Virus record (IMG/VR): IMGVR_UViG_3300042291_000839
Coordinates: 1 to 31,607 of that record
DNA from: a virus
Strand: one strand, 5' to 3'
DNA length: 31,607 nt
Every line of letters starts with the position of its first letter. Position 1 is the stretch's first letter. This document shows, one piece after another, positions 1 through 31,607 of this stretch. A program made the position numbers and the translations under genes. The notes under the pieces were generated by a model. That model ran no database searches. It was not told where the DNA came from and was given only the letters and a program-made list of their open reading frames with translations.

Positions 1-87
1 CAGGATCTCCGCAACAGTTGGCAACGTGAGCAGGTATTCCGAGCGCGTGTGGCGGCTCAAGACTTGGTCGGTCACACTCCCGATTAG
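1..87 (+). CDS. 3' end of the zinc-ribbon membrane protein (continues from 31250)
   Basis: Position 1 is the first base of a codon of the gene that starts at 31250. The 28 codons here and the TAG at 85-87 duplicate 31481-31567. In the circular genome there is only one copy of this gene, so this fragment is an effect of where the circle was cut. Confidence 0.85.
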   Translation, partial: QDLRNSWQREQVFRARVAAQDLVGHTPD

Positions 88-127
88 GATGCGCATCAAG
101 TCATGGAGGCAATATGCACGCCTACCA
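1..127. repeat. Terminal direct repeat, left copy (contig circularisation overlap)
   Basis: Identical to 31481-31607. The repeat runs through coding sequence (the end of the zinc-ribbon membrane protein and the first codons of the sigma factor), and its length is a standard k-mer size of de Bruijn assemblers. It is best read as the overlap left when a circular or circularly permuted genome is written as a line. Confidence 0.95.
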
Positions 128-967
128 TTGGTAGGCGGTCTCCTGACCCACGAGCACGAGATATGGCTCGGCACTCGTATACAGGCAGGAGAGCACGATG
201 CTGATCGAGCGATTGCCGACATGGTCAATGCCAACGTCAGACTGGTCTACTCAATCGCTCGTAAGTATGCGGTGCGCGGAAGAGACTACGACGACCTGTG
301 CAGTGAGGGGATGCTTGGTCTACTCAATGCAGCCAAAAGGTACGACCCATCGTGTGGCACCAGATTTACAACATATGCTACGTACTGGGTCACACGGCGC
401 ATCAACCGCTCACTGATTGATACGGTAAGCATACGCATACCCCAGGACAAGCATAGCCACATCATGCACATCCTGGACAGTAGGCGAAGGTTTTACCAAG
501 CACGCGGAGTGCTACCGACAGCTGCTGATTTGATTGTCCAGATGCGAGCCGACATCGACCGGTACCCGAAGTCATTGCAGGTACGCGTCGGGCGCATGAC
601 GACAGAGATCATCGATGAGTACTTAGCGTGTGCATCGATTGAGCAGATTTCACTGAGTGACTATGTAACAGAGAGCATCACACATGGCGACCTCATAAGT
701 ACTGGCGAGGACATCACAGATGGCGCAGACAAGATAGCACTACGCCAGGCACTAGATGATGTGATTGCGTTACTTACGCCACGCGATCAGCTGCTGATGC
801 GTCTGCGTTTCGGATTGGAGGATGATGGTAAGGAACACACACTTGCCGAGATTGCGGAGAGGACCGGCGTCAGCCGGGAGCGCGTGCGACAGATTATCAA
901 CGTGTCGCTACAGCGCATCGGGCAGAGTGAGTCAGCGCGGGTACTCCGCGAGACTACAGAGAGGTAA
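89..967 (+). CDS. Phage-encoded sigma-70 family RNA polymerase sigma factor
   Basis: A 292-residue protein that should bind host core RNA polymerase and redirect promoter choice. Residues about 7-34 match region 1.2 (an LLTHEHEIWLGTRIQAG stretch like the usual LLT-EEE-LA-RI-AG). Residues 45-86 match regions 2.1-2.2 (NVRLVYSIARKY, then a GLLNAAKRYDP stretch). Residues 90-110 match 2.3-2.4 (TRFTTYATYWVTRRI). Region 3 is hard to recognise. Residues about 228-283 are a clear region 4 helix-turn-helix with LRFGLEDD, HTLAEIAERTGV and SRERVRQI. The ATG at 89 is chosen because it lies one base after the stop of the preceding gene and the similarity begins just after it; a GTG at 26 is possible. No strong ribosome site is visible, so coupling to the upstream gene is likely. 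The complete 1.2-2-4 layout resembles a primary or group 2 sigma more than an ECF factor. Confidence 0.9.
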   Translation: MRIKSWRQYARLPLVGGLLTHEHEIWLGTRIQAGEHDADRAIADMVNANVRLVYSIARKYAVRGRDYDDLCSEGMLGLLNAAKRYDPSCGTRFTTYATYWVTRRINRSLIDTVSIRIPQDKHSHIMHILDSRRRFYQARGVLPTAADLIVQMRADIDRYPKSLQVRVGRMTTEIIDEYLACASIEQISLSDYVTESITHGDLISTGEDITDGADKIALRQALDDVIALLTPRDQLLMRLRFGLEDDGKEHTLAEIAERTGVSRERVRQIINVSLQRIGQSESARVLRETTER

Positions 968-969
968 CA

Positions 970-1155
970 GTGATGAGTACGATTATCGTTTGGATTATCC
1001 TTGGATGGATAATCCTGTTGATGCTACACATATTGCTGGTTCTAGCACTACGAACAAGGCAAATGGAAAAGACGCTTGATGAGATAAAAGACGCGGTTGG
1101 CGAAAATGCATATCAGGCGATGTTGAATACTCGAATAAAGAGGTACGAACAATGA
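970..1155 (+). CDS. Small single-pass membrane protein
   Basis: A 60-61 residue protein with one hydrophobic segment at about residues 5-27 (a VWIILGWIILLMLHILLVLAL stretch) and a charged cytoplasmic-looking tail. It starts at GTG 970 or ATG 973, behind GAGG at 961-964, two bases after the sigma factor stop. Its end overlaps the next gene by 4 nt. No family is recognised. Size and topology would fit a small lysis-timing or superinfection protein, but nothing in the sequence shows this. Confidence 0.65.
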   Translation: MMSTIIVWIILGWIILLMLHILLVLALRTRQMEKTLDEIKDAVGENAYQAMLNTRIKRYEQ

Positions 1156-1424
1156 ACGGAATGCAGGCAATACAGGCGCTCAGAGATGGGCACCGTGTAC
1201 GGTCAAAGTCGTGGACATGGAAGGCCAAAGGCATATGGCTACATGCACATGACTGTTGGCCTGAAGAAAAGAATACAATTTCATGTCGAGGTGTTGGTGC
1301 GCTGACAATCGAAGAAGAAGCATTTGAATTGCTCGATTCATTCGATACACGCGCGACATTCGCAAGCCTTGTCCTGGACTTTGTGTGGCGTGATGATTGG
1401 GAGATTGTCGATGAGGTGGAATGA
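1152..1424 (+). CDS. Tad2-like (DUF2829) domain protein, copy 1
   Basis: A 90-residue protein with the layout of the DUF2829/Tad2 family. It opens with an MQAIQALRDGHRVRSKSW stretch (helix, then Gly, basic residue and Trp) and ends with DDWEIV. Family knowledge: some members, such as SPO1 Tad2, bind the signalling nucleotide of Thoeris defence and block it. That this copy does so is inference. AGAGG at 1138-1143 lies upstream of ATG 1152. The gene overlaps the next by 14 nt, and its DWE codons form the next gene's ribosome site. It is one of five such modules in the genome. Confidence 0.6.
   Translation: MNGMQAIQALRDGHRVRSKSWTWKAKGIWLHAHDCWPEEKNTISCRGVGALTIEEEAFELLDSFDTRATFASLVLDFVWRDDWEIVDEVE
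1395..1403 (+). promoter_or_regulatory. Ribosome binding site made by Asp-Trp-Glu codons (copy 1)
   Basis: GATTGGGAG encodes the conserved DWE of the Tad2-like protein and provides GGGAG seven bases before ATG 1411. Confidence 0.6.
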
Positions 1425-1650
1425 GGCCATCGATTGCATGCGCGCTGGCAAGTGGGTACGCCGTGAGTCGTGGGATACCACATGGATGATTCGCATCGAC
1501 GAGACCGTCACGGAGCGCGTTAAGTTATTGCTTATGCCAGGCACGCTCGGTGTGCCTGACTATTCTGACAACAAGATTGGCGCGGGTGAGCTTGCACTCG
1601 CGCTACTCCTCAATGACACGTTTGCTGATGATTGGGAGGACATGGGATGA
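1411..1650 (+). CDS. Tad2-like (DUF2829) domain protein, copy 2
   Basis: A 79-residue protein with the same layout as its upstream neighbour: MRWNEAIDCMRAGKWVRRES at the start (helix, Gly, Arg-Arg, Trp) and ADDWEDMG at the end, with an alanine/leucine-rich helix before it. The middle is unlike copy 1, so the two are distant paralogues and not a recent duplication. ATG 1411 is chosen over upstream in-frame starts because GGGAG lies seven bases before it and because the family similarity begins exactly there. It overlaps the previous gene by 14 nt, and its own GATTGGGAGGA is the ribosome site for the next gene. Confidence 0.55.
   Translation: MRWNEAIDCMRAGKWVRRESWDTTWMIRIDETVTERVKLLLMPGTLGVPDYSDNKIGAGELALALLLNDTFADDWEDMG
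1630..1638 (+). promoter_or_regulatory. Ribosome binding site made by Asp-Trp-Glu codons (copy 2)
   Basis: GATTGGGAG (extended to GGGAGGA, 1634-1640) encodes DWE and sits upstream of ATG 1647. Confidence 0.6.
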
Positions 1651-2021
1651 CATTCGCAGCTATACCGCGACCTAGTAAGGCCGAGATTATTGCGCGCATC
1701 AAAGCGGCTGAACAGCGACAGCGCGCGCTCGATGAGCTCGATGGCGCGACATTGGTATCTAAGTGGACTGGTCGATCATTCGACTTTGTGCCCATGGTGA
1801 AAAGACCATTTACGTCAAACCTGGCAGATTTCCAGAAGCAGGTTGCCGCGTTGCCAACTTACTCTGACGAAAAGTTGTTTATGACAATCGAAAAAGCACA
1901 AGAGATTGTTGACTTTATGCGCGCTCAAGATCCGCCATTGGACCCTAAGTGGTGCGACTATGCGCAAGCGCTCATCGATGCCAAGTTGGCAGAAAAGGAC
2001 GAGAATCAAAATTGTTTATAG
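1647..2021 (+). CDS. Hypothetical protein
   Basis: A 124-residue, mostly helical, charged protein. It starts at ATG 1647 in an ATGA overlap with the previous stop, with GGGAGGA six bases upstream. Residues about 12-40 form a basic/acidic helix, and the C-terminal half contains EIVDFMRAQDPPLDPKWCDY. No family is recognised. Its place between Tad2-like genes and replication genes suggests an early accessory function. Confidence 0.7.
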   Translation: MTFAAIPRPSKAEIIARIKAAEQRQRALDELDGATLVSKWTGRSFDFVPMVKRPFTSNLADFQKQVAALPTYSDEKLFMTIEKAQEIVDFMRAQDPPLDPKWCDYAQALIDAKLAEKDENQNCL

Positions 2022-2719
2022 CCATTCAAGATGACCCTACAGGTGGAGTCGTCAAGACCATTGCGCCAACGCTTGGTCGAGAGGCATTTGCATACACGGA
2101 TGACTACCAGAAATACTTGGACGACTTCAAACGCGTCAAGGATGCACTATTTGAACACTATGCAAAAACCATCAAAGTGCAATCACTTTTTGCTCAGGGT
2201 TCATTTACATCATCGTCTTCGCCGTTTTCGGACGGCGTGATGGTTGCATATCGTAAGCCAAACACATCGATGAGCGCCCTGATGTATGAACCAGAAGGAC
2301 TACAAGTGGCTGCTTATGCACTCACGGCACGTTCAATGCTCCAGTATGACTACATGGCCAGTAAGTGTGAGCAAGAACTCAAACAGCACCTGATTTATCT
2401 GTCAAAAATCAATCCAACGTCACCAAAAACATTGGAGATGACTGATGGTGCGGATCTATTCAATGAGTTGAGAGGACACGCTTTTTTGCATTATTACGAA
2501 CGCAACAATCCGAAGCAGATCACACCAGAAAATAAACACTTCAGCATCACCAATCGCTGGGTAGAAACCTATACGAAGGATGAGGATACAGACTCAGAGT
2601 CAACACTTGTCGTTGATGTGAAGTTTTACGACTGGTCATTCTCGGTCACGTCAGTCGACGGAGTGAGTCCAGTTGAGAATGCCGAGCGCATTGTGTATGC
2701 CTGGGAAAGAATGCTTTGA
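2012..2719 (+). CDS. Hypothetical protein, early accessory region
   Basis: About 235 residues if translation starts at TTG 2012, the first in-frame start after the upstream gene is nearly finished (10-nt overlap, purine-rich AAGGACGAG upstream). The open frame itself extends back to 1949, inside the previous gene. The protein looks globular, with a charged helical first third and a strand-rich end (LVVDVKFYDWSFSVTS). No domain is recognised. The DNA is somewhat richer in A and T than the flanking replication genes. It overlaps the nuclease gene through TTGA. Confidence 0.65.
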   Translation: MFIAIQDDPTGGVVKTIAPTLGREAFAYTDDYQKYLDDFKRVKDALFEHYAKTIKVQSLFAQGSFTSSSSPFSDGVMVAYRKPNTSMSALMYEPEGLQVAAYALTARSMLQYDYMASKCEQELKQHLIYLSKINPTSPKTLEMTDGADLFNELRGHAFLHYYERNNPKQITPENKHFSITNRWVETYTKDEDTDSESTLVVDVKFYDWSFSVTSVDGVSPVENAERIVYAWERML

Positions 2720-3294
2720 GTTCTCAGGCAAGATTGAGCTGCGCGACTGAGTCGCAAGAACAGCAGGCGCTCATCACCTGGTGGCAGACCATGCGAATGC
2801 GTGTGCCTGCCATCGGGCGCTTGTTCGCGATTCCCAACGGCGGACAGCGTAGCATTGCTACTGCTAGTCGTCTGAAGGCTGAGGGCGTGCGAGCTGGCGT
2901 ATGGGACCTGTGTATGCCGACTGAAAAAGGCATCCTCTGGATTGAGATGAAGGTCGGAAACAACAAGCTTACACAGGCACAGGTGGAATGGTGTCGGCAG
3001 GGGGCTGAGTCGGATGAATGGATGGTGGCTTACAACTGGCAGAGTGCCGCTTGGGCAATCCTCGAATACGTTGACAGCAACGATTTACATCCGACTGATG
3101 ACACGATTTTGCAAAAGGCTATAGCCGATCTGGAGATGTACGTCCTGCGGGTACACGCAATAGTCGTGAGGCCTGATCGGTCGCTGGTTGACCTTCAGCA
3201 GATTCACAAGATTCCGTCTCCTGTCTACCAATCTGCTCTGCCATCATCCGCGCAAATGCCCCCGTATGCGGAGGCGCATCATTCCAGGTGCTGA
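2716..3294 (+). CDS. VRR-NUC type nuclease
   Basis: The first ~110 of 192 residues match the VRR-NUC branch of the PD-(D/E)xK nucleases, which in phages act as endonucleases or junction resolvases. Visible hallmarks are a FAIPNGGQR stretch at 37-45, GVWDL with Asp64, and IEMK with Glu77 and Lys79 as the metal-binding ExK. TTG 2716 overlaps the preceding stop (TTGA), with GGGAAAG upstream. The last ~60 residues, including SPVYQSALPSSAQMPP, look unlike a folded domain and lie antisense to the end of a leftward gene. The frame may remain open beyond the functional part. It is followed by primase and helicase genes, which fits a replication or recombination role. Confidence 0.8.
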   Translation: MSSQARLSCATESQEQQALITWWQTMRMRVPAIGRLFAIPNGGQRSIATASRLKAEGVRAGVWDLCMPTEKGILWIEMKVGNNKLTQAQVEWCRQGAESDEWMVAYNWQSAAWAILEYVDSNDLHPTDDTILQKAIADLEMYVLRVHAIVVRPDRSLVDLQQIHKIPSPVYQSALPSSAQMPPYAEAHHSRC

Positions 3295-3514
3295 TGGCAG
3301 ACCGCATATCACGTGCATTTGATAGACCATAACGAGCGACGAGCGCGAAAAAGACCAACCCGTCTAGATCGTGCTCGTCTTCGCTTTTGAGCCCTTGGCG
3401 CATGACGTACTTTGTGCACATCGCGATGGATGCCTGAAAAATAATCCCTTGTTGGTCCCACACATCGACAGGTTCAACGTCCATGTCGGTGTAATATCTT
3501 GGCTGAGTGGTCAT
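3119..3514 (-). CDS. DUF3310-like protein on the opposite strand
   Basis: A 131-residue leftward gene filling the gap between the nuclease and primase genes. Residues 6-63 follow the DUF3310 pattern of phage proteins: an RYYTDMDVEPVDVWDQQ start, then KYVMRQGLKSEDEHDLDGL where the family has a KY-R-G-K-DL block and a hydrophobic helix after it. The role of DUF3310 is not established. ATG 3514 has no ribosome site, but a TATGCT box (3520-3525) lies five bases upstream on the same strand, consistent with a leaderless message. The last 176 nt overlap the end of the nuclease frame tail to tail. Confidence 0.6.
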   Translation of the reverse strand: MTTQPRYYTDMDVEPVDVWDQQGIIFQASIAMCTKYVMRQGLKSEDEHDLDGLVFFALVARYGLSNARDMRSAISTWNDAPPHTGAFARMMAEQIGRQETESCESAEGQPATDQASRLLRVPAGRTSPDRL

Positions 3515-3519
3515 GCCTA

Positions 3520-3525
3520 AGCATA
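3520..3525 (-). promoter_or_regulatory. Candidate -10 box of the antisense gene
   Basis: Reads TATGCT leftward, then five bases, then ATG 3514. It fits the TANNNT form of leaderless promoters; no convincing -35 is seen. Confidence 0.35.
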
Positions 3526-3558
3526 CCACTGGTGCAACGACACCACGCAGGAGGCTAT

Positions 3559-4398
3559 ATGGAAAGAGAAAGTCAAGCCGCGACATTTATGCGCTGGCTT
3601 ATGCGACGCTACACATCCGGCTACATTGAAATCAGGATGTTGTGTCCTGGACAAGGACCGCAGCTCAGTTATCATCAAATCCCACAGACCGACGCAGGCT
3701 GGAGTGAGCTCGCACAAATGTGCATCACGCGCTCAGATCAGGGATGGGACGTGTACTGCGGTGTACTGCCACGCTGGGAGCGTTCGGGGCGCGATGCATC
3801 CGTTGATACAGCCGGCATGCTCTGGGCTGACATCGACGTCATCGGGTCAACAACCGTCGACGAGCTGCGCACAAAAGCGGAGGTTATCGTTTCAAGTGGC
3901 AAGGGTTATCACTTGTACCGGCGCCTTGCAGTATCAACGATTGGCACCAAGAAGACCGAGCAAGCAACCTTTGTGCGTGTCCTGCGCAGCTGGGCGGCTG
4001 GTGTGCATCAAGGCGTTGACATGGCGTCGACAAACGTGTCGCGCATCTTACGTGTGCCGGGCACAAAAAACTGGAAGGACCGCGAGCATCCGAAAGATGT
4101 AAGATTGATGCTCTATCCAGCTGATGCCGTCGAGGCGCAAAGCGATGATGGACACCCGTGGTCAAACACGTGGGTCGAATATCTCAACCTTGCGCGCCAG
4201 GGGATGCTTCCTGTATATGACAGCAACGCACTACTAGGCAAAACAAAGAGAGGAGGTAACTACTATACGTACGACATCGGGGGCTCAGTACTCGATGTAG
4301 AGTGGATGAGGCGGACATATCCAAGCATGAGCGAGCACGCATACGAGTGCGCGACATTGCTTGTACGGCATATCAGGAGGTTGAACGATGTTAGATAA
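3559..4398 (+). CDS. Archaeo-eukaryotic type primase (AEP superfamily, RepB-primase-like)
   Basis: A 279-residue protein expected to make primers for phage DNA synthesis. The catalytic signature is visible: GMLWADIDVI with the DxD pair at Asp91 and Asp93, then SSGKGYHLYRRL at 112-123 with the family histidine (His118), then NVSRILRVPGTKNWKD, the usual R-x-x-R-x-PGT-N-K block. ATG 3559 is chosen because AGGAGG (3549-3554) lies four bases before it; a longer in-frame ATG at 3499 has none. It overlaps the helicase by 11 nt. The PriCT domain that usually follows such a primase is at the N terminus of the next gene, so one function appears split over two coupled genes. Confidence 0.85.
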   Translation: MERESQAATFMRWLMRRYTSGYIEIRMLCPGQGPQLSYHQIPQTDAGWSELAQMCITRSDQGWDVYCGVLPRWERSGRDASVDTAGMLWADIDVIGSTTVDELRTKAEVIVSSGKGYHLYRRLAVSTIGTKKTEQATFVRVLRSWAAGVHQGVDMASTNVSRILRVPGTKNWKDREHPKDVRLMLYPADAVEAQSDDGHPWSNTWVEYLNLARQGMLPVYDSNALLGKTKRGGNYYTYDIGGSVLDVEWMRRTYPSMSEHAYECATLLVRHIRRLNDVR

Positions 4399-5710
4399 TG
4401 AGCAAGTCAATGAGCTTGCGGAGCTGTCGCTCGAGGATCTCGCGGCGATTTTACAAAGTGGTGACGAGAGGCGTGTCACTGCGGTGTTGTCATCAGGCAA
4501 GAGTACATGGTCGCAGGTTTTCCGCCCGCATGGCGAAGGCACGCGCAACGCTGGTCTGGTGGGTTACTGTGGATTCCTCCGCGCAAAGCGATTCGAGTAT
4601 GACCATGCGCTTTACCATGCGCTGGTCTGGAACGATGCTTACTGCGTCCCACCTCTGCCACGTGATGAGGTCGAGCGGACCATTAGTAGGTTTTGGGTCA
4701 CTTGGGCGCAAGGCACAATCCCTGACGCCACGCCAGGAATAACGCCAACTGGCGCATGGGAGATTTGGGATTGGGACCGGATGCTGACCGAGGAGCAAAA
4801 TCTAGGCGCGCAACAGTGGCTCGTTGACAAGGTATTTGCAGTCGGTGGACTCCACTACTTATCAAGCCCACCGGGGACAGGCAAGACATGGGTGATGCTT
4901 GATCTCATGCGCGCAGCTCTTGATGGTGGTCAATGGCTCGGCGAGTTTGATATCCCGCAGACGCCAGTTATGTACATCGATGAGGAGATGGGCCTGCGTA
5001 AGCTCATGGGGCGACTCAGGAGGCTTGGGTTGAAGTCAGGTGCAGGTTTGACCTATACCAACCGCGTAGGCGTCCGTATGGACACGATGATTGACACCAA
5101 GCGCGTACTCGATCACTGCCAAGCCACGGGCACACGGCTGGTGCTGATTGACTCCCTGGTGCGAATCCACGGGCTTGATGAGTCCGACAACAGTCAGATG
5201 CGTATGCTTTTCGAGCGGTTCAAGTTTTTACTCGAGGCAGACATCGCCGTTGTGATTGCACACCATGACCGCAAGGGCGGCACAGCGGGCGGTATAGCGC
5301 ACGAAGGCATGCGTGGTGCAGCGGAGATTGTTGCAGCTGCAGATGCCGCATACAGCCTCTCTCGTGTGGACAAGGGGCAATACCGCATCCAGACCACCAA
5401 AGGTCGCTTGGTGGGCGAGGATGAGGCCCTAGACGTGACGTTTGAAATCGCCGATGATGGCGGTCAAACACGCATCCGAACGGTTGATAAAGATGCGCGT
5501 GCAGCTGTCGCCGCAAAAGCCATACAAGACGAGCTGTTGGAAGCAATCGAGAACGGGCAAGGGCTTGGCATCAACATGTTGGCAAAGCAACTCGGAAAGC
5601 GCAAAGCAACGCTTCAGGACGTACTCCAGCAGATGCTCGGGGATGGGCTGATAACGTCTCAGCGAGGCCCAAATGCGTCCGTTTTGTATTACCCGCGAGG
5701 GCTGATTTAG
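4388..5710 (+). CDS. PriCT domain plus RepA-like hexameric replicative helicase
   Basis: A 440-residue protein. Residues about 50-103 match the PriCT module found C-terminal to primases (GTRNAGLVGYCGFLRAKRF, then CVPPLPRDEVERTISRFW). The RecA-like core follows, with Walker A PPGTGKT at 161-167, MYIDEEM at 195-201, Walker B LVLID at 251-255 and IAHHDRK at 290-296, as in the AAA_25/RepA helicases. The C-terminal ~60 residues look like a winged helix (GLGINMLAKQLGKRKATLQD). AGGAGG at 4375-4380 precedes ATG 4388 by seven bases. The protein should unwind DNA at the fork together with the upstream primase. The repeat-rich region just after the stop is a candidate origin it could act on. Confidence 0.9.
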   Translation: MLDNEQVNELAELSLEDLAAILQSGDERRVTAVLSSGKSTWSQVFRPHGEGTRNAGLVGYCGFLRAKRFEYDHALYHALVWNDAYCVPPLPRDEVERTISRFWVTWAQGTIPDATPGITPTGAWEIWDWDRMLTEEQNLGAQQWLVDKVFAVGGLHYLSSPPGTGKTWVMLDLMRAALDGGQWLGEFDIPQTPVMYIDEEMGLRKLMGRLRRLGLKSGAGLTYTNRVGVRMDTMIDTKRVLDHCQATGTRLVLIDSLVRIHGLDESDNSQMRMLFERFKFLLEADIAVVIAHHDRKGGTAGGIAHEGMRGAAEIVAAADAAYSLSRVDKGQYRIQTTKGRLVGEDEALDVTFEIADDGGQTRIRTVDKDARAAVAAKAIQDELLEAIENGQGLGINMLAKQLGKRKATLQDVLQQMLGDGLITSQRGPNASVLYYPRGLI

Positions 5711-5716
5711 GCGCCT

Positions 5717-5783
5717 CAAGTGGTTCCCACAAGTGGTTCCGCAAGTGGTTCCCCTTTAAGTATATAAATATGGGAACCACTTG
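5717..5783. repeat. Iteron-like repeats, three direct and one inverted
   Basis: CAAGTGGTTCC occurs at 5717-5727, 5730-5740 and 5742-5752 with 13- and 12-base steps. GGGAACCACTTG at 5772-5783 is the exact reverse complement of the first copy extended by one base. The AT-rich stretch lies between the third and fourth copies. Confidence 0.9.
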
Positions 5784-5814
5784 TAAAAACCCCCCTTATA
5801 AATCCCCCCGTTTA

Positions 5815-5858
5815 GGCGGCCTACGGCACCGCCACTACAACCGCCTACGGCGGGGTTG
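5815..5858. repeat. GC-rich hairpins with a shared 9-mer
   Basis: GGCGG (5815-5819) can pair with CCGCC (5829-5833), and CCGCC (5841-5845) with GGCGG (5849-5853) around a TAC loop. The 9-mer GCCTACGGC occurs twice, at 5819-5827 and 5843-5851. From 5859 to about 5985 I see nothing further. Confidence 0.6.
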
Positions 5859-5985
5859 GCATGTAGACAGTTAAACATCTTGGTGGTTAAAGAATGTTTG
5901 AAATGCGGTGGTCCTGGTACCCGCTCCCAGAGGTCGCGGTGTACCGAGACCACACGCAAGGTATGACAGAATCTCATTTGAGCCC

Positions 5986-6015
5986 TTGCGGTTTTATGCG
6001 GGTTTATGTTATAAC
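5986..6015 (+). promoter_or_regulatory. Sigma-70-like promoter for the SSB-like gene
   Basis: TTGCGG (5986-5991), an 18-base spacer and TATAAC (6010-6015). The expected start of transcription, 6-8 bases later, falls at the base of the hairpin at 6022. Confidence 0.5.
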
Positions 6016-6021
6016 CATGAG

Positions 6022-6039
6022 ACCGGGCGAAAACCCGGT
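6022..6039 (+). promoter_or_regulatory. Hairpin at the expected 5' end of the SSB-like message
   Basis: ACCGGG (6022-6027) pairs with CCCGGT (6034-6039) around a CGAAAA loop. The ribosome site AGGAG (6041-6045) follows directly. It could protect the message end or expose the ribosome site to autoregulation by the encoded protein. Confidence 0.6.
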
Positions 6040-6053
6040 AAGGAGAATCAATA

Positions 6054-6689
6054 ATGGCAGGGTTTTTTCAATCGACGGGATTCCGCCCAGACGCGGTACC
6101 CGCAACAGCTGGCACATACGTGTGCCGGTTGGCATCACTCAACATTGTCCAGCGCCCGAAGTATCAACAGCCTGGGGTTTTTGAAGATCAGTATGAGTTT
6201 GCATTCGAGACAACGCAGGTTGTCGACCGCAACGGCAATCCGTATAGATTCCGCAAGTGGACTGGCATGACATACGGTAGTGACCGTGCTCACCTCACCG
6301 CACTGATGGACACGATGCTCGGTCAGCGGTTTACATCACAGCAATGGTCACAGCTGAATGACCAGATTCTTTTTGGTGGTTCGTGGAATGTTACGGTTGA
6401 CTGGGTGGCACCTCGCAACGAGAACAGCGAAGGGTCAAACGTCATTGTCTCGGTCTATCCGGCGACACCTGCTCCACAGCAAGCATACGCGGCGCAAGCA
6501 CCACAGGCTCCAGTCGCTCAACAGGCAGGCTGGACGCAACAACCACCTGTACAGCCACAGCGACCACAGCAACCGCCACAGGCGCCACAGCAGGGTTATG
6601 TACAGCCAGCACCGCAACAGCGCGGACAAAGACAGGGTAAGCCTGCACAGGACGCGTTTGGCGAGATTGCTGATCCATTCGGCGAATAG
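6054..6689 (+). CDS. SSB-like single-stranded DNA binding protein
   Basis: A 211-residue protein called by architecture. Residues 1 to about 145 look like a strand-rich OB-type domain (YVCRLASLNIVQRPKYQQPG and later FGGSWNVTVDWVAPRNENS). A flexible Pro/Gln/Ala linker follows to about 198. The C terminus is acidic with an aromatic tip, ending ADPFGE. Bacterial SSBs have the same plan, with a tail ending DDDIPF that recruits partners. The primary-sequence match to known SSBs is weak, and another ssDNA-coating or replication-scaffold protein is possible. It has its own promoter, a leader hairpin, AGGAG eight bases before ATG 6054 and a terminator right after, so it is a single-gene unit that can be expressed strongly. 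Confidence 0.7.
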   Translation: MAGFFQSTGFRPDAVPATAGTYVCRLASLNIVQRPKYQQPGVFEDQYEFAFETTQVVDRNGNPYRFRKWTGMTYGSDRAHLTALMDTMLGQRFTSQQWSQLNDQILFGGSWNVTVDWVAPRNENSEGSNVIVSVYPATPAPQQAYAAQAPQAPVAQQAGWTQQPPVQPQRPQQPPQAPQQGYVQPAPQQRGQRQGKPAQDAFGEIADPFGE

Positions 6690-6697
6690 GCGATAAC

Positions 6698-6722
6698 GGC
6701 CCGGAGCAATCCGGGCCTTTTT
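6698..6722 (+). terminator. Rho-independent terminator after the SSB-like gene
   Basis: GGCCCGGA (6698-6705) and TCCGGGCC (6710-6717) form a perfect 8-bp stem with a GCAA tetraloop, followed by TTTTT (6718-6722). Confidence 0.92.
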
Positions 6723-6736
6723 AGCAGGAGACAAAA

Positions 6737-7048
6737 ATGGCATTTGAAAATGAAAATGAAATCGGTATCAAACCGGTCACCGATTACACGCTGGAGGAGT
6801 TACAGCTCGCGTACGGGCGCATTCATCAGCAGATGGAACTGCTGACACTTAGATTCGACATGCTTCAAAAGATTGCTGAGGACAAGTACAAGGAGATGCT
6901 TGAGTCTGTCACTCTCGCGAAGGAAGAGGCGACGCTGGCAATCGCACTCACAAAGCAACAAATCATCGCTCGCGTAGAGCTGCTTGAAGCATCCAACATG
7001 ACGCTTACTGACAATGTCGAGGAGGCGATGGCGAATGGCACGGACTAA
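6737..7048 (+). CDS. Small coiled-coil protein
   Basis: A 103-residue, almost wholly helical protein. From residue about 15 it has heptad-like spacing of leucines and charged residues (EELQLAYGRIHQQMELLTLR and onward), so a coiled coil is likely. AGGAG at 6726-6730 lies six bases before ATG 6737. It is the first gene after the SSB terminator and overlaps the next by 14 nt. No family is recognised. Confidence 0.75.
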   Translation: MAFENENEIGIKPVTDYTLEELQLAYGRIHQQMELLTLRFDMLQKIAEDKYKEMLESVTLAKEEATLAIALTKQQIIARVELLEASNMTLTDNVEEAMANGTD

Positions 7049-7274
7049 GCGCGGGATGGCTTTCGAGCGTGTTATCCGTGTGCTAGCAGAAGGGCGTGCA
7101 ATCCGTCGCATGGCGTGGCCTCCACGCGTGTGCCTACGACATCACGACGATGACATCTACATCGAGATTGGTGCACTGCCACGGCAGGTATGGCGACCAC
7201 ATGGATCCGATATCCTGGCGCGAGATGCGGATGGCCAGCTCGTGATCACCTCTGATTGGGAGGTGGTTGAATGA
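7035..7274 (+). CDS. Tad2-like (DUF2829) domain protein, copy 3
   Basis: A 79-residue protein with the module seen in copies 1 and 2: FERVIRVLAEGRAIRRMAWP near the start, a strand-rich middle with a QVWRPHGSDILARD stretch (the family often has a W-P and a D-I-L-A-D near its end), and TSDWEVVE at the end. GGAGG at 7021-7025 lies upstream of ATG 7035. It overlaps the coiled-coil gene by 14 nt and the next gene by ATGA. The charged DNA-level context matches its neighbours. A role against host defence is inference from family only. Confidence 0.6.
   Translation: MARTKRGMAFERVIRVLAEGRAIRRMAWPPRVCLRHHDDDIYIEIGALPRQVWRPHGSDILARDADGQLVITSDWEVVE
7254..7262 (+). promoter_or_regulatory. Ribosome binding site made by Asp-Trp-Glu codons (copy 3)
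   Basis: GATTGGGAG encodes DWE and gives GGGAGG eight bases before ATG 7271. Confidence 0.6.
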
Positions 7275-8050
7275 TTACTATCCGTTCTCTGGGCGACATC
7301 AAGCGTGACCCAGCATCAGCGTCAAGAGCATCTTATGGTGGCAGTCGAAATAATAACTACTCATATGACTTTTGCAGGGATGCGATTGACGAAATGGCCA
7401 AACGTGTCAACGATGGAGACACATTGTCGAACGCGTCGCGCGATGTGCTAGGGCGTCAATCAGCAGTACATTACATGTATAGTCGATTCCCAGACCTCAA
7501 ACGCAGATTTGATGATGCCATTAGTCGCGATTGGTCACACAAGGGGTCTGTACCCGATGCCGAAAAACTCGAGAGGGCAAAAGCATTCTGGGACCTCGTT
7601 GATGACGGCGCACCATGGTTTGAAGCTGCTAAGAAATCCAAATGTCCTACGTCTAACTATCAACGATGGATGCAAAACGTCGAAGGGTTTCAAGAGTATT
7701 GGGATTCACGGCGCGAACAGTTTCGCGTGGCGCGAGCTGAGAATCAGAGGTTGCGACGTCAAATGTCGAGAGAGGAAAAAGCAAACATGCAGACTGCGCC
7801 ACGTGCAGGTGAGCCACCAGTCATCGAGACAATCAAGCCGGTGGAATCCTCGTCATTTGGCGCAGCTGTCATGATGATGAGATCTGGTGCCAAGATTCGG
7901 CGTAAGGGCTCGAGTACGGTTTACCAGGTTGTGCATGGGCGAGTGACTGAGATGCGCGTTGTGCTCAAAAAGACGCAGGTCGTTGGTCTCGCCTACTTCA
8001 ATGGTCAGGATGTATTGGCGTTAGATTGGGAGGTCGCAAATGACGTTTGA
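7271..8050 (+). CDS. HTH-repeat protein fused to a Tad2-like module (copy 4)
   Basis: A 259-residue protein in three parts. Residues about 35-145 hold two similar helical repeats, each with a Gly-containing turn and ending in an aromatic/charged helix (RFPDLKRRFDDAI and VEGFQEYWDSRR). This resembles the helix-turn-helix repeats of some small terminase and transposase-like proteins. Residues about 150-185 are a basic, likely disordered linker. The last ~70 residues repeat the Tad2-like pattern (FGAAVMMMRSGAKIRRKGSS to ALDWEVAN). It starts in an ATGA overlap. The combination of a possible DNA-binding part with this module is unusual. The HTH call is from pattern only. Confidence 0.6.
   Translation: MITIRSLGDIKRDPASASRASYGGSRNNNYSYDFCRDAIDEMAKRVNDGDTLSNASRDVLGRQSAVHYMYSRFPDLKRRFDDAISRDWSHKGSVPDAEKLERAKAFWDLVDDGAPWFEAAKKSKCPTSNYQRWMQNVEGFQEYWDSRREQFRVARAENQRLRRQMSREEKANMQTAPRAGEPPVIETIKPVESSSFGAAVMMMRSGAKIRRKGSSTVYQVVHGRVTEMRVVLKKTQVVGLAYFNGQDVLALDWEVANDV
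8024..8032 (+). promoter_or_regulatory. Ribosome binding site made by Asp-Trp-Glu codons (copy 4)
   Basis: GATTGGGAG encodes DWE and gives GGGAGG before ATG 8040. Confidence 0.6.
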
Positions 8051-8483
8051 TGCAAATGCAATGAATGACATGATGTCTTGCAAAATGTCTGAGCAGGTAA
8101 GTATCACTAAGTGTATTGATGGCATGCAAGTACGAATCGCCATTACGGGCGACATTGAGCCCAATGTCTGGCTCAGTTGCAAAGGATACGCAATCCTGCA
8201 CGTGCTTGCAATGGGTGGCAAGATTCGGTGTAAGCGATGGACGCAGGGATGTTATGTCTATATGGAGTCCGACGAGGATGGTGATGATGGCGAGATGTAT
8301 TTGACATCACGTGGCACAGATGTGTTTTGCCACGACGTCCGTACACTTGGCGTTTTTATCCTGGACGACATCATCAACATGTTGCATTCGGATTCATTCG
8401 AGGTGATGCTTGATGGTGACAAGGCGCACTTTATCCTGAGATGCGCACAGGCATTCCATTTGCAATCAGAGAGCACAGAATGA
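8040..8483 (+). CDS. Protein with a divergent Tad2-like module (copy 5)
   Basis: A 147-residue acidic protein. The segment ILHVLAMGGKIRCKRW at about residues 52-67, followed by strands and an acidic loop, repeats the start of the Tad2-like module (helix, Gly, basic residues, Trp), but the closing DWE motif is absent. The first ~45 residues and the last ~35 are extra. GGGAGG (8028-8033) lies six bases before ATG 8040, and the gene overlaps its upstream neighbour by 11 nt. Membership in the family is weak and rests on position and the N-terminal pattern. Confidence 0.5.
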   Translation: MTFDANAMNDMMSCKMSEQVSITKCIDGMQVRIAITGDIEPNVWLSCKGYAILHVLAMGGKIRCKRWTQGCYVYMESDEDGDDGEMYLTSRGTDVFCHDVRTLGVFILDDIINMLHSDSFEVMLDGDKAHFILRCAQAFHLQSESTE

Positions 8484-8623
8484 CAACGGCACTTATCGTG
8501 GTTGCATCAGCTGCTGTCATGATGCTGATGATTGGCGCATCAATCATTGGCTACTGCGCATATGTGTGTCGTGCTATTGAGTCGACCTATGAGACCGCAG
8601 GCGTGCGTGATGACATCGCTTGA
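8480..8623 (+). CDS. Very small membrane protein
   Basis: A 47-residue protein with a single hydrophobic segment over residues about 3-28 (ALIVVASAAVMMLMIGASII). It starts in an ATGA overlap with the previous stop. A longer in-frame ATG at 8441 lies inside the previous gene. No family is recognised. Confidence 0.55.
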   Translation: MTTALIVVASAAVMMLMIGASIIGYCAYVCRAIESTYETAGVRDDIA

Positions 8624-8948
8624 TATCTCTAAGTCATGGGAGGACAACGCTAAGCAGTTACGGCTGCTTGGCGTTGAGCCACTTAACATGCATGACTATT
8701 ATCGCGACTATGCCAAACGTTACATGCGCTCCAAGCGGTGGAAAGAGACACGTGATCGCATCCTGGCTGTTACTGCTGGATGTTGCGCTCGGTGTGGTGC
8801 AAGCCGCGAACGATACAAGGTAGATGTGCATCACCTGACATACGCTCGCTTTGGTGCTGAGCTTGATGCAGATCTGTTGCCACTGTGCTATCGATGCCAT
8901 GGCACAGTGCACTACGTACGCAACATGCGCCAGGATAAGGCACAATAA
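8610..8948 (+). CDS. HNH endonuclease next to terminase
   Basis: A 112-residue HNH nuclease with a zinc-binding ribbon. CxxC is at Cys59 and Cys62 (CARCGASR), the VDVHHLTYARFG block is at 72-82 with His74 and His75, and a second CxxC-H at 93-97 is followed by His101 (LCYRCHGTVH). In HK97-type phages such a protein beside the terminase genes assists DNA packaging or cleavage by terminase. ATG 8610 is chosen because upstream residues in this frame are the shadow of the membrane protein gene, which it overlaps by 14 nt. Confidence 0.88.
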   Translation: MTSLDISKSWEDNAKQLRLLGVEPLNMHDYYRDYAKRYMRSKRWKETRDRILAVTAGCCARCGASRERYKVDVHHLTYARFGAELDADLLPLCYRCHGTVHYVRNMRQDKAQ

Positions 8949-8952
8949 AGTC

Positions 8953-9327
8953 ATGCAAGGTAAGCCAATCGACCCAGATATCGTTGTTGCAATTCAAGCT
9001 GCGCTCATCGCAGGACAGCGACAAGCAGACGTCGCGCGTCAGCATGGTCTGCCAGCATCAACCGTGATGCGCATCCGCAAGCGCATGACGGAAGAGCAAA
9101 TGCAAGCGCTTGCAACAACTAAAGAACGCGAGCAGACGCAGCTGGATGACATGCTCGTTGAGCTGCTCGCTGACAACATCAAAGCTATGTCAGGCATAGC
9201 AAGGACCGCTCAGGATGCTCAGTACCGCCAAGGGCAAAACGCCGATGCCCTCGCTAAGCTCTATACAGCGATTGCAACTACGTCGCTTCAGATTCTCACC
9301 GCCGCAGCAGAGCCAACCGATAACTGA
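8953..9327 (+). CDS. Terminase small subunit (putative)
   Basis: A 124-residue protein at the place of the small terminase, which recognises phage DNA for packaging. Residues about 10-36 form a helix-turn-helix (AIQAALIAGQRQADVARQHG, then LPASTVMRIRKRM). The rest is helical, as expected for the ring-forming part. ATG 8953 has no clear ribosome site. A CACAAT box with six bases to the ATG is a weak match to the leaderless motif seen at the portal and holin genes. The end overlaps the large subunit reading frame. Confidence 0.7.
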   Translation: MQGKPIDPDIVVAIQAALIAGQRQADVARQHGLPASTVMRIRKRMTEEQMQALATTKEREQTQLDDMLVELLADNIKAMSGIARTAQDAQYRQGQNADALAKLYTAIATTSLQILTAAAEPTDN

Positions 9328-10663
9328 CACTCGCGTTGCCGAGCTCGCTGGATATCAAGACTATCTGAGGCAGACACTCCCTCCCGGCTGGACAGCTGAA
9401 GCACGGCACATCAAAGCGATCTGCGAACACCTGGACGCAGTTCAACGTGGTGAGATTGACCGACTTGCAATCCACATGCCACCCAGACACGGCAAGACCG
9501 AAACCGGTACGGTGCGTTATGGCGCCTACTGCATGGAGATGGACCCGTACAGCAACTCTCTAGTCACTGCATACAACACCTCGATGGCACGGCGATTCAG
9601 TCGCAAGACACGCGCAATCGTCCGCGCCAGGACACCGTTGAGTAAAGACAACAGCGCACAGGACGAATGGTCAATGCCTGAAGGTGGCACATTTATGGCG
9701 AGGGGCGTCGGCTCACCTCCTACTGGCGTTGGATTCAAGCGCATCATCATCGATGACCCTATCAGGCGCCGCGAGGATGCTGAGTCTGAGGTATATCGAG
9801 AGAAGGCGTGGGACTGGTATACCGACGACCTATACACGCGCGTCGAGCCCGGCGGTGCAATCGTCATGATTTGTACTAGATGGCACCATGACGATATCGC
9901 AGCTCGTGCTGTTGCGAGTGAGCGCGGGCGGTGGACAGTACTCAACCTTGCCGCCATATGCGAGGATGCGACAGACAGCATCGGTCGTGTGATGGGCGAT
10001 GCTCTGTGGCCAGAGCGCTACACTGTCGCGGATCTCGAGCGCATCAGGGATGTAATCAAACAGGACGGCGGTGAGTACGGATGGTCGAGCTTGTATCAGC
10101 AGAATCCAACACCGCGTACCGGGGCGTATATCAGGACTGACCGCATCGAGGTCATGACCGAGAGACCGCAACTCAAGAGTATGTGTCGTGCCTGGGACCT
10201 TGCATCTACAGCCGCCGGCGGTGACTACACATGTGGTCTTCTGATGGGCATCGATGACGATGGGTACACGTGGATACTTGATGCGGTAATCGGACAGTAT
10301 GACCCCGATGAGCGCGACCGCATCATCAGGCAGACTGCCGTGCTCGATGGCGTTCGCGTACGCATCCGACTACCGCAGGATCCAGGACAAGCAGGCAAGT
10401 CGCAAAAGATACACTTGATGCGCTTGTTGCAGGGATATTCCGTAATCGTCGTGCCAGTAACCGGTGACAAGGTGGTGCGCTCTGAGCCTTTCGCCGCAGC
10501 TGTCGCAGGCGGTATGGTCCGCATAGTTCGTGGGGAGTGGACATCAAGCGTCATGGAGCAATGGCGACAGTTCCCAGTGGGCAAGCATGATGATGCCATC
10601 GATGCCGCTGCTGACGCATACACTGAGCTTACACATCGCAATCGGACATGGGGTGCGGTGTAG
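9272..10663 (+). CDS. terL: Terminase large subunit
   Basis: The packaging motor. It has the ATPase Walker A (HMPPRHGKTE, lysine at about residue 75), Walker B (RIIIDDP), coupling motif (ICTRWHHDD), and the nuclease acidic residues (RAWDLAST, and KHDDAIDAAADAY near the end). The family start lies near DYLRQTLPPGW. The N terminus is uncertain: TTG 9272 gives 463 residues and a 56-nt overlap with the small subunit, while ATG 9245 and ATG 9215 are also in frame, the latter behind AAGGA at 9201-9205. The same motif set is typical of HK97-like, headful or cos packaging phages; the type cannot be told here. Confidence 0.95.
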   Translation: MQLRRFRFSPPQQSQPITDTRVAELAGYQDYLRQTLPPGWTAEARHIKAICEHLDAVQRGEIDRLAIHMPPRHGKTETGTVRYGAYCMEMDPYSNSLVTAYNTSMARRFSRKTRAIVRARTPLSKDNSAQDEWSMPEGGTFMARGVGSPPTGVGFKRIIIDDPIRRREDAESEVYREKAWDWYTDDLYTRVEPGGAIVMICTRWHHDDIAARAVASERGRWTVLNLAAICEDATDSIGRVMGDALWPERYTVADLERIRDVIKQDGGEYGWSSLYQQNPTPRTGAYIRTDRIEVMTERPQLKSMCRAWDLASTAAGGDYTCGLLMGIDDDGYTWILDAVIGQYDPDERDRIIRQTAVLDGVRVRIRLPQDPGQAGKSQKIHLMRLLQGYSVIVVPVTGDKVVRSEPFAAAVAGGMVRIVRGEWTSSVMEQWRQFPVGKHDDAIDAAADAYTELTHRNRTWGAV

Positions 10664-10665
10664 GT

Positions 10666-10671
10666 CATAAT
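10666..10671 (+). promoter_or_regulatory. Candidate leaderless promoter -10 box of the portal gene
   Basis: CATAAT, then six bases (GTCGGT), then ATG 10678. The 18-mer from GGTCATAAT to the ATG is nearly the same as at 16902. No ribosome site is present; GGACA at 10644-10648 is a partial -35. Confidence 0.5.
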
Positions 10672-10677
10672 GTCGGT

Positions 10678-12576
10678 ATGGCTAAGATCTCGATACTCGA
10701 CCGCTTCCGCGCATTTGGTGCCAAGGCAGTAGAGTCAGTACCAATCGACACTCCACTCCCTGGACCATCGCAGACGCGTCAGAGTACTTGGGGCACTGGG
10801 TACGGGGATGGACAGTATCGCGCGCTCCTAAGTGTCAGGTTGCCGCAGAGCAATTCGGATTGGCGCAACATCGCTGGCGACCTGATGCTCAACTCCGTGG
10901 TCGCGATTGGCATCGATTGGTACATTCGCAACTTTGGGCAAGGCAAACTGCGCGTGATGCGTCCGACAGCCGATGGCATCGATGAGCCAGTACCAGACCA
11001 TCCAATCCTTGCATTGCTCAAGGACCCTAACCCATACAGTCAGACTGTGCCTGGTGAGCTCTGGGATGACATGATCACCAACTACAAAGTGCAGGGGCTC
11101 GCGTACGTGATCAAAATGCGACAACCAAGCAACCGTATGCCAGGTGCGTTGCAATCCATCCCACCTGACATGATGGCACCTCAAACCGACAAGCAGGGGC
11201 GCATCATCAGTTATCGGTACACCGCATCCGGATACTCGCAGGACCTGCCCGTTGATGACGTCATACGCATCAAGTACGGACGTGACCCGGATGATTGGAA
11301 ACTCGGACGGTCTCCTCTGACGTCTGTACTTGCTGAGATTGCAGCTGACAACATGGCGAGTCGTATGGGTTATGGTCTCGCGAGTTCCCCTGTGCCATCG
11401 TTCGTCGTTGGTCCGCCAGATGGCGACGCGGTGATGATTCAGCCAGAGGACGCACAGGTTACCAAGACTGCGCTACAGCAAAACTTCCGCGGTGATAAGT
11501 CCGGCGGAGTGGTTGTCATGCAACAGCCGTACAAGCTTGAGCGCGTTGCATGGTCGCCTAAAGATATGGCACTAGACGAGATCAGGCGCAAGCCAGAAGA
11601 GCGTATATGTGCAGCTCTCGGTCTCAATCCACTCGTGCTCCAATTAGGTAGTGGGCTCGAGCGCGCCACATACAGCAACCTTGACCAAGCGACCCGCAGT
11701 GCCTGGACCGATGGCATGATTCCTTTGTATGCCGCGTTTGCACGTGCTCTGGGCGCACAGCTCCTGCCGGACTTCCCGCAGACTCTCCCTGGTGATTACC
11801 TCGAGTGGGACACGAGCAACATCCCTGCGTTGCAGAGTGACCTCAATGAGGATGCCGAGCGTGCAGAGCGCCTTTATCGCGCAGGAATCATTGACCAGGC
11901 AAGCGCAAAGCGCATCACCGGCATCACGCCACAGCCAGAGGATGAGGGACGTTACTTCCCACAAGCTCAGCCAACGCCACTCATGGATGCAATGCCAGAC
12001 GCTCCAACTGTTACGCGTACGCCTCAAGAGACTGCGGCGCTTGTCAATGCTGCCGGCATCTTGATTCGGTCAGGATTCGCGCCTGAGGCTGCGCTCAGCG
12101 CTGTTGGACTGAGCCCAATCCAGCACCTCGGATTACTCCCGGTAACAGTTCAGTCAGAAGCAAAAGCATTCAACCTCGATGGCGATGAGACTGGACTGAA
12201 GTACTATCCAACCGACAGCATGCGCAATGCGGCACGTAGAGCACTCGCATGGCGCGAAGCTGGCAACCGAGGCGGTACGCTCGTGGGTGTTCGACGTGCC
12301 AATCAGATTGTGGATGGTGGCAAGCTCAGCGAGGATGTCATCCTACGCATGCATAGTTATTTCTCAAGACACGAAGTAGACAAACAGGCAGAGGGATTCC
12401 ACTCAGGTGAGCCCGGATTCCCGAGCCCGGGGCGCGTGGCATGGGACCTCTGGGGCGGAGACAGTGGACAGATCTGGGCGCGCAAGTTGGCACGTAAGAT
12501 TGTTGATGGTGCTGATGAGACCAAGACAGCGACGCATCCGGTATACGGCTGGAGTCTAGATGCCGACACTCTATGA
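10678..12576 (+). CDS. Portal protein (HK97-type) with a C-terminal extra domain
   Basis: A 632-residue protein. Residues about 30-420 match the HK97-like portal that forms the DNA gate of the head (AIGIDWYIRNFGQGKLRVM, RIKYGRDPDDWKLGRSPL, then EERICAALGLNPLVLQLGSG near 325). The second part is not standard: residues about 509-610 carry an RNAARRALAWREAGNRGGT block, then RMHSYFSRHEVDKQ and FPSPGRVAWDLWGGDSG. I know this pattern as a recurring domain in phage structural proteins but not its function. ATG 10678 is chosen over ATG 10648 because of the promoter-like box directly before it. The gene overlaps the next by 17 nt. Confidence 0.92.
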   Translation: MAKISILDRFRAFGAKAVESVPIDTPLPGPSQTRQSTWGTGYGDGQYRALLSVRLPQSNSDWRNIAGDLMLNSVVAIGIDWYIRNFGQGKLRVMRPTADGIDEPVPDHPILALLKDPNPYSQTVPGELWDDMITNYKVQGLAYVIKMRQPSNRMPGALQSIPPDMMAPQTDKQGRIISYRYTASGYSQDLPVDDVIRIKYGRDPDDWKLGRSPLTSVLAEIAADNMASRMGYGLASSPVPSFVVGPPDGDAVMIQPEDAQVTKTALQQNFRGDKSGGVVVMQQPYKLERVAWSPKDMALDEIRRKPEERICAALGLNPLVLQLGSGLERATYSNLDQATRSAWTDGMIPLYAAFARALGAQLLPDFPQTLPGDYLEWDTSNIPALQSDLNEDAERAERLYRAGIIDQASAKRITGITPQPEDEGRYFPQAQPTPLMDAMPDAPTVTRTPQETAALVNAAGILIRSGFAPEAALSAVGLSPIQHLGLLPVTVQSEAKAFNLDGDETGLKYYPTDSMRNAARRALAWREAGNRGGTLVGVRRANQIVDGGKLSEDVILRMHSYFSRHEVDKQAEGFHSGEPGFPSPGRVAWDLWGGDSGQIWARKLARKIVDGADETKTATHPVYGWSLDADTL

Positions 12577-13591
12577 GGTCGCTGAGTTATATCGCCAGCG
12601 CTTGATGCGTCGTGAGACAGCTGTCGTACGCGAGATGCGAGATGCTTACGCCCGATCGATGGCAGACGTCAATCGCAAACTAGAGGCTGTCACAAAGGCA
12701 ATCGAGGATGAGCTGGTCGACAATGGAGTGTTGGTGTCAGACCGACTAGACCTCCTCCAGATGTATCAGCAACGCCTTGAAGACCTTGCACAGCAGATGA
12801 GCGAGCAGGTCACAGAGTACGGCATCGATGCCGCCAAACGTGCGACAGCAGCTCAGCGTACCGGACTGCAGTTGGCACTAGATATGCAGACAGAGGGCGT
12901 GCGCCCGGGCATGGGATTGCCGTCGTCTGTCTCCATATCGAGCATGTACAACGTCATCGATGAGGAAGCGGTAGAGTTCGCGCTTGGCTTCGCGGCTGAT
13001 GGCTCGCCACTTGCTGACCTTTACGCGACCATTGGTCCAGACATGTCACAGCGCGTTGCATCAGCGGTAGCGCAGGGATTCCATCCATACAAGCTGGCGC
13101 GCATTATCGCGGACACGTATGGCATACAGGCGATTGCACGAGCGGAGACCATCGCACGCACAGAGATGATTCGAGCAGCTCGTGAAGGCACGCGCGCATC
13201 GATGCTTGCCAACCAAGACATCATCAAGGGTTATCAGCGCGTGTGTGCTGGAGATCAGCGCGTATGTGTCGTGTGCTGGGCATTACACGGTCAGATATGG
13301 CCACTCGACAAACCGGTCGCATCGCATCCAAACTGCCGATGCGCCATCATCCCTGTGATGACGTCATACGAGGAGTTGACGGGTAAGCCTGGACAGATTC
13401 CATCACCACTGGCGCCAGATCGCGATGAGCTGTTTGACGCATTGACTCCAGACGAGCAACTCAATGTCTTGGGTCCAATGCGTTACCGCCTATGGCAGAG
13501 CGGTCTATCGTTGGAAAAAATGGGCAGGGTGCGTCAAGATGAAGCATGGGGACCGGTCGCCCAAATCATACCGGTGAGGGAGTTAGTGTAA
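12560..13591 (+). CDS. Phage Mu gpF-like head morphogenesis protein
   Basis: A 343-residue minor head protein. Residues 1-115 are helical, coiled-coil-like. Residues about 195-268 carry the family signature: ARTEMIRAAREGT, then RVCVVCWALHGQIWPLD with Cys236 and Cys239, then HPNCRCAIIPV with Cys259 and Cys261, a set likely to bind zinc. Such proteins sit next to the portal and take part in head assembly. GGAG six bases before ATG 12560 supports the start. It overlaps the portal end, and the next gene starts in its stop (TAATG). Confidence 0.9.
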   Translation: MPTLYEVAELYRQRLMRRETAVVREMRDAYARSMADVNRKLEAVTKAIEDELVDNGVLVSDRLDLLQMYQQRLEDLAQQMSEQVTEYGIDAAKRATAAQRTGLQLALDMQTEGVRPGMGLPSSVSISSMYNVIDEEAVEFALGFAADGSPLADLYATIGPDMSQRVASAVAQGFHPYKLARIIADTYGIQAIARAETIARTEMIRAAREGTRASMLANQDIIKGYQRVCAGDQRVCVVCWALHGQIWPLDKPVASHPNCRCAIIPVMTSYEELTGKPGQIPSPLAPDRDELFDALTPDEQLNVLGPMRYRLWQSGLSLEKMGRVRQDEAWGPVAQIIPVRELV

Positions 13592-14628
13592 TGCCCGATT
13601 TAGTCTACATCGGTGATGAGGTCAAGAGTACGCCTGATGGGCGCGTACGTGGTTACCTGTTGCGCTTTGATGGCGCATCCGGAGCACACGACGTCACCGG
13701 AGATTTCTTCACCCCCGAAACCGACTTTGGTCGACCGATTGACAAGCTCAACGGCATGGCTATCAACCTGTATTACCATCATGGGTTTGACGAGTCCATC
13801 GGCAAAAAAGATATCGGATACGGCACAATCAACGTTGACGACAAAGGCATGTGGCTTGACGCGCAGCTCAAAATGTCCGAAGAGTACGCCGAAAAGATTG
13901 CACAACTGGTCAAGATGGGCAAGCTCGCATATTCCAGCGGTGCTGCATCGCACCTGGTTGAGCGCAAGCAGATGCCCGATGGTCGTTACATGGTCACTCG
14001 GTGGCCCATCGGTGAGGCATCCTTGACACCTACTCCCGCCGAACCGCGCAACTTTGTGAAGTCAATGATGGAACCGGAGAAGAAGGACGACGGCATGGAG
14101 ATGGATGATGAATCCATGGACGTGCCAGATCTCACTGTTGGGACCGATGTGGCTGAGTATGTATCCGAGGTTTTCGCGGGCACGTCGCAAGACATGGTCA
14201 CGCAAGCGTTGCACAGCTTGTGGTGCGTGCTTTGCGGTGGCATGCATGAGGTCTACGAGTCAGGCATGCCAGCAAAGGATTATGTGCCTGCACTGGTTGA
14301 TGAGTTTGCACGCAAGGCAAAAGACCTTGTGATGGCAGTCGACACGCTGAGCGAGGACGAGCTCAAGTCACTGCAGAGTATCGGACGCAAGGCTAACCGC
14401 CCGACGTCCGTAAGAGATGTGGAAGGGCGCCTGCGGGATGCACTGCGCCTGTCACGGGAGGAGGCAAAGCGCCTCTCTCCAACCGTCTGGGAGTCGATGC
14501 GGGATGCCTCGACAGATGACGCAATCAAGTCAACGCCTGCCGCCGAGGTTGTTACCACGGATGCACCGACCGCCACACCGGCATTCGACAGACTCGCGAT
14601 TATGCGCGAGCTGTTTGGGAGGGACTAA
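13591..14628 (+). CDS. Prohead protease fused to a scaffold-like region
   Basis: A 345-residue protein. Residues 1-158 match the HK97-type prohead protease: RGYLLRFDGASG near the start, a histidine in LYYHHGFDESIG (His63/64), the active serine in KLAYSSGAASHLV (Ser115/116), and WPIGEASLTPTPAEPRN, nearly invariant in the family. It trims the capsid delta domain. The remaining ~185 residues are acidic, then helical, and end MRELFGRD, as expected for an internal scaffold fused to the protease. No separate scaffold gene lies before the capsid gene. GGGAG precedes ATG 13591. Confidence 0.9.
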   Translation: MPDLVYIGDEVKSTPDGRVRGYLLRFDGASGAHDVTGDFFTPETDFGRPIDKLNGMAINLYYHHGFDESIGKKDIGYGTINVDDKGMWLDAQLKMSEEYAEKIAQLVKMGKLAYSSGAASHLVERKQMPDGRYMVTRWPIGEASLTPTPAEPRNFVKSMMEPEKKDDGMEMDDESMDVPDLTVGTDVAEYVSEVFAGTSQDMVTQALHSLWCVLCGGMHEVYESGMPAKDYVPALVDEFARKAKDLVMAVDTLSEDELKSLQSIGRKANRPTSVRDVEGRLRDALRLSREEAKRLSPTVWESMRDASTDDAIKSTPAAEVVTTDAPTATPAFDRLAIMRELFGRD

Positions 14629-15935
14629 TGTCCAAGATTGAAAGATTCATCCAGGAAGAGGCACAGTTCAAAGCTGCGCTCCTCGAGGCAATCAATGCGC
14701 CTCATCCTGACGACGCTGAAGTAAACCGCCTGCATGCTGCCTACAAGTCCACGGTTGATCGCCTTGAGATTGCTCGCTCGCTCATCAACACCAACAAGGA
14801 GCCAGAGGTAAAGGCATGGGAGCGCGGTAACTACGGTCCATTGCCATTCGAGGGTGCTACCCGTTCCGAAAAGGCATTCAATGCCTACAAGATGGGATGC
14901 TTTGTCCTCGGCATGTCTGGTAATGACACGGCTGCTCGATGGTGCCAAGAACACATGGGTGTTGACGTCAAGTCCATCAAGGCTATGACCGAGACCACTC
15001 CTGGCGCTGGTGGATACGCTGTCCCTGCGATTGTTCAGGACACGCTCATCTATCTGCGTGAAAAAGCATCCGTCATGCGCAACTACAGCCGCGTGTGGCC
15101 AATGAAGAGCAACATCCTCAACGTGCCAATCTTGTCCGGATCTGTTACGGCTAACTGGTACTCTGATGCAGCTGCAATCACGCCATCCGATGGCACGCTG
15201 ACCAACGCTCAGTTGACGGCGAAGAAGCTCGCCGCTCTGACTGTTATCTCGTCCGAACTTGACGAGGATGCAGTCGTCGCGATTGGCTCGTATGTCGCAG
15301 CTGACATGGCTAACAAGCTTGGCCACGAAGAAGACCGCGTCTGTTTCAACGGCAAGGGTGTGGCTGGTGACGGTGGCATCACTGGTGTCATGCAGTACAT
15401 CTATGCTTTGTCTGGTACCAAGGCTAACATCAGTTCGCTCGTACTTGCACCTCTAGGTTCGGTTACAACTCCTGCATCGATGACACTTGCCACATGGCAA
15501 GCAGGTCAAGGTAAGTTGCCTGTGTACGCACAAGATACAGCAGCCTGGTACATGCACAAAACCCTGTTCTTCACCTACGTTGCAGACAAGCTTTTGTCTG
15601 CTGGTGGGCAGAACTACAACTCCCTTGCCGTTGGTGCTGGTCGTGACCCAGAGTTCCTCGGCTACCCTGTGCGCTTTGTCCAGGATATGCCACAGACACT
15701 CACCATCAATGAGCCATTTGCAATCTTTGGTGCACTTGATAAGGGTACGGCTTTCGGCGACAAGCGCGGACTCAACGTCCAGACGTCGTACGAGCGTTAC
15801 TTTGATCAGGATGCTGTTGCAATCCGTGCAACCGAACGCTTCGGATTCTCCGGAGCAATCGACCCTGGTACCGTTGCTGCACCTGGATCTCAGGCACCTG
15901 GTTCTGTCATCGTCTTTGCCGCCCAAGGTAGCTAA
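14628..15935 (+). CDS. Major capsid protein (HK97 fold)
   Basis: A 435-residue capsid subunit. The first ~115 residues are helical and charged and correspond to the delta scaffold domain removed by the protease encoded just upstream. The mature part begins near the TETTPGAGGYAVP stretch (about residue 120-133), the usual start of HK97 capsids. Later blocks (KASVMRNYSRVWPM, ISSELDEDAVVAIGSYVAADM, VCFNGKGVAGDGGITGVM) follow the family order. GGGAGG precedes ATG 14628, and the gene shares one base with the upstream stop. A strong terminator follows, so the capsid message ends here to a large extent. Confidence 0.95.
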   Translation: MSKIERFIQEEAQFKAALLEAINAPHPDDAEVNRLHAAYKSTVDRLEIARSLINTNKEPEVKAWERGNYGPLPFEGATRSEKAFNAYKMGCFVLGMSGNDTAARWCQEHMGVDVKSIKAMTETTPGAGGYAVPAIVQDTLIYLREKASVMRNYSRVWPMKSNILNVPILSGSVTANWYSDAAAITPSDGTLTNAQLTAKKLAALTVISSELDEDAVVAIGSYVAADMANKLGHEEDRVCFNGKGVAGDGGITGVMQYIYALSGTKANISSLVLAPLGSVTTPASMTLATWQAGQGKLPVYAQDTAAWYMHKTLFFTYVADKLLSAGGQNYNSLAVGAGRDPEFLGYPVRFVQDMPQTLTINEPFAIFGALDKGTAFGDKRGLNVQTSYERYFDQDAVAIRATERFGFSGAIDPGTVAAPGSQAPGSVIVFAAQGS

Positions 15936-15958
15936 TACTTTCGGGTTGTACACTCACG

Positions 15959-15995
15959 GGGAGTGGGGCAGCTGCTCCACTCCCTTATTGTTTTT
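15959..15995 (+). terminator. Terminator after the capsid gene
   Basis: GGGAGTGG (15959-15966) pairs with CCACTCCC (15977-15984), extended inside by a G-T pair, followed by TTATTGTTTTT. It lies inside the structural operon and would let capsid transcripts exceed downstream ones. Confidence 0.85.
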
Positions 15996-16005
15996 GGAGG
16001 CATCA

Positions 16006-16485
16006 ATGACTCGCGCACAAGCATTATCAGAGGTTGCTCTAAACTGCGCATCAGACCAGTACCCACAACTTGACAGCACTGATCTGGCGGCACTCGTTGA
16101 CAAGTGGGAAAGTTACACCGTATGGACGGCAAGCACGGCATATGCAGTCGGCGACCGCATTGTGCCGACAACGCCAAACGGCAGGCTTTATCAAGTCATC
16201 ATCGCTGGTACATCAGACACCACCGAGCCAGACTGGCCTGAATACACAACGTATCCATACTACGCAATGAGTGATGGTCAGGACCTCACGTGGGAGGATA
16301 TCGGCCCAGCAAGCCCTAAGCGCTGGGACATCATGAGCGCGAGTCGTGAGGGATGGTTACTCAAGGCATCACGCGCGACTGGCCTCGTCAATGTCACTGA
16401 TGGCGCAGTCAATGCACAGATGGGCGAGCTGCAAGCTAAGTGCATCAAGCAAGCCAGCCGCTTTGTGCGGATGGGTGTACTGTGA
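16006..16485 (+). CDS. Head-tail connector, with a carbohydrate-binding-like insert
   Basis: A 159-residue protein. The ends are helical (ALSEVALNCASDQYPQL at the start, IKQASRFVRMGVL at the end) as in head-tail adaptors. The middle (about 35-65) is a WTASTAYAVGDRIVP segment followed by GRLYQVIIAGTS and EPDWP, the pattern of short chitin-binding-like beta modules found in many phage virion proteins. GGAGG (15996-16000) lies five bases before ATG 16006. The gene overlaps the next by GTGA. Confidence 0.65.
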   Translation: MTRAQALSEVALNCASDQYPQLDSTDLAALVDKWESYTVWTASTAYAVGDRIVPTTPNGRLYQVIIAGTSDTTEPDWPEYTTYPYYAMSDGQDLTWEDIGPASPKRWDIMSASREGWLLKASRATGLVNVTDGAVNAQMGELQAKCIKQASRFVRMGVL

Positions 16486-16865
16486 TACCTCAAGGATTGC
16501 TCGGTAACTTACGAGCTGGCATCGCCAACTACATCGGATCCGACAGCGTCGACATCTATCGATGGATTCCAGATAACGACGGTTTGGGAGGCGTTGTCGC
16601 GGTATGGCGCAAACTATCTACCATCAAAGCGACACTGCGCGCAGGCGCCGACATTGAGGTTGTGACAGCTGACGCAATGCAACCGGAGGGCGCATGGGTG
16701 TTGACGTGTCCGTATGGGACAGATATCGAGGTCGAGGACCGCGTGTACCGCCCAGGACAGACACCCTATGCGGGGTCAGAGTACTGGGAGGTCGAGGGTG
16801 AAGACCAAGGACATAGTGACGCCGTGACACTAACCATCAATTTGCGTCATCATGTCAATGGATAA
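16482..16865 (+). CDS. Head closure-like connector protein
   Basis: A 127-residue protein starting at GTG 16482 in a GTGA overlap. It is strand-rich, with DSVDIYRWIPDNDGLGG, then WRKLSTIKATLRAG and EVEDRVYRPGQTPYAG. By size, fold pattern and position (between connector and tail genes) it fits the head-closure or stopper proteins. No sharp motif supports this. Confidence 0.5.
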   Translation: MIPQGLLGNLRAGIANYIGSDSVDIYRWIPDNDGLGGVVAVWRKLSTIKATLRAGADIEVVTADAMQPEGAWVLTCPYGTDIEVEDRVYRPGQTPYAGSEYWEVEGEDQGHSDAVTLTINLRHHVNG

Positions 16866-16904
16866 TCAACGCAGGCGCCGAGGGTATCAATGGGCATACG
16901 GGGT

Positions 16905-16910
16905 CATAAT
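16905..16910 (+). promoter_or_regulatory. Candidate leaderless promoter -10 box of the holin-like gene
   Basis: CATAAT, then GACGGC, then ATG 16917. No ribosome site is present. It shares GGTCATAATG-CGG-ATGG with the site before the portal gene. Confidence 0.5.
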
Positions 16911-16916
16911 GACGGC

Positions 16917-17231
16917 ATGGACAACCATCAGACAATCAACGTCCAGCAGGTAATCGCTGGCTTTATCGGCGCAGTGATTATGGTGTTGAGGTCACCGGCT
17001 GAGCGATCTGTCGGCACCAACATTGCGAGTGTCATCGCCGGCACTGCTAGTGCGACGTACCTCACTCCGCTCCTGGGGAAAATGCTCAATCAGTCTGACC
17101 CTAACTATCTGTTGGGTTTTGCATTCTTGTTAGGCGTCCTTGGTTTGAGGGGCATTGAAATGATTGCTGATTGGCTAGGTCTTGACGGTAAACAAGCACC
17201 AAAGGTAGCGCGCGAAGGAGTCAAAAAGTGA
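16917..17231 (+). CDS. Holin-like membrane protein 1
   Basis: A 104-residue protein with three likely membrane segments: about 10-22 (VIAGFIGAVIMVL), 32-50 (IASVIAGTASATYLTPLLG) and 62-82 (LLGFAFLLGVLGLRGIEMI), with a basic C terminus. Small size, several spans and a charged tail fit a holin, which opens the inner membrane for the endolysin. The endolysin itself lies 12 kb downstream. ATG 16917 is chosen because of the promoter-like box six bases before it; an in-frame ATG exists at 16890. The stop overlaps the next gene by GTGA. Confidence 0.65.
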   Translation: MDNHQTINVQQVIAGFIGAVIMVLRSPAERSVGTNIASVIAGTASATYLTPLLGKMLNQSDPNYLLGFAFLLGVLGLRGIEMIADWLGLDGKQAPKVAREGVKK

Positions 17232-17479
17232 ACAGTATCAGCATCAAACGGTTGGTCGTAGTTGTTGTCGTGGCTTTTGTAGCTGCATTCACCAGTGTTT
17301 TCGGTGATGGCATCCGTACTGCACAAGCGCAGGATGTCGCCGAGCTTGGCGCAGTGATGGCACTCTACGGGAGCAAGGCGGTAGCGGCTGGTGTCTCCGC
17401 TGCGGTGAGTAGTGTGCTGGCGTTCCTCACGATGCCTTTCAAGGGGACGGGTATCAATGCGCTGAAGGTGGGCAGATGA
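17228..17479 (+). CDS. Small membrane protein 2, holin-like
   Basis: An 83-residue protein from GTG 17228 with AAGGAG upstream. Residues about 8-25 (RLVVVVVVAFVAAFTSVFG) are a strongly hydrophobic segment, followed by a polar region with TAQAQD that resembles a signal peptidase site. A second segment is at about 48-68. It may be an antiholin or second holin partner of the preceding gene, or a secreted small protein. Confidence 0.55.
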   Translation: MNSISIKRLVVVVVVAFVAAFTSVFGDGIRTAQAQDVAELGAVMALYGSKAVAAGVSAAVSSVLAFLTMPFKGTGINALKVGR

Positions 17480-17703
17480 ACTTCCAGAACTATAGGCTCG
17501 AATCTAACCCAAACAGCCCCGGTGATTGGATTGTATTTGGTGACATCTACGATAACGACGGCAACCTTATTGGCACGTTTGGTGAAAACGGCACGTCTGT
17601 TTTTGGTTGGTGGGTCACGCAGGATCCTATCTTTCAGCAGACATATTCAAATCAATTTGCGGTGATTATGGCTCAAGAAATTGTGGCAGGAACAGCTGAA
17701 TAA
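17476..17703 (+). CDS. Hypothetical small protein, likely virion-associated
   Basis: A 75-residue protein starting in an ATGA overlap and ending in a TAATG overlap with the beta-helix gene. It is rich in Gly, Asn, Asp and aromatic residues (DWIVFGDIYDNDGNLIGTFG), as in small tail or chaperone-like accessory proteins. No family is recognised. The tight coupling suggests it works with the next gene. Confidence 0.6.
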   Translation: MNFQNYRLESNPNSPGDWIVFGDIYDNDGNLIGTFGENGTSVFGWWVTQDPIFQQTYSNQFAVIMAQEIVAGTAE

Positions 17704-19913
17704 TGCCTACTTATTATGTAAGACCTGACGGTAACGATATCAACACTGGTACAGGACCCAGCACAAATCAAGCGTGGCAAACAATAACTAAGGCTATTGG
17801 AGCTGCTGGTATTGCACCTGGCGATACTTTGTACATCGCTCCCGGTGTATATCGTGGAACCTTTACAGCAGGATTTACAAATCCTGTTAACTCCGGGCAG
17901 AGGATCACAATTAGCGGTGACCCAACTGCCGCACAATTTACTGGTGTGGCAGCCGGAGATGTAATCATTACAAATTATACTTCAGACACAAGTGCGCCGG
18001 GTGGTGCTATAACGCTGACTATTGCAAAAGACTACATAACATTTACAAAAATTCGTGTACAAGGTTATAACAATTCTACTAACGGTACAGACGTTATATT
18101 TTCTGGTGGTCAACAGATAGTTACTAATTGTGTATTTGAGTCGCTATACCAAACTGCAAATAACACAAACTATGCAATTAATTTTGGAATACCTCAATCT
18201 ATACCGGGGCTGACAGTAAGTAATAATTTTATTCGTGGTGGAATGGCTGTTGGAGGAACTGCGAACTATACAACTCATACAGATATGAATGTTCGCATAT
18301 TTTCAAATACCATAATAAGTACTAAAGGGGTTGTAGGCTACGGAGTTGGGTCGTATCAAACAGATGGTTTCCAAGGTGGTATCCGAGTTTACAATAATGT
18401 AATTATTGCAACAGGAGCAGGATGGACTAATAGCTTTGGGAATATGTCATCTGTATTTAAATGTCAGATATATAACAATGTAATTTATTCTGCTGGTACA
18501 GCGATAGCAAATCACTCCGCAGCAACTATTGAAGAAAATTATAATTACCTAATAGCACCAGCAGCAAGGGTAGGATGTAACGCTGGAGCAAATACCATAG
18601 TCAATGGTCGAGTAGTTTTAGATCACGATTACAGTAGGTTAGTAGGTGCTAACATCTTCCCGACATTTGCACCGGCTATAGGTAGCCCAACAAGAAGCGC
18701 TGGAACTAATAGTCTAGCATCAGTATCTGATATGTTTGGTGTATCTTGGCTCAATGCAACTACACCGACAATAGGTGGTATTGAATATTCAAATGTAAGC
18801 GGTACAGGTGCATATAATCCGACAGAACGCAACTCTAGCGCGATTACCATTGCTCCCGGAAGTACATCACAAAGTATTGAACTGTACTTAGGTGTAACAG
18901 GAATAACAGCCTCCTCTATTGGATTATCAGCCCGCTACAACCGCACTAGGACTGCATCTGTATCTATCCCTCTAGTAGCCCGTACCATCGGTCAGGCGTG
19001 GACTGCTGGTGGCTTTGCCGAGGTAGACGCTACCAACATGCCGGGAGTCTACAGATTGGACCTGCCTGATGCTGCTTTGGCTGCTGGTGCTGATGACGTG
19101 ACTATCGTAGTCAGAGGTGCGTCTGGTACTAACGGTGCGGTCATGACGGTCAAACTGAGCAGTGGTGGCTTGACATCAGCACAAACGGCATCTGCTGTCT
19201 GGGGTGCTTCACCTGCTGGATACAACGATGCAACAACCTTTGGCGGTGTGGTCAATCAAATCGATAGTCTAGTAAATGGGATTGACACGCAGGTGCAGGA
19301 CATTCCTTCAAACGTGTGGGAAGAGCTTACAGCCAATCATGATACTCACGGATCGTTTGGATGGAACATCCTGCGTGCAGATCAGGCGAGTAAAGAAGGG
19401 TTGGTCACACTGCATCAAAGCGGAGGCGTAAGCCGTGTTGACGCAGACGTACACGCCATTGCGAATGATACGGATGCAGCGAGTGAACTCAAGGGCGCTC
19501 TCTTGCACAACGGCACAGATTACATCAGTGCAGATCTGCTAGTGCCAGTAACTTCAGCAACTACACTACGCATGGGGCCATACCTCGTCAAGCCTGACGG
19601 TGGCGGTGCTGACGGCGCACTCGACATCAATCAGGGCACCGCGGGCAACATTGTTGTGCAGCTCGTCGACGCGACAGGCGCAGGCATCAATCAGACGGCA
19701 TCGACAGTCCAGGCTAAGGTGTACAACGCCGGCGGAACACTGGTGGCAACGTACACATGTACCGCAGAGTATGCCACTGATGGATGGCTAGCAATACCGC
19801 TGACAACGACGGTATCCGGCACAGCTGGCACATACACGGTCACACTGTGGAGTACAGTGGGCGCGACGGTTACTGTCTACGGACCACTGTCGATGAGAGT
19901 GAGGGCTATATAG
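17703..19913 (+). CDS. Right-handed beta-helix tail spike-like protein
   Basis: A 736-residue protein. Residues 1 to about 330 have the repeats of a right-handed parallel beta-helix: a YYVRPDGNDINTGTG opening, W-x-T-I-x-x-A, GDTLYIAPGVYRG, then many short NNVI/SNNFI-type strands. Pectate-lyase-like spikes that bind or cut surface sugars have this form. Residues about 370-736 are Ala/Thr/Gly-rich strand domains ending in an Ig-like unit (LSMRVRAI). The DNA of the first ~1.2 kb is AT-rich (18 of 60 G+C at 18121-18180), while the last part returns to about 52% (31 of 60 at 19141-19200), so the helix looks like an acquired module on a resident stem. Confidence 0.75.
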   Translation: MPTYYVRPDGNDINTGTGPSTNQAWQTITKAIGAAGIAPGDTLYIAPGVYRGTFTAGFTNPVNSGQRITISGDPTAAQFTGVAAGDVIITNYTSDTSAPGGAITLTIAKDYITFTKIRVQGYNNSTNGTDVIFSGGQQIVTNCVFESLYQTANNTNYAINFGIPQSIPGLTVSNNFIRGGMAVGGTANYTTHTDMNVRIFSNTIISTKGVVGYGVGSYQTDGFQGGIRVYNNVIIATGAGWTNSFGNMSSVFKCQIYNNVIYSAGTAIANHSAATIEENYNYLIAPAARVGCNAGANTIVNGRVVLDHDYSRLVGANIFPTFAPAIGSPTRSAGTNSLASVSDMFGVSWLNATTPTIGGIEYSNVSGTGAYNPTERNSSAITIAPGSTSQSIELYLGVTGITASSIGLSARYNRTRTASVSIPLVARTIGQAWTAGGFAEVDATNMPGVYRLDLPDAALAAGADDVTIVVRGASGTNGAVMTVKLSSGGLTSAQTASAVWGASPAGYNDATTFGGVVNQIDSLVNGIDTQVQDIPSNVWEELTANHDTHGSFGWNILRADQASKEGLVTLHQSGGVSRVDADVHAIANDTDAASELKGALLHNGTDYISADLLVPVTSATTLRMGPYLVKPDGGGADGALDINQGTAGNIVVQLVDATGAGINQTASTVQAKVYNAGGTLVATYTCTAEYATDGWLAIPLTTTVSGTAGTYTVTLWSTVGATVTVYGPLSMRVRAI

Positions 19914-20266
19914 TGACGACGCTACTTAAGATGTACGAGGACCCCGACACAGCCACGCACATTGGCGCATGGGTCGGCGATTTCCATCCATACAATCTTG
20001 CGCTCGTGGATGCTCAGTGGAGCGCGGTAGACATCACTACAGGCACTCTCGCGGTGACATTTACTGATGATGTGACTGGACTACCGTACACATTCCCGTC
20101 CGGTACAGCTGCGCTCGTCAAAAAGTGGTCGACTGAGGGACTTGTCGAGCTGACGTTACCATCCGCTCTGCCGACTGCCGGCATCGTGCGCGTGACAGTG
20201 AGCCTCACAAACGGTGCCATTGTTCGGCGCTTTGGTCCACTGATACTTACGGTATTTGCTCCATGA
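19913..20266 (+). CDS. Small tail protein resembling the end of the beta-helix protein
   Basis: A 117-residue strand-rich protein starting at GTG 19913, inside the upstream stop (TAGTG). It contains NLALVDAQWSAVDITTGT and closes with IVRRFGPLILTVFAP, similar in order to LVDATGAG and VYGPLSMRVRAI at the end of the preceding protein, so the two may be related domains. The form fits the N-terminal baseplate-attachment domains of fibre proteins. It overlaps the next gene by ATGA. Confidence 0.55.
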   Translation: MTTLLKMYEDPDTATHIGAWVGDFHPYNLALVDAQWSAVDITTGTLAVTFTDDVTGLPYTFPSGTAALVKKWSTEGLVELTLPSALPTAGIVRVTVSLTNGAIVRRFGPLILTVFAP

Positions 20267-20679
20267 GCGATTACAAGCTGACACTCAAAGTCGACATGAG
20301 CGGACTTGACCGCAAGGTTATCGCCATCGATCGCTTGAGCAGGGCAATCAGAGATACTGCCTGGAGAGCATCAGGGTTTGCCGTGCAATCGATGACAGGC
20401 GTAAAAAGCGGTCGTGCTTACAATGTCTCGCGTGGTGGCACTCCGATTATCCACATCGCATCCGCGCCAGGTGAAGCGCCTGCGCGCCTCACTGGCAAGC
20501 TTGCAAACAGCATCAAGCCTAAGCCAGGCAAGGACATGTGGGAGTATCGTGTCGGCACCGCATCCGAGTATGCGCAAATCCTTGAGGTTAAGCGCAATCG
20601 TCCGTTCTTGATTCCTGCAGGACAAAAAGCATTTGAGGGTCTCATCACGGTAGCAAGGAGTATTGTCAATGGCAGCTGA
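20263..20679 (+). CDS. HK97 gp10-like tail completion protein
   Basis: A 138-residue protein with the gp10 family layout: a helical N terminus, then IHIASAPGEAPARLTGKLAN at about residues 64-83, EYRVGTASEYAQILE, and RPFLIPAGQKAFE at the end. It joins the tail to the head. It starts in an ATGA overlap. Confidence 0.8.
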   Translation: MSDYKLTLKVDMSGLDRKVIAIDRLSRAIRDTAWRASGFAVQSMTGVKSGRAYNVSRGGTPIIHIASAPGEAPARLTGKLANSIKPKPGKDMWEYRVGTASEYAQILEVKRNRPFLIPAGQKAFEGLITVARSIVNGS

Positions 20680-21148
20680 CGTCCTACAGGTTGACGAGTG
20701 GGTCACTGAGACACTACGAGCTGATGCCACTCTACAAGACCTCCTTGCCATCGATGGAAGGGCGCCTAACTATCAGCTTGGTGTATACGCCAATGTCGCT
20801 CCGGAAAAAGACCCTACGAGTCGCAAGTCAGTGATGGTGCCTTTTGTCATCGTCAAGCGTGACAGCGGGTCTACACAAGAGCAGGTGTCTATTGGCGGTC
20901 AGCGTGCCATTGTCAAGCACATTGTGTCTGTCGTTGTCTGGGACATTCACACTGGCACAGCGAGTTATTCTCGCACCAAGGCAGTAGCAGATCGTGTAGA
21001 CGCTCTACTGCAAAACACATCGTTTGTTATCGCTGATGGGCAAGGGTGGTCAACACGTTACGCGTCCGACACCATCATTGACCCACAGCCCGACGGACGT
21101 ATCAACTGTGGCATCATGCAAGCCTACAGCGTCACAATAGCGGAGTAA
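20669..21148 (+). CDS. Tail completion/terminator-like protein
   Basis: A 159-residue protein beginning at ATG 20669, nine bases after AAGGAG (20654-20659); a TTG at 20663 is closer but badly spaced. The layout, with WVTETLRADATLQDLL at the start, PFVIVKRDSGSTQEQ in the middle, and an AVADRVDALLQN helix then a final strand, fits the DUF3168-type tail terminators that stop tail tube growth and join the head. It precedes the tail tube gene as expected. Confidence 0.65.
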   Translation: MAADVLQVDEWVTETLRADATLQDLLAIDGRAPNYQLGVYANVAPEKDPTSRKSVMVPFVIVKRDSGSTQEQVSIGGQRAIVKHIVSVVVWDIHTGTASYSRTKAVADRVDALLQNTSFVIADGQGWSTRYASDTIIDPQPDGRINCGIMQAYSVTIAE

Positions 21149-21161
21149 GGACCCCCGAATC

Positions 21162-21605
21162 ATGGCAAAACTCATTGCAAAAAACTGCACCGTAAAGTAT
21201 TCAATTGGCACAGCGATTGTCGATGGGACAGCTGCTACACTCGCGACAGCCGTCACACCGGCAACTGAAATGCGCGCGTTCGCAAAGTCGGTCACTCAGT
21301 CAGTAACGGTCAACACCATCAACTTGACGGCTTTGGGTGATGTGTGGGAGCAAAAGATGCCGACGACATTCGCCGGTTCAATCACACTCGAGTTGTACGT
21401 CGATGGTACGCGTGTGACGACATCGAGCATGATTGGCTTCCCGATGAAAATCACGGTCGACGTTGACGGTGCTGGTGGTGCAACATCCGAGACATGGGTC
21501 GGGATGATTGCCGATTGTGGCTGGGGCACTCAGAGTGAGACCGAGCAGACGGAAAGTATTACCATCAACCTCGGTGTGGCTGGACAGACAACCTGGAGTA
21601 GCTAG
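21162..21605 (+). CDS. Major tail tube protein
   Basis: A 147-residue strand-rich protein (KYSIGTAIVDGTAATLA at the start, TFAGSITLELYVDGTRV mid-chain, ITINLGVAGQTTWSS at the end). Size, composition and place, directly before the frameshifting chaperone and tape measure, identify the tube subunit. Upstream AAGGA precedes ATG 21162. Confidence 0.75.
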   Translation: MAKLIAKNCTVKYSIGTAIVDGTAATLATAVTPATEMRAFAKSVTQSVTVNTINLTALGDVWEQKMPTTFAGSITLELYVDGTRVTTSSMIGFPMKITVDVDGAGGATSETWVGMIADCGWGTQSETEQTESITINLGVAGQTTWSS

Positions 21606-21994
21606 TGGCATTATCTGACCTCAAGCGCGCAAAGGCGCCTGCGCCAAAAGACAACCTTGTCATCGACCTGTCGCAGTTTATGCCGGACAAATCGCCGGCA
21701 TCGATTGTGTTTCGCGAGCCAACTGGTGCAGATCTATTCAAGGCATATCAACCACCGACGATTGCAGAAAAGGTCAAGTATCCAGACTACGATGACGACC
21801 TCATCAAGCTTTTGCGGCTGATGGCAATCTGCTATGTTGCAACCGATGGCGATGAGGGTAAGTACAATGTTTTCGAGGCGCTTGGAGATTTAGCCAGGGA
21901 GAACAAACTTATGTACTTGTATATCCATGGGACCTTCAATAGCGCCTATCAGCTCGACCTGTCAGTACTAGCAGACGAAGTCCCAAACGACTAG
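21605..21994 (+). CDS. Tail assembly chaperone, short form (gpG-like)
   Basis: A 129-residue protein from GTG 21605, which overlaps the tube gene stop. It is helical (PTGADLFKAYQPPTIAEK, then DDLIKLLRLMAICYVATDG). Between the tube and tape measure genes this is the G-type chaperone that keeps the tape measure soluble during tail assembly. The last codons carry a -1 slippery site that yields a longer form. Confidence 0.8.
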   Translation: MALSDLKRAKAPAPKDNLVIDLSQFMPDKSPASIVFREPTGADLFKAYQPPTIAEKVKYPDYDDDLIKLLRLMAICYVATDGDEGKYNVFEALGDLARENKLMYLYIHGTFNSAYQLDLSVLADEVPND

Positions 21995-22173
21995 GGGCGG
22001 TGCAACAACAGGTACTGGAAACAACGGTGTCCTGGTTGCATCGCCACCCATCCGAAGTCGACCTCACGCTCACTGAGCTTGGCGAGGTGTATTACGTCGG
22101 GCAGATGTGGCAAAAGGTTATCCATGACGTAGCGGAGGCAATCATCCGTACGATTGCGAGGAGCGGTATCTGA
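21605..22173 (+). CDS. Tail assembly chaperone, -1 frameshift product (gpGT-like)
   Basis: If ribosomes slip back one base at 21982-21988, reading continues from CGA at 21988 with no stop for 61 codons to TGA 22171-22173, which itself overlaps the tape measure ATG. The added segment is protein-like (ETTVSWLHRHPSEVDLTLTE, then GEVYYVGQMWQKVIHDVAEA) and has no start codon of its own that would explain it. The full product would be about 189 residues. Lambda G/GT and many siphoviruses use the same arrangement. Otherwise 21995-22172 would be the only sizeable gap in this operon. Confidence 0.88.
21982..21988 (+). promoter_or_regulatory. Programmed -1 ribosomal frameshift site C CCA AAC
   Basis: A perfect X XXY YYZ heptamer in the correct frame (codons GTC CCA AAC), two codons before the zero-frame TAG at 21992. 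A downstream stimulating structure was not verified. Confidence 0.88.
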
Positions 22174-23705
22174 TGCCACTAGGACTATTTGAAATCATCT
22201 TCCGGGCGTCCGGTGCAAACAAAGTCAAAGATGACATCAAGGACATCAAGGACGAGGCATCGAGCGCCGCACCTGCGGTCGAGCAACTTGCCGGCACGAT
22301 GGCGAAACTCGGCAAAGTCGGTGCGACATTTGGTGCGCTTGGTGGGTTGGTTGCTTTTGGCAAGTCTGCCCTCACGGCCAGTGGTGATGCTCAGGAACTA
22401 AACACGCGGCTTGAGGGTGTTACAGGCTCAGCCGAAGAAGCTGCGCGCATCATGGCTAAAGTCCGCGAGGTTGCTGGACCATCGCCGTTTACAACAAAGC
22501 AACTCGCAAATGCAGCTGTTGGCCTGCAAGCAATGGGCATCAATGCTCAAAAAGCACTCCCGAAACTCGCGGATCTTGGCGCGGCTTTTGGTGCCGACGA
22601 GGAACACTTGCGCTCATTGGTCAACATGATGGGCAAAATCAATCAGGGCATGATGCCTGATGCCGAGACCCTCTCCATGTTTGGATTGAGCAAAAAGGAC
22701 TTTGCAAGCCAGGGAGTTACATTCGATAAAAACGGTGCGCTCTTGAGCTCAGCGACAGAGACACTTGACGCGCTATTCAAAATCATCGACAAAAAGTACA
22801 ACGGAATGACTGCGCGCATGGCAAAAAATACCAACGCTCAGATGGCAAGCATTGTCGACAGTTTTACTAAGATGATGGAATCAGTTGGCGATATTTTTGC
22901 GGCTGGACTATCCCTAGTGGCCCCTGCCATTATGGATGGTTTTGGGAAGATTACTAAGTTTTTCGACTCTGTATCGGTCGACGGAAGTAGCGCGCAGACA
23001 ATACTAAAAGGTGTAGCAGCGGCGCTGGGTGCGATTACAGCAATCAAGATTGTCGAGGGCATCATGACGCTTGGCAAGGCGTTGTCAGGCCTTGCTAACA
23101 TGCTGAAGCTTGTCGCGGCTGGAGAGTTGCTTGTGGCTGGTGCAGCTGGTCCAGCCGGTCTTGCAAAAGCACTTGCCGGCCTTGCTGGTGCTGGGCTTGC
23201 AATCTGGGGGATGGATGCCCTATTCAATGAGCTGGAAAACAAATCCAAAAACAAAAACAAAAGTGGCACAGGGTCCCTAGTTGCTCCCGAAACCAAGGAT
23301 TTGATGACAGGTGCCACTGGTGGTACGACTAGTACGTCGAGTGGGCATGGTGGACTCATTGGTACCATGGCGCGCGTTGGCATTGGCATGTCAAAGGTTG
23401 GTGAGTTTCGCGAGGAGTTTGGCAAGAACATGGCGGATTCCCTGGCGCAGATTGCCAAGAACACCGGCACGACAAACGACCTACTTGACTTACGCAAGCA
23501 GACCTTTGGCGGTGGTGCGCTAGGACGTCTTGGTGCAACAGCCGTTGAGATGCGCGAGGCAAACGGAGGCGGTGGTCTCGCTGCAGGCACTGGTAGGATT
23601 CCTAACACATTGATTCCATACAACATCGATCTCGAGCGCGGTGTCAAAAAGATATTCGCCGCCGAGTATAGAACGCAGGCTGTCAACCTGATGAGGCGCA
23701 TCTAA
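22173..23705 (+). CDS. Tape measure protein (short)
   Basis: A 510-residue protein that sets tail length and helps DNA entry. The N-terminal ~200 residues are the usual tape measure head (SGDAQELNTRLEGVTGSAEE, GPSPFTTKQLANAAVGLQAM, VNMMGKINQGMMPDAETLSM). A hydrophobic region follows at about 285-350 (Ala/Gly/Leu-rich helices), then a Gly/Ser-rich tail. By the general rule of about 0.15 nm per residue the tail would be near 75 nm, which is short for a siphovirus. Confidence 0.92.
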   Translation: MPLGLFEIIFRASGANKVKDDIKDIKDEASSAAPAVEQLAGTMAKLGKVGATFGALGGLVAFGKSALTASGDAQELNTRLEGVTGSAEEAARIMAKVREVAGPSPFTTKQLANAAVGLQAMGINAQKALPKLADLGAAFGADEEHLRSLVNMMGKINQGMMPDAETLSMFGLSKKDFASQGVTFDKNGALLSSATETLDALFKIIDKKYNGMTARMAKNTNAQMASIVDSFTKMMESVGDIFAAGLSLVAPAIMDGFGKITKFFDSVSVDGSSAQTILKGVAAALGAITAIKIVEGIMTLGKALSGLANMLKLVAAGELLVAGAAGPAGLAKALAGLAGAGLAIWGMDALFNELENKSKNKNKSGTGSLVAPETKDLMTGATGGTTSTSSGHGGLIGTMARVGIGMSKVGEFREEFGKNMADSLAQIAKNTGTTNDLLDLRKQTFGGGALGRLGATAVEMREANGGGGLAAGTGRIPNTLIPYNIDLERGVKKIFAAEYRTQAVNLMRRI

Positions 23706-25960
23706 TGCCAGCATACAAATGGCCAGTACTCGTTGAGGTGGATTGCCCGGAACCACGCGCGGCAAAATCGCGTTTGGTGATCGGTGCCGACGGTACATCA
23801 TGGGACCGAGCGACATCGAGCGACCAAGCGTGGTTCGACTCTGTGACAGGGTCTGCGATGCTCTTGCCCATGTGTTATGACGGAGCATTTGACACGACAT
23901 TCTCCGGCATCTACTCACGACTACAGCTGACCGACATGGAGACGCCATTCGGTGGCACGTGGCGACAATACCAGGTGCGCGGTGCTGGCGACTATTGGTG
24001 CAGTCAAGAGGACACCGCAACCGCATACAGCATCCGTACCGCTACATCATGGGGCGCCAATACTGGATGGTGTCTCGGAATGTACCATGGCAACTTGCCA
24101 ACAAAAGCGAAGCGCATGGTGCTTGCCGTTGCTTTTGCGCCTACGGCCACAATGAGTATGAGTCCGCTATACTTGCGGTTCTTCTCCGATGGGTCATTGC
24201 AGATATTCAAAAACGGTGTACTGAAGGGACAGTACGACCAAGAGGACACGAACAAAACCGCAGGGCGCCTTGTCAATGGTCTGACGCCTATGGGTAACCA
24301 GTACCATTCGGTGGTACTCATTCCGCACAAGCGTCGCGAGCTGCTCGTGCAGACGAGCTGGGGCCTGAATATCAGTCATCTGTTTGAGGACCTGAGTCAA
24401 GACAGTACAAGCAATGTCATCATCCCTGCCGGCAAGCTTCAAGTGCAGGATGCAGTATCTCGGCAGTTCCTGCAGTTTGCGCCTATCCGCTTTGTACCTA
24501 GCGCGGCGATATACAGCAAGCCAATAAAGCTGCGCTACGCTCCCCCGGTGGGGGCGACTTTCACGGCGCGTGTTATCCAGGACAAGGTCGGGCAGTTTAC
24601 TGGTGGCTCAGCAGTTACTGCATCAGTCGTCAATACCGACCTGACGCCATACTCCGCAGATGGTGTCATCGATACTGTGCGCATCAAGGTGGCGATGACA
24701 TCAAGTGACAACCTCGAATCCCCAGGAGTTGCACTCGGTGAGGCTTGGTATCAACCGGCTCAGAGCACCACGGCAGATGACCCAGTAGATATCACTGGAC
24801 TATACGAGTCGCTGTCAATCAGTGTGGACGAGACATCGAGGGCGACACTGCACATGACAGCGCGTCGGCAACGATTGCTCGATGCCGGAGTACAACAACC
24901 ACAGATCACAAGCGATAGACCTATCCGCGTGGCGATTGGGAGCTCGACAACACCGACGTCGTACATCGATATCTTTCGCGGGTCATTGACACCTCCGCAG
25001 ATTCAGTACGAGCGCAGATGGACACAGAGTCACGATGTGCTGGTGTTTGAGGGGCAAGACCGTACCCGAGACCTCGAGCTCACGATGTACCAAGACGGCA
25101 TCGTATACGACGGCATGACCATGCAGTCCGCAGTGTCTGACATGATTCAGACCGCTGGGTTCCTGGCATCCGATTTGATATGGCAGGACACAAGCGGATT
25201 CACACTGCCTAGGTCGGCAGACATTGCGCGTGGTTATTCAACCGTTGTGCCTCAGCGTGGCGAGTACGTGGCGACCTTACTGAGCAAGGTCAAGAATGAC
25301 TATGCTGCAACGTGGATAACCGGCTGGAGTCCAACAACGACTGGCTACAAGTATCAGTGGTCAAACCCATCGGACATGTCAAGCACCCCTGTGATGACCA
25401 TGTACAACTCGCGCCAGGACGCAATCACGGCTGGCGTATCGAGCGACCTTGCACCACATCGAGTCATCTTCAAAATGTCGGCGCACTATGAGTCACCAGA
25501 GGCGAATCAAATCATCGTGCTAGGGCAAGACCCGCGCAATGGAGACCTGATCTATAGTTACAATGCCGACGGTGCGAGCGCTGACCCAACAACAGCCCCC
25601 GCATCGAGGCCGTATAACTGGCGCGGGCGGACCGTGTCCTACATCTTGAGTGAGCCAGCAATCACGAGCGATGCAGCTGCGATACAGGCGAAAAATGTTG
25701 TGTCCACCCGCTTGATGACCGGTCGCATCCTCCTTGAGTTTACGAGCGATTTTCTCGTACTTGAGACAACACAGCGCCCGCTATGGGTGCGAGACGTTAT
25801 ACAAATCATGATGCCTGGTGGCACCACCATTCGTGGCATATACCGGATCATCGCCATCCCGCAGATTGAGTTTGGGTTTGAGCCTACTGATGCCGGTGAC
25901 AAGCGCGTCATACGAACCGCCACGTATCGTTGCTTGTATCTAGGTGATGGTGGCGAATAG
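23705..25960 (+). CDS. Tail tip / distal tail hub-like protein
   Basis: A 751-residue protein straight after the tape measure, starting in a TAATG overlap. The first ~230 residues look like a lectin-like beta-sandwich (MVLAVAFAPTATMSM, LRFFSDGSLQIFKNGVLKGQ). The second half resembles hub proteins: an ISVDETSRATLHMTARRQRL segment at about residues 368-387, then VLVFEGQDRTRDLELTMYQD and a closing strand region (IRGIYRIIAIPQIEFGF). It probably forms the base of the tail where fibres attach. No enzyme motif is visible. Confidence 0.65.
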   Translation: MPAYKWPVLVEVDCPEPRAAKSRLVIGADGTSWDRATSSDQAWFDSVTGSAMLLPMCYDGAFDTTFSGIYSRLQLTDMETPFGGTWRQYQVRGAGDYWCSQEDTATAYSIRTATSWGANTGWCLGMYHGNLPTKAKRMVLAVAFAPTATMSMSPLYLRFFSDGSLQIFKNGVLKGQYDQEDTNKTAGRLVNGLTPMGNQYHSVVLIPHKRRELLVQTSWGLNISHLFEDLSQDSTSNVIIPAGKLQVQDAVSRQFLQFAPIRFVPSAAIYSKPIKLRYAPPVGATFTARVIQDKVGQFTGGSAVTASVVNTDLTPYSADGVIDTVRIKVAMTSSDNLESPGVALGEAWYQPAQSTTADDPVDITGLYESLSISVDETSRATLHMTARRQRLLDAGVQQPQITSDRPIRVAIGSSTTPTSYIDIFRGSLTPPQIQYERRWTQSHDVLVFEGQDRTRDLELTMYQDGIVYDGMTMQSAVSDMIQTAGFLASDLIWQDTSGFTLPRSADIARGYSTVVPQRGEYVATLLSKVKNDYAATWITGWSPTTTGYKYQWSNPSDMSSTPVMTMYNSRQDAITAGVSSDLAPHRVIFKMSAHYESPEANQIIVLGQDPRNGDLIYSYNADGASADPTTAPASRPYNWRGRTVSYILSEPAITSDAAAIQAKNVVSTRLMTGRILLEFTSDFLVLETTQRPLWVRDVIQIMMPGGTTIRGIYRIIAIPQIEFGFEPTDAGDKRVIRTATYRCLYLGDGGE

Positions 25961-28887
25961 TGGCATACATTGACGGTACGCGCACATCGACTCTTGGCAT
26001 GGATTACACTGAGGGCGTAACTGTTCGCATTTGGAATCCATACGCTTTGGTGCCACCGGATGTTGATTGGCAATCAATGGCAACTGATTTCAACTTTGGC
26101 GGACACCTTGGATTCAGTGCATCACTTGCAATTCAGACTAGTACAACAGGCACTGCACCAGGGGCGCCGTGGTCATGGCAACTCAAAGCGCACATCATTG
26201 TCAATAATGGGCATGGGTCTAGTTCTACTGGTGATGTTGTTTTGGCATCCGGTACAGAGTCTGGAGCAACGCTCTACAAGGACGTAAGCACAACGTGTGC
26301 TGGTACTTTTTCCGCTAGTGTTTCCACTGATAAGTTATGGGCCATCACAGAGACTGCATATTCGAGCACGTCGGCACCTACGAGGTGCCCACCAACGACC
26401 GCATATCGTTGGTATGAAATGACAACATCGGGCGCAACAGCGAGCTGTTCGCTGACGGCAAATAGCGGTGGAGTTTCAGTCAGTGCAGCTGCAATAAGCA
26501 GACAGACTGCAAACTATAAAGCAACACTTGGAGCATCAGGTTATAGTGTTGGGCCAGCGACGCATTCGTTTGGTGTATCAAATGTCAAAGTCAATGGCAT
26601 ATCCGTCCATGACATCACGCATTCTCATACTTGGTATGCGCAGTCGGCAACCGAATGGTCATACAGCCTAACCGGTGACATCGATGCATTTGGTATTTAT
26701 CAAGGTGCGAGCGGGACTATCTCGACTACGTCATGTCTTGACCGTCAATGTGCGATAAGTGGAGTCATACGTGCATGGGATGGTGCATATCCTGACTCAC
26801 TAAACATCACGATTCAAGGCTTCGATGGTTCATCGCGTACTGTAGGCGCCACTGGCGGTGCATGGTCTGGATCTGACACGTTCGTTGATTACTCTACGAC
26901 GACGACTCTAACTGACCCAACCGAGGGAAGCAACGCACTCACCACCTCTGCGTATGACGTCCCTGCAAGTATCAGTGCAAGTATCGTTGGCGCAAGCTTG
27001 ACGACCAACGGAGACAGCCCGACTGACACACGCGTGCTCTTCCGTGGTTGGCGTTTTGCTGGTTGGTCACTGACTATGGCATCCACCTATGCCGTATCAG
27101 GCACAGGCAATGACCGAGCATTTGCACCACGGCAAGGGTTATCTACATATAGATATCTTGATGTGCAAGTCAAGGCACAGACTACCGCTCCTGCATCCGG
27201 TGTCATAGAGGTTACTGACTACAAAGGCACTACCAAGACATATAACGTCACTGCAACGGCAACCACATACAACACCGTAACCGTCGACCTCTGCTCGCCT
27301 GCGTCGTGGTCAGTCAGCGCACTACCATCGACTGATGGTAAGGATGACCCGTATCCGCGCGTAAACACTGGAAGCACATCGTATGCCGGCTCAGAGAGCA
27401 CTGACAGTGCCTACTGGGGGATTACATCAACGAGTCGCGTGCGAGTGTTATCAGGCGCAATCGACATCGGTACAACCACTCTAAAAGCAACGCTCACCGA
27501 TCACACTTATGTACCGAGCAGTATGACTTATGCTCCCGAGCGTGTGACGCCTGCCATCGTGTCAGGCGATGGCACAACCACTTGGTATTACACCAGGAGA
27601 TTCTGGCAACTCGACAACGACGGACGCACCGAAGAAGAGGGCGACATCTGGTGGCAGAAGACGGTTGGTGGCATCACTGGCGTGACATCGTATGCAGTAC
27701 AGCTGTTGACCATCAGTGAACTAGCAACACAGGTAGGCATCAGTGATGCGGGAGTAGTTAGGCATCCGGGATGCACTGCAACATCAACTGTGCCATTCCC
27801 TGGCGCGGGTACATGTAGTGTCAGTCAACCGCCACTGCGCGACTGCTACCTCAATGGCACGACTGGGTATGCAGTATGGCTATACGGTGGTGGAGCACTG
27901 GCATCACCGAACACACCAAGCGGTACACAATGGGCATATCCGCACAAAGTCGGTGCAGGCGCCGTGACAGCACAGACGCAGTTTGACAGTATCAACGGCG
28001 ACTTTCCTCCGGATCTGTTCGACCCCTTTGACATCAACGGCGGTACAGATGGCGCACTCTACCTTGCTGGTGCAAGTCTCCTGCGCGGTATCGGTCATGG
28101 GTTTGGCTTGACCAATGCCGGCGCTCCGCTGACAACGGCTACATACAATCTCTTGTTGACGTCGACATCGGCTAACAGAGGAACTGATAGCACAATCGAT
28201 GCAGCAGGTCGATACTACACCGGCGTACCGTGGGGTCTAGGCGAGAGTAACCATCAACTGCAGCTGTCGACATCGAGCATCGGTATCAATCCGTTACGGA
28301 CTAGCAAGCGACACAAGGGTGTTTTCCGTGATGTCACTCTAGGCGGTGCTTGTACAGCCGCCGATGTTGCTGGAGACCAGACTGCAACTTATGGCGTCAT
28401 CGATGCCAGTAACAACGTTCAGCTCTATCATGCAACCGGACCAAGTGGGACCAACTGGGTCAACTACACACCAGGCATTACTGACGCAGTATGTCTCAGC
28501 CTTGCGTACAACCGCGCGATGGGCGACATACTCATTATCGACGTTGACCACACCGACGGTACATGCAAGCGGTACCAGAGTACGGACAGGGGGCTAACAG
28601 TATCAGTGGCTACAACTCTCGGCACGGGCGCACATGCCGCCGTATGCGTCAACAGCAATGGCATCGAGTATCACTTTTGGCGCACAAGCGCAGGTGCAAT
28701 CCAACGGCTCAAGCGAGACCCGCAAGGTAATACAATCCTGGCTGCGTCTAACGTCGTGGCATCTGGGGTTGGTGATGATGAGATTGCGGCGTTCTTCCGG
28801 CTCGGCATCGTGTACATAATCTACACGTCAACGGCAGGGGCAATAACTATGGTGAGCTCAACCGATGATGCAACCACATTCAGTTAA
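25960..28887 (+). CDS. Large tail fibre with a C-terminal Asp-box propeller-like domain
   Basis: A 975-residue strand-rich protein from GTG 25960 (inside the previous TAG). It is the last structural gene and the likely host-binding protein. Thr, Ser and Gly dominate the first ~650 residues, and several Cys pairs occur (TVSQPP region and CLDRQCAIS). The last ~170 residues have Asp-box-like turns of the sialidase propeller type (ATGPSGTNW, STDRGLTVS, and STDDATTFS, which are its very last residues). Whether it cuts or only binds sugars cannot be told. It ends directly before a hairpin. Confidence 0.7.
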   Translation: MAYIDGTRTSTLGMDYTEGVTVRIWNPYALVPPDVDWQSMATDFNFGGHLGFSASLAIQTSTTGTAPGAPWSWQLKAHIIVNNGHGSSSTGDVVLASGTESGATLYKDVSTTCAGTFSASVSTDKLWAITETAYSSTSAPTRCPPTTAYRWYEMTTSGATASCSLTANSGGVSVSAAAISRQTANYKATLGASGYSVGPATHSFGVSNVKVNGISVHDITHSHTWYAQSATEWSYSLTGDIDAFGIYQGASGTISTTSCLDRQCAISGVIRAWDGAYPDSLNITIQGFDGSSRTVGATGGAWSGSDTFVDYSTTTTLTDPTEGSNALTTSAYDVPASISASIVGASLTTNGDSPTDTRVLFRGWRFAGWSLTMASTYAVSGTGNDRAFAPRQGLSTYRYLDVQVKAQTTAPASGVIEVTDYKGTTKTYNVTATATTYNTVTVDLCSPASWSVSALPSTDGKDDPYPRVNTGSTSYAGSESTDSAYWGITSTSRVRVLSGAIDIGTTTLKATLTDHTYVPSSMTYAPERVTPAIVSGDGTTTWYYTRRFWQLDNDGRTEEEGDIWWQKTVGGITGVTSYAVQLLTISELATQVGISDAGVVRHPGCTATSTVPFPGAGTCSVSQPPLRDCYLNGTTGYAVWLYGGGALASPNTPSGTQWAYPHKVGAGAVTAQTQFDSINGDFPPDLFDPFDINGGTDGALYLAGASLLRGIGHGFGLTNAGAPLTTATYNLLLTSTSANRGTDSTIDAAGRYYTGVPWGLGESNHQLQLSTSSIGINPLRTSKRHKGVFRDVTLGGACTAADVAGDQTATYGVIDASNNVQLYHATGPSGTNWVNYTPGITDAVCLSLAYNRAMGDILIIDVDHTDGTCKRYQSTDRGLTVSVATTLGTGAHAAVCVNSNGIEYHFWRTSAGAIQRLKRDPQGNTILAASNVVASGVGDDEIAAFFRLGIVYIIYTSTAGAITMVSSTDDATTFS

Positions 28888-28889
28888 GT

Positions 28890-28922
28890 AAAAACCCCAC
28901 CGAGAAAGGCGGCTCGGTGGGG
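28890..28922 (-). terminator. Leftward terminator after the tail fibre gene
   Basis: CCCCACCGAG (28895-28904) and CTCGGTGGGG (28913-28922) make a perfect 10-bp stem with an 8-base loop. A run of five A precedes it on the + strand (28890-28894), giving the T run in the leftward direction. There is no T run rightward. Confidence 0.75.
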
Positions 28923-28976
28923 ATTGAAGGAATCAACTTGTTCGGCAGGAGGTCGTTGATACATGGAGTATACCCG

Positions 28977-29516
28977 ATGAGACAAATTGCACTATTACAT
29001 GCTGACTTAGCACACGCGAATGTCGGCGTCACAGAGGTCGGCGACAATCGCGGCAAGGCCGTCGAAGCTTATCAGCGCAGCTGCATCCCGCCTGTACTCC
29101 CTGGTGGGGCATGGTGCGCCTGCCACGTTCGATTCCGGATGAAACAAGCATCGACACAGCTTGGCACAAAATACGATGAGACTTTCCCGCGATCTGGTTG
29201 GTGCCCTGACTATTCACGGTGGTACAAGGCAAATGATCTCTGGATACCCGCTCAGTCAATCATCGCTGGGACAACCATCAAGCGTCCCCGCAAAGGCGAT
29301 CATGCGTTGTTCTACTTCCGCCAGCTCGGACGCATTGCGCACATCGGCATCGTTTGGTCAGCCGACGAGAATGGCGTGTGGACAGTCGAGGGCAATACAT
29401 CGCCAGAGCCAGAGCGCCCAGGAGATGTTGAGCGCGATGGTGATGGAATCTACCTCAAGCGCCGTGAGTGGCACGAGCTTGGAATGTTCGGTGGGTTCGG
29501 CATGCTCAACATGTGA
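28977..29516 (+). CDS. Endolysin, CHAP-type amidase/peptidase
   Basis: A 179-residue peptidoglycan hydrolase. VGVTEVGDNRGKAVEAY is the usual N-terminal block, GGAWCACHVRF carries the catalytic Cys47, a PRKGDHALFYF block follows, RIAHIGIVW carries His122, and VEGNTSP carries the third site (Glu138/Asn140). No signal peptide is seen, so export would need the holin-like proteins at 16917-17479. ATG 28977 with GGAG eight bases upstream is preferred. A five-codon minicistron from 28963 ends in ATGA with this start, behind AGGAGG at 28947. Confidence 0.88.
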   Translation: MRQIALLHADLAHANVGVTEVGDNRGKAVEAYQRSCIPPVLPGGAWCACHVRFRMKQASTQLGTKYDETFPRSGWCPDYSRWYKANDLWIPAQSIIAGTTIKRPRKGDHALFYFRQLGRIAHIGIVWSADENGVWTVEGNTSPEPERPGDVERDGDGIYLKRREWHELGMFGGFGMLNM

Positions 29517-29615
29517 TATATTTCCTGCGTCGGATGGGTTGGGTTTGCAACGTACCCAGTCTGTCCGCACCATTGTCTGTTACTCATGTGCATGGTGTTT
29601 CCCGCAGACAAAACG

Positions 29616-29657
29616 AAAACACCCCGGAGCTCTTGAAATAAGCCACCGGGGTGTTTT
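29616..29657. terminator. Bidirectional terminator between endolysin and the leftward operon
   Basis: AAAACACCCCGG (29616-29627) and CCGGGGTGTTTT (29646-29657) are exact inverted repeats around an 18-base loop, with A and T runs on either side, so it can stop both convergent transcripts. 29517-29615 shows nothing else. Confidence 0.88.
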
Positions 29658-29688
29658 TGCGTGCGTTTGCGTGCAGTTACGTGCGCGC

Positions 29689-29889
29689 TTATTTTTCCTT
29701 GCGCCAGATCCGCACAATCTTATGTACTGCCCCATCACGTCCGATGTGGCTTGCGATCTCGTATTGAGGTGTATCGCCATCATGCAGAGGCAACACAAAG
29801 ATGTTGCCCGGGTCCACGTCAAGAGCTTTTGCGATATCTCCAACCGAGCCCGTTTTCACGAGCTCGTCGAGTTTCGTATCCTTAGCCAT
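29689..29889 (-). CDS. Hypothetical small protein, last gene of the leftward operon
   Basis: A 66-residue protein with GGAGG five bases before ATG 29889. The first ~28 residues are helical and could be a helix-turn-helix (LVKTGSVGDIAKALDVDPGN). The rest is strand-rich with a basic end (KIVRIWRKEK). It follows the ERF gene by 11 bases, so it may assist annealing or regulate the operon. No family is recognised. Confidence 0.7.
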   Translation of the reverse strand: MAKDTKLDELVKTGSVGDIAKALDVDPGNIFVLPLHDGDTPQYEIASHIGRDGAVHKIVRIWRKEK

Positions 29890-29900
29890 CAAAACCTCCG

Positions 29901-30428
29901 TTATCCTGGTCCAAAACTACGGATGGGTGCGCTTGGTACCTGAGCGCTCCGTTGTGGACGAGGAGCCTGCCCCACAGGCTCGCCGTCAGTATCCTCATCA
30001 GGAGTCAATGCCAGTATGGCACCAAGCGTGTAACGCCTGCCATATGTCATGATTGACCCAGACTCCTGTGGGTTGACCTCACGGAGCGGGAGTGTGAGCT
30101 CAGACTCAATCCACTCGCCACTGTCGGCGTGCGTGATACGTGACCAGACAGTGATTGCCATGACAGTCTGAGCAACGGGGACGCGTGGCATACCTGGTGC
30201 GTCTCTCGTCGCATACTCGACATTGAGTGTATGTAGTGGTCGTGCACCCTGAGTAAGCACACATCGACCATCCGTCAAGATTGGTCGTACGAAATCAACC
30301 ATGGTTTGGAGAGTGACATACTTAGACTTCGCAAAAGGGTTTGCGCCATCTTTTGGCAGTGCCGAAACCTTGCTCTGAACATAGAGCAACGCGGGCATGA
30401 TTGAGGTGATTGTCTCACTTGTTAGCAT
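29901..30428 (-). CDS. erf: ERF-family single-strand annealing protein
   Basis: A 175-residue recombinase that pairs complementary single strands in phage recombination and repair. Family blocks in order: VSALPKDGANPFAKSKYVTL at about 21-40, TVWSRITHADSGEWIESEL at 93-111, and SGSIMTYGRRYTLGAILAL at 123-141, followed by the acidic DEDTDGE. ATG 30428 is chosen because CCTCC (30437-30441, GGAGG leftward) lies eight bases before it; the frame is open to 30554. It overlaps the upstream gene by 14 nt. The C terminus ends in PIRSFGPG after a Pro-rich linker, possibly an SSB or partner contact. Confidence 0.9.
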   Translation of the reverse strand: MLTSETITSIMPALLYVQSKVSALPKDGANPFAKSKYVTLQTMVDFVRPILTDGRCVLTQGARPLHTLNVEYATRDAPGMPRVPVAQTVMAITVWSRITHADSGEWIESELTLPLREVNPQESGSIMTYGRRYTLGAILALTPDEDTDGEPVGQAPRPQRSAQVPSAPIRSFGPG

Positions 30429-30963
30429 CTTGTGTGCCTCCAATCCAGAGAGCTGCAGATTCCATGCCTGCATCACGTAGGGAGCATACGCATAGTGACA
30501 TCCAGTTACTGTATCTAGAATCGAGGATTGTGCGCGCAGAGAGACCAAAGACACCTGAAAGGCTGACCAGTGTCGGCATAATCACGCGCAGTGCAGCATC
30601 ACATACATCTGGATCTGCGTTATGCATCGCAGTGATGCGCTTGCGCAGGAGGTCAACGATTGGCATCGTGCGCCACTGGACATCATTGACCCAGCGCAAC
30701 TTTTCACGACTCGCGCAAAGCGGTGTCGTGTACTTCACATCGAGCAACTGCATCGCACGTGCATATGACGATGTGACCTTGCGCGTCGTCGAGTAGTTTG
30801 TGGCGCCACAAGCACTGCAAGATTGCGTCAGTGCAGATGCAGTGACCTTCAGTTCAGCGGCGTACCCAGCCTGCGAATACGCGAAAGTGTGGGTTTCAGT
30901 GTGCCCACATCTATACCTGATTTCGGTTTTTTTACCGTCCGTTATATTCATATCAACAACCAT
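30415..30963 (-). CDS. Zinc-ribbon hypothetical protein, first gene of the leftward operon
   Basis: About 182 residues, starting at ATG 30963 or, with better ribosome spacing to GAAGG, at ATG 30951. Two Cys/His groups (RCGHTETH at about 18-25 and CSACGAT at about 49-55) suggest a zinc ribbon. The C-terminal half is helical with no recognised family. Cotranscribed with and overlapping the ERF gene, it may be a recombination partner. Confidence 0.7.
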   Translation of the reverse strand: MVVDMNITDGKKTEIRYRCGHTETHTFAYSQAGYAAELKVTASALTQSCSACGATNYSTTRKVTSSYARAMQLLDVKYTTPLCASREKLRWVNDVQWRTMPIVDLLRKRITAMHNADPDVCDAALRVIMPTLVSLSGVFGLSARTILDSRYSNWMSLCVCSLRDAGMESAALWIGGTQDANK

Positions 30964-30977
30964 CCTTCATGCCAGAA

Positions 30978-31016
30978 TATAACACATTGTCGTATAACTT
31001 GCTATGTTGTGTTATA
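30978..31016. promoter_or_regulatory. Divergent promoter region with a 9-bp operator-like inverted repeat
   Basis: TATAACACA (30978-30986) and TGTGTTATA (31008-31016) are exact inverted repeats centred in the region between the leftward ERF operon and the XRE gene. Each arm contains a -10-like box: TATATT leftward and TATAGT (31013-31018) rightward. A dimeric regulator bound here would cover both promoters. No good -35 boxes are seen. Confidence 0.65.
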
Positions 31017-31024
31017 GTGACGGC

Positions 31025-31225
31025 ATGAAAGAACTGACACAGCAAGAGATTGCCGACAAGCTCGGAGTATCGCAAGCATTGGTGTCCCGCTGGTTATCCG
31101 GTCGACATGCACCACGCAGGGCGACGGTACAGCAACTCGCACAAGTGTTCGACTGCGACGTAATACGGATGTATGAGTATCTGCTTGATAGGCGTATCGC
31201 GTACATTCGCAAGATATCGGAATAG
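31025..31225 (+). CDS. Small XRE/Cro-like helix-turn-helix regulator
   Basis: A 66-residue protein that is almost entirely a lambda-repressor-like domain: LTQQEIADKLGVSQALVSRW (residues 4-23) then LSGRHAPRRATVQQLAQVFD. It is likely to bind the inverted repeat just upstream and so control both its own gene and the leftward ERF operon, as Cro-type proteins do. ATG 31025 is six bases behind TATAGT and has no ribosome site, so a leaderless message is likely. There is no oligomerisation domain, so it is closer to Cro than to a CI repressor. Confidence 0.88.
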   Translation: MKELTQQEIADKLGVSQALVSRWLSGRHAPRRATVQQLAQVFDCDVIRMYEYLLDRRIAYIRKISE

Positions 31226-31249
31226 GTAAGAAGAAGGAATCAAAAGGCA

Positions 31250-31567
31250 ATGGTAAAGACAAAACGACAACTGACATGTCAGTTATGCTCATGCATCAGA
31301 ACGGTAACGACAGACCCATCAAGCGGGAATATCTGGCTATGCTCGTGTGGCCATATCAACTCCCTGCGCATATCTGACTTGTACGTCGATTACATGGTGC
31401 CTCGCAAAAAAGAGCGCAGGCATCCACTTGTTACGGTTGCGATGGTGCTTGCAGCTCTCTCTGTTGCATATCTCCTGGCGCAGGATCTCCGCAACAGTTG
31501 GCAACGTGAGCAGGTATTCCGAGCGCGTGTGGCGGCTCAAGACTTGGTCGGTCACACTCCCGATTAG
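31250..31567 (+). CDS. Zinc-ribbon plus single-pass membrane protein
   Basis: A 105-residue protein that runs across the circular junction (its end is repeated at 1-87). Residues 9-34 hold a ribbon with CQLC and CSCGH pairs, and residues about 62-76 are a membrane segment (VTVAMVLAALSVAYLLA). A basic stretch (PRKKERRH) precedes the span, so the ribbon probably lies in the cytoplasm. It is 24 bases after the XRE gene, with AGAAGGA upstream, and one base before the sigma gene, so the three likely form one operon. No family is recognised. Confidence 0.75.
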   Translation: MVKTKRQLTCQLCSCIRTVTTDPSSGNIWLCSCGHINSLRISDLYVDYMVPRKKERRHPLVTVAMVLAALSVAYLLAQDLRNSWQREQVFRARVAAQDLVGHTPD

Positions 31568-31607
31568 GATGCGCATCAAGTCATGGAGGCAATATGCACG
31601 CCTACCA
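31481..31607. repeat. Terminal direct repeat, right copy
   Basis: Identical to 1-127. It includes the first 39 bases of the sigma factor gene (from 31569). Confidence 0.95.

Follow-up and report, generated by a model that had tools for sequence, protein, structure and literature searches.

Five divergent homologues of the nucleotide-binding protein Tad2, designated T1 to T5, are encoded by the virus contig IMGVR_UViG_3300042291_000839, whose 31,607 bases together form the window analysed here, and one of them, T4, is fused to two predicted helix-turn-helix (HTH) domains, an arrangement that recurs in 42 of the 47 phage relatives with enough upstream sequence. Tad2-type proteins act in other viruses as single-gene sponges of bacterial alarm molecules. 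The assignment of T1 to T3 rests on sequence profiles and that of T4 and T5 on structural models as well, and we describe the five as divergent homologues rather than demonstrated gcADPR sponges because their individual scores fall below the curated cut-off and the canonical GW-N-G-K loop is absent.

Genome and relatives

Positions 1-127 and 31481-31607 of the genome are the same 127 bases, so that it is probably complete, circular or circularly permuted, and about 31.5 kb long. Among its genes are those for a sigma-70-like factor, for replication, for ERF recombination and for a terminase, with portal, capsid and tail proteins as read from the remaining ORFs. The sigma-70-like factor (regions 2 and 4; 26-967) adjoins the T1-T2 cluster and has a counterpart in the relatives. 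The nearest isolated phages have only distant terminase and portal genes in common with the genome, and the search for a host through portal relatives in genomes was uninformative, with three short matches in three phyla. Related phage contigs, given L-numbers below, were gathered through portal similarity and supplied the relatives' Tad2-like genes.

Five Tad2-like copies in two gene chains

All five ORFs are present in the ORF list of the genome at the positions given in the preliminary description (Table 1), and for each the best Pfam match is PF11195 (Tad2-like), T4 and T5 scoring 13.4 and 14.3 bits; every copy lies below the gathering cut-off of 25 bits, which copies in the relatives exceed in 11 of 33 records. 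Since the individual scores were weak the copies were tested jointly, using a window-free profile built from the relatives' Tad2-like genes only, some of them above the Pfam cut-off. Among the 433 window ORFs this profile placed exactly T1 to T5 in the top five ranks (41.5, 40.6, 23.7, 12.7 and 12.3 bits in order of rank), the next ORF reaching 2.6 bits; scores of 12,990 shuffled ORFs peaked at 10.4 bits, lower than every one of the five. T3 was matched at E 3.1e-12, and at 3.1e-8 when its own orthologues were left out of the profile. No sixth Tad2-like copy was found among the 433 ORFs, and by this profile the copy number is exactly five at this sensitivity. As background, PF11195 at E 0.01 per genome gave two single-match genomes among 274 and none among 296 in another set; this 31.6-kb record holds four matches at E < 0.001. 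Single sequences reach less far: T1 matched three PDB chains by phmmer, all of them Tad2/AcrIIA7 but weakly (E 0.21-1.1), and T2 and T3 matched no Tad2 chain in the PDB by phmmer and reach Tad2 through profiles alone. The best single relative of T2 is in L050 (E 2.4e-5), while scans of viral contigs with the single proteins found no relative of T1 or T3 and one contig for T4 and T5.

Table 1 Features of the two Tad2-like clusters (positions in the window)
Feature	Position	Strand	Evidence
T1, stand-alone Tad2-fold protein, 90 aa	1152..1424	+	PF11195 20.7 bits, full length; window-free profile E 1.1e-6
T2, stand-alone Tad2-fold protein, 79 aa	1411..1650	+	PF11195 20.1 bits; window-free profile E 5.8e-12
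Intrinsic-terminator-like hairpin and T run, upstream of second cluster	6698..6717	+	8-bp stem, loop 4, TTTTT
Small coiled-coil-like protein, first ORF of second cluster, overlaps T3	6737..7048	+	Only weak Pfam matches
T3, stand-alone Tad2-fold protein, 79 aa, alternative start 7014	7035..7274	+	PF11195 22.0 bits
T4, two HTH domains, long helix and C-terminal Tad2-fold domain, 259 aa	7271..8050	+	AlphaFold model
T4 first HTH domain, residues 29-89	7355..7537	+	Sf6 small terminase subunit, Z 5.4, 59 residues; modest score
T4 second HTH domain, residues 94-156	7550..7738	+	Putative Trp repressor, Z 4.3; modest score
T4 Tad2-fold domain, residues 193-257	7847..8041	+	Structural and family-profile matches to Tad2
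T5, N-terminal extension and divergent Tad2-fold domain, 147 aa	8040..8483	+	AlphaFold model
T5 Tad2-fold domain, residues 46-124	8175..8411	+	Top ten structural matches are Tad2 chains

The shared ends described earlier are largely as reported. A Gly-basic-Trp start is present in four copies and fails in T4, where the Trp is absent from the protein and from its relatives, and the DWE end is indeed found in four (T1-T4), T5 ending in SFEVM and its more distant relatives in SWQVM. The two clusters are likewise seen as two chains of overlapping genes, T1/T2 and T3/T4/T5, with overlaps at 1411-1424, 7271-7274 and 8040-8050, and since neighbouring genes overlap each chain is probably translationally coupled. 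Terminator-like sites are no more numerous in the region of the hairpin upstream of the second chain than in shuffles; the relatives carry a similar hairpin between an SSB-like gene and the fusion gene, and this inverted repeat is conserved and terminator-like in appearance. The SSB-like proteins before the fusion (relatives of 6054-6689, e.g. L045 4749-5255) give Tad2-profile matches of 9-15 bits around QALTVLLDGMLGRRL, a weak signal that reflects chance or a very remote relation, and these matches were excluded from the Tad2 counts.

T3 has orthologues about 50% identical to it in L008 and L009, which also carry T4-like genes. Orthologues of T1 and T2 were found in no relative examined, where only other Tad2-like genes at other places were seen, which marks T1 and T2 as the patchy part of the set. 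Compared with L007, dN/dS is 0.17 for T4 and 0.10 for T5, values that point to working proteins under purifying selection and give no sign of diversifying selection on the middles of these two. Over about 7487-9260, identity to L007 is about 76% in T4 and T5, against 99% in TerL and portal; synonymous divergence is raised too, which fits recombination, and a recombination boundary likely lies before TerL.

Evidence for a Tad2 fold

When the PDB was searched with a profile of the stand-alone type (T1, T2, T3 and relatives), every match at E < 0.001 was a Tad2 chain, the best being Myroides ModTad2 (E 7.8e-7), and this supports a Tad2 fold for T1 to T3. The profile of the T4 C-terminal family, made without the stand-alone copies, had Tad2 chains as its six best PDB matches (E 1.4e-4 to 1.6e-3), with SPO1 Tad2 at 1.4e-4. 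AlphaFold models were made for T4 and T5, the two most doubtful copies, from 30 sequences (pLDDT 78) and from only four, T5 and three orthologues (pLDDT 75), respectively. For the T4 C-terminus the ten best structural matches were all Tad2 (Z 9.1-10.3, rmsd 1.8-1.9 A; next row 5.8). The ten best for T5 were also all Tad2, at Z 4.9-5.6 over 70-75 aligned residues, with the next unrelated row at 3.5. By Foldseek alone Tad2 chains ranked first or second, without significance. The comparison with Tad2 structures that the preliminary description had called for thus returns a predicted Tad2 fold in both of these copies.

A conserved HTH-Tad2 fusion

In its AlphaFold model T4 begins with two predicted HTH domains, the second with helices at residues 96-111, 116-123 and 127-136, which a long helix separates from the Tad2 domain; among the 30 members of its family Pfam finds HTH_23 in 18 (best 1.3e-11) and a Tad2-like domain in 20. 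The 47 loci in which the fusion was counted are related contigs with at least 2.7 kb upstream of the portal gene. A separate scan, with some contigs in common, turned up relatives of one fusion sub-type in at least 97 viral contigs, a floor because only two patterns were used; 80 of the 97 were kept and 75 had enough downstream sequence. A Tad2-like gene lies downstream of the fusion in all 75 of these loci, in 74 by the script rule and in one about 230 nt downstream. In L074 (789-1858) and L066 (6621-7931) the fusion is followed by three stand-alone Tad2-fold genes, overlapping or nearly so. Adjacency of fusion and follower is not universal in the wider family, as other genes separate them in L008 and L009 and a ThyX-like gene does so in L061. 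In the close relatives L008 (7118-7378) and L009 (5392-5652) the intervening genes include an XRE-like HTH gene. Stand-alone Tad2-fold genes adjoin ThyX-like thymidylate synthase genes in L122 (2991-3224), L123 (3779-4039) and L061 (4837-5466).

Searching 50,697 isolated phage records by tblastn with two fusion proteins gave no convincing relative of the HTH-Tad2 fusion. The C-terminal parts of PHROG 872 and PHROG 1048 match Tad2-fold copies of this genome, so Tad2-like C-termini behind other domains have probably been catalogued already, and judging by these matches the two PHROGs may hold architectures comparable to T4. A canonical Tad2 query found 362 places in 360 of the isolated phage records, about one each, in a tblastn search that would overlook copies as divergent as T1-T5. 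T4 also resembles the Aca (anti-CRISPR-associated) HTH regulators in being an HTH protein within a chain of small counter-defence-like genes, its neighbours in the chain being putative anti-defence genes. Aca proteins are not known to carry a Tad2 domain.

Pocket loops and known Tad2 proteins

Tad2 is a tetrameric sponge with its pockets between protomers, the gcADPR pocket lying around the beta1-beta2, beta3-beta4 and beta4-alpha3 loops (PMC12043709). SPO1 Tad2 binds gcADPR and MoTad2 binds His-ADPR (PMC13299392), and cyclic dinucleotides can be bound as well (PMC12043709). We compared the sequences of three structure-solved proteins, SPO1, Myroides and Hgm Tad2. In all three a GWNGK loop follows the first strand and a W-x-[AP]-S-x-x-D stretch precedes the final D-W; we assigned both to the pocket loops by sequence rather than by structure. 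In this comparison the GW-N-G-K loop is absent from T1-T5, its position being taken by SWTWKAKG in T1, SWDTTWM in T2, AWPPRV in T3, KGSSTV in T4 and RWTQGC in T5, and the second stretch is partial in T3 only (WxP..SDILA). The segments on the pocket side differ from copy to copy, and none of the five retains the canonical residues of the loop. At this level the ligand of the copies is not readable and gcADPR binding is not to be assumed.

SPO1 Tad2 (Gp34.65; PDB 8sme, 8smf, 8smg, 8wje) has the same fold by profile and by structure, and its helix-Gly-basic start and D-W end recur in most window copies; it has the GWNGK loop and a WVPSQTD stretch, whereas the window has five copies with these loops replaced and one copy with HTH domains. 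Myroides ModTad2 (PDB 9eib with hisADPR; 8v3e) has the same WxP..SDILA as T3 but differs in a GWNGK loop that no window copy has. HgmTad2/AcrIIA7 and SptTad2 (PDB 8kbi-8kbm, 8wjd), also of this fold, show one family handling cyclic dinucleotides and cADPR isomers. At 101-104 aa, against 79-90 aa for T1-T3, these proteins carry a long insertion that reportedly holds the cyclic-dinucleotide site (PMC12043709).

Possible roles of the copies

The five copies most likely arose by ancient duplication and are encoded in the two chains of overlapping, probably coupled genes. We infer from its predicted HTH domains that T4 is a DNA-binding protein, whose Tad2 domain would most likely serve oligomerisation and/or nucleotide binding, and which makes up a conserved and probably regulatory module together with the next Tad2-fold gene downstream, T5 in this genome. 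T1, T2 and T3 would most likely be oligomeric binders of nucleotide signals, that is candidate sponges, with ligands other than or beyond gcADPR. Counter-defence genes are usually accessory and patchy in distribution. Near-constancy in the relatives makes the fusion and its follower resemble core phage machinery, the DNA-binding part favours regulation for this module, and the patchy copies T1-T3 read as accessory in the manner of counter-defence genes; for these reasons we favour a regulatory module alongside nucleotide sponges, a combination to which we give an even chance. Counted against it are the absence of the GW-N-G-K loop from all five copies, HTH structural matches at Z 4-5 only, and the separation of fusion and follower in L008, L009 and L061.

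The preliminary description had suggested that the copies could be sponges that differ from one another in their ligands. Taken to include T4, whose HTH part would then only autoregulate the operon in the manner of Aca proteins, this draws on the fold common to the copies, on the variation of their pocket-side segments and on known Tad2 homologues with different ligands (PMC13299392, PMC12043709). The shared fold is compatible with that proposal, but the conserved HTH fusion speaks against a plain-sponge role for T4: nearly all relatives with enough sequence have the fusion, unlike typical patchy anti-defence genes, and the T4 domain lacks both the Trp and the canonical loop. A lineage-wide HTH fusion is more readily understood as regulatory than as a mere sponge, and sponge function for all five seems to us doubtful. 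It is rather improbable, too, that the Tad2 fold binds no nucleotide here and serves only as a scaffold for oligomerisation or for nucleic-acid binding, with the copies as hetero-oligomer subunits alongside T4. The overlap of genes within the chains, the tetrameric state of Tad2 (PMC12043709), the missing canonical loops and the Sm-fold proteins among the Foldseek matches of T4 would all agree with such a scaffold; the Sm-fold matches are weak, however, and the solved Tad2 relatives, including structures matched by the T4 and T5 models, comprise complexes with gcADPR, hisADPR and cGG. That T4 is a small-terminase-like packaging protein with an incidental Tad2 domain is very unlikely, even though its HTH part resembles the Sf6 small terminase and small-terminase PHROGs and its gene lies about 1.2 kb upstream of the large terminase gene, since a separate HTH gene (8953-9327) directly precedes the large terminase gene, as a like gene does in L045, L066 and L010, and in L074 the fusion and its train of Tad2-fold genes follow the SSB-like gene despite a different terminase.

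The Tad2 fold has been known as a single-gene sponge, and here several overlapping Tad2-fold genes are found in one lineage. Together with the conserved HTH-Tad2 fusion this multi-copy lineage suggests that the fold has perhaps been reused to control genes in addition to countering defence. In its boldest form, which we regard as unlikely, the fusion would act as a transcription factor of the phage: its sponge-derived domain would detect immune nucleotides of the bacterium and, jointly with the Tad2 partner, it would switch phage gene expression once host alarm signalling begins, the trains of paralogous Tad2-fold genes being its arsenal. If T4 does bind both DNA and a nucleotide, these phages would be able to sense host immune signalling.
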